A stretch of DNA of 64,000 nucleotides from Bradyrhizobium lablabi (GTDB taxonomy: Bacteria > Pseudomonadota > Alphaproteobacteria > Rhizobiales > Xanthobacteraceae): NCBI RefSeq assembly GCF_018131005.1, contig NZ_JAFCJK010000011.1:124001-188000 (forward strand). The letters are read 5' to 3'. A program made the position numbers and the translations under genes. Under the pieces are notes generated by a model. The model did no database searches, was not told the origin of the DNA, and worked only from the letters and a program-made list of their open reading frames with translations. Each line of letters starts with the position of its first letter. Position 1 is the stretch's first letter. Of this stretch, positions 1-64,000 are shown one piece after another.

Positions 1-773
<773 letters not shown>

Positions 774-2444
774 TTACGCCGCGCCGCGCAAGAGCCGCTC
801 CGCCGCCGCCCTCGCCTCAGCGGTGATCTCGGCGCCGGCGAGCATGCGGGCGATTTCCTCGCGGCGGTGATCGGCGGCGAGCGCGTTGACGCGGGTAGCG
901 ACGCGCTTGCCCTTGTCGAGCGCATCCTTGGAAATCAGAAGATGCTGGCTGGCGCGCGCGGCGACCTGCGGTGCGTGTGTCACCGCCATGACCTGGACCT
1001 TGCCGGCGAGGCGCGACAGCCGCGAACCGATCGCGTCCGCCACCGCGCCACCGACACCGGTATCGATCTCGTCAAACACGAGCGTCGGCGCCGAGCCGCG
1101 ATCGGCCAGCACGACCTTCAGCGCCAGCAGAAAGCGCGATAATTCGCCGCCGGACGCGACCTTCATCAGCGGTCCCGGTTTTGTTCCCGGATTGGTTTGG
1201 ACCCAGAACTCGACACGGTCGAAGCCCTGTGGTCCCGGCGCCTTCGCGTCGCTCTCGACCTGCGTCATGAACTTGGCGCGTTCGAGCTTGAGCGGCGCGA
1301 GTTCGGCATTGACCGCCTTGTCGAGCTTCTCGGCCGACTTGATGCGCGCGGCCGACAGTTTGGCCGCGGCGGCGCCATAGCGCTTGTCGGCTTCGGCGGC
1401 GGCGGCTTCGAGCTTCTTCAGCTGATCGGCGCCGGCGTCGATCAGTGCGACATCGTTGGCGTATTGGGTCGCGAGCGCCGCTAGCCGGTCGACCGGCGTC
1501 GAATATTTGCGCGAGGCGGCGCGAAGCGCGAACAGCCGCTCCTCGATGCGTTCGAGCTCGGCCGGATCGAAATCGGTGGCGGCGAGCGCGGCATTGAGAT
1601 GTTGGTCGGCCTCTTCCAGCGCGTTGATCGCGACGTCGATCGCCTTGACCGCGGGGTCGATCAGATGAGGAGCGTTGGCCGCGCGCCGCTCCAGGCGCCG
1701 CACCGCCGCCGATAGTGCCGGCACCGGCGAATGCGATCCGCCAATCGCCTCCTGCGCCTCGCGCAGATCAGTGGCGATCTTCTCGCCCTGCATCATGGTG
1801 GTGCGGCGGTCGGCGAGCTCGGTCTCCTCGCCATCCTTCGGCGCCAGCGCCTTCAGTTCCTGGGACGCATGGCGCAGATAATCCGCCTCGCGCGCCGCGC
1901 GTTCCATGCCGGCGCGATGCTCGTCGAGCGCGGTGGTTGCCGCCCGGCGGTCATCCCACAGCGCCTCCAGCGCCTCGACGTCCTTCTCCAGCCCGGCGAA
2001 CGCGTCGAGCAGTTGGCGATGGGTAGACGCGTCGACCAGCGCGCGCTCGTCGTGCTGGCCGTGGATCTCGACCAGCGCGGCACCAACTGCTCTGAGCGTC
2101 TGCACGCTGATCGCCTGGTCGTTGATGAAGGCGCGGGTCCGGCCGTCGGAGAGCTGCACGCGGCGCAGGATCATCTCTTCGGTATCGTCGAGCCCGTTCT
2201 CGGCGAGTATCCTTGCCGCAGGATGTCCCTTCGGGACATCGAACATAGCGGTGACCTGTCCCTGCTCCGCGCCATGACGGACGAGGCCGGCATCGCCGCG
2301 GCCGCCAAGCGCCAGCGCAAATGCATCAAGCAGGATGGATTTGCCCGCACCGGTTTCGCCGGTGAGCACCGCCAAGCCACGGGAGAATTCGATATCAAGT
2401 CGTTCGATCAGGACGATGTCGCGGATCGACAGACGCGCCAGCAT
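774..2444 (-). CDS. recN: DNA repair protein RecN
   Basis: SMC-like ATPase acting in double-strand break repair. The 556 residues are normal for the family. The Walker A motif GETGAGKS is at residues 29-36, the ABC-type signature SGGELSR begins at 431, and the Walker B stretch LVFDEIDTGVGG follows at about 455. Between them lies a long coiled-coil region rich in Ala, Glu, Leu and Arg. The start at MLARLSIRDIVLIE matches the conserved N-terminus of RecN. It lies 13 bases after bamD and 15 before ligA on the same strand, a tight repair/envelope transcription unit. Confidence 0.96.
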   Translation of the reverse strand: MLARLSIRDIVLIERLDIEFSRGLAVLTGETGAGKSILLDAFALALGGRGDAGLVRHGAEQGQVTAMFDVPKGHPAARILAENGLDDTEEMILRRVQLSDGRTRAFINDQAISVQTLRAVGAALVEIHGQHDERALVDASTHRQLLDAFAGLEKDVEALEALWDDRRAATTALDEHRAGMERAAREADYLRHASQELKALAPKDGEETELADRRTTMMQGEKIATDLREAQEAIGGSHSPVPALSAAVRRLERRAANAPHLIDPAVKAIDVAINALEEADQHLNAALAATDFDPAELERIEERLFALRAASRKYSTPVDRLAALATQYANDVALIDAGADQLKKLEAAAAEADKRYGAAAAKLSAARIKSAEKLDKAVNAELAPLKLERAKFMTQVESDAKAPGPQGFDRVEFWVQTNPGTKPGPLMKVASGGELSRFLLALKVVLADRGSAPTLVFDEIDTGVGGAVADAIGSRLSRLAGKVQVMAVTHAPQVAARASQHLLISKDALDKGKRVATRVNALAADHRREEIARMLAGAEITAEARAAAERLLRGAA

Positions 2445-2457
2445 GCGAGGACAATTC

Positions 2458-3366
2458 CTAGCCGAGGCCTACCTTCTTGAAGGTCCTGCTGATCCAGGAA
2501 CCCTGATTCTCGCTCGGCTCGAGACCGCCGGACTTTACTAAATTATAGGCGTCCTTGTACCAGCGGCTGTCAGGAAAATTGTGGCCGAGGACGGCCGCTG
2601 CGGTCTGCGCTTCGCCGTTGATGCCGATGGCCAGATAGGCCTCGGTGAGACGGTATAGCGCCTCCTCGACATGCCGTGTGGTCTGGTAACGCGTGACTAC
2701 CGTCTTGAAGCGGTTGATCGCGGCAGTGAAGTCGCGCTTGTCCATGTAGTAACGGCCGACCGCCATTTCCTTGCCGGCGAGCTGATCGCGCGCGGCCTCC
2801 AGCTTGGACTTGGCCGAGGTCGCGTATTCCGAGGTCGGATATTTACGCACCACCTCTTCAAGCGCCGCGATCGCCTTCTCGGTGCGGCCCTGGTCGCGGG
2901 AGACGTCCGGGATCTGGTCGTAGTGCGACGCCGCGATCAGGTATTGCGCGTAGGCCGCGTCCGGGCTGCCGGGATGCAGTGTCACGTACCGGGTCGCGGC
3001 ACCGATGCAGCTGTCATAGTCGCCGGCCTGATAAAAGGAATAGGCCGACATCAGCAGCGACTTGCGCGCCCAGTCCGAATAAGGATGCTGACGGTCGACT
3101 TCCTCGAACTTCTTCGATGCGGCCTTCGGATCCTTCTTCTGGTTCATCATGTACAAGCCCTCATTGTAGAGCTTGTCAGCGGGTTCCTCGACGAAGGTGT
3201 CATCCTTGGCCAGGAACTTGTCCCACAGCGCGCCGGTGCCGCAGCCGCTCAAGGGCAACGCAAGCGCAATCAGGCCCACCGCAAGACGCAGCGGGCGCGC
3301 GACCTGCTTCAGGCCGAAGACGTCAGAAAAATTGCGTGGATCGAGCCCCATGCGCTTTGCCGACAT
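2458..3366 (-). CDS. bamD: Outer membrane assembly lipoprotein BamD
   Basis: Essential lipoprotein of the BAM complex, which inserts beta-barrel proteins into the outer membrane. The body of the protein is a series of TPR-like helical pairs (for example AASKKFEEVDRQHPYSDWARKS and KAIAALEEVVRKYPTSEYA, partly quoted). A lipobox, LPLSGC, places the lipidated Cys at about residue 42 with the start used here. That is unusually far from the N-terminus: about 25 mainly polar residues precede the hydrophobic segment. An ATG two codons upstream (3372) or one at MGLDPRNF would also be in frame. lpxC lies upstream and recN downstream on the same strand. Confidence 0.93.
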   Translation of the reverse strand: MSAKRMGLDPRNFSDVFGLKQVARPLRLAVGLIALALPLSGCGTGALWDKFLAKDDTFVEEPADKLYNEGLYMMNQKKDPKAASKKFEEVDRQHPYSDWARKSLLMSAYSFYQAGDYDSCIGAATRYVTLHPGSPDAAYAQYLIAASHYDQIPDVSRDQGRTEKAIAALEEVVRKYPTSEYATSAKSKLEAARDQLAGKEMAVGRYYMDKRDFTAAINRFKTVVTRYQTTRHVEEALYRLTEAYLAIGINGEAQTAAAVLGHNFPDSRWYKDAYNLVKSGGLEPSENQGSWISRTFKKVGLG

Positions 3367-3610
3367 GAACAATAAAACCTGACGCCTTTGATGCGGTTAA
3401 CGGCGGAGCCTGCTTCCATCCATGAACCGCGATCATGGACTCAATATCTCAAGACCATTGGCGGCGTGTCGTCCAACCGCTGGTCCCTTTGGCCGAAAAA
3501 TGGTCGCTGACAAACCGGATACGCGGCCATTTCGCCCGGATTAAGGCGACCGGGCGTCCCCGTTACCGCCTGTGGATATTACGGAAATCGGGCCGCCGGA
3601 GCCGAACCGA

Positions 3611-4573
3611 TCAGGACACGTCTGGACCGTAGGCAGGCGCAATCATGCCGCCCACCAAGCCGACGCCCGCTTCCACAGGGCCGCGAGCCGGCCGGCGTGC
3701 GGTCTCCGGTTCGACCACCTTCCAGGCGCTGCGATCGGCAAGAAGCGCCTTCAGCACCGCGTGGTTGACCTTGTGACCACCCCGAACCGAGCGATAGATG
3801 CCGAGCAGCGGCAGGCCTGCCAGCGTGAGGTCACCGATCACGTCCAACACCTTGTGGCGGGCACACTCGTCGCTGTAGCGCAAGCCCTCGGTGTTCAGAA
3901 GGCAGGTCTCATCGAAAACCACGGTATTTTCGAAGGAGGCGCCGAGCGCAAAGCCGGCGCCCCAGAGCCGCGCCACGTCGCTCATACAGCCGAAGGTCCG
4001 GGCTCGGGCGATCTCGCGGCGGAAGCTTTCGGGGGACAGATCGAAGGAGTAGCTCTGCCGGCCGATCACCGGATTGGTAAAGTCGATCTCGATTTCGGCG
4101 CGGAACCCGCCGGCGAACGGGCGCAGCTCGCCAAAGGAATCGCCGATTTGGACCTGCACCGGCTTTAGAATCTGAATGAAGCGGCGGACGGCGGGCTGAG
4201 TGACGATACCGGCCTGCTCGATGGCTGCCACGAAGGGCGCAGCGCTGCCGTCCATGATCGGAACTTCGGGCCCATCGACCTCGATTGTCGCGTTATCTAT
4301 GCCCATGCCGCGCAATGCGGCGAGCACGTGCTCGGCTGTCGAGACCAACGGCCCTTCGCGGTCACCCAGCACCGTCGCAAATTCAGTAGCGATCACGGCG
4401 TCGACATTGGCCTGAATTTCGCGGTCGGCACCGTCGAGACCGGTGCGGATAAAAATAATACCTGCATCAACCGGTGCCGGCCCCAAGGTGAGGCTAACTG
4501 GAAGACCAGAATGAACACCGACGCCCGTCACGGTGGCTTGCGACCGAAGCGTTGTTTGGCGGCTGAATTTCAT
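3611..4573 (-). CDS. lpxC: UDP-3-O-acyl-N-acetylglucosamine deacetylase LpxC
   Basis: Zinc enzyme of the committed step of lipid A synthesis. Seen: TAEHVLAALRGMGID with the first zinc histidine, HKVLDVIGDLTL with the second histidine and zinc aspartate, and a GGHKVNH segment with the catalytic histidine. The start at MKFSRQTTLRSQA is chosen because it begins the conserved domain; an in-frame ATG nine codons earlier (4600) is possible but gives an unconserved leader. The resulting 320 residues are close to the usual 300-310. Its position downstream of ftsZ is common in proteobacteria. A gap of about 350 bases and a hairpin separate it from ftsZ, so it probably has its own promoter. Confidence 0.96.
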   Translation of the reverse strand: MKFSRQTTLRSQATVTGVGVHSGLPVSLTLGPAPVDAGIIFIRTGLDGADREIQANVDAVIATEFATVLGDREGPLVSTAEHVLAALRGMGIDNATIEVDGPEVPIMDGSAAPFVAAIEQAGIVTQPAVRRFIQILKPVQVQIGDSFGELRPFAGGFRAEIEIDFTNPVIGRQSYSFDLSPESFRREIARARTFGCMSDVARLWGAGFALGASFENTVVFDETCLLNTEGLRYSDECARHKVLDVIGDLTLAGLPLLGIYRSVRGGHKVNHAVLKALLADRSAWKVVEPETARRPARGPVEAGVGLVGGMIAPAYGPDVS

Positions 4574-4926
4574 CCGATAATGCCCACTACCCGACTTCAC
4601 TCAAAATCAAGTGGCCCATTTTCCCCCAAAGGCCGACTCACTTGAGCTCCCCAAGTCACGGCAGACCATAGTCACAGCCCCAAAGAGCGCCAACTCACGC
4701 TTCTTTACCGATTGTTACCCCATCTCTGCCGCATTAACGCCCGAGGCTAACCAAATTGCCGCTGCGCAGAAGGTGTCGTCGGCATCACCACCTGACCACG
4801 GGAATAGTAATTAATCATTTGGAATCAGCTTCTTAGTGGTCCAGCCACAATCGGCTGCGCCGCCGAAAGACAAGGCCCCGTCGGTTCCCGCCGGGGCCTT
4901 TTTGGTGATCAGCTTTGTAACAATCT
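4574..4926. other. ftsZ-lpxC intergenic region
   Basis: No gene is evident here. It contains the hairpin behind ftsZ (listed separately) and, between that and lpxC, about 270 bases of lower-GC sequence including a TAATTAATCATTTGG stretch. This is where an lpxC promoter is expected, but I see no convincing -35/-10 pair. Confidence 0.5.
4872..4900 (-). terminator. Hairpin terminator behind ftsZ
   Basis: A perfect 9-bp stem, AAGGCCCCG pairing with CGGGGCCTT across an 11-base loop, starts 26 bases past the ftsZ stop. On the ftsZ strand it is followed by TGTCTTTC, a weak U-rich tail. The better T run (five Ts) lies on the opposite strand, so the element may act in both directions or mainly shield ftsZ from reverse transcription. 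Confidence 0.6.
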
Positions 4927-6735
4927 TCAGTTCGCCTGCCGGCGCAGGAAGGCGGGGATATCAAGATGATCGTCGCCCTGTGGCGTCGGCGCAACAGGTG
5001 CCGGGCGCCCATGAGCGTCCAAACCTTGCGGTGCGGGACGCTTGGCATACTCAGATACCGGCGATTCGTTGGCGCCGATCTGCTGCGCCATGCTGCGCGC
5101 CGGTTTTCGCTCCGGCAGTGGCGGCATCGCAGGCATGGCGGGATTCGAGGCACGGGCCGCGATCGGCGGCTCGGTCTCGTCGTCGCGGCGGCCTAGGCCA
5201 ACATTGGCCAGGCGCTGTAGCAGCGAGAGGCGGGTCTTCTGAGGATGCTCCTCCTCGGCGTCGCCGCGCGCCTGGCGGATCTCGGCCTGTGCCGGCATCG
5301 GAAGATCCTCGAACTTCGGCATCCGCGGGGCACGGACCGGCGAACGCTCGGCGGCCTGCGGAATGAAGGTCTCGGGCGGTGCCTGTTCGTGCTGATCGAC
5401 CCTGGTGACGTCGTGATTCGGGAACAGGGTCGGCTTCTGCGCGATCGGGCGGACCGTGACGTCGCCATAGGCCCCTGGCTGCACCGGAGCCGGAGCGACC
5501 GGCTGCGTCGTACCCGGACCAACCGCGGCGGCGATGGCGGCAAGCGCGGCGCGCTCGACATTGTTGGTAGCCGCACGCTGATGGGGCGCAGCGGTCTGAG
5601 CCGGCGCGGCAATCGGACTGACAGTCACACCGGCCGGTGCATCCGGCCTCTGGGCGCGCTCGGCAAGACGCAGATTGTCGGCCCGCAGGCGCGCGGTCAG
5701 GTCGGCGAGCCGGCTTTCCGGCGAACCGCTGGACTGCGGGGCGGAACCCGCGACGTTACGGGCGATAGCGGCCTGCTCGATGCCGGTCGCGACCACCGAG
5801 ACGCGGATAACGCCGTCGAGCGACTCGTCGAAGGTTGCGCCGACAATGATGTTGGCGTCGGGATCGACCTCCTCGCGGATGCGGGTCGCGGCCTCGTCGA
5901 CCTCGAAGAGCGTCAGATCCTTGCCTCCGGTGATCGAGATCAAAAGACCCTTCGCACCCTTCATCGAGGAGTCGTCGATCAGCGGGTTGGCGATCGCAGC
6001 TTCAGCCGCAGTCAGCGCGCGCTTCTCGCCCGTGGCCTCGCCGGTGCCCATCATCGCCTTGCCCATCTCGCGCATCACGGCACGGACGTCGGCGAAGTCG
6101 AGGTTGATCAGGCCTTCCTTGACCATCAGGTCGGTGATGCAGGCGACGCCCGAATAAAGTACCTGGTCGGCCATCGCGAAGGCGTCGGCGAAGGTTGTCT
6201 TCTCATTCGCGACCCGGAACAGGTTCTGGTTCGGAATAATCAGCAGCGTGTCGACCACCTTATGCAGTTCGGCGATGCCGGACTCGGCAGTGCGCATTCG
6301 CCGCTGGCCTTCGAAGTGGAACGGCTTGGTCACCACGCCGACGGTGAGGATGCCCATATCGCGCGCGGCTTTAGCGATCACCGGCGCGGCGCCGGTGCCG
6401 GTGCCGCCGCCCATGCCGGCGGTGACAAACACCATGTTGGCGCCGGTCAAGTGGTCGCGCAGCTCGTCGATGACTTCCTGCGCGGCCGCAGCGCCGACAT
6501 CAGGCTGCGAACCTGCACCGAGGCCTTGGGTGGCCTGGGTGCCCATCTGGATGATGCGCTGCGCCTTCGACATTGTCAGCGCCTGGGCGTCGGTGTTGGC
6601 GACGACGAAGTCGACGCCCTGCAACCCGGCGGTAATCATGTTGTTGACAGCGTTGCCGCCTGCGCCACCGACGCCGAAAACGGTGATCCGCGGTTTCAGC
6701 TCGCTGATGTCAGGGGGGGTCAGATTCAGTGTCAT
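4927..6735 (-). CDS. ftsZ: Cell division GTPase FtsZ
   Basis: Tubulin homologue that forms the cytokinetic ring. The GTP-binding signature [10 protein letters not shown] is at residues 109-118 and the T7 loop [10 protein letters not shown] at 211-220. The polymerising domain ends near residue 322. A linker of about 265 residues, rich in Ala, Pro, Arg and Gln, follows and leads to a conserved C-terminal tail ([11 protein letters not shown]) that would bind FtsA and other membrane tethers. At 602 residues it is far longer than the roughly 380-residue E. coli protein, as is usual for Rhizobiales. The start is supported by a GAGAGG ribosome-binding site. It lies 87 bases after ftsA, in the classical ftsQ-ftsA-ftsZ order. 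Confidence 0.98.
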
Positions 6736-6822
6736 GGATGCCTCTCGATTACGCGCGCGTGGATTCGCCCCGGCCGGCGGCCGCGGGTGTTGGTGAACAT
6801 CGTGTGAGCCGGGGTGCGGTCA

Positions 6823-8142
6823 TCAGAAGCCCTCGCGTAGCCATCGTCCGACCTTTCCCAAGTAACCGTCAGTCCCTGTCCTGAGCTGCCGCGTACGCCG
6901 CGGTTCGACATGTTCAAGGTGAGCGTATTGCGGATAGACCAGGAGGCCCGTGGGCACCGCGAACGAGGCGCCCTTGGCCTCGCTGGGCAGCCGGCCGAAG
7001 CCAAGCGGGCGGCCGATGCGGACCGGCCGGTTGAGAACGCGGGTGGCGAGTTCGATGGTGCCGGTGAGCTGGGAGGCGCCGCCGCTCAACACAACGCGCG
7101 CCCTGGGCTCGGCCGCGAAGGGCGAATCCGCGAGGCGGTCCCGGACCATCTCAAAGACCTCCTCGGCGCGATGCCGCACAATGTTCGCAATCGTGGCTCG
7201 GGAAACGATCTGTGGTGTCTCCCGATCGTCGCCTGCACTCGGAACAGACATCAGCTCGCGCGCATCCGAGCCGCCGGTCAACACAGTGCCGTATAAAGTC
7301 TTGATTCGCTCGGCATCCGCAATGCATGCGCCGAGGCCGCGCGCAAGATCCATCGTGATGTGAAGGCCGCCGAGCGCAAAGCCCGACGCATGTACGAAGC
7401 GTCCGCCGGAATAGGTTGCGATGGTCGTCGATCCCGCCCCCATCTCGACGACGGCGGCGCCGATATCGGCTTCATCGTCGGTCAGCACGGATAGGCCCGC
7501 CACATACGGGCTCGCCGCCACGGCTTCGATGTTAAGGTGGCAGCGCTCGACCACCAGCATCAGGTTCTTGGCGACCGTGGCATCCGACGTCACCACGTTC
7601 ATGTCGACGCCGAATTGCCGCGCCACCATGCCACGGGGATCACGGATGCCCTTGACGCCGTCGAGCGCGTAGCCGATGGGCAGCGCGTGCAAAACGGTGC
7701 GGCCCTCGCCGGTGGCGTGGCGCATGCCGGCCGAGGTCACGCGGCTGACATCATCCGGCGTCACCGAGCCGCCGTGGATATCGGCGGCCGCTTCAATGAG
7801 CTGGCCATGCAGCCGTCCGCCGGACACCGACAACAACACGGACTCGACGCGGACTTTCGCCATGCGCTCCGCCAGCGCCACGGCATGGCGCACGGCCTTT
7901 TCGCACTCAGCCAGATCGACCACGGCGCCGGCCTTGACGCCGCGCGACTGGATCTGGCTGTAGCCGATCAGCTCGACCGCGTGGCTGCGGCCGCGCAACG
8001 CCTCGCTCGGCGCCGTGGGCTTCAACCGCGCGATCATGCAGGCGATCTTGCTGGAGCCGACGTCGAGCGACGCCACCATCGCCGTGCGCTTCTGCGTCAT
8101 CGGACGGGTCTTCGGGGTCAGGCTGCGGTCGAGGCCGGTCAT
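6823..8142 (-). CDS. ftsA: Cell division protein FtsA
   Basis: Actin-like ATPase that anchors FtsZ to the membrane. The phosphate-1 motif DVGSSKIACMIA follows a short N-terminal extension at about residue 25. The SHS2-type 1C domain (VLLSVSGGRLHG) and an ATP-binding block, MGAGSTTIATYSGG, follow. The C-terminus ends in a basic amphipathic helix, LGKVGRWLREGF, typical of the membrane-targeting sequence. The first ATG is kept because it overlaps the ftsQ stop as ATGA, which suggests coupled translation; a second ATG 14 codons in is the alternative. Confidence 0.96.
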   Translation of the reverse strand: MTGLDRSLTPKTRPMTQKRTAMVASLDVGSSKIACMIARLKPTAPSEALRGRSHAVELIGYSQIQSRGVKAGAVVDLAECEKAVRHAVALAERMAKVRVESVLLSVSGGRLHGQLIEAAADIHGGSVTPDDVSRVTSAGMRHATGEGRTVLHALPIGYALDGVKGIRDPRGMVARQFGVDMNVVTSDATVAKNLMLVVERCHLNIEAVAASPYVAGLSVLTDDEADIGAAVVEMGAGSTTIATYSGGRFVHASGFALGGLHITMDLARGLGACIADAERIKTLYGTVLTGGSDARELMSVPSAGDDRETPQIVSRATIANIVRHRAEEVFEMVRDRLADSPFAAEPRARVVLSGGASQLTGTIELATRVLNRPVRIGRPLGFGRLPSEAKGASFAVPTGLLVYPQYAHLEHVEPRRTRQLRTGTDGYLGKVGRWLREGF

Positions 8143-9113
8143 GCGTCACCGGCCTTCTTTTTGGACTTCTTGTCCTTGAACAGCTCTTCGCGCGCCTTCG
8201 CTGCTTCCTCGGACAATTGCACTGTCAGGCGGTCGGGCAGGCGCATGTCGATGGCGACGATGTCGCGCGAGAACAGCCTGTCTTCCTTGTCGAACCTCGA
8301 GAGCGCGGCTAGCGCATTGCCGATGTCGTTCTCTGGCAGGCGGATATCGAGACCGTCCTTCAGGCGCAGGTTCCAGCGCCGTTCACCGACGAAGATCGCG
8401 GCCTTGGTCACCGAGCGCACCTGCGGATAGCGGTCGAGCAGCGCAAGGAAATCCTTCGCGCGGGTATCAGCGCCCTTGCCCACCACCAGCGGCAGATTGA
8501 GGAAGCGACGCGCGACATAGGGTTCCAGCACCGCACCATCCGCAGCGATGACAGAGAGGCGACCGTCCTGCTGCCACAGCGCGAACGCGGTGCGCTCGAC
8601 GATGTCGATCTGCAGCCGGCCAGGGTAGAGTTTCAGGATCGTGGCGTCGGCGATCCAGGGATTGGCCTTGAGCCTGTCGCGCAAGGTCGCGGCGTCGAGG
8701 AACAGGAGCGAGGAGCGGCCGTTGACGCCGCCGATCGCCAGCACCTCGTCCTGGCTCAGCTGCTTGCGGCCGTTGATAGCGACGGTGGCGATGCGGAAGC
8801 CCGCCGCATTGGCCAGCGCGTTGCGGGTGTCGCTGAGTGCGGTGACGAACTCTTCGACATGGCCACCCTTGACGATGCCGAAACCGGTGCTGCCGAGCAG
8901 AATGGCGACAGTCGCAGCGATGCCTACGCGGCGCGGCAGATAGCGCTCGACCAGAACGACCAAGCGATTGGACGGCTCGCGATCGATCACGGGTTTCGTA
9001 GGGCGCCGCCGGCGGGCGAAAAACTCGCGCAGCAGCACGACCGCTCCGGTAGCGGCCGCCTTCAGGTCAGTTCGAGGCCCCAGCGATCGGGCGAGGCGTC
9101 CTACACCGTCCAT
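8139..9113 (-). CDS. ftsQ: Cell division protein FtsQ
   Basis: Bitopic divisome protein linking early and late division proteins. The N-terminus is basic and cytoplasmic (about 80 residues), followed by one transmembrane helix (VGIAATVAILLGSTGFGIV), a POTRA domain beginning at FRIATVAINGRKQLS, and the FtsQ domain (LYPGRLQIDIVER). The C-terminus is Lys-rich. At 324 residues it fits alphaproteobacterial FtsQ. It overlaps ftsA by four bases and is separated from ddlB upstream by about 330 bases, so the ftsQAZ block may have a promoter of its own. Confidence 0.94.
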   Translation of the reverse strand: MDGVGRLARSLGPRTDLKAAATGAVVLLREFFARRRRPTKPVIDREPSNRLVVLVERYLPRRVGIAATVAILLGSTGFGIVKGGHVEEFVTALSDTRNALANAAGFRIATVAINGRKQLSQDEVLAIGGVNGRSSLLFLDAATLRDRLKANPWIADATILKLYPGRLQIDIVERTAFALWQQDGRLSVIAADGAVLEPYVARRFLNLPLVVGKGADTRAKDFLALLDRYPQVRSVTKAAIFVGERRWNLRLKDGLDIRLPENDIGNALAALSRFDKEDRLFSRDIVAIDMRLPDRLTVQLSEEAAKAREELFKDKKSKKKAGDA

Positions 9114-9439
9114 TGCACGAACTCGTCACGTGTTACGCCCGCAAACCTTGCGGGTCCCGGCACAAATGACGGCTCGACGATACCGGTGGGATAGAGTGAC
9201 CCCCTGTTCCCTGGTTGCGTTCCTCGAAGCGGAAATCCGCGACAGCTCACGCCCCGGCAGCCAAGCGCAACATGCGCCGCCAGCGTTAACCTTCGGACTT
9301 CCTGGTAAACAAAGGGTAAAACTGGGCCGCCTGATGCGTGTTTTGATCAGCCCCGTGAGTACTTTGCCGCGAATTCGTTAGCATTTTAGCAACAGGCGGG
9401 CTCGATTCGGGCGCGGCGGCCCGCGCCCTCCTTCCGGAC
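9114..9439. other. ddlB-ftsQ intergenic region
   Basis: No gene is recognised. It is the longest gap inside the mur-fts part of the cluster apart from the ftsW-murD insert. It contains single TTAAC elements, which resemble half of an alphaproteobacterial CtrA site, but no full TTAA-N7-TTAA. A promoter for ftsQAZ is the likeliest content. Confidence 0.4.
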
Positions 9440-10426
9440 CTACCTTTGCGTGCGGCGCCTTGCTATCTCGACCTGGTCACGCAGGAAATCGACGAAAGCG
9501 ATGCCCTGCGCCTTCAAGGCTTTGGGGTACAGCGACGCTGCGGTCAGACCCGGCAGCGTGTTGGTCTCAAGATAAACCGGCCCGCCGGCCGACACGATGA
9601 AGTCGCTGCGGGAGTAGCCGCTGCACGACAGTGCGCGGTGCGCCCGCAGCGCATCGTCCATGATCGCAGCGCTGACCTCGGGGACGAAGCGTCCGGGACA
9701 GATCTCCTGGGTCGATTTCAGGAGATATTTCGCGGTGTAGTCGAAGCCCCCCTCCGCCGGCACGATCTCGATCGGCGGCAGCGCGAACACGGTGCCGTCC
9801 GACTGTTCGAGCACGCCGCAGGTCGCCTCCACGCCCGAGACAAAGGGCTCGATCAGATACTCTTCCGATCTGGCCGCATTGCGGACCGCGACGAGGTCCT
9901 GCTCCGCGTTGACGAAGATCAGGCCGTAGCTCGATCCGTCCTTTACGGGCTTCGCTATCAGCCTGCCGTGCTCGGCGAAGGCGACGTCGATTTGCTCGAG
10001 CGCGATGTCCTGCGGCGCGTTCACGCCGGCGATCGCGGCGAAGCGCTTGGCCGAGACCTTGTCGAAGGCGAGATGCGACGACGCCGAACCGGAGCCGGTG
10101 AAGGAGATGCCGCGCATCTCGCACATCGCCTGCAGTTCGCCGTTCTCGGCGCGGCCGCCATGCAGGCCGAGCACCAGCACCCGATCCTCCCCCTTGGCCT
10201 TGTCGAGCGCCTGGTCGATGCCGATGCCGCGATCGTCGGGCTTGAAGTCGACTTCGAACGGCCGCGCGTGATTGAGCAGTTTTTCGGAGGTGACTTCGTG
10301 GACGGTGTCGTCGAAGTCCCAGAACCAGAGGTCGGCCTCCGGCAGCGCGCGATGCAGCGCCTGCGCGCTCGCCACCGAGACCAGCCGCTCCTTGTTGGTG
10401 CCGCCGAACAGAATGGTCACCCGCAT
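9440..10426 (-). CDS. ddlB: D-alanine--D-alanine ligase
   Basis: ATP-grasp enzyme that joins two D-alanines for the peptidoglycan pentapeptide. Seen: an N-terminal GGTNKERLVSVASA in place of the usual GGxSxExxVSxxSA, LHGGRAENGELQ, the ATP-binding KPVKDGSSYGL, and the metal/product-binding NTLPGLTAASLYPKAL near the C-terminus. The 328 residues are normal. The start codon overlaps the murB stop as TGATG. The GGTNKER variant is unusual compared with E. coli DdlB, but the key Glu is present. Confidence 0.93.
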   Translation of the reverse strand: MRVTILFGGTNKERLVSVASAQALHRALPEADLWFWDFDDTVHEVTSEKLLNHARPFEVDFKPDDRGIGIDQALDKAKGEDRVLVLGLHGGRAENGELQAMCEMRGISFTGSGSASSHLAFDKVSAKRFAAIAGVNAPQDIALEQIDVAFAEHGRLIAKPVKDGSSYGLIFVNAEQDLVAVRNAARSEEYLIEPFVSGVEATCGVLEQSDGTVFALPPIEIVPAEGGFDYTAKYLLKSTQEICPGRFVPEVSAAIMDDALRAHRALSCSGYSRSDFIVSAGGPVYLETNTLPGLTAASLYPKALKAQGIAFVDFLRDQVEIARRRTQR

Positions 10427-11355
10427 CAGGTTTTTCCGATCCCAACCCGCTTGATTTCCCAGTGTAGCTCGATTCCGGAATTTTGCTTCACCCGTTCACG
10501 CACCGTCTCGCCCAGGGTTTCGATGTCGTGCCCGGTGGCGGTGCCGATGTTGATGAGGAAATTGCAGTGCATCTCCGAGACCTGCGCGCCGCCCACCCGC
10601 AAGCCCCTGCAGCCGGCGGCATCGATCAGCTTCCAGGCGCTGTTGCCGGGCGGATTCTTGAAGGTCGAGCCGCCGGTCTTCTCACGGATCGGCTGCGCGG
10701 TCTCGCGATGGGCCTGAACCTCGTTCATGCGGGCGCGGATCGCGTCGGTGTGGTTGATGTTTCCGCGGAAGCGCGCCGAGGTGAAGATGATTGAAGGATC
10801 AACGCCGCTGTTGCGATAGACGAACTTCATGTCGGCATTGCCGAAGACATGCCTCGTACCGTCACGGCCGATGCCGGTCGCCTCGACGAGCACATCCTTG
10901 GTCTCGCCGCCATTGGCGCCGGCGTTCATGCGCAAGGCGCCACCGACGGTGCCAGGAATGCCGAAGAAGAATTCCATGCCGCCGAGATTGGCCGCGGCCG
11001 CCGTCTCCGCCACGCGCTTGTCGAGCGCCGCAGCGCCAGCGGTCACGACATCGCCCTCCGCGCTAATTTCGCCGAAGGCGCGCGGCGCGAGGCGGATCAC
11101 CACACCCGGCATGCCGCCGTCTCGCACGATCAAATTGGAGCCGACGCCGACGACATAGACCGGCAGGTCCGTCGGCAGGCGCTTCAGGAAATAACTGAGA
11201 TCCTCCTCGTCCGCCGGCGTGAACAACACCTGCGCGGGCCCTCCGACGCGAAACCAGGTCAGTTCCGCAAGCGACTGATTGGCGAGCAGCCGGCCCCGTA
11301 AGTCGGGCAGCGCGACTTTCAGGTCGGGCGTGATGTCGGGAAAAGCCACGCTCAC
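10426..11355 (-). CDS. murB: UDP-N-acetylenolpyruvoylglucosamine reductase MurB
   Basis: FAD enzyme reducing UDP-GlcNAc-enolpyruvate to UDP-MurNAc with NADPH. Seen: [13 protein letters not shown], the FAD-contacting [31 protein letters not shown], the [13 protein letters not shown] segment with the catalytic Ser, and a final LHWEIKRVG with the catalytic Glu. I chose a GTG start at 11355 ([13 protein letters not shown]) because it overlaps the murC stop as GTGA and gives 309 residues. An ATG 13 codons upstream lies within murC and would add a non-conserved leader. Confidence 0.95.
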
Positions 11356-12755
11356 CCCAACGCCTTCAATTCGCCGGGCAGCGCGTAGGCCCACTGCGTG
11401 ATGTTGCCGGCGCCGAGACAGACGACGAGATCGCCGGGCTTGGCGAGGCCGTGAACGATCCCGGCGAGTTCGCCCGCATCCGGCAGCGGGATGACTTCGC
11501 GCTGGCCGTGCGCGCGTAAGCCCGTGACGAAATGATCGCGGTCGATACCCGGGATCGGCGTTTCGCCGGCAGCATAGACCTCTGCCACCACGACGGCATC
11601 AGCGTCCTTGAAGCAGGTGCAGAACTCCTCGAATAGCGACTGCAGGCGGGTGAAGCGGTGCGGCTGCACCACGGCAACGATCTTGCCGTTAGTGGATTCC
11701 CTGGCAGCCTTTAGCACCGCCGCAATCTCGACGGGATGATGGCCGTAGTCATCGATCACGGTGACGCCATTCCATTCGCCGGTCCGGGTGAAGCGCCGCT
11801 TGACGCCACCGAAGCCGGCAAGCGCCTTGCGGATGACGTCGTCGGGGACGCCGAGCTCATGCGCGACTGCGATGGCCGCCGTTGCATTCGACGCGTTGTG
11901 GCGTCCGGGCATCGGCAGCATGATGTCTGCGATTTCATGCGTCGCGCTGCTCTTGCGATCGCGAATTGCGACCTTGAATTTCGATCCGCCACCCATCGGC
12001 GTCAGATCCATCAGCCGCACATCGGCTTGCGGATTCTGTCCATAGGTGATGATGCGGCGATCCTCGATTGTGCCGACCAGCGTCTCCACCACGGGATGGT
12101 CGGTGCACATCACAGCAAAGCCATAGAACGGAACGTTCTCGACGAAGCTGCGGAACGCATCCTGGATCGCCTCGAAAGTCTTGAAATGATCGAGATGCTC
12201 GGGGTCGATGTTGGTGACGATGACGACGTCGGACGGCAATTTGAGGAACGTGCCGTCGCTCTCGTCGGCTTCCACCACCATCCAGTCGCCGGCCCCGAGC
12301 CGTGCATTGGAGCTGTAGGCATTGATGATGCCGCCGTTGATCACGGTCGGATCGAGCCCGCCGGCGTCGAGCAGCGTCGCCACCATCGTAGTCGTGGTCG
12401 TCTTGCCATGAGTACCGGCGATCGCGACGCAGCTTTTGAGCCGCATCAACTCCGCCAGCATCTCGGCGCGGCGCACCACCGGAATGCGCTGCGCGCGCGC
12501 CGCCATCAATTCCGGATTGTCGCGCTTGATCGCGGTCGAGATCACGACGACATCGGCGCCGTCCACATTCTCGGCCTGGTGGCCGACCGAGATCTTCGCG
12601 CCGTTCTTGCGCAGCCGCTCGAGATTATAATTGTCCGAGGCGTCCGAGCCCTGCACGGTATAGCCGAGATTGATCAGCACCTCGGCGATGCCGCTCATGC
12701 CGATGCCGCCGATCCCGACGAAATGAATGGGCCCGATCTCGCGCGGCAGTCTCAT
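11352..12755 (-). CDS. murC: UDP-N-acetylmuramate--L-alanine ligase MurC
   Basis: Adds L-alanine to UDP-MurNAc, the first Mur ligase step. The N-terminal UDP-binding fold [17 protein letters not shown] starts at about residue 10, and the ATP P-loop [13 protein letters not shown] lies at about 110. The central [14 protein letters not shown] and the C-terminal Mur ligase domain ([10 protein letters not shown]) are intact. The start MRLPREIGP is chosen over an upstream ATG (12845) because the intervening codons read through an intergenic palindromic repeat and end in an unconserved leader. The protein is 467 residues, normal for MurC. Confidence 0.96.
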
Positions 12756-12778
12756 GGTGTGTCTCGCGGTTGCTCCGT

Positions 12779-12847
12779 GATGCCCGAGCTTGTTTCGGGC
12801 ACCCGACTTATGAAAGACGTGGATGGCCGGGACAAGCCCGGCCATGA
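12779..12847. repeat. Intergenic palindromic repeat (Bradyrhizobium type), murG-murC
   Basis: Two adjacent hairpins lie in the murG-murC gap. One has TGCCCGA pairing with TCGGGCA across seven bases; the other has ATGGCCGGG pairing with CCCGGCCAT across five. Read in frame, the second gives the GLVPAIHV peptide that is a common artefact of annotating this repeat in Bradyrhizobium. The family attribution is from memory. It separates murG from murC, so it may affect read-through or mRNA stability. Confidence 0.75.
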
Positions 12848-12878
12848 CGCCGAATCGCCAAAAATTCCTCGCGACGGC

Positions 12879-13982
12879 CTATATTCGGGCAACATTCATC
12901 ACCAGATCGGCCAGCTGCTCCGCGGCATCGAGCCGGCCGACGCTGCGCGCGGCTTGCGCCATCGCGGTCAGTTTTGCCGGTTCGGCGGCAAGAGACGAGA
13001 TTTCGACCGCCAGGCGGTCGGGTGTGAACTCGGTTTGCGCAATGCGCAGCGCGCCGCCGGACTGCAGCAACACACCGGCATTGGCGAACTGGTCCTGGTC
13101 GATCGCGCCCGGCAAGGGCACCAGGATCGAGGGCCGGCCGAGCGCGGCAAGCTCGGCGACGGTTCCGGCGCCGGCACGCGAAATCACGAGATGGCTCGAC
13201 GCGAGCTTCGCCGGCAGGTCGTTGAAGAACGGCGCAAGCTCCGCGTTGATCTTGAGCCGATCATAAACCGCGCTCACCCGCGCCGTGTCCTCTTCGCGCA
13301 CCTGCTGGGTGAGGATCAGGCGGCTCCACAGCGCAGGCTCGAGCTTCTCGATCGCGGGTGGAACGATGTCGCTCATCACCCGCGCGCCCTGGCTGCCGCC
13401 AACCACGAGCAGACGCAGCGGTCCGTTCACTTCAGGCGGAGCGTATTTCACCACCGCCGCAGCCAGGATCGCCGGACGCATCGGCGTGCCGACCATGGTC
13501 GTCTTGCTTGCAAGCGCGGGATCGCGATCGAGCACGCCGGGCAGCGCGGTTGCGATCGCATTGACGCGGCTGGAGAGAAAGCGGTTGGCGCGGCCAAGTA
13601 CCGCGTTGGCGTCATGGATGATACCGGGCACGCCAAGCAGACGCGCGGCCATCAACGGCGGCAAGGTGGGATAGCCGCCGAAGCCGACCACCGCTGATGG
13701 TTTCAGCCGCCGCACCACGTTGACGGCCACCAACATGCCATAGCCAAGCATGATGCCTGTGCGCACGAGCGCGATCGGATTGCGGCTGCGTATGGTCTCG
13801 CTCGGCACCACGTCGATGTCGTCGCTGGAGAACAGACCGCCGCGATAGCGCAGCGCCCGCGCATCGGTCGCAAGCCGCACCCGCAGGCCGCGCCGGATCA
13901 ACTCCACGCCGAGCGCCTCGGCCGGGAACAGATGACCGCCGGTCCCCCCGGCAGCCAATAGTATGAGAGGTGCATTCGCCAT
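12879..13982 (-). CDS. murG: UDP-GlcNAc:lipid I N-acetylglucosaminyltransferase MurG
   Basis: Peripheral inner-membrane enzyme that converts lipid I to lipid II. It has the GT-B fold, with the N-terminal glycine-rich loop AAGGTGGHLFPAEAL near residue 10, a second loop FGGYPTLPPL, and the donor-binding region SRAGAGTVAELAALGRPSILVPLP near residue 265, followed by DQFANAGVL. At 367 residues it is typical. It lies between ftsW and murC, with intergenic repeats on both sides. Confidence 0.96.
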   Translation of the reverse strand: MANAPLILLAAGGTGGHLFPAEALGVELIRRGLRVRLATDARALRYRGGLFSSDDIDVVPSETIRSRNPIALVRTGIMLGYGMLVAVNVVRRLKPSAVVGFGGYPTLPPLMAARLLGVPGIIHDANAVLGRANRFLSSRVNAIATALPGVLDRDPALASKTTMVGTPMRPAILAAAVVKYAPPEVNGPLRLLVVGGSQGARVMSDIVPPAIEKLEPALWSRLILTQQVREEDTARVSAVYDRLKINAELAPFFNDLPAKLASSHLVISRAGAGTVAELAALGRPSILVPLPGAIDQDQFANAGVLLQSGGALRIAQTEFTPDRLAVEISSLAAEPAKLTAMAQAARSVGRLDAAEQLADLVMNVARI

Positions 13983-13997
13983 ACGGGCCTTTTACAC

Positions 13998-14111
13998 CGT
14001 CATTGCAAGCGAAGCGAAGCAATCCATCGAGCCGCATACGAAGGATGGATTGCTTCCGCCTTCGCTAAGGCCACCGTGGACTAGTCGTCGCTGCGCCCCT
14101 CGCAGCGACGG
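13998..14111. repeat. Intergenic palindromic repeat, ftsW-murG
   Basis: The element begins CGTCATTGCAAGCGAAGCGAAGC. Two hairpins are visible. In one, AAGCAATCCATC pairs with GATGGATTGCTT across 15 bases. In the other, GTCGCTGCG pairs with CGCAGCGAC across five. It resembles the very abundant GTCATTGCGAGCGAAGCGAAGCAATCC-type repeat of Bradyrhizobium and Rhodopseudomonas (first 20 bases matched by memory). A degraded relative occurs at 59059. Confidence 0.75.
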
Positions 14112-14133
14112 TAAGCACCGTCTTGCTTCAACC

Positions 14134-15285
14134 CTACGCGTAGGCGCCCGAGGCACTGGCGCCTTCCATCGATTCGATCTCGATGCGCGGCCGCTGCCGG
14201 GTCAGCGCCAGCATCATGCCGACGCCATAGGCGAGCGAGACGATCGAGGACCCACCATAGGAGATGAACGGCAGCGTCATGCCCTTCGCCGGGATCAATT
14301 GCAGGTTGACCGCCATGTTGATCGCGGCCTGCACGCCGAACAGGATGGCAAGCCCGGAGGCAGCGAACCGCGCGAACATGTCGTCGGTGGAATAAGCGCG
14401 GCTCAGGGTGCGGAGCACCACGAAGGCGAACAGCGCGACCAGCATCAGACACAGAATGATGCCGAACTCCTCGGCGGCGACCGCGAACACGAAATCGGTG
14501 TGGCTGTCCGGCAGGCTGCGCTTGGCAATCCCCTCGCCCGGCCCGAGGCCGAACCAGCCTCCGTTCCAGAACGCTTCCATCGCGGTGTCGACCTGGAAGG
14601 TGTCACCGGACGCCGGATTCATGAAGCGCTTGATGCGGCCGGCGACGTGCGGCACCAGCAGATAGGCACCGAACAGGCCGGCGCCTGCCGCGCCCGCGAG
14701 CCCGAGCACCCAGATCATCCGCATGCCCGCGATGAAGAACAGCGCACCCCATACCATCAGGATCAGCATCGTCTGGCCGAAGTCCGGCTCCATCACCAGG
14801 AGCGACACCAGCATCAATAGCAGCACCATCGCCATCGAGGTTGCGGGCATCTCCGGCCGTCTAGTGGATTCGGCGAACAGCCACGCCGCAATGATCACGA
14901 AGGCGGGCTTGGCGGATTCGGAGGCCTGAACATTGACGCCGATCAGCGTGATCCACCGCCGTGAGCCCTTGACCTCCGGCCCGACCAGCAGCGTCGCCAC
15001 GATCAGCACGATGGAGAGCGCGAACACGACGAGCGCGGCACGACGGATCTGCCGCGGCGACATGAAGGACACCGCGACCAGCACCAAGAGCGACGGCGCC
15101 AGGAACATCACGTGCCTGGAAAAGAAGTGGAACGGATCCAGCCCAATGCGGGTCGCGACCGGCGGGCTCGCCGCCAGCGACAGAATGACGCCGCCCAGCA
15201 TCAACGCGAGGATCGCCGCAAGCAGGGGCTTGTCGACGGTCCACCACCAGTCGGAAAACGGGGTGCGTTGGTCACGGGCGAGCAT
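14134..15285 (-). CDS. ftsW: Lipid II polymerase / division protein FtsW
   Basis: SEDS-family peptidoglycan glycosyltransferase of the divisome, partner of FtsI. About ten hydrophobic helices can be traced. Family blocks seen include KGSRRWITLIGVNVQASE, AKPAFVIIAAW, SLLVMEPDFGQTML, HTDFVFAVAAEEFG and GMTLPFISYGGSS. The start MLARDQRTPFSDWWW at 15285 is chosen because upstream in-frame codons are compositionally odd and unconserved. The protein is 383 residues. It lies just downstream of the insert that separates it from murD, so its transcription may depend on a new promoter in the 167 bases upstream. Confidence 0.95.
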   Translation of the reverse strand: MLARDQRTPFSDWWWTVDKPLLAAILALMLGGVILSLAASPPVATRIGLDPFHFFSRHVMFLAPSLLVLVAVSFMSPRQIRRAALVVFALSIVLIVATLLVGPEVKGSRRWITLIGVNVQASESAKPAFVIIAAWLFAESTRRPEMPATSMAMVLLLMLVSLLVMEPDFGQTMLILMVWGALFFIAGMRMIWVLGLAGAAGAGLFGAYLLVPHVAGRIKRFMNPASGDTFQVDTAMEAFWNGGWFGLGPGEGIAKRSLPDSHTDFVFAVAAEEFGIILCLMLVALFAFVVLRTLSRAYSTDDMFARFAASGLAILFGVQAAINMAVNLQLIPAKGMTLPFISYGGSSIVSLAYGVGMMLALTRQRPRIEIESMEGASASGAYA

Positions 15286-15452
15286 GGGCGTCCCCAGATG
15301 GCAGAGGCAATGTCCATTGGTGCCGCAGGATGGTTTCCAAGCGGTTAACGGTTTGTATAACTTTTGAGGAACGCGACCACTGAGACCGCGCTCGCGGCCA
15401 TGGTCCCGGCGAAGGCCGTGGCCGTACCTCGCAGAGGGCGTCATTTTCCAGG

Positions 15453-17150
15453 TTACGGGGAGCGAGCCGGAACTGGCTGATATGTCGCCTGCAGGTTTGG
15501 CGCCAGTTGAGGTCCGGCCGATCCGGTGCGCCCATAGAGCCGTTGAAACAATATACTGATGATAAAACCGCTAAACGCAGCCTGCAACGACGCGAAAGCA
15601 GCTATCTGTAGATCCAGTATGCCAAACGTGGGCGAAAAAACGCTTGGCGAAAGGGTGGTCGCAATGACAGCAGCAGTTGCTTGCGCTGTAGCCTGTATCA
15701 ACGCGAGTCCGACAGACACGCCGGACGACTTCATTGAACGATCAATATACAACCCGATGAAATAGCCAAGAATCGCTTGGTTCAGCGCATAAAGAAATGG
15801 TGCATATGTAAACTGGCCGCCCCGCAAGATCAGACTGAAAATCACGTTAAGCCAAACAGTCGCAAAGTAGGCGAACACAGCAAGCAAGAGATCTTCGGGC
15901 CTGTACTCTCCGTCATCAGTACGCCGCCACTTGCGTTTGCAATAGATGGACAGCCATATCACGATGGCATACGCGAACGTATAGATAACTGCATATCTGA
16001 TGATATCGACTTTACTCGGCATCATGACGGGGTATTTGTCAAACAGTCCTGATAGGTAACCAATCAACACATACAGTCCGTTGAAGGCGAGCATAAGCAC
16101 GAAGGTCGAAGCGCTAACCAGGCCGATTGTATTCCAATCGGATGGAGGCAGCCGATCCACAGTCGTGGAGAAACCCATCTCGCCGATTGCAGAATCGATG
16201 TCCTCGGGATCAAACTGCGTTGCAAAGACTGACAGCGCGACAACGAGGCACAACGTCTCGTAAACGGAGTCGCACCTCGCCTGTAACTCTTGGCGACGCT
16301 CGCTAAGTTCAAGCATCCCTTCAGCATCAGTATTTTCCGAGATGTACGCATCGATGTCCGATGCATCTTCGGGCACGATGCGTTCTTGAGTTCTCAGATA
16401 GCTGATGACCGCAGATCTTATGCTCTGCGATTGCTCCGTCAGAGCCCTGAAGTCCCGTTCCAGCGTTATCTTGAACTCCGTGAATCTCTCGCCCCTACGT
16501 GCTTGCAACAGGCTGCGCAGGCAAAGTATTTCGAACAACCGCTTTTCGAGTACTCCGGCTGCCTTGCCTTCGGCGACGCGGATAGTGTCCCGCATGTTCA
16601 GCATTGATTGAACTGCTCTCCTCACGTCGGGAGGAGGAGAAAATGAGCAATTGTAGAGCTTTTCACCCAGGTTCTTCGCGTCGTCTGGGATGTAAGCGCT
16701 CTTGTGCAAGTTCTCTAAAAGCCAAGCATCGATCTGCTTGATAATGGGAAATGAAGACAAAAGGCCGGTTAAAACAAAAAGCGCCAGGACGACACGATAG
16801 TGCAAGGGTTGGTCGGCCCAATTCGGCAGCTGGACTTTTCCGATCGTGGCGGCGTCTTCAATGACCGAGTGAGCGAACAGAAAAACAAGAAATACGACTT
16901 CAAGAATGAGCACATAACGATAGGCGTAATTGTTGTACCGCGCCCGGGTCGTCGTAAAAATAGGTGGCGTCAGCGTAATGAGCCGAAAAGGCTCACCGCT
17001 CGACAACTCCAGCGAATACTGTGGCGTGTTAAAGTGGCTCAGACCATAAAAGTACAGGACAGCCATCCCAACCGGAACCGTCCAGATATTTGCAAGAAAT
17101 TTTCGACTCTCGTCAGAAACTAGAAGTGAAATTAGATCGTAGACTGACAT
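15453..17150 (-). CDS. Unrecognised multi-pass membrane protein inserted in the dcw cluster
   Basis: I do not recognise this family. With the ATG at 17150 it has 565 residues. Three hydrophobic segments lie at about 22-38, 78-96 and 119-137. A mainly soluble, charged region (about 140-310, probably helical and cytoplasmic) follows, including VLEKRLFEILCLRSLLQARR and ERRQELQARCDSVYE. Some seven further hydrophobic segments come next, the last in LQIAAFASLQAAFSGFII. The tail is Pro/Gln-rich. The reading frame stays open 154 codons upstream, but that stretch looks non-coding. GC content is visibly lower than in the flanking mur and fts genes, which suggests transfer. No catalytic motif is evident. 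Confidence 0.75.
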   Translation of the reverse strand: MSVYDLISLLVSDESRKFLANIWTVPVGMAVLYFYGLSHFNTPQYSLELSSGEPFRLITLTPPIFTTTRARYNNYAYRYVLILEVVFLVFLFAHSVIEDAATIGKVQLPNWADQPLHYRVVLALFVLTGLLSSFPIIKQIDAWLLENLHKSAYIPDDAKNLGEKLYNCSFSPPPDVRRAVQSMLNMRDTIRVAEGKAAGVLEKRLFEILCLRSLLQARRGERFTEFKITLERDFRALTEQSQSIRSAVISYLRTQERIVPEDASDIDAYISENTDAEGMLELSERRQELQARCDSVYETLCLVVALSVFATQFDPEDIDSAIGEMGFSTTVDRLPPSDWNTIGLVSASTFVLMLAFNGLYVLIGYLSGLFDKYPVMMPSKVDIIRYAVIYTFAYAIVIWLSIYCKRKWRRTDDGEYRPEDLLLAVFAYFATVWLNVIFSLILRGGQFTYAPFLYALNQAILGYFIGLYIDRSMKSSGVSVGLALIQATAQATAAVIATTLSPSVFSPTFGILDLQIAAFASLQAAFSGFIISILFQRLYGRTGSAGPQLAPNLQATYQPVPARSP

Positions 17151-18073
17151 GTCGAACCTCCACGAAGAGGGTTGAGCAACGATCCTTATCCCACTATTAG
17201 TTGTCAGCCCGATTGCGCGGTATATGAAATGGCTCACAGTCGGAGCCTTTCTTTTCGGATCGTTATCGGCGGACCTGGGAACTCGTCCAGAATCGATCGT
17301 CCTGAGAACCAACTCCGGATCGCTTTGTTTATCGATCATCCGAGCAAACGGTCGCCAGCGAACTCGGCGATACGTTGCTTGATCGGTTTGGCAAGTGCAG
17401 CCTGTCGTCTTACGCAGCTTCGTGCGGCGAATTTTCCCGACACTACGACCGCTGCGCAATCGATCCGCAGTCGCTAGCCCGCATGAGTGCGGATTGCGAC
17501 GAATGTATTTACCGATGCTCGGCAAGCGAACGTGCCGAAGATAACGGCCAAGAATTTCGCAACCTGAAGCTTCAAACGTGAATCTCGAAAGAGTGATCTC
17601 CGAGTTCAGCAAATTCGTCTATAGACGGCCACATCGCTTCCGGCCAACCATTGCTTCGGAGGTCCGTGAGTTAAGCGACAGAAGGTACACGCTCGTGGAT
17701 CAGCTAATTGCCTCCGCACTCACGAACGGCCGCATGCCTACCGGCAGGCCGGTACGTTCGCCGCGTCTACCCGCCTTCAGCTAACGCAAACACCGCTTGG
17801 CATGGTCACATACACGCGGCCCCTCCACGGTACTTCTTCTACGCGCGCTGTCGAGCGCTCTATCGTGGACGCATACGATGACGAAGCTTTTCATCGTTGC
17901 AGTAGCCGTCGAACAGCAAAGTCATTTGGGACATTGCGTTCTGGACACCGGTGGCGGTCTCGTAGCCATCGATCTTCGTTTAGTGGAGAATTGGAGTTCT
18001 TCCAGTACGTGAGCCCTGGCAATGCGTGAACCAACTCTCCGCGATCGATCCCACCAAGAAAAAGGAGACATAG
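17151..18073. other. Gene-poor part of the ftsW-murD insert
   Basis: About 0.9 kb between the start of the membrane-protein gene and the cupin gene. Several open frames of 60-100 codons exist on both strands, but none shows a plausible fold, hydrophobic pattern or ribosome-binding site. It probably holds two divergent promoters and may include decayed sequence. Composition is lower in GC than the surrounding cluster. Confidence 0.5.
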
Positions 18074-18508
18074 ATGACTGGCGCGCGATCAAAAGAAACT
18101 GGAGGCGAATGGCTGCAAACGAGGCCGGGTGAGCGTTGCCTGATACGGGTTTCCGCTGAGGAAACGAACGGCGCATACTCGATCGTCGAGATCGTCGCCA
18201 GTCCCGGAGATAGCACGCCCATGCACGTTCATCAGAACGAGGACGAGCACTTTGTTATCCTGGAGGGCACGGCACGCATTGCGTGCGGTGACAAGGTAGT
18301 TGACGCCCCGGCTGGGACATCCATGAGCCTTCCGCGGAATGTTCCTCACGCCTGGGGTAACCCTACGAAGTCGCCCATTCGCTTCGTGGTGACGACCACG
18401 CCGGGTGGTGTCGAAGAATCACTTCGCCTGATCGCGCGAGGTGATGTCGACATCATGGCTATCGCTGAGAAATTCAAAGTTCAGATTGTTGGCCCACTGT
18501 TGCTTTGA
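18074..18508 (+). CDS. Small cupin-domain protein
   Basis: A 144-residue single-domain protein. The cupin motif 1 is seen in MHVHQNEDEHFVILEGTA (metal-ligand His, His, Glu and the G of strand turns) and motif 2 in PAGTSMSLPRNVPHAWGN (the last His ligand). Members bind a metal and act as small dioxygenases, isomerases or sugar/ligand sensors; nothing here fixes the substrate. An AAAGGAGA ribosome-binding site precedes the ATG. It is transcribed against the dcw cluster and is part of the insert between ftsW and murD. Confidence 0.85.
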   Translation: MTGARSKETGGEWLQTRPGERCLIRVSAEETNGAYSIVEIVASPGDSTPMHVHQNEDEHFVILEGTARIACGDKVVDAPAGTSMSLPRNVPHAWGNPTKSPIRFVVTTTPGGVEESLRLIARGDVDIMAIAEKFKVQIVGPLLL

Positions 18509-18624
18509 ATACGAAATTCCGTGTCAACGCTCCGATTGGTTTGAGGGCGGAAGGAGACGCGGATCGGGCAGGTAACGCCAGCTTGGGCGTCATCAAGCTG
18601 GTGAAGAGAGCAAGAGGCGAAAGC

Positions 18625-18660
18625 ACGTACGGCGGATTGACAGCGTAATCCGCCGTACGT
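18625..18660 (-). terminator. Perfect 14-bp hairpin between cupin gene and murD
   Basis: ACGTACGGCGGATT pairs perfectly with AATCCGCCGTACGT across an eight-base loop. It ends seven bases from the murD stop codon and lies about 115 bases after the cupin stop, so it sits between converging genes. After the stem the murD strand reads GCTTTCGCC and the other strand GTTGGCTTC, so no strong T run exists on either side. It could be a bidirectional terminator or an mRNA 3' stabiliser. Confidence 0.6.
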
Positions 18661-18667
18661 GTTGGCT

Positions 18668-20068
18668 TCATACGATCGGCTTCACACCTGGCAGCGAATT
18701 GACGAGATCGCGAAACGCCGCGCCGCGGATTTCGAAGTTACGGTATTGGTCGAACGACGCGCAGGCCGGCGACAGCAGCACGACCGCTTCAGGGAGACCG
18801 GAGGCTTCCGCGTCGCGGGCGGCGCTGGCGACCGCGACGTCGAGCGTACCTGACATCTCATGCGGCACGCGCTCGCCGAGTGTTCCGGCAAATTCCTGCG
18901 CGGCCTCGCCGATCAGATATGCTTTGCGGATACGCGGGAAATAGCCGGTCAGACTGGTGATGCCGCCGGCCTTCGGCTTGCCGCCCGCGATCCAGAAGAT
19001 GTCAGCGAACGATGACAGTGCATGCGCGGCCGCATCGGCATTGGTGCCCTTGGAATCGTTGACGAACAGCACGTTCCCGCGGCGACCGACCTGCTCCATG
19101 CGGTGCGCGAGGCCGGGAAAGCTGCGCAGGCCGTTCTGCAGCACGTCGGCGGAAATTCCCATCGCGAGCGCGCAGGCCGCGGCGCACGCGGCGTTCTGCG
19201 CGTTGTGCAGACCACGCAACGAGCCGATGCCACCCAGGCGCGCCACCTCGCGGCGCGCCGCGCCTTCCGCGCGCACGATGGTTTCGCGCTCGACATAGAT
19301 TCCGTCGGGCAGCGGGTTCTTCACGGAGACGCGGACCACGCGCTTGCCCGACTGATCCAGCCGGTCGGCGATATTGCGGCACCAGATATCGTCGACGCCG
19401 ACGATCGATGTACCGCCGTCCTGCACGCCGGCCACCAACCGCTCCTTCACCGCGGCGTAATTCACGAGCGTGCCATGGCGGTCGATATGGTCCTCGGTCA
19501 CATTGAGCAGGATGCCAACCGACGGATCGAGCGACGGACAAAGGTCGATCTGGTAGGACGACATCTCGATCACATGTACCCGTCCCATCCGCGGCGGCTC
19601 CAGCGACAGGATCGCGGTGCCGATATTGCCGCCCATCTGGGCGTCGTAACCCGCGACATCAACCAGATGCGCGATCAACGCCGTTGTGGTCGACTTGCCG
19701 TTGGTGCCGGTGATTGCGACGAACGGGGCGTTCGGCGCGTGGCGCCGCCGCTCGCGGCAGAACAGCTCGATGTCGCCGATCACCTCGACGCCGGCCTCGC
19801 GCGCCTTGAGCACGCTCCAGTGCGGCGCCGGATGAGTGAGCGGCGCGCCGGGGGTGAGGATCAGCGCGGCGAAACCCGCCCACGAGACATTGCGCAGATC
19901 CGCGGTGATGAAGCCTGCTTGGGCTGCCTTTGCGACATTGTCGGCACTGTCGTCGGCGGCGATCACTTCGGCGCCGCCCGCCTTCAGCGCGTGGCAACTC
20001 GCAAGCCCGGAGCCGCCGAGGCCGAACACTGCGACCGTCTTGCCCGCGAATGAGGTAACGGGAATCAT
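18668..20068 (-). CDS. murD: UDP-N-acetylmuramoylalanine--D-glutamate ligase MurD
   Basis: Adds D-glutamate to UDP-MurNAc-L-Ala. The N-terminal Rossmann motif [15 protein letters not shown], the ATP P-loop [16 protein letters not shown] at about residue 115-130, the MSSYQIDL and [11 protein letters not shown] blocks, and the C-terminal [17 protein letters not shown] are all present. The start [11 protein letters not shown] at 20068 gives 466 residues. The open frame runs far upstream into mraY, but those codons are antisense noise. It follows mraY by 11 bases. Confidence 0.96.
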
Positions 20069-20079
20069 CGGCCTGCCGC

Positions 20080-21186
20080 TCAGCGCAGCTTGAGCGTGGA
20101 GAGGCCGGCGAGCGCCAGCATCACCGAGATGATCCAGAAGCGGATCACGATCTGCGGCTCGGTCCAGCCCTTCTGCTCGAAATGATGATGCAGCGGCGCC
20201 ATGCGGAACACGCGCTTGCCGGTCAATTTGAACGACACCACCTGCACGATCACCGACACCGCTTCCAGCACGAACAGGCCGCCGATGACGGCGAGCACGA
20301 TCTCGTGCTTCACCGCAACCGCAGTGGCGCCCAGCATGCCGCCGAGCGCGAGTGAACCGGTATCGCCCATGAAGATCGAGGCCGGCGGCGCATTGAACCA
20401 GAGGAAGCCGAGGCCGGCCCCGAGCACCGCGCCGCAGAGCACTGCGAGTTCGCCGGTGCCGGCAACATAGTTGATCTGCAAATAGTCGGAGAATACCGCG
20501 TTGCCGGTCAGGTACGAGATCATGCCGAAGCTTGCCGCCGCGATCATCACCGGTACGATGGCGAGACCATCGAGGCCGTCGGTGAGGTTCACCGCGTTGC
20601 CGGCGCCGACCATCACGAAGGCGCCGAAGACCACGAAGAACCAACCGAAATTGAACACGAGGTCCTTGAAGAAGGGAATTGCGAGCGAGGTCGAGGACAC
20701 GTCGCGCCCGAGCCGCACCAGCGCGTAGCAGGCGCCGAGCGCGATCACCGCCTCGATCAACAACCGCAGCTTGCCGGCGAATCCGCCATGCGACTGTTTT
20801 GTGACCTTCAGATAATCGTCATAGAAGCCGACGAAGCCGAAGCCGAGTGTCACCGCCAGCACGATCCAGACATAGGGATTGATCGGGTTGGCCCACAGCA
20901 ATGTCGATACGACAAGACCGGAGAGGATCATCAGCCCGCCCATCGTGGGCGTGCCCTTCTTGGATATGAGATGAGACTGCGGCCCATCGGTGCGGATCGG
21001 CTGGCCCTTGCCCTGCCGCAGTCTCAAATGGTCGATGATCCAGGGCCCGAACAGGAACACGAACAGTGCCCCCGTCACCATCGCGCCACCCGTGCGGAAG
21101 GTGATGTAGCGAAACACGTTCAGGCCGCTGCGGAACGCCGCGAAACCCGGTACGGTATTGGACAACTCGATCAAGTAGTAGAACAT
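20080..21186 (-). CDS. mraY: Phospho-MurNAc-pentapeptide translocase MraY
   Basis: Integral membrane enzyme that transfers phospho-MurNAc-pentapeptide to undecaprenyl phosphate, forming lipid I. About ten transmembrane helices are visible. Catalytic and family motifs seen: [16 protein letters not shown] (the Asp pair), [25 protein letters not shown], and the late HHHFEQKGW loop. The 368 residues are typical. It lies between murF and murD with gaps of about ten bases. Confidence 0.97.
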
Positions 21187-21195
21187 TCAAAAGCC

Positions 21196-22629
21196 CTATA
21201 CCGCTTCTTCTTGCGCGGCTTTGCCGGGGAAGCGCCTTTCCAGCGCACTGACAATGACCTTCATCTTCGAGCCCAGCGATCCCTTCACCATGATCGCATC
21301 ACCAGCGCGGACCGCGGCGACCGCCTGTGCTTCCAGCGCCGCCGAACTCTCCGCATAGCCTCCCCGCCTGCCGGCGGAAAGGGCGTCCCACAGATTCCGC
21401 ATCAGCGGACCACAACAATATACGAGATCGATTCGGTTGGCCTTGATGGCCTCGGCGAGGCCGCGGTGCAACTGGGGACCGCTGGGCCCGAGCTCGAGCA
21501 TGTCGCCGAGAATAGCGATGCGCCGGCCATGCGGCCCCACCTGAGCCTGACCGAGCACATTGAGGGCGGCCGCCATCGAGGCCGGGTTGGCGTTGTAGCT
21601 TTCGTCGATCAGCGTGGCCTCGCCATGACCGACCTCCAGCACGCGCCGCATGCCGCGCCCCGAGGGCGCCTCGAGCTGCGACAGCGACAGCGCCGCGCGC
21701 GTGATATCCGCGCCCAGCAGCGAGGCACCTGCGAGCACGGCGAGGGAATTCATCGCCATGTGACGGCCGGGCATGCCGATCTTGTAGGTGATGTCGTGGT
21801 TGAAGATGTCGGCATGCACCGCTGAACAGGTCGCGTGCAGCGACACGGCAAGCAACCGCGCGTCCGATTTCCTGTCCGCGCCGAACGACAGGATGCGGGA
21901 GATGCCGGCGTTCTTCGCCTGCTGCGCAAGCCGGGCATATTGCGCGTTGTCGCGGTTGAGCACAACGGCGCCGCCGGGCTCGACGCCGAGAAAGATTTCG
22001 GCCTTGGCGTCGGCGATCGCCTCGATGCCGGCGAAGAATTCCAGGTGCACCGGCTCGACCGTGGTGATGACGGCGACGTGCGGCCGCACCATCGTCACGA
22101 GCGGCGTGATCTCGCCGGCATGGTTCATGCCGATCTCGAACACCGCAAATCGCGCCGTCGCAGGGCAACGCGCCAGCGACAGCGGCACGCCCCAGTGATT
22201 GTTGAACGACGCCACCGAGGCATGGGTCTCGCCTTGCGCCGCGAGCACGCGCCGCAGCGCCTCCTTGGTCGAGGTCTTGCCGACTGATCCGGTCACCGCG
22301 ATGATCCGGGCGCCGAGCCGCGCGCGCGAGGCATGTGCGAGCATGACGAGCCCGGCGAGCACGTCGTCAACGACCAGAAGCGGCGCGTCGGCGGGAAACT
22401 TGTGGCGCTGCGCCGCCTCGACGACCGCGAGCCCGGCGCCCGCCTTCAGCGCGGCCTCGACGAAGCCATGGCCGTCATGCACGTCGCCCTTGATCGCGAA
22501 ATAGGCTTCTCCTGCTGCAATGGTGCGGCTGTCGATCGAGAGGCCGGTGACGCCTTCGGGCAGCGCGCCCTGTGTCGCGGCGCGCATCGCCTTTGCCATC
22601 GCATCCGACGTCCACAGCAATGCGTTCAT
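21196..22629 (-). CDS. murF: UDP-MurNAc-tripeptide--D-Ala-D-Ala ligase MurF
   Basis: Adds the D-Ala-D-Ala dipeptide (made by the ddlB product of this cluster) to complete the pentapeptide. Seen: N-terminal MurF fold (LSIDSRTIAAGEAYFAIKG), P-loop ITGSVGKTSTKEAL equivalent at VTGSVGKTSTKEAL, FNNHWGVPLSLAR, and DESYNANPASMAAAL in the C-terminal domain. Length 477 residues is normal. Its ATG overlaps the murE stop by four bases (ATGA), indicating translational coupling. Confidence 0.96.
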   Translation of the reverse strand: MNALLWTSDAMAKAMRAATQGALPEGVTGLSIDSRTIAAGEAYFAIKGDVHDGHGFVEAALKAGAGLAVVEAAQRHKFPADAPLLVVDDVLAGLVMLAHASRARLGARIIAVTGSVGKTSTKEALRRVLAAQGETHASVASFNNHWGVPLSLARCPATARFAVFEIGMNHAGEITPLVTMVRPHVAVITTVEPVHLEFFAGIEAIADAKAEIFLGVEPGGAVVLNRDNAQYARLAQQAKNAGISRILSFGADRKSDARLLAVSLHATCSAVHADIFNHDITYKIGMPGRHMAMNSLAVLAGASLLGADITRAALSLSQLEAPSGRGMRRVLEVGHGEATLIDESYNANPASMAAALNVLGQAQVGPHGRRIAILGDMLELGPSGPQLHRGLAEAIKANRIDLVYCCGPLMRNLWDALSAGRRGGYAESSAALEAQAVAAVRAGDAIMVKGSLGSKMKVIVSALERRFPGKAAQEEAV

Positions 22630-24086
22630 GCGCCCCTCGTTGAAAGCGCGGCGGCAACCGCGTCGTGATCGCTAAACGGCAACGTTTTATCGCCGATGGT
22701 TTGCCCGACTTCATGGCCCTTGCCGGCGACCAGCAAGGCGTCGCCCGGCTGCAGGTCGGCGATACCGGCGCGGATCGCCGCGGCGCGATCGCCGATGTCG
22801 CGCGCCCCCTTGGCGGTCGCCAGGATCGCGGCGCGGATCGCCTCCGGCTTCTCGCCGCGCGGATTGTCGTCGGTGACGATGACCTGATCGGCGTTCTCGG
22901 CCGCGATCGCCCCCATGATCGGCCGCTTGCCCGCATCGCGGTCGCCGCCGGCGCCGAAGATGACGACGAGCTTGCGTTTGGCATAGGGTCGCAGTGCCTG
23001 CAGCGCCTTCGCAAGCGCATCGGGCTTGTGGGCGTAGTCGACAAAAATTGGCGCGCCATTGTGCTCGCCGACGCGCTCGAGTCGTCCCTTTGCGCCCTCG
23101 AGATGTTCGAGGCAGTCGAACACGTCGTTCGCGGCGCTGCCGGTGCCGATCGCAAGGCCAGCCGCGACCAGCGCGTTCTCGATCTGGAATTCGCCGACCA
23201 GCGGCAGCCTGATCGTCTGCCTGCGCCCACGATGCGCGATCACGACTTTCTGCGCAAAGCCTTCGATGGCGGCTTCGAGGAGGCCAATGCCCTCGCCTGC
23301 GCCATCGGCGTTGCGGCCGGTCGGGATGATACGAAGCTTGCGCGCGCGCGCCGCATCGATCACGGCTCGCGAGCAATCATGATCCGCCGAGATCACGGCG
23401 GCGCCGTCATCGGTGACGAGATCGCGGAACAGCCGCAGCTTCGCGTTGAAGTAATGCGCGACGTCGGGATGGTAGTCCATGTGATCGCGCGACAGATTGG
23501 TGAAGCCGCCCGCGGCGATCCGTACGCCGTCGAGGCGATACTGGTCGAGGCCGTGCGAGGAGGCCTCGAACGCCAGATGGGTGACGCCGTCACCTGTGAT
23601 CTCGTCGAGCTGACGATGCAATGCGATCGGGTCGGGGGTGGTCAGCGAGCCGTAGACGGTGCGCTTGTCCGACACGAGGCCGATGGTGCCGATGCTCGCT
23701 GAAGGGTGACCGAGTCGCTGCCAGATCTGGCGCACGAACGCCGCGACCGAGGTCTTGCCGCTGGTGCCGGTCACCGCGGCAATGGTCTGCGGCTGCCGGG
23801 GATAGAATTTCGCGGCGGCGAGCGCCAGTGCGCGGCGCGCATTCGCCGTGATGACAAAGGGAACGCGGCTGCCGCGTTGCGGCAGATGATCGCTGGCAAT
23901 GGCCACCGCACCCGCGGCGACCGCCGCGTCGATGAAGCGCGCGCCGTCGGTTCTGCTGCCCGCCAGCGCAAAGAACAGATCGCCCGGTTTCACCGTGCGG
24001 CTGTCGACCGCAAGTCCCGTGACCACGATGGCGTCCGCGCTCGGATCGATCGTGGCATCATCGCTGAAGAGGTCGCGAAGTTTCAT
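22626..24086 (-). CDS. murE: UDP-MurNAc-L-Ala-D-Glu--2,6-diaminopimelate ligase MurE
   Basis: Adds the third amino acid of the stem peptide. The P-loop [16 protein letters not shown] is near residue 110 and [15 protein letters not shown] is in the central domain. The C-terminal [12 protein letters not shown] contains the DNPR motif, which by established knowledge marks meso-diaminopimelate specificity. Length 486 residues. It lies 45 bases after ftsI and overlaps murF. Confidence 0.96.
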
Positions 24087-24131
24087 GATCTTCCAGTCTG
24101 GCCGGCGCCGCCGCGCCTCTGGTTGTACGCC

Positions 24132-25877
24132 TTACTGGGTTGTCCTGGATGCCGCAAGAATAAGGCGGTCGGACGGCGGCAGGTCGAATCGCGGTTCGAC
24201 CCCCAAAAGCGGCGCAATTCGGGCGATGACATTGCCGCCGGTCGGCACCGCGTTCCAGCCCGAAGTGATGAAACCGTGCGTTTCGGGCAACGCCTGTGGC
24301 TCATCCAGCATGACAAGAATCTGATACTTCGGATCGTCGGAAGGCATGATCGCGGTAAAGGAGTTGAGCACCCGCTTCTTGGCATACCGGCCATTGATGA
24401 CTTTCTCGGAAGTGCCGGTCTTGCCGCCGACATAATAGCCCTTGACGTCGGCGGTCTTGGCGGTGCCGATCTCGGCATTGAGCCGCATCAGGTACCGCAT
24501 CTTGTCGCTGGTCTCCTGCTTGACCACCCGCTTGGCCATCGCCGCCGCTTCTGCTTCGCTGCGCTTCAGGAACGTCGGTGGAATCAGGTAGCCGCCGTTC
24601 ACCAGTGCGTTGATGCCCATCACCGCCTGCAGCGGCGCCACCGACAGGCCCTGGCCGAACGCCACGGTCACCGTGTTCAGTTCGCCCCAATGGCGCGGCA
24701 CCAGAGGCGCGGCGCTCTCCGGCAACTCGGTGCGCAACCGCGTCAGCTGGCCCATTTTGGACAGGAACGCCTTGTGCGCCTCGACGCCCTGGCTGAGCGC
24801 GATCCGCGCGGCGCCGATATTGGACGAGTAGGTGAATACTTCCTTGGTGTTGATGAAGCGCCCGAGCGGGTGACTGTCATGGATGGTGAACTTGCCGTAG
24901 TGCAGGTTTCCGCGCGCATCCCACGACGAGTTCAGGCTGATTTTGCCGGAATCGAGCGCCATCGCCAGCGTGAATGCCTTGAACGTCGATCCCATTTCGT
25001 AGACGCCGGTGGTCAGGCGATTGATGCGGTCTGGGTCGTGGGCTTCCTTCGGATTATTGGGGTCGAAATCCGGGAGAGAGACCATCGCCACGATTTCGCC
25101 GGTCCTGACATTGGAGATAATGCCGGAGGCGGCCTTGGCCTTGAACTTCGCCTTGGCCTTGAGCAGTTCGTCGCGCAACGCGTGCTCGACGCGCAGGTCG
25201 ATCGACAATTCGATCGGCTTCTGCAGCCGGTCGGTGGCGAAGCCTGCGCGGTGCAGGTCGGCCAGACCATTATTGTCCAGCCACTTCTCCATTCCGGCAA
25301 TGCCCTGGTTGTCGATATTGACGAGGCCGATCAGATGGGCCACCTCGGCGCCGGTCGGATAGACGCGCTTGTTCTCGCGCAGGAAACCGATGCCGGGAAT
25401 GCCGAGGCGATGGATGTCCTGCTGCTGCTTCGGCAAGATCTCTCGCTTCAGCCAGACAAAGCCCTTGCGCGACGACAGGCGGTCGCGCACCTCGCCGGTA
25501 TCGAGATCGGGCAAGGTCGCGGTCAGGAGCTCGATCGCCTCGTCCTTGTCGATGATGCGGCGCGGCTCGCCGAACAGGCTCGGCGTCTTGACGTCGGTTG
25601 CGAGGATCTCGCCGTTGCGGTCGACGATGTCGGGCCGTGCGGTCGCGATGGCGTCCTGCGAGGCGGTGCGCCGCGCGCCATGGCTGTCGGCGCCGACCGC
25701 GAACAGCACAAGGCGCCCGGCAAGCACGGCGTAGACAGCGGTGAAGGCGAGGATCGCAAAGCCGACGCGGGCGCGCGCCTTCGCGGCACGATCGACATTG
25801 GGTCCGTACAGCAGGTTGCGGATCAGACGCCGACGCCAGGGTTCGGCCGGCTTGTTGGCGGGTGCCCGGTCGCTCAT
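24132..25877 (-). CDS. ftsI: Division-specific transpeptidase FtsI (PBP3)
   Basis: Class B penicillin-binding protein that cross-links septal peptidoglycan together with FtsW. One N-terminal transmembrane segment (about residues 38-62) is followed by the non-catalytic pedestal domain. The transpeptidase domain has SxxK at STFK 297-300, SSN at 351-353 and KTGT at 486-489. The 581 residues are normal. The start overlaps the ftsL stop as ATGA. The name pbpB is an equivalent label. Confidence 0.96.
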
Positions 25878-26290
25878 TGCTGATCTCCCGTCGCCTGCTC
25901 GGCGTCTGGCGCGGGTGGTTGCACCGAACCGGTTGCGGCATCGGGATCGGCCGCGGCCTCGATGGTGTCGATCATCGCGCCGATCGGGTCGCGCGCACCG
26001 GGCCGCGTGAAGTTCGGCGGCCGCTCGGGCAGGTTCTTCAGGGAATCATATTGGGTTGCATTGATCGGCTTGAGCGGCAGGTGCCGCTCGGCAAGCCCCT
26101 GCAGCCGCAGCGGCGCGTCGAGCCTGGCCCATTCAGCGCGCAAGGACGCGATCGCATCGCGCTGCTCGCGGATCTCGGCATTGAGTCGCAGCACGCGCTC
26201 GGTGCGCGCGGTCGATTCCATCTTGATGCGGTAGACATAGGCCGCCGCGAACACCAGCATGCCGATGACGAGGAAATGGAGGATGCGCAT
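25874..26290 (-). CDS. ftsL: Cell division protein FtsL
   Basis: Small bitopic protein that joins FtsB and FtsQ and activates FtsWI. Residues 1-20 form a short cytoplasmic end and a transmembrane helix (LHFLVIGMLVFAAAYVYRI). A coiled coil covers about 28-65 (ERVLRLNAEIREQRDAIASL). An Ala/Pro-rich tail follows and gives 138 residues, somewhat long. Identification rests on this architecture and its place between rsmH and ftsI. It begins one base past the rsmH stop. Confidence 0.88.
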   Translation of the reverse strand: MRILHFLVIGMLVFAAAYVYRIKMESTARTERVLRLNAEIREQRDAIASLRAEWARLDAPLRLQGLAERHLPLKPINATQYDSLKNLPERPPNFTRPGARDPIGAMIDTIEAAADPDAATGSVQPPAPDAEQATGDQQ

Positions 26291-26291
26291 G

Positions 26292-27287
26292 TCAGCCTCC
26301 CCGCATCACGTCTGATAGCCGCGGCCATGACGCCGAGGCCACGGGTTTGTGCACGGCAGCCGCGGTGCGTTCTGCCGCGCGCAGTTTTGCCGACCGTGCA
26401 CGCGGATTGGCCGCCACCTCGGCTTCGTCAGGAGTGACCGGGCGCTTGGTCAGGATTCGAAGGCTCGGCGCCGCCAGTGCGACCTCGGGCAAATGCCGCG
26501 ATCCGCCGGCGGCCTTGCCGCGCTCGGCGAAGAAACTCTTGACGATGCGGTCTTCCAGCGAATGGAAGGACACCACCACGAGCCGCCCGCCTGGCTTTAG
26601 CACACGCTCGGCCGCGGCGAGCGCCAAGTGCAGCTCATCGAGCTCCTCGTTGACGAAGATGCGCAGCGCCTGGAACGTCCGCGTCGCCGGATGAATCTCG
26701 TTCGGCTTGGCGCGCACGACTTTCGCGACGATGTCGGCAAGCGCCTGCGTCGTCGTGATCGGGGTCTCCTTGCGCGCGGCGACGATGGCGCGGGCGACGC
26801 CGCGTGAATGACGCTCCTCGCCAAAAACATAGATGATGCTGGCGAGATCGGTCTCGGAGGCTTTCGCGACCACGTCGGCGGCAGTCGGGCCGCCCTGCCC
26901 CATCCGCATGTCGAGCGGGCCATTGTGGCGGAACGAAAAGCCGCGCTCGGACTGGTCCAGTTGCATCGAGGAGACGCCGACATCCATCACGACGCCGTCG
27001 GCAGCGTCGATGCCGCGCGCGGCGCAGATTTCGGCGAGTTCGGAAAAGCGGTCCTCGACCAGCGTCAGGCGGCCGTCGGAGCGGTCGACCAGATCAAAGC
27101 CGCCAAGAATTGCCCTCCGGTCGCGGTCGATGCCGATGACGCGGGTGCCGGCGACGTCGAGGATCAAGCGGCTGTAGCCGCCGGCGCCGAACGTGGCATC
27201 GACGTATGTGCCGCCTGCGCGCGGCGCGAGAAAGTCCACCGCCTCGCGGCCGAGCACCGAGATATGACGAGAGACAACAGCCATCAT
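26292..27287 (-). CDS. rsmH: 16S rRNA (cytosine-1402-N4) methyltransferase RsmH
   Basis: S-adenosylmethionine-dependent methyltransferase (formerly MraW) acting on 16S rRNA C1402. Seen: [14 protein letters not shown] (SAM-binding), [20 protein letters not shown], the DMRMG segment, and the C-terminal [17 protein letters not shown]. Two adjacent ATGs (27287, 27284) begin [13 protein letters not shown]; the frame further upstream is not conserved. The protein is 331 residues. It is the first gene of the dcw cluster here, because no mraZ lies upstream before the divergent amidase gene. Confidence 0.96.
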
Positions 27288-27832
27288 GCGCCGGCCCCGC
27301 ACCGGGCCGCGCTCTCTAGATGGAATATGGACGCGCACGGGTCCATTGCGCCCGAGACTCCTGCGCCTTGCCTCGCCGTTCCGGTCAAAAAGCCGATTCG
27401 AGATCGCGCTGGTTCCCCTTGGCGGCTGCAAACCCTGATTTCCGACCGGAATTTGCTGGGTTCCCATGGGATTTCGCGCGAAAGCGGACCTCGGCCGCCC
27501 TTCCAAACCGGTTCGGCTCCTCTCCTCTCAGTAATGGCACTTAGCGTTAAGAAAGAGTTGATGATCCGTTACCGGAATCGGCTGCCTTTTAACCTTGCCG
27601 GAGCCTGGAGGGATGCCCTCGGCGCACAACCCGGGCAAAATGCCCCCGGGCCCGCCGGCGAAGCGATCGACCGCCGGCAGGTAAAGGAATGGTAAATGTC
27701 ATTGGTTGATTTATGTGTGGTGCCGTTCTCCTGCCCGGTTTGGATGATCCGCTGTGCTTCGGTTCGTTCACGTCTGCAGGTCCCGACTCGAAGCGTCAAC
27801 GTGCCCTTCCCATTCCCGGGGCCATTGCCGAC
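27288..27832. other. Divergent promoter region of the dcw cluster
   Basis: About 545 bases between rsmH (minus) and the amidase gene (plus). No mraZ-like or other gene is seen. The middle (about 27530-27600) is AT-richer and contains GTTAAG and TTTTAACC elements facing the cluster, the likeliest place for the main dcw promoter. No consensus pair can be assigned with confidence. Confidence 0.5.
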
Positions 27833-28624
27833 ATGAACACGTTCACTCCCGATTCCTCGATTGCGTCCGACGTGATCCCGTCCGCGAACTATGGAGAGCG
27901 CGCCGACGGTCGCCAGCCCGATATGATCGTGCTGCACTACACCGGCATGCCCGACGTGGAGGGTGCGATCGCGCAGCTTTGCACGGCGGGCACGGAGGTC
28001 TCGGCGCATTACGTCGTGCTCGAGGATGGCCGCATCCTGCAGTGCGTTCCCGAAAGCAAGCGCGCCTGGCATGCCGGCGTCTCCTGTTGGGCCGGCGAGG
28101 AAGATGTCAATTCCTGCTCGATCGGCATCGAGATCGTCAACCGCGGCCACGACTGGGGCTATCCCGATTTTCCACTGCGCCAGATCGCCGCTGTCATCGC
28201 GCTGTGCCGCGGCATCATGCTCCGCCGCAAGGTGCCCTCGCATCGCGTGCTCGGCCACTCCGACGTGGCGCCGGCGCGCAAGAAGGATCCCGGCGAGAAA
28301 TTCCCCTGGCATTCGCTGGCCAATTCCGGGGTCGGCCACTGGGTCCAACCGGCGCCGATTGTGCCCGGCAACGCGCTGAAGTTAGGGGCGATCAGCGACG
28401 CCGTCACCGAGATGCAGACGGCGTTCGCGCGCTACGGATATAACATCCCGGTCCATGGCAAGTTTGACGGTCCGACGATGGATGCAGTCACCGCGTTTCA
28501 GCGCCACTTCCGCCCCGCGCGTGTCGACGGGATCGCCGACCAGTCCACCATGACGACGCTGCACGCACTGCTCGCCAGCCTGCCGCCGGATGCGGCAGCG
28601 CCGGTTGTGGCTTCGGCGAGATAG
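27833..28624 (+). CDS. N-acetylmuramoyl-L-alanine amidase with peptidoglycan-binding domain
   Basis: Zinc amidase of the Amidase_2 (AmpD-like) family that cleaves the MurNAc-L-Ala bond in peptidoglycan recycling or remodelling. Zinc ligands by comparison with AmpD: H35 (in MIVLHYTGM), H142 (VLGHSDVAP) and D152 (ARKKDPGEKFPW). A PG_binding_1 domain fills the C-terminus (QTAFARYGYNIPVHGKFDG). No signal peptide is evident from the ATG at 27833, so it is probably cytoplasmic; a frame open 40 codons upstream shows none either. It is divergent from rsmH, fitting a cell-wall role. Confidence 0.9.
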   Translation: MNTFTPDSSIASDVIPSANYGERADGRQPDMIVLHYTGMPDVEGAIAQLCTAGTEVSAHYVVLEDGRILQCVPESKRAWHAGVSCWAGEEDVNSCSIGIEIVNRGHDWGYPDFPLRQIAAVIALCRGIMLRRKVPSHRVLGHSDVAPARKKDPGEKFPWHSLANSGVGHWVQPAPIVPGNALKLGAISDAVTEMQTAFARYGYNIPVHGKFDGPTMDAVTAFQRHFRPARVDGIADQSTMTTLHALLASLPPDAAAPVVASAR

Positions 28625-28694
28625 CGGGCGCCGCTCTCTTCAACGGGTGATTTGATCGGGCAGCGATCGGAGGTGTCGCGAACTTTTCCGTCCA

Positions 28695-30311
28695 TCAAAC
28701 TGCATGTTGATGAGTTCGCCGCACAAGCCCATCAGCCGTCACCGCAGGCATGCGATCCAGTTCGGCAATCCGGCGCTCAATCTGACTGATCACGCGCTTC
28801 GAGAAGGGCCCGAGATGCATGTACAGCGCCATCAGCATCACGATGTAACGCAGCGCGTTTGGATTGGTCTTGGCAACCTCGACGAAGGTCTTCCAAAACG
28901 GCTCGCGAACCTCCGGCAGGGCACGCATGACCTTGTGCACGCCCTCGATGCCGGCCAGCCTCTTACGCACGTCGCCATCCGGCAGGTCGCGGCGCCGATC
29001 CGACCGATCGAGCATCACGGCGAGCCGCGACAGCCGGGCCGCGTACGCCGTCGGGCTGAACACATGCCCGAGCACGGTCTTGTAATCTTCCAGGATGTCA
29101 CGAAGCGGGCGTACGGTGTCAAAATTGCAACCGAGCGTGCATTGGTCGCCCGCATGCTCGACCTTCATGAGATCATGGCCCTCGTGCAGGCGACCCTCCG
29201 CGGCGAGCCGCCGCGTCAGCTGTGTGCCGGGCAGCGCATAGAGCAGGCCGACCATGCAGACCGGAATGCTCGCCTCGTCGATGAAGTCGATCATCGCCTG
29301 CCCCATCGAGACTTTCTCGGTATCGAACCCGACGATGAAACCCGCGGTGACGAACATGCCGTAGCTGTAGATCTTGTGAATGCACTCCGCGATGTTGCGC
29401 CTGGTGTTCTGCTTTTTCTTCATCTGCACCAGGGTCTCCGGATCCGGGCTCTCGATCCCGACGAAAATCCCAAAGAAGTTCGCGTCCTTCATTGCCTGCA
29501 ACAGGTCGCTGTCATCAGCGATATTGATCGAGGCTTCGGTCGAGAACTCGAACGGATAGTCGCGTTCTTCCAGCCAGGCTTTGAGCCGCGGCAGCAACGT
29601 ACGTAGGTTTCTCTTGTTGCCGATGAAATTGTCGTCGACGAAATCGACATGCCCGCGATAACCGTGATCGTAGAGCGCTTGCAGCTCGGCGAGAATTTGA
29701 TCGTTGGTCTTGGTGCGCGGCACGCGACCATACAGCTCGATGATATCGCAGAACTCGCAGGTGAACGGGCAACCACGCGAATATTGCACGCCAATGAAGA
29801 GATACTGATCGAACTTGATCAGATCGTAGCGGGGCATCGGGCTTTGCGTGACGTCGATCTTGAATTTCTCGGCGATGAACACGCCCTTGCGCTCGCCGCG
29901 TTCCCATGCCGCGATGAATTGCTCCATGATTTGCTCGGCCTCGCCGATCACCTGGAAGTCCGCGTCCGCGTATAGATGCGGGCTGGAGGAGACGTCCGGC
30001 CCACCGACACATACCGGCTTGCCGTGCAGATGGGCGAGATCGATCAGGTAGAGAAAATCAGGCTGCTGGTTGAGCATACCGCCGATCATGACGAGATCGG
30101 CCCAGTTGAGGTCCGCGTCCGTCAAAGGCTCGGTGTTGCGGTTGACAAGACGAATGTCCCAATGCTTCGGCAGCATGGCGGCAACGGTGATCAGCCCGAG
30201 CGGCGCAGCCGGATACTTCGCGCCGACGAGTTCGCATGCTTCCGTATAGTTCCAGAATGAGTCCGTAATGAACTTCGGATAGATCATTAGGACACGGCAG
30301 GGACTCGTCAT
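28695..30311 (-). CDS. B12-binding radical SAM protein (DUF4070 type, HpnP-like)
   Basis: Cobalamin-dependent radical SAM enzyme. The N-terminal B12-binding-like domain is at about residues 5-140 (RVLMIYPKFI, ADLVMIGGML, PVCVGGPDV). The radical SAM cluster motif CPFTCEFC has Cys at 181, 185 and 188. The second half contains ALPGTQLTRRLAAEGRL and a C-terminal region like DUF4070. The hopanoid C-2 methylase HpnP belongs to this broader family, but no hopanoid gene is nearby, so the substrate is left open. The start MTSPCRVLMIYP at 30311 gives 538 residues; an ATG 23 codons upstream adds an unlikely Arg-rich leader. Confidence 0.85.
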   Translation of the reverse strand: MTSPCRVLMIYPKFITDSFWNYTEACELVGAKYPAAPLGLITVAAMLPKHWDIRLVNRNTEPLTDADLNWADLVMIGGMLNQQPDFLYLIDLAHLHGKPVCVGGPDVSSSPHLYADADFQVIGEAEQIMEQFIAAWERGERKGVFIAEKFKIDVTQSPMPRYDLIKFDQYLFIGVQYSRGCPFTCEFCDIIELYGRVPRTKTNDQILAELQALYDHGYRGHVDFVDDNFIGNKRNLRTLLPRLKAWLEERDYPFEFSTEASINIADDSDLLQAMKDANFFGIFVGIESPDPETLVQMKKKQNTRRNIAECIHKIYSYGMFVTAGFIVGFDTEKVSMGQAMIDFIDEASIPVCMVGLLYALPGTQLTRRLAAEGRLHEGHDLMKVEHAGDQCTLGCNFDTVRPLRDILEDYKTVLGHVFSPTAYAARLSRLAVMLDRSDRRRDLPDGDVRKRLAGIEGVHKVMRALPEVREPFWKTFVEVAKTNPNALRYIVMLMALYMHLGPFSKRVISQIERRIAELDRMPAVTADGLVRRTHQHAV

Positions 30312-30691
30312 GTTGCTCCGGCCTGGACCTCGAGGGTCACGATGCCACGCAGCGTGTCGGGCCTCAAGGGGTCGATTCACTGGTTACAGATGATAAGTGC
30401 AGAAGTGGCGCAAGTATGCAACGCTCCGTTCGTGCTCCTGAAAATCGATGGCCGGTTGTCGGGCGATGTTTCGCATAAAGCCTGCTAGGTCGCTTGTTTG
30501 GCATGTTTGAGACGTCCCCCGATGTGCGCTGTTCTGTCGCGGTCGGAGCAGACGTCTCGAGGCATCGCATCCGGTTGGCGACTGCCTCGACGCGCTGCCT
30601 GAGGTTACTGCGATTTAACTGGCTGATCTTGGGGGGTCAGGCGATAGCTGCACGCGGCCGGCGCCCGCCGTGACGACTTCTACCGAGAGCG
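30312..30691. other. Intergenic region upstream of the radical SAM gene
   Basis: About 380 bases between divergent genes. No gene, repeat or clear promoter is recognised. A GAGACGT/ACGTCTC pair lies about 36 bases apart near 30515-30560 but is too loose to interpret. Confidence 0.4.
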
Positions 30692-30910
30692 ATGCCAGAT
30701 ATTGAAATCAACGAGGAGTGCCGCGCCCTGATTGCGGCCGAGTTCCCCTTTGAAGAGACCGGGCGGCGCCTGCCAAATGGCAACTGGCAGCTGCCGGTCG
30801 ATGCGGAAACGTTGAAGTGCTTGCAGAAGGTGCGGCGGCCCGGCGAATCGATGTCGGACTGCATCATTCGCGCGATCATCATCGTCCTGCACCAGCGCGG
30901 CCTGCTATAG
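30692..30910 (+). CDS. Small hypothetical protein, 72 residues
   Basis: I do not recognise a named family. The protein is acidic at the start (MPDIEINEECRALIAAEFPF), has a central NGNWQLPVD segment, and ends in an amphipathic helix (DCIIRAIIIVLHQRGLL). The regular codon use and uninterrupted frame suggest a real gene. It is flanked by non-coding DNA on the left and the convergent ECF sigma gene on the right. Confidence 0.55.
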   Translation: MPDIEINEECRALIAAEFPFEETGRRLPNGNWQLPVDAETLKCLQKVRRPGESMSDCIIRAIIIVLHQRGLL

Positions 30911-30983
30911 AGACAGAAACCCTGCTTTGCAGGTTGATCTGTTCCAACCATTGCATCGTTTGCAAGTGCAAGCCTGATGTCCG

Positions 30984-32219
30984 TCACCCCATCTCCGCGA
31001 TCCGGCGCGCATAAAACCGGCGCAGCGGTTCCAACTGCGTCGCCGCACTCGCCGCCTGATACGCCTCGCGCGCATCCTCTCTGCGCGCGAGGCGGCGCAG
31101 CAGATCAGCGCGCACCGCCGGCAGGAGCTCGTATCCCTTCAACCCGCCGCGCGCCTCCAGCGCATCGAGCAGATCGAGCGCACGCGCCGGGCCGTCGACC
31201 ATCGACACAGCGGCGGCGTGATTGAGCTCGATGACAGGTGATGGACTGATCCGCAGCAGCACCTCGTAGAGGCCCGCAATCTGCGGCCAGTCGGTGTCCT
31301 CGTAGCTGGGCGCGCGCGCATGCAGCGCGGCGATCGCGGCCTGCACTGCATAGGATTGCGGCCGGCCCGGAATCCGCAGCGCCTCCTCGACCAGTTCCAG
31401 CCCCTCGGCGATCTGCTGGACATCCCACAGCGAACGGTCCTGCTCCTCAAGGAGCACGATGTCGCCGCCCGCGGTCTGGCGGCCGGCGCGGCGCGCGTCA
31501 TGCAGCAGCATCAGCGCCAGCAACCCCTTGATCTCGCCGCGCGAAGGCATCAGGCCGTCGATCAGGCGTGCCAGGCGGATCGCCTCGCGCGCCAGATCGG
31601 GCCGCATCAGGTCGTCGCCCGCGGTCGCGGCATAGCCCTCGGTGAAAACGAGATAGATGACCGCGAGCACACCGGAGAGCCGCGCCGCGAGCGCATTGCG
31701 TTCGGGCACTTCGTAGGGAATGCCGGCGAGCCTGATCTTCTGCTTGGCGCGCAACAGCCTCTGCGCCATCGCATCCTCGCTCACCAGGAAGGCGCGAGCG
31801 ACCTGCGCGGTGGTGAGCCCGCACACCGTGCGCAGCGTCAGCGCAATCCGGACTTCCTCGGCAAAGGACGGATGGCAGCAGGTGAAGATCAGCCGCAGCA
31901 TGTCATCGTCGAGCGTCGCATCGGCCGGTTCGGCAGACGACGACGCATCGAGCAGCAACTGATGCGTCAGTTCCTGCTGCTTGCCACGGAATGAGGCCAC
32001 ACGGCGCACGCGGTCGATCGCCTTGTTGCGGCCGACATTGACGAGCCAGGCACGCGGATTGGCAGGCAGCCCGCCGGCCGGCCACTTCTCAAGCGCGACG
32101 GCGAACGCGTCCTGCAGCGAGTCTTCGGCGAGATCGAAATCGCCGACGAGGCGGATCAGCGTGGCCAGCGCGCGCCCCACCTCGTCGCGGAATATCTTTT
32201 CGATCTCGTTCGGCGTCAT
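30984..32219 (-). CDS. ECF42-type RNA polymerase sigma factor
   Basis: Extracytoplasmic-function sigma factor with a long C-terminal extension. The sigma-2 region is at about 10-80 ([29 protein letters not shown]), the sigma-4 region at about 115-170 ([19 protein letters not shown]), and a helical DUF6596/TPR-like extension follows to residue 411. This architecture, with a DGPF/YCII protein encoded just upstream, defines the ECF42 group, for which no anti-sigma factor is known. The extension is thought to control activity. It is preceded by the DGPF gene with a 64-base gap. Confidence 0.92.
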
Positions 32220-32283
32220 CGGACCTGCCAGGCTTCATTCCGCAGCCGCGCCACGTGGCGCAGCCCGGAACGATGGTCCGGCA

Positions 32284-32637
32284 TCAGTTGTTGTAGATCA
32301 TGACCGGCCTGACCTCGATCGAGCCGGTCTTGGCGCCCGGAATTCGCGCGGCGATGCCAAGCGCAGTGTCGAGATCCTTGGCATCGATCAGGTAATAACC
32401 GCCGAGTTGTTCGCGCGTTTCCGCGAATGGGCCATCCGTCGTCAGAATCTTGCCGTCGCGGACCCGCACCGTGGTCGCGGTCGTGGTGGGCTGCAGCCCA
32501 TCGCCGGCCTTGAAATGGCCGCTCTGGATGATGGCTTGGGTGAATGCGCCGTATTCCCCCGTCATTTTCTTACGGTCGTCCGCGGTCATACGGCCTAGCT
32601 CTGCTTCGCTACGATAGATCAACAGCAGGTACTGCAT
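32284..32637 (-). CDS. DGPF-domain (YCII-related) protein, ECF42 partner
   Basis: Small 117-residue protein of the YCII superfamily. It starts MQYLLLIYRSEAELGR and carries the DGPF signature at residues 68-71 (TTDGPFAETREQLGGYY). Such genes accompany ECF42 sigma factors and are usually their targets; their biochemical role is not established. The start at 32637 has a good GGAG ribosome-binding site, while an ATG 23 codons upstream has none. Two TGTCG elements lie 30-55 bases upstream of the start, loosely like the TGTCGA motif reported for ECF42 promoters. Confidence 0.9.
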   Translation of the reverse strand: MQYLLLIYRSEAELGRMTADDRKKMTGEYGAFTQAIIQSGHFKAGDGLQPTTTATTVRVRDGKILTTDGPFAETREQLGGYYLIDAKDLDTALGIAARIPGAKTGSIEVRPVMIYNN

Positions 32638-32777
32638 CTCAACAACTCCTTGTTCATCGGCTGGGTCACCGACACCCAGTCGAACCGGCGACAGGCGAAA
32701 CGACATCGCCAGGATAATATTTTTTTGAGAACGCGGCAGAGCCCCGGCCGTCGCAAATGGTGATACTGATCCGGCGC

Positions 32778-32793
32778 ATTTATATCTATAAAT
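32778..32793. promoter_or_regulatory. AT-rich perfect palindrome between DGPF and MFS genes
   Basis: ATTTATA and TATAAAT flank a two-base centre, in a 200-base gap that is strikingly AT-rich for this genome. It lies about 120 bases upstream of the OFA transporter start and about 140 upstream of the DGPF gene. A dimeric regulator site is a reasonable guess; the protein is unknown. Confidence 0.35.
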
Positions 32794-32910
32794 ACGATAG
32801 TAACAGCCACAATTATTCGTTTGTCAAAATTATTGCCGTGCGTAGCTTTCATGTCGTGCGCATTCACGCCGGTCCTCACCGGCTTCAAAGGTGGCGCGCT
32901 GGAGGGATGA

Positions 32911-34326
32911 ATGACGACCACGCTCGAGAGGCTCGATCCGTCTTCGCAATCGGTGCTGCCATTTCTCGACCGCGATCATACAATCGCCCGGCCCGGCTAT
33001 AGCCGCTGGATGGTTCCACCGGCAGCGCTCTGCGTGCATTTGTGCATCGGACAAGCCTACGCCTTCAGCGTCTTCAACCTGCCGATGACGCGATTGCTCG
33101 GCATCACGCAATCGACGCCGGCGGACTGGAAACTCACCGATCTCGGCTGGATCTTCTCGATCGCCATGGTTTTCCTGGGCCTCTCCGCTGCCGTGTTCGG
33201 GCGCTGGGTCGAGGAAGGCGGCCCGCGCAAGGCGATGTTCACCGCCGGAGTGTGCTGGGCAGGTGCGTTCCTGATCTCGGCGCTCGGCGTCTACTTCCAC
33301 AATCTCTGGATCATCTATCTCGGCTACGGCGTGATCGGCGGTTGCGCACTTGGAATTGGCTACATCTCTCCGGTCTCGACGCTGATGAAATGGTTTCCCG
33401 ACCGGCCCGGCATGGCCACCGGCATGGCGATCATGGGGTTCGGCGGCGGCGCGCTGATCGCGTCTCCGCTGTCGGTCTGGCTGATGGGCAGGTTCGCGAG
33501 CGCCTCCGATGTCGGCGTGCTCTACACCTTCATCACGTTGGGTTGCATCTATTTCATCTTCATGATGGTCGGCTCAACGATCGTGCGCGTGCCGGCGCCA
33601 GGCTGGAAGCCGGAAGGCTATGTGCCGCCCGCGACGCCGCGCAAGCTGATGACGGCAAACGACGTGTTCGTCTACCAGGCGGTCAAGACGCCGCAGTTCT
33701 GGCTGATCTGGATCGTACTGTTCTGCAACACAACGGCAGGCATCGGCGTTCTCGGCCAGGCTTCGGCGATGAGCCAGGAGATGTTCCCCGGCCACATCAC
33801 GGCGGTGGCCGCAGCGGGCCTCGTCGGGTTGATGAGCCTGTTCAACATGGGCGGCCGCTTCAGCTGGGCATCGCTGTCGGACCTGATCGGACGCAAGAAC
33901 ACTTATTTCGTTTACATGACACTCGGCTTCGCACTCTACATCACGGTGCCGTTCGCAGGCGCACGTGGCAACGTCGCCCTCTTCGTGATATGCTTCCTGA
34001 TCATCGTCAGCATGTATGGCGGCGGCTTCTCCACCGTGCCGGCCTATCTGCGCGACATGTTCGGCACTCGCTATGTCGGCGCCATACACGGCATCCTGCT
34101 CACGGCGTGGTCCGCCGCCGGCGTCGCCGGGCCGGTGCTGATCAACTACATCCGGGAATACAACGTCACGCACGGCGTGCCGAAGGCGCAGGCCTACAAC
34201 ACCACCATGTACATCATGGCCGGCCTGCTCGTGATCGGCTTCATCGCCAATCTCTGTGTCAAGGCCGTCGACAAGCGCCATCACATGGCGCCCGAGCGCG
34301 AGGCCGAACTCGAACGCGCCGCCTAG
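32911..34326 (+). CDS. OFA-family MFS transporter (oxalate/formate antiporter-like)
   Basis: A 471-residue, 12-helix major facilitator protein. Features of the OFA group are seen: QAYAFSVFNLP in helix 1, the YISPVSTLMKWFPDRPGMATGMAIMGFG block (partly quoted) after helix 4, and SWASLSDLIGRKNTYF in the central loop. The substrate may be oxalate, formate or another small carboxylate. The ribosome-binding site is GGAGGG. Three very small genes follow on the same strand within about 190 bases, the second of which looks like the dedicated MFS small subunit. Confidence 0.9.
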   Translation: MTTTLERLDPSSQSVLPFLDRDHTIARPGYSRWMVPPAALCVHLCIGQAYAFSVFNLPMTRLLGITQSTPADWKLTDLGWIFSIAMVFLGLSAAVFGRWVEEGGPRKAMFTAGVCWAGAFLISALGVYFHNLWIIYLGYGVIGGCALGIGYISPVSTLMKWFPDRPGMATGMAIMGFGGGALIASPLSVWLMGRFASASDVGVLYTFITLGCIYFIFMMVGSTIVRVPAPGWKPEGYVPPATPRKLMTANDVFVYQAVKTPQFWLIWIVLFCNTTAGIGVLGQASAMSQEMFPGHITAVAAAGLVGLMSLFNMGGRFSWASLSDLIGRKNTYFVYMTLGFALYITVPFAGARGNVALFVICFLIIVSMYGGGFSTVPAYLRDMFGTRYVGAIHGILLTAWSAAGVAGPVLINYIREYNVTHGVPKAQAYNTTMYIMAGLLVIGFIANLCVKAVDKRHHMAPEREAELERAA

Positions 34327-34350
34327 TTCCATACCCAGGGAGGAACGATC

Positions 34351-34509
34351 ATGAAGAGATTGCCAGAGGCCGAACGACCCTTCTCGCAGATGCTGCTGGG
34401 TTGGGCGAAGCGTCACCTCGCGCGCGTGCTTGCTTCGTTCAGTCCGGTCTACAAGGCGGACCGGATCGCGGCCGATGTCGCGGCGAGCGGTAACCCGTCC
34501 GGCACATGA
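34351..34509 (+). CDS. Very small protein, 52 residues, in the OFA transporter operon
   Basis: Not a family I recognise. The peptide begins MKRLPEAERPFSQMLLGW and contains an amphipathic, basic helix followed by a polar tail ending NPSGT. The start has a strong ribosome-binding site (AGGGAGGA, seven bases away). It lies 24 bases after the transporter stop and eight bases before the next small gene, so it is probably translated as part of the operon. Confidence 0.6.
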   Translation: MKRLPEAERPFSQMLLGWAKRHLARVLASFSPVYKADRIAADVAASGNPSGT

Positions 34510-34516
34510 GGCCATC

Positions 34517-34642
34517 ATGCAGATCAACGAAATATCCCGCACCACCCCGCTCCAGCTCGCGCTGGCTTGGAGCTTTGCCGGTATCCCACTGCTTGCAGGC
34601 GTGATCCAGACACTCATCAACGCCATGAAGCTGTTTCAGTAA
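34517..34642 (+). CDS. MFS transporter small subunit-like peptide, 41 residues
   Basis: The peptide MQINEISRTTPLQLALAW continues into one hydrophobic helix and ends NAMKLFQ. Single-helix peptides of this size encoded directly behind OFA transporters are annotated as MFS transporter small subunits in related bacteria; the match here is by size, place and helix. A GAGG ribosome-binding site is five bases from the ATG. The role is presumably stability or gating of the main transporter. Confidence 0.7.
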   Translation: MQINEISRTTPLQLALAWSFAGIPLLAGVIQTLINAMKLFQ

Positions 34643-34651
34643 AGGCATCGG

Positions 34652-34852
34652 ATGCAACGCGGCGCCGCATTTCTCTACGATTTGCGCCAGCTGTTGGCCG
34701 ATGAAGGGCCGACAGTCGCGATCTTTGCGACAGTCGCGCTCGCGGCGCTGCTCGCCTTTGGCTTTGGCGCAACATTGGAGGTCGTGGCATCGATGCTGAT
34801 CCTGGGCGTAGCGACCGCATTTGCGGAGACCCGAATGAGGGCGCGGAAATAG
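34652..34852 (+). CDS. Small membrane protein, 66 residues
   Basis: Begins MQRGAAFLYDLRQLLADEG, then one or two hydrophobic stretches (TVAIFATVALAALLAFGFGA, and VVASMLILGVATAFA), and a basic end. The family is unknown. It starts nine bases after the 41-residue gene, with AAAGG upstream, and closes the operon before the convergent PAS gene. Confidence 0.55.
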   Translation: MQRGAAFLYDLRQLLADEGPTVAIFATVALAALLAFGFGATLEVVASMLILGVATAFAETRMRARK

Positions 34853-34884
34853 CGCGAACCCCAACCTCGCCGGTCCTGCCAAGC

Positions 34885-35325
34885 TCAGGACCGCGAGCTG
34901 ACCTGCCCTTGCACCGCCAGTTGGCGTTTCAGCTCCCTGACTTCCTCGAACCGTTTCGTGACGTCGCGCATGACGGCTACCGTTCCTGCGACCTCGCCCT
35001 GCCCGTTTCGCAACATGACGATCGTGAATTCGACCGAAATCCGCCGGCCATCTTTGGTCAGGCTCGGCACCGACAACAGATCGCCTTGGCCGTAACGGCT
35101 GGCGCCCGTCTGCATGACATGGCGGTAGCCGGCCCAGTGCCGTGCGCGCAGGTTCTCGGGAATGATCAGATCAAGCGAACTCCCAACGGCTTCCGCGGAC
35201 GCAAAACCGAAGATGCGCTCCGCGCCTGGATTCCAGAACGTGATGCTGCCGTCTCGATCGGTCGCGACGATCGCGTCCGACTCGCCGCCAAGCAGCGCGC
35301 TGCCAAGAATCTGACGAAGATCCAT
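34885..35325 (-). CDS. Single PAS-domain sensor protein
   Basis: A 146-residue protein with one PAS domain (about residues 15-125): AIVATDRDGSITFWNPGAERIFGF, partly quoted, then the PAS core and the PAC segment AGTVAVMRDVTKRFEEV. A short coiled tail follows. No kinase, GGDEF or HTH output domain exists, so it may act by binding a partner or ligand. The start at 35325 is backed by a GGGGAG ribosome-binding site; the frame upstream is unconserved. It lies about 110 bases downstream of the LysR gene on the same strand. Confidence 0.85.
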   Translation of the reverse strand: MDLRQILGSALLGGESDAIVATDRDGSITFWNPGAERIFGFASAEAVGSSLDLIIPENLRARHWAGYRHVMQTGASRYGQGDLLSVPSLTKDGRRISVEFTIVMLRNGQGEVAGTVAVMRDVTKRFEEVRELKRQLAVQGQVSSRS

Positions 35326-35433
35326 CGTGCTCCCCCGCTCGCTTGATCGCGCTGGTTTGGACCCGCAAGCCCGCAGTGACAAGCGGGAATTGGCGATGCA
35401 ATCCATCGACAACGCCGATACGACGCTCAGACG

Positions 35434-36336
35434 TCACCGACGTTTGCGGACGCTCTTCTTGGTGACCGCCGGCGGTTCGGCATCTCGCCGCACCGGCGAT
35501 ATCGCGATGCGATGCATGAGCGCGACCGCGCTCGCGATATGCTCGTCCTGCCGGTCGGAGGGATAGACGACATAGGCCGGCAAGGTGAACACCGGCGCGC
35601 CCGCGACCGCGGACAGTCGCTTCGCCTTCAGCAACGGTTCCACGATCCGTCGGGCAAAAAATCCCGTTCCTCCGTTTTCGAGCAGATGCTGCAAGCCGAG
35701 CCAGCCGATGTTCGCGTTCAGCGCGGAGCCGGCGAAATTCGGGAACAGCGTGCTGTGACGCATGTAGAATTCCGGCCCCCAGTCGACATAGACATAGCCC
35801 GCTCCCGGTTCGGGCGGGCTCTTGGGATCGGTCGAGACCAGGATAAGCTGCTCGTCGAACAATTGCTCGACCTTGAGGCCGGGACGGCTTTGCGGCGTGT
35901 ACATCACACCGATGTCGATACGTCCTTCCACAAGGCCCTGCATCAGTTCCGGCTCGAGCGCACTTTCGGCACGGATCGAGATGTCCGGATGGGTCGCCTG
36001 CATCAGCGGCAACCAATGCAGCAGATATTCCTCCCACAATCCGATGCGGCCGCCGACAACCAGCGTGCCGGTAAAGCCCTTCGGAATCCCGACATCTTGG
36101 CGTGCCTGCTCGACGGTGCGGACCAGCACCGACGCGTGACGCTGAAACTGGCGGCCAGCCGGCGTCAGCGTCGTGCCCGCCTTGTTGCGCACGAACAGCG
36201 TGCAGCCGAGTTGCTGCTCGAGCGTGTGGATGCGTGTGCTGACGGTCGACTGGCTAACGTGAAGGCGGTCCGCTGCGGTGATGAAGTTGCCGGCGCTCAC
36301 CACGGTCAGGAAGGTGCGGGCCAGTTCGGTGTCCAT
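35434..36336 (-). CDS. LysR-family transcriptional regulator
   Basis: A 300-residue regulator. The N-terminal winged helix-turn-helix is clear (ARTFLTVVSAGNFITAADRL, then HVSQSTVSTRIHTLEQQLG), and the effector domain covers about residues 90-290. The C-terminus is basic (VTKKSVRKRR). The start MDTELARTFLTVV is chosen because it matches the usual LysR start; an ATG 24 codons upstream is possible. The target is not evident: the gene is divergent from rnpB and upstream of the PAS gene. Confidence 0.92.
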   Translation of the reverse strand: MDTELARTFLTVVSAGNFITAADRLHVSQSTVSTRIHTLEQQLGCTLFVRNKAGTTLTPAGRQFQRHASVLVRTVEQARQDVGIPKGFTGTLVVGGRIGLWEEYLLHWLPLMQATHPDISIRAESALEPELMQGLVEGRIDIGVMYTPQSRPGLKVEQLFDEQLILVSTDPKSPPEPGAGYVYVDWGPEFYMRHSTLFPNFAGSALNANIGWLGLQHLLENGGTGFFARRIVEPLLKAKRLSAVAGAPVFTLPAYVVYPSDRQDEHIASAVALMHRIAISPVRRDAEPPAVTKKSVRKRR

Positions 36337-36433
36337 GACGCGCAATCTCCTTGAATCGGCGAATTCGATATCAAATGCCGCTGCTTGGCGAATGTCAAAA
36401 TCATGCACAGCCCGCGTTAACCATCCCTATCGC

Positions 36434-36462
36434 TTGACGCCGGCGCCCAAAGCCCCCATGCG
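36434..36462 (+). promoter_or_regulatory. Putative rnpB promoter
   Basis: A TTGACG hexamer is followed after 17 bases by CATGCG. The spacing puts a start site at about 36470, exactly where the 5' strand of the RNase P P1 helix begins. The -10 box is poor. A TTAACCAT element (CtrA-like half site) lies just upstream at 36417-36424. Confidence 0.45.
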
Positions 36463-36469
36463 TAAGCCC

Positions 36470-36883
36470 GTCAGTCGGCTGGACGGCCGCTCCCGCAAGC
36501 GCCGAAAGGCCGCGAGAGAGGAAAGTCCGGGCTCCATCGACATGCGGTGCCGGATAACATCCGGCGGGGGCAACCCCAGGGAAAGTGCCACAGAGAACGA
36601 ACCGCTGCCTCCTCGGAGGAAGTAAGGGTGAAAAGGTGCGGTAAGAGCGCACCGCGTTTCCGGCAACGGAAACGGCATGGCAAACCACACCGGGAGCAAA
36701 ACCGAATAGGGACGGCAACGCGGTCAGTTCGCGCGACGCGCGATAACACCGCAGGGCGATGTCAGGCTCGCCGTCCGGGTAGGTTGCTCGAGGCAAGGTG
36801 CGAACCTTGTCCCAGAGGAATGGCCGTCGCGCATCATTCGCAAGAATGGTGCCCTACAGAACCCGGCTTACAGGCCGGCTGAT
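36470..36883 (+). ncRNA. rnpB: RNase P RNA (type A)
   Basis: Catalytic RNA that matures tRNA 5' ends. The universal region GAGGAAAGTCCGGGCTCC lies at 36518-36535. Other conserved blocks are AGTGCCACAGAGAACGAACC, GTGAAAAGGTGCGGTAAGAG, ACCGGGAGCAAAACCGAATA, GGGTAGGTTGC and the late CTACAGAACCCGGCTTACAG. The ends pair as helix P1 (GTCAGTCGGCT with GGCCGGCTGAT, with G-U pairs), which sets the limits used here. The length of about 414 bases fits alphaproteobacterial rnpB. Confidence 0.97.
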
Positions 36884-36894
36884 GCTCGATCCAT

Positions 36895-36924
36895 GAGGGG
36901 CTCGGCGTAACCGCCGGGCCCCTC
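36895..36924 (+). terminator. rnpB terminator hairpin
   Basis: GAGGGGCTCGGCG pairs with CGCCGGGCCCCTC (one mismatch) around a four-base loop, followed by GCCATTTGGG. It begins 11 bases past the P1 end of rnpB. The T run is short but the stem is very stable. Confidence 0.7.
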
Positions 36925-37017
36925 GCCATTTGGGGGTACCACGGTCGCAAGCGCTGTGACGATGGCGGCTGTTTTGGTAGATTGCCGAACCGGCGCCGCT
37001 CAATGAGGACAAAGGGC

Positions 37018-38673
37018 ATGACCTATTTTGATCTCGGGCCGTACAGCCGCAAAGTCACGACATCGTCGCCCGACGCCCAGCTCTGGTTCGATCGCGGACT
37101 CAACTGGGTGTTCAACTTCAACCATGGCGAAGCGATCAAGTGCTTCCAGAAGGCGCTCCAGCACGATGGCGAATGCGCGATGGCGCATTGGGGCATCAGC
37201 TACGCCGCCGGTCCCAACTACAATTTGCCCTGGGTCCGCTATGACCCGCAGGGCCGGCAAATGGCGCTCGCCGCATCCTACGATGCCATGCAGCAGGCGC
37301 TCGCGCATGCAGGGAAAGCAAGTCCGGTCGAGCAGGCGATGATCCGCGCCCTGCCCGCGCGCTATCCGCAGCGCGAGGCGATCGAGGACATGGCGCCATG
37401 GGACAAGGCCTTCACGAGAGAGATGCGCCAGCTCTTCGCTTCCTTTCCCGATGACCTCGAGGTCCGGGCGGTGTTTGCCGAGTCGATCATGAACGAAACG
37501 CCGTGGCTGATGTGGGACCTGCCGTCCGGCAAGCCCGCGGAGGGCGCCGGCACCGAGGAATGCAGGGCGGTCCTTGAACAGGCCTTCGCGACAGTTCCGG
37601 CTGCGTGGAATCATCCGGGGCTGTTGCACCTCTATGTCCACCTGATGGAGATGTCGCCCTTCCCGGAGCGGGCGCTGCGGGCCGGCGACCGGTTGCGCGA
37701 GATCGTCCCCGACGGCGGTCACCTGATCCACATGCCGACGCATCTCGACGTGCTGTGCGGACAATACAACGACGTCCTGCTCTACAATCAGAAGGCGCTC
37801 GCGAGCGACCGCCGATTCCTCGCCTATTCCGACGATCCGGGCGTCTACCTGGTCTACGTCATCCACAACTTCCACTTCGCGATGTACGGCGCGATGTTCC
37901 TCGGCCAGTACAAGCCCGCCATCGCTGCCGCCGAGGAACTGATCGCGACGGTCCCCGAGCCGGTGTTGCGCATTCCATCGCCGCCGATGGCGGATTTCCT
38001 CGAGGGATATCTGACGATGAAGCAGCACGTTCTCGTGCGCTTCGGCAAATGGCGCGAGATCATCGAACAGAAGCTGCCGGAGGATCGCGACCTGTACTGC
38101 TCGGTGACCGCCATGATCCACTACGCCAAGGCGGTTGCGCATTCGGCGCTCGGCAATGTCGCCGAGGCCGAGGCCGAGAAGGAATTGTTCGCGGCGGCGA
38201 GAACCCGCGTGCCCGAAAGCCGACTCATCCACAACAACAGGGTCGTGAATCTGCTGCTCGTGGCGGACGCGATGCTGAACGGCGAATTGGAGTACCGCAA
38301 GGGCAATCACGACACCGCGTTCGCGCACCTGCGTCGATCGGTCGAGCTCTCAGACGCCCTGCCCTATGACGAGCCCTGGGGATGGATGCAGCCGCCCCGT
38401 CATGCGCTCGGCGCGCTACTCCTCGAGCAGGGACGCATCGAGGAGGCCGAGGCGGTGTACCGTTCCGATCTCGGTCTCGACGGCAAGCTGAGCCGGGCCT
38501 GCCAGCATCCCGACAATTTGTGGTCGCTCCATGGCTTGCACGAATGCCTGGTTCGTCGCGGAGAAAAAGTCGAGAGCGCTCTGATCAAGCAACGGCTCGA
38601 TCTCGCGCAAGCGCGGACGGAGGTGCCGATACGGGCATCGTGCTTCTGTCGTCGGATCGAGCTGGCCGCATAG
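37018..38673 (+). CDS. Tetratricopeptide-repeat protein
   Basis: A 551-residue cytoplasmic protein built of TPR-like helix pairs. The first third carries FNHGEAIKCFQKALQHDGEC and AMAHWGISYAAGPNYNLPW, a signature of a widespread but uncharacterised TPR family. The later part shows further repeats (KALAHSAL-like, ALGALLLEQGRIEEAEAVYR). There is no signal peptide or transmembrane segment. The ATG at 37018 has an AGGAC element nearby; an ATG at 37003 is an alternative. The C-terminal Cys-rich end (ASCFCRR) is odd. It is convergent with the DUF937 gene. Confidence 0.85.
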   Translation: MTYFDLGPYSRKVTTSSPDAQLWFDRGLNWVFNFNHGEAIKCFQKALQHDGECAMAHWGISYAAGPNYNLPWVRYDPQGRQMALAASYDAMQQALAHAGKASPVEQAMIRALPARYPQREAIEDMAPWDKAFTREMRQLFASFPDDLEVRAVFAESIMNETPWLMWDLPSGKPAEGAGTEECRAVLEQAFATVPAAWNHPGLLHLYVHLMEMSPFPERALRAGDRLREIVPDGGHLIHMPTHLDVLCGQYNDVLLYNQKALASDRRFLAYSDDPGVYLVYVIHNFHFAMYGAMFLGQYKPAIAAAEELIATVPEPVLRIPSPPMADFLEGYLTMKQHVLVRFGKWREIIEQKLPEDRDLYCSVTAMIHYAKAVAHSALGNVAEAEAEKELFAAARTRVPESRLIHNNRVVNLLLVADAMLNGELEYRKGNHDTAFAHLRRSVELSDALPYDEPWGWMQPPRHALGALLLEQGRIEEAEAVYRSDLGLDGKLSRACQHPDNLWSLHGLHECLVRRGEKVESALIKQRLDLAQARTEVPIRASCFCRRIELAA

Positions 38674-38719
38674 CCGTTGCCGCCGGCCAGCAAGATCCTT
38701 CCGCGCTGCCGCGCTCCGT

Positions 38720-38760
38720 GCTTGACGCGTACGGATCAAGCCCGGGAGAGCGCGTCAAGC
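38720..38760. terminator. Inverted repeat between converging TPR and DUF937 genes
   Basis: GCTTGACGCG pairs perfectly with CGCGTCAAGC across 21 bases. The right arm lies inside the last codons of the DUF937 gene and the left arm just past its stop. It may be a shared transcription end, but neither strand has a T run. Confidence 0.35.
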
Positions 38761-39860
38761 TTGCCGCGAAGCTCATCGATCATAGGCTTCGCGACCGGGC
38801 CGACCCCCGGCGTGGCCAGCGCCTTCTCGCACATTTCATTGATCGTCGGCATTGCCGCGGCGATCAACTTGGCGAGTGCGCTTCTGCCTTCCGGGTTGAG
38901 CTTGCCGGCGAGTTGATTGACCTCGCTCAACTGATTGGTCGCCTCTTGCAGCTTGGGCAAGGCCGATTGCGCGCTCGCGGCATCCTTAATGCTTGGAAGC
39001 AGCGACTTCAGGCTGTCGACGGACGAGTTGACCCGGCCTGTCAAATTGCCAACGGTTATATCCGTTGGCGCAGCGCCAACCGTGGTCGTCGCCGGTTGAA
39101 CCGGTGCCGAACGTGGCAGCTCGGCGACGGTTTCTCGCTGCGGACCCATTGCGTACCAGGCGAGGCCGGCCAGCACGGCCACGCCGAGGAGCCAGTAGGG
39201 CCACTGCGCCGTCGTTCCGCTCGCCCTCGCGGCTGCTTGACTGCCTGCGGCAGACATTCGCCCGGCGGCGGCCGAAGCCGTGGCTGCGCCGCTACGCAGA
39301 CTCTCGCCAGCATCGTCGATGAGACCAGTCGCCGTCAGCCGATCGGCAATCCCTGACGGAATCGCCGCCGCGATCTGCCGCTTCTGCGAAGTGAGGAGAG
39401 ATGCCAGTCCATTTGTATCCAGGCCCGCACTGCTGGCGTGCCGGCCCAGGGCGCCGAGCACCACCGGACCAAGCATGCTCAGCAAGGAATTGGCTGAGCT
39501 CTTGCTCACTCCCGAAGATTCACCAATCGCCTGTGACATCGTGTCGAGCGCACCACCTCCGAACAGCCCGGACAGCATGCGCGATCCGGTGCTCATGAGC
39601 GCATCTGCGCCTGAACCCTGCGTGAGACTCGCTAGCACGCCATCGAGGGATCCGGGCTGCTGCTGCGACAGCGTGTTCGTGAGTTGGCGCGCGCCGGTGG
39701 GAGTCGAAGCGACGTCAGCGACGCTCGCAAGCAGCGAAGGGACTGCGCCGGCAATCATCTTCTGCACGAGGTTGCTGTCAAGGCCGAGAGCCGCGGCGAT
39801 CTTCGTAATCATGTCGGGGGTCAGTAGTTGCGTCACAAGCTGAACAAGGTTGGTAGCCAT
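38736..39860 (-). CDS. DUF937 (YidB-like) protein with one transmembrane segment
   Basis: A 374-residue protein. The N-terminal DUF937 region (about 1-185) has characteristic short helical repeats with LxxMLGPVVLGALGR and a TLSQQQPGSLDGVLASLTQG block. An Ala/Ser-rich linker (190-215) and a transmembrane helix at about 222-238 (YWLLGVAVLAGLAWYAM) follow. A C-terminal region about 110 residues long is helical (INEMCEKALATPGVGPV). The function is unknown. A good AAGGAG ribosome-binding site precedes the ATG. The two genes upstream on the same strand may belong with it. Confidence 0.82.
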   Translation of the reverse strand: MATNLVQLVTQLLTPDMITKIAAALGLDSNLVQKMIAGAVPSLLASVADVASTPTGARQLTNTLSQQQPGSLDGVLASLTQGSGADALMSTGSRMLSGLFGGGALDTMSQAIGESSGVSKSSANSLLSMLGPVVLGALGRHASSAGLDTNGLASLLTSQKRQIAAAIPSGIADRLTATGLIDDAGESLRSGAATASAAAGRMSAAGSQAAARASGTTAQWPYWLLGVAVLAGLAWYAMGPQRETVAELPRSAPVQPATTTVGAAPTDITVGNLTGRVNSSVDSLKSLLPSIKDAASAQSALPKLQEATNQLSEVNQLAGKLNPEGRSALAKLIAAAMPTINEMCEKALATPGVGPVAKPMIDELRGKLDALSRA

Positions 39861-39913
39861 CGTGAGCTCCTTTGAAATCTTTCTAGGTTGAGTCTATGCG
39901 CCCCCCAGGGCCT

Positions 39914-40411
39914 TCAGATCGACGTTTCCAATCTCGATAATTCCTTTGCCGTGTCCACGATCATGTCGATCCGACGCTGCAGCTTCTGCTTCAGATCGGG
40001 GATGTTGACCTTGTCGGTGACCCGATAGGCGTTGCCGACACGTTCGACATATCCGTGCTTCACCATCTCCTGCAGGCGCCGCAACACTACTGCGCGCGGC
40101 AGCTTCAAGGCGTCGGCGATATTGGTCGGCCGCGCCGGCGAGCACATCACGGTTCGGAGAAACACATAGATGCCGATTGCGCGATAGGTCGCACTGTCGC
40201 TGTGAGAGCCGAATGACGTGCCGTAGTCGTCGTTCAGGCTCTGTATCAAGCCGAGATACAGGCGACACAAAAGCATTCGCTCGCGCCCGAGCTCGATGCG
40301 TTGCGGGGGCCGGACCTGCTCTACGAGCACGAAGTCGGAATGCGGGTCGTGGCCACCGCAGCTCTCGCTGCCCTGCGCTGACGGCCCATCATGGGCGGCA
40401 TAAGATGTCAT
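39914..40411 (-). CDS. Winged-helix (MarR-like) regulator
   Basis: A 165-residue protein. The polar first 25 residues are followed by a helical region and a winged helix at about 75-140: TYRAIGIYVFLRTVMCSP, PTNIADALKLPRAVVLRRLQ (recognition helix), EMVKHGYVERVGNAYRVTDK (wing). The C-terminal helix (KLQRRIDMIVDTAKELSRL) would dimerise. The start MTSYAAHDG at 40411 is preferred to an ATG nine codons upstream. It lies between DUF937 and the 166-residue gene, and may regulate them. Confidence 0.72.
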   Translation of the reverse strand: MTSYAAHDGPSAQGSESCGGHDPHSDFVLVEQVRPPQRIELGRERMLLCRLYLGLIQSLNDDYGTSFGSHSDSATYRAIGIYVFLRTVMCSPARPTNIADALKLPRAVVLRRLQEMVKHGYVERVGNAYRVTDKVNIPDLKQKLQRRIDMIVDTAKELSRLETSI

Positions 40412-40534
40412 GGACGCTACTCCCACGCTGAAACGCATTTCGATCGTCGATCCTCATGCGGTGGATACCTGTGCTCATCCGCAGTCGGTGCGAAGACGCG
40501 CGGCGCTTCGTGCGGCAAGCGCTGGATAGCTCGT

Positions 40535-41035
40535 TCAGCTCGCGAGCTTGAGCACACTCGAAATTTCGTTCAGCGTCGCCTTTTCGGTTTCGCTTACGGC
40601 AACGCCTCCGATGCCGAGAAAACCACCTTCACCGGCGGCCTCCGCAACGCTCTGGCCGATCTGACGCAGCCAATTCTCGAATACCGCAGCATCACCCGGC
40701 GCCTTTGCGCCAAGAATCTTGTCGACCTTGCCAAGGATTTCGATGCAGGCGGCCTTCATTTCGCCAGGCTTCTTGCCGGCCAATGCCTGCTGCAAACGGC
40801 TGCTGGACATGCTGCGTCCACTGCTCGTTGCGAGCTCATCGACGACGGCCTTGACGAGCGGGTTGGCGCCCGCGTCCATCTTTGCCTTCGCGAGCATCTT
40901 GCCGCTCGCAAAACTCTCCTGGAGGAGACCGAAAAGCCCACTCGGCTCGGCCGCAGTTACAGCGAGCCCCGTTGCCATTACGCTTTCCAGCAGGGTCTGC
41001 CATTCGTCAGAGGTGAAGCTTGATTTGTCGGCCAT
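40535..41035 (-). CDS. Conserved-looking hypothetical protein, 166 residues
   Basis: I do not recognise the family. The protein is helical and acidic, beginning MADKSSFTSDEWQTLLESVM, with an inner GLFGLLQESFASGKMLAKAK and ending LNEISSVLKLAS. It has no transmembrane segment and no clear motif. The ATG at 41035 follows GAGGAG at ideal distance. It is first in the minus-strand group with the winged-helix regulator and DUF937 protein. Confidence 0.65.
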   Translation of the reverse strand: MADKSSFTSDEWQTLLESVMATGLAVTAAEPSGLFGLLQESFASGKMLAKAKMDAGANPLVKAVVDELATSSGRSMSSSRLQQALAGKKPGEMKAACIEILGKVDKILGAKAPGDAAVFENWLRQIGQSVAEAAGEGGFLGIGGVAVSETEKATLNEISSVLKLAS

Positions 41036-41387
41036 GAGCATTCTCCTCGCTTGCTTCGACGAAATCTTCTCAGCGGAACGTAGAAAACTTGCTTCAAGGT
41101 GCGGGGGGGCTTCGCCTTTGTTGGGAGATGTACCTTCTATGCTATCACAAGCTGCGAATGCTCGCTACAGCAGTCAGGTACGGTCCCTGTAACGGCTTGG
41201 CCCGCGCTGTGGAACAGTCAGTCCGGTTGACCGAATTGCCCGATCCCGAAATTGGCGGCCGTCTTCACTCTTCGAAATGATCGAGACGTTTCCATTCCGA
41301 TTGCCGTTGAACAACCGTGATTTGGATAGTACCTGCCGCCGGCGTCGTGTAAACGTCACGTCACATAACAGGGAATACGGGACAAGG
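41036..41387. other. Intergenic region between the hypothetical and TauE genes
   Basis: About 350 bases between divergent genes. It includes a run of seven Gs near 41103, but no gene, repeat or clear promoter is recognised. Confidence 0.4.
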
Positions 41388-42131
41388 ATGACCGCGCCGA
41401 CTTACGTGCTTCTGATTGTCGGCGCGCTCGCTGGCGGGTTCGTGGCCGGCCTCGCCGGCTTCGGCACTGCACTGATGGCTCTCGGCATCTGGCTTTACGT
41501 GCTGCCGCCGACGCTTGCGGTGCCGCTGGTGCTGATCTGTTCGGTGATCGCGCAGACCTCGACGCTCCCCTCGATCTGGAAGACCATCGATTTCCGCCTG
41601 GTCTGGCCATTCATCATCGGCGGCCTCGCCGGCGTCCCGATCGGCATCCTCCTGATCGCGCAAGCCGACCCGACCGTCTTCAAGCTGACCATCGGCGTCT
41701 TCCTGCTGGTGTTTCCGACCGCGCTGTATCTGCAGCGCAAGCCGATGGCGATCGGCTTCGGCGGCAAATGGGCCGACGGCGCGATCGGGTTTGCCGGAGG
41801 CATCCTCGGCGGCCTCGCCGGATTGTCCGGCCCGCTGCCGATCCTGTGGGCGAGCATACGCGGCTGGGGCAAGGAAGCGCGTCGCGGTATCTTCCAGACC
41901 TTCAACTTCACGATCCTTGCGAGCGCGCTGTGCGTGCAGATCGCAAGCGGCCTGGTCAAGCCCGAGATCGTCTGGCTGGTGGTCTGCGCTTTTCCGGGCA
42001 CGCTGATCGGCGCCTGGATCGGCGCGCGCGTCTATCACGCGATGAGCGACCGGAATTTCTCCGACGTCGTGCTGGCGCTCCTGTTCCTGTCCGGCCTTGG
42101 GTTGCTGTGGAGCGGGATTGCTCCGAGCTAG
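41388..42131 (+). CDS. TauE/SafE-family membrane transporter
   Basis: A 247-residue integral membrane protein of the sulfite exporter TauE/SafE family, with about eight hydrophobic helices. The typical repeated half-structure is seen in GGFVAGLAGFGTALMALG near the start and GGILGGLAGLSGPLPILW in the second half. Members export sulfite, sulfoacetate or other small anions; the ligand here is unknown. The ATG at 41388 follows AAGG. Next comes a DMT gene 74 bases away in the same direction. Confidence 0.85.
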   Translation: MTAPTYVLLIVGALAGGFVAGLAGFGTALMALGIWLYVLPPTLAVPLVLICSVIAQTSTLPSIWKTIDFRLVWPFIIGGLAGVPIGILLIAQADPTVFKLTIGVFLLVFPTALYLQRKPMAIGFGGKWADGAIGFAGGILGGLAGLSGPLPILWASIRGWGKEARRGIFQTFNFTILASALCVQIASGLVKPEIVWLVVCAFPGTLIGAWIGARVYHAMSDRNFSDVVLALLFLSGLGLLWSGIAPS

Positions 42132-42205
42132 CACGCGCATAGCCGCCATGTGCACCGCCTGAAGTGCTTGTCGGGTCGACAGCAAAGCCGCTAACCACGG
42201 CCGTC

Positions 42206-43120
42206 ATGTCGGAGTCCTCATCCCGCGAACGTCTTGGCCTGCTGCTCGGTTTTGTCGGCATGGTGATCTTTGGCGGCACGCTGCCGGGAACGCGGCTTGC
42301 GGTCTCCGCGATTGATCCGTTTGCGCTGACCGCGATGCGAGCCGCGATCGCGGGCGTCTGTTCGGCGCTGGTGCTGGCCAGCTTGCGGCGTCCGCTGCCG
42401 CCGCGCTCGCTGTGGCCGCAACTGGCGCTGACCATGGTCTGTGTCGTCGCGCTGTTTCCGCTTCTGATGGCAAAGGGCATGCAGCGCGTCGATGCCTCGC
42501 ATGGCGGCGTGGTGCTCGGCATCCTGCCGATCGCGACCGCGCTGGTCGCCGTCGTCGTCACCCACGAGCGCCCGCGTCCGCTGTTCTGGATCGCCTCGAT
42601 CGCCGGCGCGGCATTGGTGATAGCCTTCGCGCTGCGCGACGGCGGCGGCACGCTATCGACGGGCGATCTGTTCCTGTTTGCGGCCGTTGCGGTATCGGCG
42701 ATCGGCTACGCCTTCTCCGGCAAGCTCACCGCACACATGCCGGGCTGGGAGGTCATCAGTTGGGTGCTGGTGATCGCACTGCCGCTCTCGGTACCTGCGG
42801 CGGCGCTGACCATGCCGGCGGACCCGCTGCACATTCCGCTCAAGCCGCTGCTCGGCCTGTTCTATGTCGCGCTGTTCTCGCAATGGATCGGATTCTTCGC
42901 CTGGAACGCGGGCATGGCGATGGGCGGCATCGCGCGGGTGTCGCAGGTGCAGCTCTTGCAGCCCTTCATCACCTTCGCGCTTGCCGCCCTCTTCAACGGC
43001 GAAACGATCACATGGCAGATCGTGCTGTTCGCCGCCGCCGTGGTGGCGACGGTCGCGGTCTCTACGCGGACGCGTGCCCAGAAGGTGCTCGCCGCGCAGG
43101 CGCAGCTGCCGCCGGAGTGA
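42206..43120 (+). CDS. EamA/DMT-family exporter
   Basis: A 304-residue, 10-helix drug/metabolite transporter built of two EamA repeats (GFVGMVIFGGTLPGTRLAV near the start, FLFAAVAVSAIGYAFSGKL in the second half). Export of amino acids or metabolites is possible. Its last 59 bases overlap the end of the convergent MATE gene. An ATG at 42206 begins MSESSSRERLG; an upstream start adds 14 residues. Confidence 0.85.
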   Translation: MSESSSRERLGLLLGFVGMVIFGGTLPGTRLAVSAIDPFALTAMRAAIAGVCSALVLASLRRPLPPRSLWPQLALTMVCVVALFPLLMAKGMQRVDASHGGVVLGILPIATALVAVVVTHERPRPLFWIASIAGAALVIAFALRDGGGTLSTGDLFLFAAVAVSAIGYAFSGKLTAHMPGWEVISWVLVIALPLSVPAAALTMPADPLHIPLKPLLGLFYVALFSQWIGFFAWNAGMAMGGIARVSQVQLLQPFITFALAALFNGETITWQIVLFAAAVVATVAVSTRTRAQKVLAAQAQLPPE

Positions 43121-44468
43121 CCTCCTGTCCCGATGGTGCCAGGCGCCTGTCGAATTCACGGCGCAGCAGCCACAGGCTCAAGCCGGCCTGCAGCGTGGTC
43201 GTCGCGATCGACAGATACCAGACTTGTTCGATCCGGAAGCCGGGCAGCGTGGACAGCCAGATCGCCGGCAGCGAATAGGTGAGCACGCGCGATGCCGAGC
43301 TCAGCAGCACGGGCTTGGTATTGCCAAGGCCCTGGAACAGGCTGGAGCACGTGAAGACAACTCCCTGCGCCACGAGGTTCAGCGAAACAAAGTGCAGGAA
43401 CTGCGCGGCAACCGCCATGGTCTCCCGATCGTTCGAGAAGCCGTCGAGCAACAGCCCGGGCTTCCATTGCGCCAGAATCGTGAAGCCGACCATCACGGCG
43501 GTGGCGATCAGAACGGCCTTGACGAAGGTCTCGCGCACGCGTGCGGCGTTCCCGGCGCCGAAATTCTGCCCCGCGATCGGACCCGCAGCGAGCGCAACCG
43601 CCAGCGCAGGCATCTGGATCAGGCCAAGCACTCGTGTCCCGATACCAAACCCCGCCTGTGCCGCGGCGCCGAAGTCGCGCAGCACATAATAGACCACGGC
43701 CATGAAGATGAAGATCATCACGAACTCGCCGCCGGCGGGCAGACCGACGTTGAGGATACGCTTCCACTGGTGAAGCTGCGGACGCCATTGCGCGGGATCG
43801 AACCCGACATAGCGCTCCAGCTTCCGAAAATACACGAGCAGCATCAGCGCGCCGATCAGGACCGCGATCGAGCTTGCAAGGCCGGCCCCGGCGACGCCAA
43901 ACGCGCGGCCGGTCCCCCATCCCGCGATCAGGACCGGTGCCAGCGCGATGTTGATGATCACGGCAAGCGCCTGCACCAGCATGCTCGGCCGCACGATGCC
44001 AGTCGCGCGCAACGCACACGCCATCACCTGGGTCGCAAATTGCAGCGCCAGCGCCGGCATGAACCACAGCAGATAAAGGGTACCGGCCTCGACGGTGGCC
44101 TCGTCGGCTGCAACCGAGCGCATATAGGGCCGGGCCAGCGCGGATCCTGCGACCAGCGTCATCAACCCGCACAGCACCGACAGAACGATCGACTGGTTGA
44201 AGACGAGGTTGGCGTCGTGCCGGTCCTTGCGTCCCACGGCATGTGCGATCAGCGCGACCGTGCCGACGCCGAGCACCTGCATCAGCGCGTTGACGAGAAA
44301 TCCGGCGTTGCCCGCCGCGGCCACGCCGGCGACAGCAGCCTCGCCCAGGTTCGAGACGAAATACAGATCGACCAGCTGGCAGATCATGATCGTGATCATG
44401 CCGACGACGATCGGGGGCGCCATGGTCAGGATGTGGCTCGCAATCGAGCCGTGCGTCAGGTCTTTCAT
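43062..44468 (-). CDS. MATE-family multidrug efflux transporter
   Basis: A 468-residue protein with 12 predicted helices and the MATE layout: MKDLTHGSIASHILTMAPPI at the start, the VDLYFVSNLGEAAVAGV block, and QAGFGIGTRVLGLIQMPALA in the second half. Export is coupled to H+ or Na+. It follows the ABC transporter gene by 68 bases on the same strand and could share its promoter. The Ala/Pro-rich C-terminus overlaps the end of the convergent DMT gene. Confidence 0.9.
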   Translation of the reverse strand: MKDLTHGSIASHILTMAPPIVVGMITIMICQLVDLYFVSNLGEAAVAGVAAAGNAGFLVNALMQVLGVGTVALIAHAVGRKDRHDANLVFNQSIVLSVLCGLMTLVAGSALARPYMRSVAADEATVEAGTLYLLWFMPALALQFATQVMACALRATGIVRPSMLVQALAVIINIALAPVLIAGWGTGRAFGVAGAGLASSIAVLIGALMLLVYFRKLERYVGFDPAQWRPQLHQWKRILNVGLPAGGEFVMIFIFMAVVYYVLRDFGAAAQAGFGIGTRVLGLIQMPALAVALAAGPIAGQNFGAGNAARVRETFVKAVLIATAVMVGFTILAQWKPGLLLDGFSNDRETMAVAAQFLHFVSLNLVAQGVVFTCSSLFQGLGNTKPVLLSSASRVLTYSLPAIWLSTLPGFRIEQVWYLSIATTTLQAGLSLWLLRREFDRRLAPSGQEVTPAAAAPARRAPSGHASA

Positions 44469-44536
44469 TTTCGAAATCCATTCACATCAAATCCGGTCCC
44501 GGCGCGTGGCCGCCCGTCCGCCACGCCCCGCAAAAT

Positions 44537-46339
44537 TCACTCGGCCGCGTCGACCCGGCTGAAGTCGGTCACCTGCCGCTCGAAGAGTGAGCGATAGGTG
44601 CCGCCGGGCCGCGTCGTGAGCGCGGTATGCGTACCCTGCTCGACGATCTTGCCGTGATCGAACACCAGGATCCGATCCATGCTGCGCACCGTCGACAGGC
44701 GATGCGCGATCACGATCGAGGTCCGGCCCTTCATCAACCGCTCCATCGCCTGCTGGATCAGCGCTTCCGATTCCGAATCGAGGCTCGAGGTCGCCTCGTC
44801 CAGGATCAGCACCGGGGCATCGGCCAGGAACGCGCGCGCCAGCGCCACGCGTTGGCGCTCGCCACCCGAGAGCTTGACGCCGCGCTCGCCCACCAGCGTG
44901 CCGTAGCCCTTGGGCAGCCGCATGATGAAGTCGTGCGCATTGGCGAGCCGCGCTGCCTGCTCGATCGCGGCCACGCCGGCGCCCGGCCGGCCATAGGCAA
45001 TGTTCTCCGCCAGGGTGCGGTGGAACAGGATCGGCTCCTGCTGCACGATCGCGATCTGACTGCGCAGCGACTGCTGCGTCGCCTGCGCGATGTCCTGACC
45101 GTCGATCAGGATCTTGCCGCCCGAAACGTCGTAGAGCCGCTGCACCAGCTTGACGAAGGTCGTCTTGCCGGACCCGGAGCGTCCGACCAGGCCGACCCGC
45201 TCGCCGGCGCGGATGTCGATCGACAGGCCGTCATAGAGCGCCCGGCGATGACCACCGTAGTGGAACGTCACGTCGTCGAACACGATGCGGCCGCCCTGGA
45301 TGTCGATCGGCTTGGCGTCGGCCGCGTCGACAATGCCGAGCGGCTCGCCATGGATCGCAACCAGCTCTTCCATGTCGTTGACCGAGCGCTGCAGGTTGTT
45401 GATGTGCATGCCGACGTCCCGCAGGTAGGCGTGAATGACGTAGTAGCTGGTCAGCACATAGGTGACGTCGCCCGGCGTGGCGCGGCCCGCGCTCCACAAG
45501 AGGATCGCGCCGCCGATCACCGACGCGCGGAAGCACAACAGCACGAGCAGTTGCGCGGCCGCGGTGTGGTTGTAGCGATACCAGGTCCGCCGCACCCGCC
45601 TGCCCCAGCGGCTGATGACGCCGGCGAGCCGCGTGTCCTCGCGCATCTCCGCGCCGAACGACTTCACCACCGCGTTGCAGGTCAACGCGTCCGCCAGCGT
45701 GCCTCCGATCCTGGTGTCCCATGCATTGGAGACGCGGGCGGCCGGCGCGATGTAGCGCACCGAGAACGCCGTCGTCATCGCGACATAGATCACCGAACCT
45801 ACGGCGATCACGGCGCCGAGCTGCGGCCAATGCAGGCCGAGCAGGATCATCGAGCCGACCAACACCATCAGCGAAGGCAGAAGCGCCATCAGTATGGTGT
45901 CGTTCAGGAGATCGAGCGCCCACATGCCGCGCGTGACCTTGCGCACCGTCGAGCCGGCGAAGGAATTGGCGTGCCAATCCGTCGAGAAGCGCTGCACGCG
46001 CGTAAAAGCCTGCTGCGCCACGTCCGACATCGTCCTCAGCGTGAACGGCACGATCGCCTGCAGGCCGCATTGCCGCAGGATCACCGATAGCAGGCCGAGC
46101 GCGACAATGGCGGCGAACGCGATCATCGCTCCGTGACGCGCTGCCGGATCGAAAGCGCCCGAGGTCAGCGCGTCGACCAGATGGCCGGAATAGACCGGCA
46201 TGAACAGGTCGGCGACGGTCGCCCCGAGAAATCCAGCGATCACCGCAGCCGCGCGGAGCGGCTGCTTGAGCCAGTGGCAGAACACGAATGGGATCACGAT
46301 CCGGATCGCGGCGGGACGCTTGGTTGTTTCGGCGGCCAT
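44537..46339 (-). CDS. ABC exporter, fused permease and ATPase
   Basis: A 600-residue half-transporter expected to work as a dimer. The membrane domain has six helices over about 15-310. The ATPase domain has Walker A GRSGSGKTT at 386-394, the signature LSGGERQ at 490-496 and Walker B LILDEA at 511-516, followed by the H-loop VIAHRLSTV. Lipid or drug export is plausible. The gene is followed by the MATE gene. A short leader-like ORF and a hairpin lie upstream, separated from the ATG by about 120 bases. Confidence 0.92.
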   Translation of the reverse strand: MAAETTKRPAAIRIVIPFVFCHWLKQPLRAAAVIAGFLGATVADLFMPVYSGHLVDALTSGAFDPAARHGAMIAFAAIVALGLLSVILRQCGLQAIVPFTLRTMSDVAQQAFTRVQRFSTDWHANSFAGSTVRKVTRGMWALDLLNDTILMALLPSLMVLVGSMILLGLHWPQLGAVIAVGSVIYVAMTTAFSVRYIAPAARVSNAWDTRIGGTLADALTCNAVVKSFGAEMREDTRLAGVISRWGRRVRRTWYRYNHTAAAQLLVLLCFRASVIGGAILLWSAGRATPGDVTYVLTSYYVIHAYLRDVGMHINNLQRSVNDMEELVAIHGEPLGIVDAADAKPIDIQGGRIVFDDVTFHYGGHRRALYDGLSIDIRAGERVGLVGRSGSGKTTFVKLVQRLYDVSGGKILIDGQDIAQATQQSLRSQIAIVQQEPILFHRTLAENIAYGRPGAGVAAIEQAARLANAHDFIMRLPKGYGTLVGERGVKLSGGERQRVALARAFLADAPVLILDEATSSLDSESEALIQQAMERLMKGRTSIVIAHRLSTVRSMDRILVFDHGKIVEQGTHTALTTRPGGTYRSLFERQVTDFSRVDAAE

Positions 46340-46462
46340 GGCACATTCCGGCCACGCGTTTGCAGCGCCGGCCGGCTCCGTCTGAAATCGACGCAGGGCG
46401 GACGGAATCCAGCCGCCTGCGTCGTCGTTGAAAACAATCGGTAACGTGTTGGGAAGTTTGGA

Positions 46463-46485
46463 TGATCGGGTATCAGGCCCGATCA
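46463..46485 (-). promoter_or_regulatory. Hairpin between leader-like ORF and ABC gene
   Basis: TGATCGGG pairs perfectly with CCCGATCA across a seven-base loop, ten bases past the stop of the short upstream ORF. No T run follows on the ABC strand, so it is more likely a translation- or stability-related structure than a terminator. Confidence 0.4.
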
Positions 46486-46495
46486 GAGCTGGTGC

Positions 46496-46567
46496 TCAAT
46501 GCGCGGTGGCGTCCAGCGACATCGAACGCGGGCGCGCGATCTGCAAAAGCATCAAAATCATGCACAT
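46496..46567 (-). CDS. Possible leader peptide, 21-23 residues
   Basis: A short ORF beginning MCMILMLLQIARPRSMS and ending DATAH. A GGGGAG ribosome-binding site is directly before the first ATG and six bases before the second (MILMLLQ), which is the better-spaced start. It is rich in Met and Leu at the start. Its position ahead of a hairpin and the ABC exporter gene suggests a leader peptide, but chance cannot be excluded. Confidence 0.4.
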   Translation of the reverse strand: MCMILMLLQIARPRSMSLDATAH

Positions 46568-46685
46568 CTCCCCGGTTCGAGTGACAATAAGTTTCTTATA
46601 AAGACATCATGCGTGATTTGCAAGTTGACAAGCCCGTGAGCGCGTCACGCTGCGATCCAAACTGCGCAACTGTGGCCCTTATCAC

Positions 46686-48278
46686 TCAATGGGCGTCGCC
46701 GCCGCCCGTGGCCATCGACGGCGGCTTGTTGACCAGCAGCACCAGGAGGCTGAGGCCGACATAAAATAGCGACAGCATGAAGAAGGCGTCGCCATAGCTC
46801 ATCACGACGGCCTGGCGGTGCACGATCTGTGAGAGCTGCTTCATCGCCATGACAGCGGAATCGCCCATGCCCTGCAGGCGTTGGCTGAGCATGTTGAGGG
46901 TCTCGACCGCGGTCCCGTTGCCCCAGGTCACACGGTCATGCAGCCGCGAGATGTGCAGGTCGGTGCGGTCGTTAAGCACCTGGTTGATGACGGCAAGCCC
47001 GACCGCGCCGCCGAGATTGCGCATCAGGTTGAACAGACCCGAGGCGTTCTTCACGCGGTCCGGCGGCAGCGTGGCGAGCGCGATGTTGTTGGTCGGCACC
47101 ATCGCGCACATCATGCCAATTCCGCGCAGGATTTGCGGCAACAGGAGCTCGTAGAAATCGTAGTCGCGCGTAATCCACGTCATCTGCCAGGAGCCGAGCG
47201 CGAAGGTGACCAGACCGAAGGCGATGATGTAGCGCAGATCGACCTTCAGCATCAGGCGCCCGACCACCGGCGCCATCAGGAACATGGTGATGCCGGAGAC
47301 GAACATGGTCTCGCCGATCATCAGCGCGCTGTAGCCGCGCACTTCGGCGAGATAGCGCGGATACATATAGGTGAGGCCGTAGAGCCCGATGCCGATGCAG
47401 AATTGCAGCACGCAACCGACCGCGAAGTTGCGGTTGGTGAAGGCATAGAGATCGACGATCGGCTCCTCGGCGGTCAGCACGCGCCAGAAGAAGGCGATCG
47501 CCGAGACGAAGCCGATGCCGGCGCAGACCGCTACCGAGGTGTCCTGCAGCCATTCATATTGCGGGCCTTCCTCCAGCACGTATTCGAGCGAGCCGAGGAA
47601 GCCGGCCATGAAGATCAGGCCCCACCAGTCGAACCGTTCGAGCAGCGCGAAGTTGGGCTGGTCGAAATCGATCAGCGCCAGCACGCCGATGGTAATGATG
47701 ATGCCGGGCACGACGTTGATGAAGAACAGCCAGTGCCACGACATCATGTCGGTGATGAAGCCGCCGACCGTTGGGCCGACAGTCGGCGCTAGCGTGGCGA
47801 CGAGGCCGATGATCGGCGCGACGATGTGGAATTTGGTGCGTGGGAAGATCAAATAGGCGGAAGCAAACACCGTCGGGATCATGCCCGCGCCGAGGAACCC
47901 CTGGAGCGCGCGCCACAGGATCATCTGCTCGATCGACGAGGCGAAGCCGCAAAGCAGGCTCGCGAACGTGAAGCCGGACGCCGAGATCGCAAACAACAGC
48001 CGCGTGCCGAGCGCGCGCGACAGGAAGCCGGACAAGGGTATCGCGATCACCTCGGCGATCAGATAGGCGGTCTGCACCCACGACACTTCGGTCGAGCTCG
48101 CCGACAGGCCGGCCTGAATGTCAGTCAGCGACGCCGAGACGATCTGGATGTCCAGGATCGACATGAACATCCCGAACACCATGATGATGAATGCGAACAG
48201 CCGTTTCGGCTGGATACGCTCCGACGCCGGCGGCGCGGCGTTCATCATCGAGGCTGAAGCGGTGGTCGCGTTCGCCAT
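46686..48278 (-). CDS. emrB: DHA2-family MFS drug exporter (EmrB-like)
   Basis: A 530-residue, 14-helix major facilitator drug:H+ antiporter. Seen: motif D1-like MSILDIQIVSASLTDIQAGL, helix 4 motif A-like RALGTRLLF, and motif C-like GLVATLAPTVGPTVGGFITD in helix 5. It works with the HlyD-type adaptor encoded just upstream (50-base gap) and presumably an outer-membrane channel not in the window. The symbol is by family likeness only. Confidence 0.9.
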   Translation of the reverse strand: MANATTASASMMNAAPPASERIQPKRLFAFIIMVFGMFMSILDIQIVSASLTDIQAGLSASSTEVSWVQTAYLIAEVIAIPLSGFLSRALGTRLLFAISASGFTFASLLCGFASSIEQMILWRALQGFLGAGMIPTVFASAYLIFPRTKFHIVAPIIGLVATLAPTVGPTVGGFITDMMSWHWLFFINVVPGIIITIGVLALIDFDQPNFALLERFDWWGLIFMAGFLGSLEYVLEEGPQYEWLQDTSVAVCAGIGFVSAIAFFWRVLTAEEPIVDLYAFTNRNFAVGCVLQFCIGIGLYGLTYMYPRYLAEVRGYSALMIGETMFVSGITMFLMAPVVGRLMLKVDLRYIIAFGLVTFALGSWQMTWITRDYDFYELLLPQILRGIGMMCAMVPTNNIALATLPPDRVKNASGLFNLMRNLGGAVGLAVINQVLNDRTDLHISRLHDRVTWGNGTAVETLNMLSQRLQGMGDSAVMAMKQLSQIVHRQAVVMSYGDAFFMLSLFYVGLSLLVLLVNKPPSMATGGGDAH

Positions 48279-48327
48279 GGTTCATCGTGCCATCAGCTTC
48301 AGATCGCCGATCCGAAGCATTGGAAAT

Positions 48328-49626
48328 TCATTGTGGATGGGTCATCACCGGCGAGTCGAGGTCGGTGTCGTTGTCGGCATCGGCCGCGCCCTCGCGGGTG
48401 TCGACGGTGGTGTAGACCGACATGCCGGCGCGAAGCAGACCCTGCCTGGCGACGGCGCGGGGCACACGGATCCGTACCGGCAGACGCTGCACGATCTTGG
48501 TGAAGTTGCCGGTCGCATTGTCGGGCGGCAGCAGCGTGAACACCGAGCCTGCCGCCGGCGAGATGCTGTCGACAACGCCGGTGAACTTGCGGAAGCCGTA
48601 GGCGTCCACCTTGATCGTCACCCTCTGGCCCGGCCGGATGCGCTTGAGCTGGGTTTCCTTGTAGTTGGCGTCGATGAAGACGTCGTCGAGCGGCACGACA
48701 TTGCCGAGCCGCTGACCCATGTTGATGAAGTCGCCGACATTGACCAGGCGGTTGGAGAAGGTGCCATCGACCGGCGCGCGCACCGAAGTGAAATCGAGGT
48801 CGCGCTCCGCCTTGGCAAGCTGGGTCTGCAACTCGGCGAGCTGAGCGCGGGCCTCGGCCTGCTGCGCCTTGGTCACCTCGACATTGTCCTTGGCGGCATC
48901 ATAGGCGGCCTGCGCCGATTTCACCGCGGCAACGCCCTGGTCGCGGCCGGCCTCCGAGACTTCGAAGGTGGCGCGCGAGGCAAAGCCCTTGTTGCTCAGT
49001 TCCTGCTGGCGGTCGAAATCGAGACCGGCGCGCTTCAAGCCGGCTTCGGCGGATACGAGTTGCGCCTTGGCCTGCCCGACCGCACTCTCGAGCGCGACGA
49101 TCTGGCGGCCGATGCGCTCGATCGTTGCCTGCTGGGTCGTGATCTTGGTGCGCGCGGCCTCGGCTGCGATGCGATAGTCGCCGTCGTCGATCCGGAAGAC
49201 CACGTCGCCGGCATGCACCAGCGCGTTGTCGCCGGGGAAGATCGCGGCGACATGGCCCGAGACACGCGCGCCGAGCATCGTGTTGTTGGCGCGGACATAG
49301 GCGTCGTCGGTCGAAACGTAGAAGCGTCCCACCAGCAGATAGTAGGTCGCGTAGCCGGCGGCCGCGAGCGCCAGCAGGCCCACGACGCCCATCATCACGA
49401 ATTTGCGCTTGCCGGATTTCGGCGCGGTCGCGGCCGGAGGCTCCGCCGGCTTGTCGGCTGCAGGCGCAGGCGCCGGCGCGGCGGGGGTTTCAGCGGGACG
49501 CCGCCTCGCCTCATCGGCGACGTGAGATCCGGCCTGTTCGCCCGCCCAGGCGGACGCGTCGCGCGCCGGCTCGCCCCCGGCCTCGGTACGGACGATGCGC
49601 GCGGCCTGATCTCTCGCTGCGGCCAT
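48328..49626 (-). CDS. emrA: HlyD-family membrane fusion protein (EmrA-like)
   Basis: Periplasmic adaptor for the EmrB-like pump. A 70-residue Ala/Pro-rich cytoplasmic start leads to one transmembrane helix (VMMGVVGLLALAAAGYATYY). The barrel-sandwich hybrid and a coiled-coil hairpin (about 150-280) follow, then VRAPVDGTFSNRLVNVGDFI, the lipoyl half motif, and DANYKETQLKRIRPGQRV. The ATG at 49626 follows GGGGAGG. The divergent TetR gene and a palindrome in the shared gap indicate repression by that regulator. Confidence 0.92.
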   Translation of the reverse strand: MAAARDQAARIVRTEAGGEPARDASAWAGEQAGSHVADEARRRPAETPAAPAPAPAADKPAEPPAATAPKSGKRKFVMMGVVGLLALAAAGYATYYLLVGRFYVSTDDAYVRANNTMLGARVSGHVAAIFPGDNALVHAGDVVFRIDDGDYRIAAEAARTKITTQQATIERIGRQIVALESAVGQAKAQLVSAEAGLKRAGLDFDRQQELSNKGFASRATFEVSEAGRDQGVAAVKSAQAAYDAAKDNVEVTKAQQAEARAQLAELQTQLAKAERDLDFTSVRAPVDGTFSNRLVNVGDFINMGQRLGNVVPLDDVFIDANYKETQLKRIRPGQRVTIKVDAYGFRKFTGVVDSISPAAGSVFTLLPPDNATGNFTKIVQRLPVRIRVPRAVARQGLLRAGMSVYTTVDTREGAADADNDTDLDSPVMTHPQ

Positions 49627-49712
49627 CAATGGCCTCCCCAATACAACTACAAAAATCTCAATACGCGTGGCCGTAACCGGCCTCGCGGGGCAACTTCAAC
49701 AAACACGATAGC

Positions 49713-49735
49713 ATTGACTGAACGGTTCGGTCAAT
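49713..49735. promoter_or_regulatory. TetR-type operator between emrA-like and tetR-like genes
   Basis: A 23-base near-perfect palindrome: ATTGAC and GTCAAT outer arms and GAAC/GTTC inner arms around a central G. Only one of 11 pairs is mismatched. It lies 87 bases upstream of the emrA-like start and 85 bases upstream of the divergent regulator, the standard place for autoregulation and pump control. Confidence 0.75.
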
Positions 49736-49820
49736 CTATGTTCCGTCGCGCGGATTTGTAATGCTTCGATTCCTGTTCCTTGCGTATTTGGGTTGAATTC
49801 CTCCCCAAGAGTCTAAGTCT

Positions 49821-50459
49821 ATGGTTGCATCGCCCCAACATTCGCTCCACCTCGTCGCCGACGAGGATTCCACGAAGCGTCGCCAGATCCTTGACGGCGC
49901 CCGCAAGGTATTCTTGGACCTCGGCTTTGACGGCGCCAGCATGGGCGAGATCGCGCGTGCCGCCGGGGTCTCCAAGGGCACACTCTACGTCTATTTCCCC
50001 GACAAGTACGGGCTGTTCGAAGCCATCGTCGAGGAAGAGAAGATCGAGCAGTCCAGGACCGCCTTCAACTTCGACCCCGCGCGTGACGTCGACACCACCC
50101 TGCCCGAGTTCGGACGTGCCTATATCGCTCTGCTGTGCCGGCCCGGCGGCGGCTCGGCGATCCGTACCGTGATGGCGATTGCCGAGCGGATGCCGGAGGT
50201 CGGCAGCCGGTTCTACAACCACGTGATCGCGCACACCGTCGATCGCCTCGCGACCTATCTCGAGGCTCGCGCGAAGCTCGGCGAACTCGTGATCGACGAT
50301 TACCAGCTTGCGGCCTGGCAATTCATGCAGATGTGCCAGGCGACGCTGTTCCAGGCGTTCATCTTCCAGGCCAAACCGTCGCCCTCGCCCGAACGGATCG
50401 CGACCGTGGTCGACAGCGCGACGCGGGTGTTCTTTGCGGCATATCGGCCGAAGGCCTGA
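49821..50459 (+). CDS. TetR-family repressor of the adjacent efflux pump
   Basis: A 212-residue regulator. The N-terminal HTH is clear at about 20-65 (RQILDGARKVFLDLGFDGAS, MGEIARAAGVSKGTLYVYFP). The C-terminal TetR_C ligand domain is helical. It is divergently transcribed from the emrAB-like genes with a palindromic site between, so it most likely represses them and itself until a drug or natural ligand binds. Confidence 0.92.
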   Translation: MVASPQHSLHLVADEDSTKRRQILDGARKVFLDLGFDGASMGEIARAAGVSKGTLYVYFPDKYGLFEAIVEEEKIEQSRTAFNFDPARDVDTTLPEFGRAYIALLCRPGGGSAIRTVMAIAERMPEVGSRFYNHVIAHTVDRLATYLEARAKLGELVIDDYQLAAWQFMQMCQATLFQAFIFQAKPSPSPERIATVVDSATRVFFAAYRPKA

Positions 50460-50573
50460 ATTCCCGTCATCGCGCTAGCCAAGCAATCGAGCCGACATCG
50501 CGTCGGTCGCTCGGGCGAAAGGAGAGCAACGCAAACTCGCTCGGCGCGATGCGGTAGCCCTGCTCCCTCGCGC

Positions 50574-50610
50574 TTGACTTTTCTCCATATTTCAATATTC
50601 GTTGAATTAT
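50574..50610 (+). promoter_or_regulatory. ars promoter and ArsR operator
   Basis: TTGACT (50574-50579) is followed after 16 bases by TATTCG, a -35/-10-like pair. An inverted repeat, ATATTTCAA and TTGAATTAT around six bases (8 of 9 paired), overlaps the -10 and reaches the arsR start codon. TTCAA-N6-TTGAA is close to known ArsR operators. Bound ArsR would cover the promoter. Confidence 0.65.
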
Positions 50611-50953
50611 GGAAAAAACGGAGGCCGTTGCGGCGCTGGGCGCGCTCGCCCAGGACAATCGGCTCGATGTGTTCCGGCTGCTCGTGCAGGCCGGTCCCGA
50701 CGGGATGCCGGCCGGTGCCGTGGCCGAGGCGCTGGACGTCGCGCCCAACACGCTGACCTTCCACTTCGACCGGTTGCGTGCGGCCGGTCTTGTCACCGTG
50801 CGAAGAGATGGCCGTTCGATGATCTACACGGCGCAGTTCGAAACGATGAACGCCCTGCTCGGCTTCCTGACCGAGAACTGCTGCGGCGGTGCGCCCTGCA
50901 CGGCCACTGTCGGATGCAAGCCCGCGCGCAAGCGCGCAAAGCTGCCAGCCTGA
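50609..50953 (+). CDS. arsR: ArsR-family arsenic-sensing repressor
   Basis: A 114-residue SmtB/ArsR repressor. The winged helix spans about 15-80 (DGMPAGAVAEALDVAPNTLT, FHFDRLRAAGLVTVRRDGRS). The metal site is C-terminal: C91, C92, C97 and C103 in ENCCGGAPCTATVGC, like the Acidithiobacillus-type ArsR and unlike the classic helix-3 CVC site. No ribosome-binding site precedes the ATG. The next gene, arsI, starts 11 bases downstream. Confidence 0.92.
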   Translation: MEKTEAVAALGALAQDNRLDVFRLLVQAGPDGMPAGAVAEALDVAPNTLTFHFDRLRAAGLVTVRRDGRSMIYTAQFETMNALLGFLTENCCGGAPCTATVGCKPARKRAKLPA

Positions 50954-50964
50954 AAGGACATGCC

Positions 50965-51444
50965 ATGAAGCGCCTCCACGTTCACGTCTCGGTCGAGGAC
51001 ATTACGAAATCGGTCGGATTCTATTCGGCGCTGTTCGCGGCGCAGCCATCCGTGCTGAAGCCAGACTACGCGAAATGGATGCTCGAAGATCCGCGGGTCA
51101 ATTTCGCGATCTCGACTCGCGGCCGCGAGCCCGGCCTCGACCATCTCGGCATCCAGGTCGAGAACACCGGGGAACTGCACGAGGTCTATGCGCGGCTGCG
51201 CCAGGCGGGTGGCGACATCATTGAGCAGGGTGCTACGGCCTGCTGCTACGCCAAGTCGGAAAAATCCTGGATCGAGGATCCCGCGGGCATCGCCTGGGAA
51301 ACGTTCCACACCACCGGCGAAAGCACGACCTATGGCGACGGTAGCGGCGAAAACCGCGCGCGCGTTGCGCACGAGAAGCAGAGCGCCTGCTGCGCACCGA
51401 AGCTCGAGGCCGAACCTGACGTGAAGACCTCGGCCTGCTGCTGA
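50965..51444 (+). CDS. arsI: Organoarsenical C-As lyase ArsI
   Basis: Extradiol-dioxygenase-fold enzyme that breaks the carbon-arsenic bond of trivalent methyl- or aryl-arsenicals, releasing As(III). Expected Fe(II) ligands by comparison with ArsI are H5, H60 and E112. The vicinal cysteines that bind the arsenical are C93-C94 (ATACCYAKSEKSW). The C-terminus has two more CC pairs (SACCAPK, TSACC). CadI/glyoxalase-like relatives are an alternative, but the cysteines and operon favour ArsI. An AAAGGA ribosome-binding site is present. Confidence 0.9.
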   Translation: MKRLHVHVSVEDITKSVGFYSALFAAQPSVLKPDYAKWMLEDPRVNFAISTRGREPGLDHLGIQVENTGELHEVYARLRQAGGDIIEQGATACCYAKSEKSWIEDPAGIAWETFHTTGESTTYGDGSGENRARVAHEKQSACCAPKLEAEPDVKTSACC

Positions 51445-51456
51445 CGGACGCGAGCA

Positions 51457-51873
51457 ATGGACGTCATCATCTATCACAATCCGGATTGCGGTACGTCGCG
51501 CAACACGCTCGGACTGATCCGCAATGCCGGCATCGAGCCGCATGTCATCGAATATCTGAAGACGCCGCCATCGCGCACATTGCTTCGGCAATTGATCGAG
51601 CGGATGAGAATTTCGGTGCGTGCGTTGCTGCGCGAGAAGGGTACGCCGTATCAGGAGCTGCGACTTGAAAATCCGGACCTGACGGATGAAGATCTCCTGG
51701 ATGCCATGATGGCGCACCCGATCCTGATCAACCGGCCGATCGTCGTGACGCCGCGCGGGGTGCGTCTGTGCCGACCATCGGAACAGGTCGTCGAACTGCT
51801 CCCGCCGCAGCGCGGCGACTTCGTCAAGGAAGACGGCGAGCGGATCGTTGCTTCGAACACTCAGGCGCACTGA
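51457..51873 (+). CDS. arsC: Arsenate reductase ArsC (glutaredoxin-dependent)
   Basis: Reduces As(V) to As(III). A thioredoxin-like fold of 138 residues with the catalytic C11 in HNPDCGTSRNT, and the arginines of MRISVRALLREKGTPYQEL and HPILINRPIVVTPRGVRLCR that hold arsenate. The length and NPxCGTSRNT motif place it in the R773/E. coli class. It lies 12 bases after arsI, and its stop overlaps the aqpS start (TGATG). Confidence 0.95.
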   Translation: MDVIIYHNPDCGTSRNTLGLIRNAGIEPHVIEYLKTPPSRTLLRQLIERMRISVRALLREKGTPYQELRLENPDLTDEDLLDAMMAHPILINRPIVVTPRGVRLCRPSEQVVELLPPQRGDFVKEDGERIVASNTQAH

Positions 51874-52577
51874 TGCCGTCGGCGGACCGGCGGATCGTCG
51901 CGGAATGGCTTGGCACGACATTCCTTCTTGCCGCCGTCGTCGGCTCCGGAATCATGGCGCACAAGCTGGCTGGCGGAAACGTCGCACTCGCGCTGCTCTG
52001 CAACACAATACCGACCGGCGCCATTCTCACTGTCCTCATCCTGATCTTCGGACCGATTTCGGGTGCCCATTTCAACCCTGCGGTCACGCTGGCATTTGCC
52101 TGTCGCGGTGAATCGCGCTGGACCACGGCGTGCGCCTACATTGTCGCGCAGATCGTCGGCGCCATTGCCGGCGTATGGCTTGCGCATCTGATGTTCGAAC
52201 TTCCGATGTGGCAAATTTCGCTCACGCAGCGCACGGGCAGCGGTCAATGGCTTGCGGAATGCATCGCGACGTCAGGCTTGCTGCTGACGATCTTCGGATG
52301 CATCGCACGAAATCCGGCCGCGGTTCCCTACGCTGTTGGGCTCTACATTACGTCGGCCTATTGGTTCACCGCATCAACCTCGTTCGCCAATCCCGCGGTG
52401 ACGATAGCGCGTGCCCTCTCCGACACGTTTGCCGGCATCGCGCCAAGCGGGGTCGGCGCGTTCATTGCAGCCCAGCTGCTTGGCGCTGCCGGCGCGACCG
52501 CGCTGTCCGGCTGGCTTTGGAAGGACGGCCGATCAGATCGCGGCGACGGCGACCTGCGGCCGACTGGAACGTCCTGA
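51873..52577 (+). CDS. aqpS: Arsenite-channel aquaglyceroporin (AqpS-like)
   Basis: A 234-residue MIP channel with two NPA boxes, at 68-70 (HFNPAVTLAF) and 173-175 (FANPAVTIAR). The position after the second NPA is Val instead of the usual selectivity-filter Arg, which agrees with arsenic-operon aquaglyceroporins. It would let arsenite made by ArsC, or freed by ArsI, leave down its gradient, replacing an ArsB or Acr3 pump. No ArsB/Acr3 gene is in the window. Translation is coupled to arsC. Confidence 0.9.
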   Translation: MPSADRRIVAEWLGTTFLLAAVVGSGIMAHKLAGGNVALALLCNTIPTGAILTVLILIFGPISGAHFNPAVTLAFACRGESRWTTACAYIVAQIVGAIAGVWLAHLMFELPMWQISLTQRTGSGQWLAECIATSGLLLTIFGCIARNPAAVPYAVGLYITSAYWFTASTSFANPAVTIARALSDTFAGIAPSGVGAFIAAQLLGAAGATALSGWLWKDGRSDRGDGDLRPTGTS

Positions 52578-52625
52578 CCTCCAGCGCTACGCTCGGCGCA
52601 TGTGCGACTGACACGGCTGACCGTC

Positions 52626-53468
52626 ATGACCGACCTCATCATCCGCCCGATGCGGCCCGACGAGATCCCACTCGCGGTGGATTGGGCCGCAGCCGAAGGT
52701 TGGAATCCGGGGCTTGCGGACGCCGCCTGCTTCGCCGCTGAAGACCCAAATGGCTTCTTGATCGGCGAACGCGCCGGCGCCGCTTCCGCAGTCATATCCT
52801 GCATCAACTACGGTTCGCGGTTCGCCTTTCTCGGCTTCTACATCGTATGCCCGGATTTGCGCGGTCGCGGCTATGGCCTGCAAATCTGGAACGCAGCGAT
52901 CGCGCATGCGCATCGGCGCGTGGTCGGGCTCGATGGCGTGGTGGCGCAGCAGGAAAATTACCGGAAGTCCGGATTCAAGCTCGCCTACGCCAATGTGCGC
53001 TATGGCGGCTGGCTCTCTGCGCCGGATGCGACCAAGCCCGGCATCGCCGCACTCACCGACATCCCGATGGCAGTTATCGAGGCTGACGACGCGACGGTGT
53101 TTCCCGCGCCGCGGCCGGCATTTCTGCGCGCGTGGGTCAGCGCTCAAGGGCATACCGGACGAGCGCTGCTGCGTGACGGCCGGCTCGCCGGTTGGGGCGT
53201 GATCCGGCCATGCCGGAGCGGCCGCAAGATCGGCCCGCTGGTCGCCGACGACCGCCCCGCGGCCGAAGCCGTTCTGTCGGCATTGCTGGCAAGTGTGGGC
53301 AGCGGCGAAACGTTCCTCGATGTTCCTTCCATCAACCGCGACGCGGTTGCGCTCGCGCAAGACCTCGGTCTCTCGCCGGTGTTCGAGACCGCGCGCATGT
53401 ACACCGGCGCGATTCCGCAGTTGCAGGTGCATCGTATCTTCGGCGTCACGACATTCGAGCTGGGCTAG
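52626..53468 (+). CDS. GNAT-family N-acetyltransferase with C-terminal Acetyltransf_18-like domain
   Basis: A 280-residue protein with the GNAT fold in the first 140 residues: FIVCPDLRGRGYGLQIWNAA equivalent at YIVCPDLRGRGYGLQ carries the acetyl-CoA-binding R/QxxGxG/A motif. A second, related domain (RALLRDGRLAGWGVIRPCRSG) is like the YitH/Acetyltransf_18 region. The substrate is unknown. It is 48 bases downstream of aqpS and may be read from the ars promoter; its start follows a GACTGACACGG stretch without a clear ribosome-binding site. Confidence 0.8.
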   Translation: MTDLIIRPMRPDEIPLAVDWAAAEGWNPGLADAACFAAEDPNGFLIGERAGAASAVISCINYGSRFAFLGFYIVCPDLRGRGYGLQIWNAAIAHAHRRVVGLDGVVAQQENYRKSGFKLAYANVRYGGWLSAPDATKPGIAALTDIPMAVIEADDATVFPAPRPAFLRAWVSAQGHTGRALLRDGRLAGWGVIRPCRSGRKIGPLVADDRPAAEAVLSALLASVGSGETFLDVPSINRDAVALAQDLGLSPVFETARMYTGAIPQLQVHRIFGVTTFELG

Positions 53469-53541
53469 AGCTGATCCGGGAAAACGTGTGGCGGTTTTCC
53501 CTTGTGACAAACGCGTGGCGTTTGCGGGAAGATCATACTCT
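53469..53541. repeat. Intergenic palindromic repeat, copy 1 (GATCC...GATCAT type)
   Basis: A 73-base element with a GGAAAACGTGTGGCGGTTTTCC hairpin (split here as GGAAAAC and GTTTTCC) and an ACAAACGCGTGGCGTTTGCG hairpin, ending GGAAGATCATACTCT. It matches the abundant Bradyrhizobium repeat beginning GATCCGGAAAA, from memory. A diverged copy is at 59146. It lies between convergent GNAT and monooxygenase genes. Confidence 0.7.
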
Positions 53542-53723
53542 AGCGTCAACAAGACATGACCACGAAGCCGCTCCTGTGAAGCAGCTCATAACGCGATCAA
53601 TCGTGAAAGAGTATACCTACAGTCGAGCGGCAAAGGCCGGTTCTGCGTATTGCCGTCGCTTACCATGGAACAGGCGACGCTGCGCCCTGCCCGCAAGCGC
53701 GATAGAGGGCGCAGAGTCCTGCG

Positions 53724-56408
53724 TTACTTTGCTGCCGCATTCGCCTCCGACAGCAGAACATTGCGCGTGGGCTGGGCCTGCTCCACGTCCTCGGGCAGTC
53801 CCGCGAAGCGCCGCAGCGCCCGCGCCATCTTTACGCGGCCGCTGACGCCGGTGATGATGACGTCGACCATAGTGAAGGACATATGCAAGTGACCGGGCGC
53901 CTTGAGCTGCTCGACCGGCACGCCGGCTTTTGCCAGCGCATCGCCATAGGCAATCCCCTCGTCGCGCAGCGGATCGAATTCACAGGTCGCCACGAACGCC
54001 GGCGGCAGGCCTTCGAGCTTGCCACGCAGCGGTGAGGCGCGCGGATCGGTGCGATCGGCGGGCGAACAGTACAGGTCCCAGAACCAGTACACCTGCCCGC
54101 GTGTCACGAAGTAGTCCGTCGCATTCTCCACATACGATGGACGGTCAAAAGTGCAGTCGGTCACTGGGGTGACCAGCAACTGACCTGCGATGGCCGGCCC
54201 GCCGCGATCGCGAGCGAGCTGACAGGTGACGGCCGCGACATTGCCGCCGGCGCTCCAGCCGGCGACCAGCACCGGTCCTGCTCTGCCGCCGAGTTCGGTT
54301 GCGTGTTCGGAGATCCACCGCGTCGCCGCATAGCCGTCCTCCGCGGCCGCCGGGAAGCGATGCTCGGGCGCATGGCGGTAGCCGACGCTGATGATGATCA
54401 TGTCGGCGCGGCGGCAGATGTCCCGGCAGAACGGATCATCGGACTGTTCGTCGCCGAACACCCAGCCGCCGCCGTGGAAGTAGACCACGATCGGATGCGG
54501 TCCCGGCGTCGCCGGCCGATAGAGCATGTACGGTAACGGACCGGCGGCCCCCTGCAGCATGCCGCCGCAGACCTCACCGACCGGACGGCCCGCGGGGCGG
54601 CTCTTGTTGAGCTGGTTGAGGAAGGCACGCGCCCCCTGCGCGCCCAACGTCTCGACGGGCGGCGGCTTCAACCCGGCGAGCATGTTCGACACCAGACGCA
54701 CATCCGGCTGCAGGCGGACGATTTGGCCGTCATTGCATTGTGCGGCGACGTTGGGACCCGTGAGATTGAAGCCGAGCATGCCACGGCTCACCACCTCGTT
54801 GCAGATGCCGCGGTAATGGCCGACACCGCCGGTATAGGGCATCACGCCTCGCGGCTTGCCGGAAACATTGCCGCCCGTGTACCAGCTGTTGGCGAACCGA
54901 TGCAGCGTCAACATCGCGCAGTCGGCCATGTGGCGCCCCCAGCCCGCCTGCGCCGCTTCGGTCGCTTCCATGGTCGTGAAGCCCGCGTCGCGCGATGCAG
55001 CCAACTGGTCGACCACCCAGTCGACATGTTGCTCGATCGAGACGACCATATTCGACAGCACAGACGGACTGCCGGGACCGGTGATCAAGAACAAATTGGG
55101 GAAGCCCGCGACCGTGAGCCCAAGATAGGTCTGCGGTCCATTCGCCCAGACGCTGGACAGCGATTTGCCCCCGCGCCCCGCGATCGGATGCACCGCCAGG
55201 ATCGCGCCGGTCATCGCGTCGAAGCCGGTGGCGAACACGATCACGTCGACGTCGACGCTGCGCTTGTCCGTAATGATGCCGGTCTCGGTGATCGCCTTGA
55301 TCGGCTCCTGGCGCAGGTTCACCAGGCTGACGTTGGGACGGTTGTAGGTCGCATAGTAATCCGTATCGAGACAGGGACGCTTGGCTCCGAACGGATGATC
55401 GTACGGGGTCAGCGCCGCAGCGGTGTCGGGGTCCTTCACGATGCCGCGGATCTTCTCGCGGACCAGCTCGCAGACCAGCGCATTGCCGTCGACGTCGACG
55501 GCCTGGTCGGCCCAGAGCTGGCTCAGGATGTGAATGAGGTCGCCGGCGGCCCACGCCTTCTCGAAACGCTCGCGGCGCTCGGCGTCGCTCAGCTGCCAGC
55601 TCACCACCGTCGTCTGCGGATACGGCACGCCCCCCGTCGACCAGCGCGCCTGTTCGCGATAAGCGGCGCGGTCGCGTTCGAAGAACGCCCTGCGATCCTC
55701 CGGTACCGGACCGTTATGAGCGGGCAGCGCGAAATTGGGCGTGCGCTGGAACACGGTGAGCTGCGCGGCCTGATCAGCGATCAGCGGGATGGACTGGATG
55801 CCCGACGATCCCGTGCCGACCACGGCGACGCGCTTTCCCTTGAAGTCGACGCCCTCATGCGGCCAGCGGCCGGTGAAGTAGATCTTTCCTTTGAAGTCCT
55901 TGGCGCCGTCGATCTCCGGCAGATTCGGCGCCGACACGCAGCCGGTCGCCATGATGTAGTAACGGCAGGACACTGGCGCGCCGTTCTCGGTCGCAAGCTG
56001 CCAACGCTCGCTCGCATCATCCCATATCGCAGCCTTCACATTGGTGCCAAACCGGATGTCGCGGCGGAGATCGTAACGGTCGGCGACGAAGCCGAGATAG
56101 CGCAGGATTTCCGGCTGGGTCGCGTATTTCTCCGACCAGGTCCAAGCCGTTTCGAGCTCGGGATCGAACGAATAGCTGTAGTCGATGGTCTGGATGTCGC
56201 AGCGCGCGCCGGGATAACGGTTCCAGTACCAGGTGCCGCCAACGTCGCCGGCCTCGTCGAGCACAACGACCGCAAAGCCGGCCTTGCGCAGCCGGTACAG
56301 CAGATAGAGGCCAGCAAAGCCGGCACCCACGACCGCGACATCTACCTGCTGTGGTGTTGTGCTGCCCTTCGATTGCGAAGCACGTGTCGCGACTGCTGCG
56401 TTTGGCAT
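53724..56408 (-). CDS. Fused Baeyer-Villiger-type FAD monooxygenase and alpha/beta hydrolase
   Basis: An 894-residue two-domain enzyme. Residues 20-545 are a flavin monooxygenase like cyclohexanone monooxygenase: FAD-binding [15 protein letters not shown] (26-40), [20 protein letters not shown]-binding [11 protein letters not shown] (197-206) and [10 protein letters not shown]. Residues 615-880 are an HSL-type esterase: HGGGW (645-649), nucleophile S719 in GWSAGG, and GHLHMS with the catalytic His. A ketone could be oxidised to an ester and cleaved by one protein. The fingerprint FxGxxxHxxxWP is present at 172-183 except that the His is Phe178. Two direct repeats precede the gene. Confidence 0.88.
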
Positions 56409-56983
56409 TCGATTCCTTAACCGTCCATTTTTGTCGGAAGGCTAGTCGGGCATGCTCGGTTCGTCACATCACAAATTCAAATCCCATCATCACAAAATCA
56501 ATGCCGATGGCAGCCGAGGTTCGGCGCAGGACAGTTCGCGTAACAGTCTGCACCGGCGTCTCGAGAGATAGGCTACTGAAAGTAACAAGAGCGAGGATCA
56601 TTCAATCGGGTTGCTCACCGCGGTCCTTCGATCGAACACGCGGCAACGCTGCATGTTCTCGCGATTAGAAGAGGGCACAGTCGGCCTCGGTCGCAGATGC
56701 AACGATCAGCGCGTCATGGAATGAAAGGTCGACGATCCCGGACGATCGAAAGGGCTGCGGCGTGCCCTTGAGCGTGCGCAGCCAAATCGCATCGAACTAC
56801 AATCCGAGTTTGCTCTACGCATACTCGCTTCCGGTTCAATCATCGCCGAGCTTCCGGTCGGCGACATTGGCAAATTCGTTCAGTAGCTGGACGCTCAATG
56901 GACGCCGCCACAGATCGTGAGAGGCGCTCCATGGCTTGATCCCCTCGCGAGCCCGTTGCGGAATGATAGATCGCGCAAACCGC
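56409..56983. other. Gene-free stretch upstream of the monooxygenase gene
   Basis: About 575 bases of lower GC with no convincing gene; frames of about 100 codons exist on both strands but look like noise. Near the monooxygenase start it holds two direct repeats of CATCACAAA (listed separately). The rest, toward the response-regulator stop, shows nothing recognisable. Confidence 0.5.
56467..56496 (-). promoter_or_regulatory. Direct repeats upstream of the monooxygenase gene
   Basis: TTTGTGATG occurs twice on the gene strand, exactly 21 bases apart (two helical turns), 59-88 bases upstream of the ATG. Spaced direct repeats like this are typical of AraC-type or similar activator sites. No regulator gene is adjacent. 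Confidence 0.5.
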
Positions 56984-57373
56984 TTATGCCCGCGGCGCAG
57001 CCTTGAGGACCTCGGACACCGCCTCGACCAGTTGATCCGGCGAGAACGGCTTCTGCAGCAGCACGCTGTTCGGCACGCCCCTGGTCGGCCACTCATTGCC
57101 ACCGCCGCCCGTGATGTAGACCACCGGGAACGACGGATCGACCTCGCGCGCGCCACGCGCCACCCGCCAGCCGTCGAGCCGACCGAGCAGGCGGATGTCG
57201 ACCACCAGCGCGCTGTATTTGGTCTGAAAGGCCTTCAGCAGCGTCAGTGCCTCCTCGCCGGAGCCCGCGATCGCCGGCTCATAACCGCCATCCCTCAAGG
57301 CATCCTCCACCATGGACTGGAGATCGCGGTCGTCTTCGATCACGAGAATTATAGGCAAGTCCTGCAATAGCAT
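56984..57373 (-). CDS. Single-domain response regulator
   Basis: A 129-residue receiver (REC) domain without an output domain. Seen: acidic pair EDD in ILVIEDDRDLQSMVE, the phospho-acceptor Asp in ALVVDIRLLG, and the conserved Lys in LLQKPFSPDQL. Such proteins act by protein contact or as phosphate shuttles. No histidine kinase gene lies close by. The start at 57373 (MLLQDLPIILVIED) is chosen because it begins just before the fold. It follows the extensin-like gene by about 100 bases on the same strand. Confidence 0.9.
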   Translation of the reverse strand: MLLQDLPIILVIEDDRDLQSMVEDALRDGGYEPAIAGSGEEALTLLKAFQTKYSALVVDIRLLGRLDGWRVARGAREVDPSFPVVYITGGGGNEWPTRGVPNSVLLQKPFSPDQLVEAVSEVLKAAPRA

Positions 57374-57475
57374 CCCCTTGCAAATCAGCCGGGCAGCCGG
57401 GTCCAACCAATATAGGCGTAGAAAATGGCCACGGTTTGTACGTGACGCGCACAATCCACGCCAGCGCCCCGCGCC

Positions 57476-58699
57476 CTATTCGTCCTCGAACTCGTCCTCT
57501 TCGTCGACCCCGGCCTTGCGCCGCGGACCGGACGGCCTCCCGCCGCCAAGCGAACCTGTGACATAAGGCTCGCGCGATGCATAGGGGTTGCGCGCGGAGG
57601 CCCGCCCGGCGACTTCCTCGCCAGAGACGGCGGCGGGCTGGCAAATGACACGGCGGCTGGCACGCCGCATCAGGTCTACGTGGATGTGGTCATAATGGTA
57701 GACGTTGGAGCCCGGCGCCAGCACGGTGTTGAACTGCTGGCAGGCGGCGCCCTGAATATCGCGCAGGAAACCTTGCTCCTCCGGCATGCCCCTCCAGCCC
57801 TGCTTCACGGTGATGCGCCGGCCGTCGGCGAGCGTGAAGGCGGCAATATCGAGTGCATTGCCAAAGGCATGCTCGGAGATATGCGCATGCGGATTGCCGT
57901 TCATGCCGCGGCAGGAATAGGCGGAGATCTGCCTGATCTCGACCACGCGCGCGCCAAACCAGCGCTGCGCCGCTGGCTGCACGGAATCCGCGAGCCAGCG
58001 TTCGAGCGCCGAGACGATCGGGCAGGCCAGCGTTGCAGTCGGTTTCACCGCGACCGGGCCAACCGTCATCACCGGATTGCCGTTCGACGGGCCAAGCCGC
58101 GGCAGGGGCGCCGCCCCGGGCTGCTGCGGCTGCGAATACGGCGCGGGTGAATAAGGCGCTGCGGCGCGGTCGCGGGGCGACGTGCCTGGCAGCCCCGGAT
58201 AGTAGGACGAGCCGTCTTTCGGCCCCGGTACGCCGTCGGCCGGCAGGTCGATCTCATCCTCCTGCGTCGCGACACCCGGCGGGGCCAGCGAGATCGGCCC
58301 GTTCGGCCGCGCGCCGTAGCTCTGCTGACCCGCCGCTTGACCGGAATAAGGTGCCTGCGCCGGTGGCGGATTTGGCTGCTGATTGATCGGCCAGCGCGGC
58401 TGATTTCCGATCGGGGCCGGCGGACGCAGATCGGTGTCGGCAAATCCGTAGATCTCGTTGCCTTCCCCGATCGCTGCAACCTTGAGTGGGAATTCTGCGC
58501 CGCACACTCCGGGACCGGAGATCGGTTCGACGCGGACAAGCTCGGGACCCTCCTTGACCGCGCCGGACTTGAGACATGCGGCTTCCGCCTCGGCCCGCCA
58601 CGGCTCACGTTCGGCGGTCTGAAACAGACCGCGACCACATCCAGCCAGCGAAACAAGGACAAGGGAGCCGACGAGATACAAACGAACTCCACGCGCCAT
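57476..58699 (-). CDS. Extensin-like lipoprotein
   Basis: A 407-residue secreted lipoprotein. A signal peptide with lipobox LVSLAGC gives a lipidated Cys at residue 21. A Pro/Gln-rich linker (about 90-215, with PPAQAPYSGQAAGQQSYG) leads to an extensin-like C-terminal domain (about 225-380) with ISAYSCRGMNG, HISEHAFGNALDIAAFTLAD and YHYDHIHVDLM. The domain resembles D-Ala-D-Ala peptidases, with His/Asp pairs, so a cell-wall role is plausible but unproven. The C-terminus is very acidic (DEEDEFEDE). Confidence 0.88.
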   Translation of the reverse strand: MARGVRLYLVGSLVLVSLAGCGRGLFQTAEREPWRAEAEAACLKSGAVKEGPELVRVEPISGPGVCGAEFPLKVAAIGEGNEIYGFADTDLRPPAPIGNQPRWPINQQPNPPPAQAPYSGQAAGQQSYGARPNGPISLAPPGVATQEDEIDLPADGVPGPKDGSSYYPGLPGTSPRDRAAAPYSPAPYSQPQQPGAAPLPRLGPSNGNPVMTVGPVAVKPTATLACPIVSALERWLADSVQPAAQRWFGARVVEIRQISAYSCRGMNGNPHAHISEHAFGNALDIAAFTLADGRRITVKQGWRGMPEEQGFLRDIQGAACQQFNTVLAPGSNVYHYDHIHVDLMRRASRRVICQPAAVSGEEVAGRASARNPYASREPYVTGSLGGGRPSGPRRKAGVDEEDEFEDE

Positions 58700-58757
58700 G
58701 CGCGCACGTTCGACGAATTTATTTAAAGACTCTTCAACGCATTGATTTCACGTCTCT

Positions 58758-58765
58758 TTAACCAT
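58758..58765. promoter_or_regulatory. CtrA-like TTAACCAT element
   Basis: An exact TTAACCAT lies 59 bases upstream of the extensin-like start and 125 bases upstream of the 31-residue gene. This octamer is a known form of the alphaproteobacterial CtrA half site. Only one site is present and the assignment is tentative. Confidence 0.25.
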
Positions 58766-58889
58766 ATGCCGGAACCGGCGCCGTGGTGAAGGGAGGCGGA
58801 TGGACAGTAGCGCTGCCTTTTACGGCAAGGAACCCCTTGCTAACTTTAGTGTTAATAACGGTACCGTTGTGAACCAAAGGAGCTTCTCA

Positions 58890-58985
58890 ATGGATTTCGC
58901 GAGTCCTCTGCTGAGCAAGCTGAGCATTGTGGCCGCGTACATCGCACTCGCCTTCGTAGGCGCCATCATCCTCGGCGTTTTCTAG
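58890..58985 (+). CDS. Tiny membrane protein, 31 residues
   Basis: MDFASPLLSKLSIVAAYIAL, then a hydrophobic helix ending in VGAIILGVF. A strong AAAGGAG ribosome-binding site seven bases upstream sets the ATG at 58890; an upstream ATG (58800) lacks one. A 12-bp terminator hairpin 23 bases past the stop closes the unit. The role is unknown; it may be a small partner of a membrane complex. Confidence 0.75.
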   Translation: MDFASPLLSKLSIVAAYIALAFVGAIILGVF

Positions 58986-59008
58986 GCATCACCAACAGAC
59001 CCGAATTT

Positions 59009-59038
59009 CGCGCCCGGCGGCGGCCCCCGCCGGGCGCG
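59009..59038 (+). terminator. Terminator of the 31-residue gene
   Basis: CGCGCCCGGCGG pairs perfectly with CCGCCGGGCGCG across six bases, followed by TTGCGTTTG. A stable rho-independent-like terminator placed 23 bases after the stop. Confidence 0.75.
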
Positions 59039-59058
59039 TTGCGTTTGAACCTCTCTCA

Positions 59059-59136
59059 CGTCATTGCAAGCGCAGCCAAGCGATCCATGCTTTGAGCGCG
59101 TGCGGCGCCATCGATTGCTTCCGCCTTCGCTGAAGC
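59059..59136. repeat. Degraded GTCATTGC-type repeat
   Basis: Begins CGTCATTGCAAGCGCAGCC and contains CCATC...GATTGCTTCCGCCTTCGC, matching the element at 13998-14111 with several substitutions. The two occurrences share the ATTGCTTCCGCCTTCGCT tail. Confidence 0.65.
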
Positions 59137-59145
59137 ATCATGAGA

Positions 59146-59209
59146 AGTCCGTAGCGGTTTCCCTCGCGACAAACGCGTAGCGGTTGCGCTCATCTCATCG
59201 TGCTCCTAG
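59146..59209. repeat. Intergenic palindromic repeat, copy 2
   Basis: Shares GTAGCGGTTTCCCTCGCGAC and ACAAACGCGTAGCGGTTGCG with the repeat at 53469-53541 (there GTGGCGGTTTTCC and ACAAACGCGTGGCGTTTGCG). Diverged copy, directly after the GTCATTGC-type element and just before the end of the GYD gene. Confidence 0.65.
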
Positions 59210-59541
59210 CCGCCCGGAGGCGTGTAGGCCTCCCTGACCTTGATCGCTTTCTGGCGCACCTGCACAATCTCGTCCTGTGTGAACAAGCGCGTCAACGTCA
59301 CGTTGGAAAGGGTGCCGGCAGCCACGACGACCCCGCTGATGGCGGGCGCCATGTTCGGGTCCGGCACGTCGATAATCATCAGGACACCCGGCCCATTGGC
59401 TGCCGTGCTGTACATCGAAATCAATTTGCCGCCTGCTGCCTCAACGACCTTTTTGGCCGCCTCGTAGCGGCTGACCGTCGGATTTTCCATGATGCTATTG
59501 AGAGCGCGCGGCGTGTATTGACCGGTGAAACAGAAATGCAT
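59206..59541 (-). CDS. GYD-domain protein
   Basis: A 111-residue protein of the GYD family (ferredoxin-like fold). It begins MHFCFTGQYTPRALNSIMEN and has AAKKVVEAAGGKLISMYST, VLMIIDVPDPNMAPAISGVV and TRLFTQDEIVQ. The usual function is unknown, possibly ligand binding or a small oxidoreductase-like role. A GGAGG ribosome-binding site is present. Its neighbours on both sides are intergenic repeats and non-coding DNA. Confidence 0.85.
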   Translation of the reverse strand: MHFCFTGQYTPRALNSIMENPTVSRYEAAKKVVEAAGGKLISMYSTAANGPGVLMIIDVPDPNMAPAISGVVVAAGTLSNVTLTRLFTQDEIVQVRQKAIKVREAYTPPGG

Positions 59542-59995
59542 GGCAATTCCTCCATTCGTAAGTGTTTGCAATGATCAATGCGCCGTGCCGTGAGCTCGGC
59601 AAGGCGATTCCAAATCAAGAGCAGTTCAGACGATATAAAGAGGACTACAGGCCCGCCGTGGGCAGCGACGCCGCCGGTCAATCTCCAGAACTTCGGCACA
59701 TCTGGGAGCGGCTCTCTAAGCAGACTACATCAATCGCATGATATGTGAAGGGTTCATCTCTCATCAGCGGCGGCAGCGGCCATTTCAAGTGAAATTGTCT
59801 TCGTCATCCCTCACAAGCGCGGCTGATGGATTCTCATGACGAGCTGAACACGCACGACGTGTCGCTGGTCGGCAAGGCGGCGCTTGATCGTTGCGGCCTG
59901 TCATGACAACACGGTCGTCCCGTTCATTCGGCATTCAGCCTGACGCGGCTCAAGTGCCGCTTCATTCGTCTAGTGCTCCCCAGGATTTCGTGGTG
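59542..59995. other. Intergenic region upstream of the FecR-domain gene
   Basis: About 450 bases between divergent genes. No gene is recognised. A fragment TCGTCATCCCTCACAAGCGC at about 59801 may be a remnant of the GTCATTGC-type repeat. The first codons of a longer FecR-protein start (59891 or 59906) would lie here but lack a signal peptide at the N-terminus. Confidence 0.4.
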
Positions 59996-61396
59996 ATGCG
60001 GCGCAGGCCTTGTTTCGCATTTCTGCTGTGTGCGGCCTTCATGACCGGCTGGTTAGCGGACGCCATGGCCGCGCCGGAGCCGACGCAGTTCGCACAGGCG
60101 CAGCCCGCGCCCACGCAGACGCCCGCCGCGACAACGCCGGCACCAGCAACGTCCGTACCTGCGCAGGCAACGCCGTCACCGAGTCCGCAGGCAGCCGCAG
60201 CAGAGCCAATCGGCAACGTTGCGACGCTGACCGGCTCCGCGACGGTAACGCGCCACAGCGCGACGACGACGCTGCAGATCCGTGACGACATCTACTCCGA
60301 CGACGAGGTCACCACCGCGGCGAGTTCGACTCTCGGCATCACCTTCAACGATGCCACCACCTTCAATCTGAAGGCCAACGCCAGGATCAAGATCGACAGT
60401 TATGTCTATGAAGAGGGCGGCAGGCAGAACAGCGCGCTGTTCGACGTTGCCAAAGGGACTGTCGCCTTCGTCGCCGCCTCCGTCGCCAAGACCGGCAACA
60501 TGCGGATCTCGACGCCGACCGCAACGCTCGGCATTCGCGGCACCACCGGCCTCGTCGAAGTTCCGGAAGGCGCGACCACCAGCAGCACCAATGTCGGCAT
60601 CAAACTCTATCCCGACGCCGACGGACGGGTCGGGCGCATCGAGGTCAGCGACCGCAGCGGCAGTTCGCTCGGAGTGCTGACTCGCGGCGCGAGCGGTTTT
60701 GCGATTCGTCCCGGCATCGGCGGCGTGCGTTTCGCCGCGGTGCCGCTGACGATCACGCCGCAGCAAATCGCGCGCGACCAGGGCTTTGTACGCCAGTTGC
60801 ACAGCGCACAGACAGTCGGACGGCAGGTCGTCACCGAGCAGCGCGACTTCCGCCGCGCCAATCCGGACTTCCGTCGCACCAATCCGGGTGCGCCCTATCC
60901 GAACCGCGGCCAGCCGGTGCAGCCGAACCAGCTGCGGCAGAACCAAACGCCGGGCCAGAACCGCAACGCGCCGCAACAGCCGGGCCAGCCGAACCGTCCG
61001 GGCCAGCCGCAGCAGCAACAGCCGAATCGCCCTGGTCAACAGCAACCCGGCGTACCCGGCCGGCAAGGCGCGCAGCAACCGGCCGGTGCACCGCAACAGG
61101 GTGCGCCACAGCGCCCGCTGACCGGCCAGCCGGGCGGAGCGCAACCATCGCCGCGCCAAGGCAACACCCAACCGGGCGGCGCGCGGCCGCCTGTCGCTCC
61201 ACAGCAAGGCGCGATCCCGCCGACGATTCCGCCGCAAGGCCAGCCGCGGCCACCGGCCATTCGGCAAGCCGTGCCCGGCGGAGTGCCGCCCGGGCTGCAA
61301 CGGCCCGGATTGCAGGGCCGGCCCGGCTTAATGCAGCGACGGCCGCAGCCCGCTCCGAGGGGCGCGAGGCCGCCGCCAGGGGACAGGCAGCGATGA
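59996..61396 (+). CDS. Secreted FecR-domain protein with Pro/Gln-rich tail
   Basis: A 466-residue exported protein. The start at 59996 puts a signal peptide first (MRRRPCFAFLLCAAFMTGWL, cleavage after AMA). A Pro/Ala/Thr linker leads to a FecR domain (about 70-240): GSATVTRHSATTTLQIRDDI, VTTAASSTLGITFNDATTFN, TPTATLGIRGTTGLVEV. The last 190 residues are low-complexity, Gln, Pro, Gly, Asn and Arg repeats such as QPNRPGQPQ. No transmembrane helix or FecI sigma gene is near, so it is not a classical anti-sigma FecR; a surface or matrix role is possible. It is convergent with the Nudix gene. Confidence 0.85.
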   Translation: MRRRPCFAFLLCAAFMTGWLADAMAAPEPTQFAQAQPAPTQTPAATTPAPATSVPAQATPSPSPQAAAAEPIGNVATLTGSATVTRHSATTTLQIRDDIYSDDEVTTAASSTLGITFNDATTFNLKANARIKIDSYVYEEGGRQNSALFDVAKGTVAFVAASVAKTGNMRISTPTATLGIRGTTGLVEVPEGATTSSTNVGIKLYPDADGRVGRIEVSDRSGSSLGVLTRGASGFAIRPGIGGVRFAAVPLTITPQQIARDQGFVRQLHSAQTVGRQVVTEQRDFRRANPDFRRTNPGAPYPNRGQPVQPNQLRQNQTPGQNRNAPQQPGQPNRPGQPQQQQPNRPGQQQPGVPGRQGAQQPAGAPQQGAPQRPLTGQPGGAQPSPRQGNTQPGGARPPVAPQQGAIPPTIPPQGQPRPPAIRQAVPGGVPPGLQRPGLQGRPGLMQRRPQPAPRGARPPPGDRQR

Positions 61397-61411
61397 TGTG
61401 GTTTGACGGCG

Positions 61412-62158
61412 TCAGGCCGCGCGGCGCAGCCAGTCCCGCACGCGCTGAATGAGGTTCTTTCGCGCGGCATGCTCCCGCGTCGTGCCGACCGGCTTGATCG
61501 CGACGGCACATGATGGCGGCTCCGCGGGCGCGGCCGGATCGACGACCTGATCCGTTGCGACGACATCGAACGCACCCGCGCCGATGTGGTCCGGCGCCAT
61601 GGCCGGTGCATCGGCATCCGATTGCGCCGCCAGTGGCGTCTCCGCCACCGGCGTTCCCTCGACAACGGGCGGCGCCACGGGACGGCGGCTGCGCGGCTTC
61701 CCGGCGGCCACGGCCCGTGCCTGCGCATGGCGCGCGCTCATGGCGAGTGCCGCGGCCTGTAGCGCGATCGGGCCGACATTTTCCAGGAACGCACGTTCAT
61801 AGCTGCGCGACAGGCGCTCAATGGCGTCCTCGAGCGGCAGCCAGTCGACCGCCTTGATGTCGTTCATCAACTGCCGCACCGGTTGGTCGCCGGCATCCAT
61901 GCGCCAGTAGTGGACGATCTTGGAGCGGCCGCCGGACTCATAGACCAGCGTGCCAAGGAATTCGTGCACATCGACGGCGTGGCCGGTCTCTTCCAGCACC
62001 TCGCGCTCAGCGGCGGCGCGCGGCGTCTCGCCCCCGTCGAGCTTGCCCTTGGGCAGCACCCATTCATTGCGCTTGCGCAGACGCACGACAGCAAAGCGCG
62101 GCGGCGCCTCTCGCCGCAGCACAATGCCTCCCGCCGCAAGAACAGGCGTCCGTGCCAT
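61412..62158 (-). CDS. Nudix hydrolase with Ala/Pro-rich C-terminal extension
   Basis: A 248-residue protein. The Nudix domain (about 1-135) has the box G38...E44 and REVLEETG at 52-59 (GKLDGGETPRAAAEREVLEE), after LPKGKLDGGE. The preceding RKRNEWVLPKG fits diadenosine polyphosphate or RNA cap-type hydrolases. The remaining 110 residues are Ala/Pro/Val-rich, ending in a basic helix (NLIQRVRDWLRRAA). Its substrate is uncertain. It follows psd by 130 bases on the same strand. Confidence 0.88.
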   Translation of the reverse strand: MARTPVLAAGGIVLRREAPPRFAVVRLRKRNEWVLPKGKLDGGETPRAAAEREVLEETGHAVDVHEFLGTLVYESGGRSKIVHYWRMDAGDQPVRQLMNDIKAVDWLPLEDAIERLSRSYERAFLENVGPIALQAAALAMSARHAQARAVAAGKPRSRRPVAPPVVEGTPVAETPLAAQSDADAPAMAPDHIGAGAFDVVATDQVVDPAAPAEPPSCAVAIKPVGTTREHAARKNLIQRVRDWLRRAA

Positions 62159-62287
62159 CTCGTGTGCACCAGGTTTGCGATTTGGAATTGTCTCGGACGA
62201 TCCCGAACATATAAAGACGCCCGATGGAAAAAGCGAGGTCAGCAGCGTTTCGGTTCGGTTTGAATCGGAGCCGAAGCTCGAGACGCT

Positions 62288-63244
62288 TTATTTTGACGCA
62301 CCTTCTTCACGCGAACCGGCACTCGCTTCGCTTGAAAACGCTGTGAGCGGTTTTCGCAGCAGCGGCTCGCCGCATTTGATCCGCGATCCATCCGCGACAT
62401 TGTCGCAGAACTCGAAATGATCCGGCGCCAGCACGATGATGGTCGAGCCGTGCTCGAACCAGCCAAGCTCGTCGCCCTTGCGCACATGGGCCTCGCAAGC
62501 GAAGTCGACGGGTCCCCTCGTCTTCGCATTGAGTGTGACGTCGAGGAAGTGCAGACGGATGCTCGCCACCAGGATGGCGGCGACCGGCACCAGCGTCAGC
62601 GCCTCGCCGCCCGATAGCTTCGCGCGCAGCACGGCGCGCTCGTTCTTGCAGAACAGCCGCTCGATCCGCTTCAGCGCGATCGGATTGACGTTCCAGACGT
62701 CGCCATGGATGAAGGTGACCTTGTCGATGGTGAGGTCCGCGGGTGCGTGGAAGCGGTGATACATGCTCGAGGTTAGCCGCAACGTCACGAAGCGGCCGTT
62801 CCGGTGCTGCTCGACAAGGGCGGGATCGCCGAGCAAATCGAGCAGCGAATAGGGCGCGCCCTTGACCTGGAACAACTCTGCGTCCTGAATCCGGCCGTGC
62901 GCGCCGATGATCGCATCCGACGGACTCGTGATCACGGACGGATCGGGATCGGCCGGGCGCAGGCCGGGCTTGAGCTCGCGGGTAAAGCAGTCATGCAGGC
63001 TCTTGAACTCGGTCTTCTTCGCCTCGGTGAGATCGAGGTCCGAAAACAGCCGCCAGCAGGCGATCGAGGCGTCGCGCACCAGCGGGATCTCGACCTTGGA
63101 GAACCAGCCCATGAAACGGGTCAGCGCGGCCCGCGGAATCCGGTTCGTCAGCAGGAAATTAAGGTTCTCCTGCTGCGTGAATGCCGAGATCAGGCCCTTC
63201 ACTGTCATGAATCTGTTAGCTGGTGACGCTAGCGCTTCTGTCAT
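62288..63244 (-). CDS. psd: Phosphatidylserine decarboxylase
   Basis: Pyruvoyl enzyme that makes phosphatidylethanolamine. The 318-residue chain has SLHDCFTRELKPGLRPADP, a late HFHAPADLTIDK-like block, and the HGST motif (FEHGSTIIVLAP) whose Ser becomes the pyruvoyl group (LGST in E. coli). The start MTEALASPANRF at 63244 overlaps the aminotransferase start by two bases; a start at MTVKGLISAF (63208) is also possible. The open frame to 63382 is antisense to the next gene and not used. Confidence 0.88.
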   Translation of the reverse strand: MTEALASPANRFMTVKGLISAFTQQENLNFLLTNRIPRAALTRFMGWFSKVEIPLVRDASIACWRLFSDLDLTEAKKTEFKSLHDCFTRELKPGLRPADPDPSVITSPSDAIIGAHGRIQDAELFQVKGAPYSLLDLLGDPALVEQHRNGRFVTLRLTSSMYHRFHAPADLTIDKVTFIHGDVWNVNPIALKRIERLFCKNERAVLRAKLSGGEALTLVPVAAILVASIRLHFLDVTLNAKTRGPVDFACEAHVRKGDELGWFEHGSTIIVLAPDHFEFCDNVADGSRIKCGEPLLRKPLTAFSSEASAGSREEGASK

Positions 63245-64000
63245 GGATTCGCCCCTTCCGATTCTCTCGCTGTCCGTCGCCGCGCTTGCCGGCGCCGCCG
63301 CAGCCTTCCCCAAAGTCAAAGCCCGGCTTGCCCTGTCGCGCGCAAAACACCGCTCGCTGACCGGGCATTCCAAGATGTCCAAGATGGTGGCGCGGCTGGT
63401 CCCGCATTACGAATTCGATATCGACGAATTCTTCCGCTCCGACGACGCCCCGGCCGAGGTCGCGCTGCAGCGCCAGGACGGTTTCTTCCGGCTCGCCGGC
63501 ATCTACCAGGACCGCTTCCCCAAGGGACGGGCGCTCACGAGCGAGGTATCGGAGCGCATTTCGGACCTGCAGTTCACCGAAGCCTACCGCGTGCCGTTCC
63601 AGTACAGCCGTCTGGTGCGCGAGAATCTCAGCACCTCGGCGTTCATGCAGGCCTCGAAAGGCGTCACCGTCACCGACATCGACGGCAACGTGTTCCATGA
63701 CCTGACCGGCTCCTACGGCGTCAATATCTTCGGCAACGATTTCTACAAGGAGTGCATTGCCGAGGCCGAGAAGCGCGCGCATGCGCTGGGGCCCGTGCTC
63801 GGTCCCTACCACCCGATCATTGCCGACAACGTCAAGCGGCTCTGCGGGATCTCCGGGCTCGACGAGGTCTCGTTCCACATGTCCGGCACCGAGGCCGTCA
63901 TGCAGGCGGTGCGGCTTGCCCGCTACCACACTCGCCGCAGCCATCTGGTGCGCTTCGCGGGCGCCTATCACGGCTGGTGGGGCGACGTGCAGCCCGGCGT
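63243..64000 (+). CDS. Class III aminotransferase, N-terminal part (cut by window edge)
   Basis: The first 252 residues are visible. A hydrophobic start (MDSPLPILSLSVAALAGAAA) precedes the fold. The PLP-dependent class III part has FHDLTGSYGVNIFGNDFYKE, VSFHMSGTEAVMQAVRLAR and FAGAYHGWWGD, typical of glutamate-1-semialdehyde aminomutase-like enzymes. The catalytic Lys is beyond the window. The long N-terminal part (about 100 residues before the fold) is not usual for HemL, so it may belong to a larger, multi-domain relative. Confidence 0.85.
   Translation, partial: MDSPLPILSLSVAALAGAAAAFPKVKARLALSRAKHRSLTGHSKMSKMVARLVPHYEFDIDEFFRSDDAPAEVALQRQDGFFRLAGIYQDRFPKGRALTSEVSERISDLQFTEAYRVPFQYSRLVRENLSTSAFMQASKGVTVTDIDGNVFHDLTGSYGVNIFGNDFYKECIAEAEKRAHALGPVLGPYHPIIADNVKRLCGISGLDEVSFHMSGTEAVMQAVRLARYHTRRSHLVRFAGAYHGWWGDVQPG

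Follow-up and report, generated by a model that had tools for sequence, protein, structure and literature searches.

The 64,000-nucleotide stretch of Bradyrhizobium lablabi DNA analysed here (the window; contig NZ_JAFCJK010000011.1) carries the dcw cluster, a textbook gene order thought to be maintained by co-transcription. At one point in this cluster, 3,382 bp (15286-18667) separate the stop codon of murD (18668-20068, minus strand, with Mur ligase domains) from the start of ftsW (14134-15285, minus strand, 383 aa; PF01098, E=2e-72). Immediately upstream of ftsW is an 84 bp conserved, promoter-like leader (15286-15369, minus strand), which aligns with 14 near relatives, is also present in compact junctions, and contains the only match in the window, on either strand, to a CtrA-like box, TTAAC-N8-AAC (15333-15348, minus strand). 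An orphan multi-pass membrane protein of 565 aa is encoded at 15453-17150 on the minus strand, co-directionally with murD and ftsW; its intact reading frame opens with an ATG at 17150 that is preceded by GGAGG, and it ends 83 bp before the leader. There follow 923 bp (17151-18073) that hold no convincing gene by frame and Pfam checks, then, divergent from the membrane protein gene and convergent with murD, a gene for a single-domain cupin (Cupin_2, 144 aa; 18074-18508, plus strand; PF07883, E=1.1e-15). For eleven frames in or adjoining the spacer, and for the long TTG-start form of the membrane ORF, the best Pfam matches did not go below E 0.16. Just past the murD stop is a REP- or terminator-like palindrome (18624-18661), formed by a pair of perfect 15-nt arms with 8 nt between them and having no second copy within the 64-kb window. 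An earlier sequence-only reading had listed, between murD and ftsW, a multi-pass membrane gene, some 0.9 kb lacking any convincing gene, and a cupin gene on the other strand, and all of these were confirmed. A known RNA family was rejected for 15200-18800, where there was no Rfam match at gathering score. A sigma-70 scan of 15100-18800 returned no promoter, sigma-70 promoters and terminators being no more frequent than in shuffled sequence.

The same reading had described a low-GC block at 15445-18667. GC is 0.532 over this interval against 0.642 in the remaining window (0.54 against 0.64 for the whole of 15286-18667), the lowest-GC 3,223-bp stretch within the 64 kb begins at 15532, and GC3 is low in both insert genes (membrane gene 0.58, cupin gene 0.61, compared with 0.82 for murD and 0.89 for ftsW). 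The block is therefore real, with a small correction to its start: the break begins at about 15370, just beyond the leader that ftsW has in common with its relatives. Between the leader and the membrane gene, 15370-15452 is a lineage-private spacer for which no clear alignment was found with 14 near relatives. A DNA search of the genus, covering 256 genomes besides this one, found no match to the membrane gene or the 0.92-kb spacer, and the only matches to the insert lay inside the cupin gene. Ten of the 13 nearest rows of the tree have only 206-614 bp at the murD-ftsW junction; the tree was built from 71 of 72 fetched junctions (L076 was left out, its flank being too short), a non-random sample of nearly all large junctions then known (G001 is absent) and compact ones chosen by hand. 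The proposal that a conserved operon has here put up with transferred DNA is supported by an insert that is lineage-private in the genomes searched, by its low GC and by the short junctions of its neighbours. Comparison with relatives at the junction did not show the same genes with normal composition in most close relatives.

The membrane protein has no match in Pfam or PADLOC, and its NCBIfam and PHROG matches were all non-significant (E 0.11 and above). Among 264 other genomes of the genus a homologue is clear in one (44% identity, interrupted) and weak in four, and in the genome with the clear homologue (G196) it is on a different contig from that genome's ftsW. A search of 297 genomes of the order gave three weak matches besides the window, so that a weak homologue family is scattered through genus and order. 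A plasmid search yielded no homologues, and none of 37 pattern stretches from a genome-contig collection was a relative. No common neighbours were seen in the ORF lists around the homologues, as judged by eye. Two weak matches in a sequence search of solved structures (E 0.0089 and 0.39) were judged to be chance, and an AlphaFold model from a 5-row alignment had a mean pLDDT of 45.9 and a pTM of 0.35, from which no conclusion on fold was drawn.

Turnover at this junction extends across the genus. The distance from murD to ftsW exceeds 1 kb in 43 of the 197 tabulated genomes; these are 197 of 256 other genus genomes, chosen partly by similarity and tabulated by hand, the table omitting five of 150 genomes in part of the searches (four with the flanks on different contigs, one with its second row unlisted) and 54 others. 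From the murD stop to the conserved block lie repeats, transposases and unrelated genes, amounting to anything from under 0.1 to 6.2 kb, and the block is kept. The cargo is unrelated between strains and in several loci is on the opposite strand; one locus (L041) has a DDE transposase in two identical copies, and five carry a DUF5107 gene. An ORF cluster (c5) was dropped as a separate cargo gene, since in these five loci it is the complement of the DUF5107 gene, which lies on the other strand. In 21 genomes, picked partly for large murD-ftsW gaps, this junction spans 166-3,382 bp and nine of ten other dcw junctions are at most 376 bp, the exception being murG-murC, which reaches 2,402 bp. All 21 measured clusters share the order murE-murF-mraY-murD-ftsW-murG-murC-murB-ddl-ftsQ-ftsA-ftsZ.

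The feature that accompanies ftsW throughout is the box. Every one of 72 genus loci has TTAAC-N8-AAC at ftsW, even the two whose inserts reach about 6 kb, although the pattern was composed after viewing these sequences and its fixed letters are invariant by construction. Among 80 named Bradyrhizobium loci, partly the same genomes as the 72, 79 carry it and the remaining one (L227) is one base off, with TTAAT for TTAAC. The box lies 61-64 bp (about 62 bp) upstream of the ftsW start in the genus. Its first half-site is exact in all 72 loci; in the second, AAC is retained, but the commonest variants read GAAA, GTAA, TAAA or GCAA in place of TTAA. With respect to specificity, the longer form TTAAC-N8-AACC occurs at ftsW in 72/72 of these loci and elsewhere 0 times in 613,052 strand-bases, a count in which cargo labels were set by hand. 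Across the dcw genes of 21 clusters, TTAAC-N8-AAC was found at ftsW in 21/21 and at one murE, and none of these genes had a full TTAA-N7-TTAA within 140 bp (murB being covered in only seven clusters). Across the genome to which the window belongs, TTAAC-N8-AACCA was matched 14 times, compared with four for a reversed control; six of the 14 are no more than 300 bp upstream of ftsE, ftsW, fliF, flhA, flgB or an MltB-type gene, and the other eight are unnamed or doubtful. The box is also kept in B. jicamae SZCCT0349, a strain in which ftsW is on one contig and murD on another, neither of them near a contig end. From these patterns we infer that 15286-15369 is a putative CtrA-responsive promoter of ftsW, and probably of murG too. 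According to the sequence-only reading, the insert compels ftsW-murG-murC-murB to find a new origin of transcription; with a conserved promoter-like block between insert and ftsW, this is not supported.

Outside the genus, 18 of 20 genomes from other genera of the same family have the box at ftsW, at 54-68 bp upstream of its start; within the family, two loci (L162, L291) are without it and one (L156) has TTAAT for TTAAC. In these other genera, 18 of the 19 loci measured no longer show close coupling of murD and ftsW. In other families of the order, murD and ftsW overlap or lie within 27 bp in 33 of 45 loci (the 25 best-scoring beyond the family and 20 hand-picked from a list of 147), and the box was found within 200 bp of ftsW in none of the 45, nine uncoupled loci included. 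The earlier description of the cluster as one of the most conserved operons fits the order sample, but in this family the junction is, in nearly all the loci measured, already uncoupled.

We consider it probable, from the pattern of sequence conservation, that the 3.3 kb is a lineage-private insertion in a long-standing murD-ftsW hotspot, with ftsW expressed from its own CtrA-type promoter. On this model, ftsW would have gained its own cell-cycle-type promoter within the conserved block, and foreign DNA would be tolerated just upstream because of it; once ftsW was freed from murD read-through, DNA landing there would be nearly neutral, and insertions and deletions could turn over between murD and the block. 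The window genome would then have loaded cargo of its own, the membrane protein and cupin genes, which are most likely passengers. Additional separation of murD transcription from ftsW would come from the cupin gene, being convergent, and from the palindrome that follows murD. A broader and more tentative proposal is that the family's cell wall cluster may have been rewired: ftsW and murG would no longer belong to the murD transcript and would have entered a CtrA-type cell-cycle regulon through a new box, the box would mark the boundary at which foreign genes load and swap, and lipid II supply (mur) and its septal use (ftsW-murG) might be timed separately.

Another possibility is that the block is an ftsW promoter but serves a different regulator, such as CenR or another OmpR-type protein, or is constitutive, its likeness to CtrA sites being partial and incidental. 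The CtrA site type is TTAA-N7-TTAAC (PMC7200025, PMC3692519), and the degenerate second half-site of the box would fit such a reading; passages of one report state that the Fts complex of Sinorhizobium meliloti is not under CtrA control (PMC4433202), and a CenR ChIP-seq signal has been described upstream of ftsW in Rhodobacter sphaeroides, where the authors saw no CenR motif and an artefact is possible (PMC9275681). However, the second AAC stands at the exact spacing of a full CtrA site, six of the 14 matches across the genome stand in front of division, flagellar or murein genes, and in Caulobacter ftsW is described as under CtrA regulation (PMC2877005) and listed in the CtrA regulon (PMC3973325). 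We regard a different regulator as unlikely, although a serious contender. It is improbable that the insert genes are not passengers, with ftsW transcribed mainly from the membrane gene and that gene kept for a role in envelope biogenesis. Its intact, co-directional frame ending so near the block would suit this, but the one clear homologue in the genus is interrupted, the ftsW block has been kept, and the cargo elsewhere at the junction is unrelated and in several loci reversed.

Two further explanations concern how the DNA arrived. If it had been carried by its own integrative mobile element, a genomic island or transposon, then the transposase at the same junction in L041 would be a natural parallel. 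However, no integrase or transposase domain was found in the two genes of the window insert or in the eleven further frames in or adjoining the spacer, no long terminal repeats were found at its ends, and direct repeats near both ends are only 12-15 nt and imperfect and were taken as chance. A tRNA integration site was rejected because there is no tRNA in the 64-kb window, and such an element appears very improbable. The least credible explanation, to which we give hardly any weight, is that the insert was already present in an ancestor and that most relatives lost it separately: the scattered weak homologue family of the membrane protein would suit this, but the clear homologue is not on the contig of its genome's ftsW, GC3 of the insert genes is low, and the membrane gene and spacer lack DNA matches in the 256 genomes.

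The preferred reading, a private insertion upstream of an independently expressed ftsW, can be set beside known systems. Chromosomal integration hotspots hold variable cargo between conserved genes, and the murD-ftsW junction resembles them in that one site has received unrelated cargo in different strains; it differs in lying inside an essential cluster and in having no recognisable integrase site in the window. Compared with the coupled dcw (mra) clusters of other families of the order, the gene order is the same, whereas in Bradyrhizobium the coupling of murD to ftsW is gone and the distance between them reaches 6.2 kb. The likeness to Caulobacter crescentus is an ftsW with a CtrA-type site, a candidate site in the present case; the Bradyrhizobium box differs in its degenerate second half-site and in the insertion hotspot upstream. 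For Bradyrhizobium and its relatives the block supplies a concrete candidate for a cell-cycle promoter of ftsW, Sinorhizobium being reported to differ. The loci also form a natural series, in which overlapping murD and ftsW give way to short gaps, then to 6-kb inserts and lastly to what appears to be physical separation, and along which a small conserved box accompanies tolerance. With such a series a long-standing question becomes testable, namely whether it is expression or something else that maintains cluster order. At the compact end of this series the junctions carry palindromes, several of which begin GTAG or CGTC, among six repeat tags picked by eye from the same junctions. In these tags they are like the Bradyrhizobium REP elements that carry GTAG or CGTC (PMC3733652), described in a study whose relevant passages cover repeats genome-wide and not the murD-ftsW junction.

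Between the murD stop (murD, 18668-20068, minus strand) and the ftsW start (ftsW, 14134-15285, minus strand), 3,382 bp separate the two genes at a GC content of 0.536. A palindrome with perfect 15-nt arms directly follows the murD stop (18624-18661), and is succeeded by a Cupin_2 gene on the strand opposite to the cluster (18074-18508), 923 bp without a convincing gene when reading frames and Pfam were checked (17151-18073), and a gene in the cluster's direction for a multi-pass membrane protein of 565 aa (15453-17150). A private spacer of 83 bp then leads to an 84-bp ftsW leader (15286-15369), which lies outside the insert because it can be aligned with the 14 near relatives compared. The lower GC content that the sequence-only reading saw at 15445-18667 was borne out (0.532 versus 0.642 in the rest of the window); the lowest-GC stretch of that length in the window falls at the insert, and GC3 is 0.58 in the membrane protein gene and 0.61 in the cupin gene versus 0.82 in murD and 0.89 in ftsW. 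The membrane protein is of a rare family, had no domain match and gave an unusable structure model. There was no sign that the insert is ancestral. When 15460-18620 was searched against 257 genus genomes including the window's own, DNA matches outside that genome came from six genomes only, all within the cupin gene (18104-18504; 67-76% identity), and among 264 other genus genomes the membrane protein had one clear homologue (44%, interrupted) and four weak ones. A DNA tree of murD and ftsW from 71 loci places 13 rows as the window's sister group, and the junction spans just 206-614 bp in 10 of them. The suggestion that this DNA was transferred is supported: the membrane protein gene and spacer lack a DNA match in the 256 other genus genomes, the junction is short in 10 of 13 sister rows, and most close relatives were not found to carry the same genes at normal composition.

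The murD-ftsW junction appears to be an insertion hotspot in the genus. A flank match was present in all 257 genus genomes searched. Of the 256 others, 197 yielded a distance; its median is 251 bp, and it exceeds 1 kb in 43 and reaches 6.15 kb between matched ends. Among 80 named loci, mostly Bradyrhizobium and partly overlapping that set, 23 of the 75 measurable junctions exceed 1 kb. The cargo of large gaps differs between genomes: a DUF5107 gene occurs in 25 of the 59 gaps >400 bp, and others hold a GDSL lipase, an AbiEii-type protein, a GFO/IDH/MocA oxidoreductase, a GmrSD-like protein, a radical SAM and TP-methylase pair, a DUF4238 protein, two identical DDE transposase genes, a periplasmic binding protein or an FMN oxidoreductase. 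Mapped on the tree, the presence of a gap >900 bp takes six changes or more and the contents 25 or more, counts that depend on a chosen sample, hand-set labels and the treatment of each single-locus content as a state of its own. The ten remaining murE-to-ftsZ junctions served as a control: in 21 genomes, the window among them, that were picked partly for large gaps, nine are ≤376 bp and murG-murC alone is also variable (102-2,402 bp).

We take the compact junctions to display the base state of the site. Six repeat tags were chosen by eye from the same junction sequences in which they were counted; one or more occur in 14 of 17 junctions <480 bp (4.5 per kb) and in 30 of 55 larger gaps (0.5 per kb). 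The window is itself tag-poor, its single tag lying in the murD-ftsW junction. Several tags start with GTAG or CGTC, in agreement with the palindromes so tagged that excerpts of PMC3733652 report for Bradyrhizobium.

The ftsW leader carries the box TTAAC-N8-AAC (15333-15348, minus strand), with no second match on either strand of the window. Its distance upstream of ftsW is 61-64 bp in 72/72 genus junctions, and 18 of 20 genomes sampled from 15 other genera of the family have it 54-68 bp upstream, at FtsW identities as low as 65%. The pattern was written after such sequences had been viewed, and by design its eight fixed letters cannot vary among matches. The following base, left free in the pattern, is nevertheless C throughout the 72 genus loci and shows full conservation (2.0 bits) in the 18 others; over 613,052 strand-bases of those genus loci TTAAC-N8-AACC is not seen again. 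Of the two remaining genomes, L162 lacks the box and has murD and ftsW 1 bp apart; the other, L156, has TTAAT instead of TTAAC, and a further member with a 75-bp gap (L291) lacks the strict pattern. The named loci match in 79 of 80, the exception again showing TTAAT. Across 21 clusters a box lies ≤140 bp from ftsW in every one and, among the other eleven genes (murB checkable in 7 clusters, ftsZ in 20), before one murE only.

We consider a promoter function for this box very probable, and lean towards its being a CtrA site. It shares the first half and spacing of the CtrA consensus TTAA-N7-TTAAC (excerpts of PMC7200025 and PMC3692519), the second half instead having, in the commonest variants, GAAA, GTAA, TAAA or GCAA before C. 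Across the genome of the window's strain, TTAAC-N8-AACCA is matched 14 times versus 4 for the reversed pattern, and TTAA-N7-TTAACC 18 times (15 places, three matched on both strands) versus 4. Six of the 14 lie ≤300 bp upstream of matches to FtsE, FtsW, FliF, FlhA, FlgB and an MltB-type transglycosylase, those to FlhA (cut by the locus end) and MltB being below cut-off. Among the full sites, one precedes an AmiC-type amidase (Amidase_3 above the Pfam cut-off) and another a DapC-like transaminase (below the NCBIfam cut-off); remaining matches precede genes left unnamed or of doubtful reading. For Caulobacter, ftsW is given as a gene under CtrA regulation (PMC2877005, PMC3973325) and falls with the CtrA regulon (PMC5189948); in a Bradyrhizobium, a transcript of ctrA has been measured (PMC7511792). 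Against a CtrA site, however, the Fts complex of Sinorhizobium meliloti is described as not under CtrA control (PMC4433202).

We propose that ftsW, and probably murG behind it, is most likely transcribed from its own box and that transcription from murD would be dispensable for ftsW. Were murD read-through not needed, the stretch from the murD stop to the box would therefore be free to change. A low-GC piece with two genes would have landed there in the window strain, and read-through from murD is probably stopped by the cupin gene, which converges on murD, together with the palindrome. The CtrA link of ftsW is already in print for Caulobacter and REPs for Bradyrhizobium; a literature search thin on subscription journals turned up nothing published about a murD-ftsW insertion hotspot or about the ftsW box. 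In other genera of the window's family the two genes lie 81-3,040 bp apart in 18 of 19 measured loci, the unboxed L162 being the sole close pair. Among 45 loci sampled outside this family but within the order, none with a box within 200 bp of ftsW, the genes overlap or lie ≤27 bp apart in 33 and 91-804 bp apart in nine (three unmeasurable); uncoupling therefore also arises without the box. By eye, some of these nine have single GTTAAC-like sequences near ftsW, and L292-L295, of one such family (gaps of 304-804 bp), share a different ftsW upstream sequence with GTTAACG, perhaps an independently gained promoter. Separation appears complete in B. jicamae SZCCT0349 (G094), where ftsW, its box kept, is found 353 kb into a 506-kb contig behind other genes, and murD at 89-90 kb on a separate 213-kb contig. 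This may be a draft-assembly error; both genes are far from contig ends, and a similar short ORF, seen by eye near the break on both contigs (L101, L102), suggests rearrangement between dispersed repeats.

Elsewhere in the cluster, the second variable junction, murG-murC (12756-12878 in the window), exceeds 600 bp in 6 of 21 genomes (L171-L190 and the window); TTAA upstream of murC was found in none of the 21, and palindromic repeats were seen by eye in several of the 12 murC upstream regions printed. In the same genomes murF-mraY has two length classes, 9-13 bp and 113-179 bp. Among the murD-ftsW gaps, that of G199 (L077) has a radical SAM protein adjoining a tetrapyrrole-methylase-family protein, possibly a small peptide-modification cluster; at L108 a radical SAM gene also neighbours a distant homologue of the insert's membrane protein. 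The two identical DDE transposase genes, in the gap of G237 (L041), lie head to tail.
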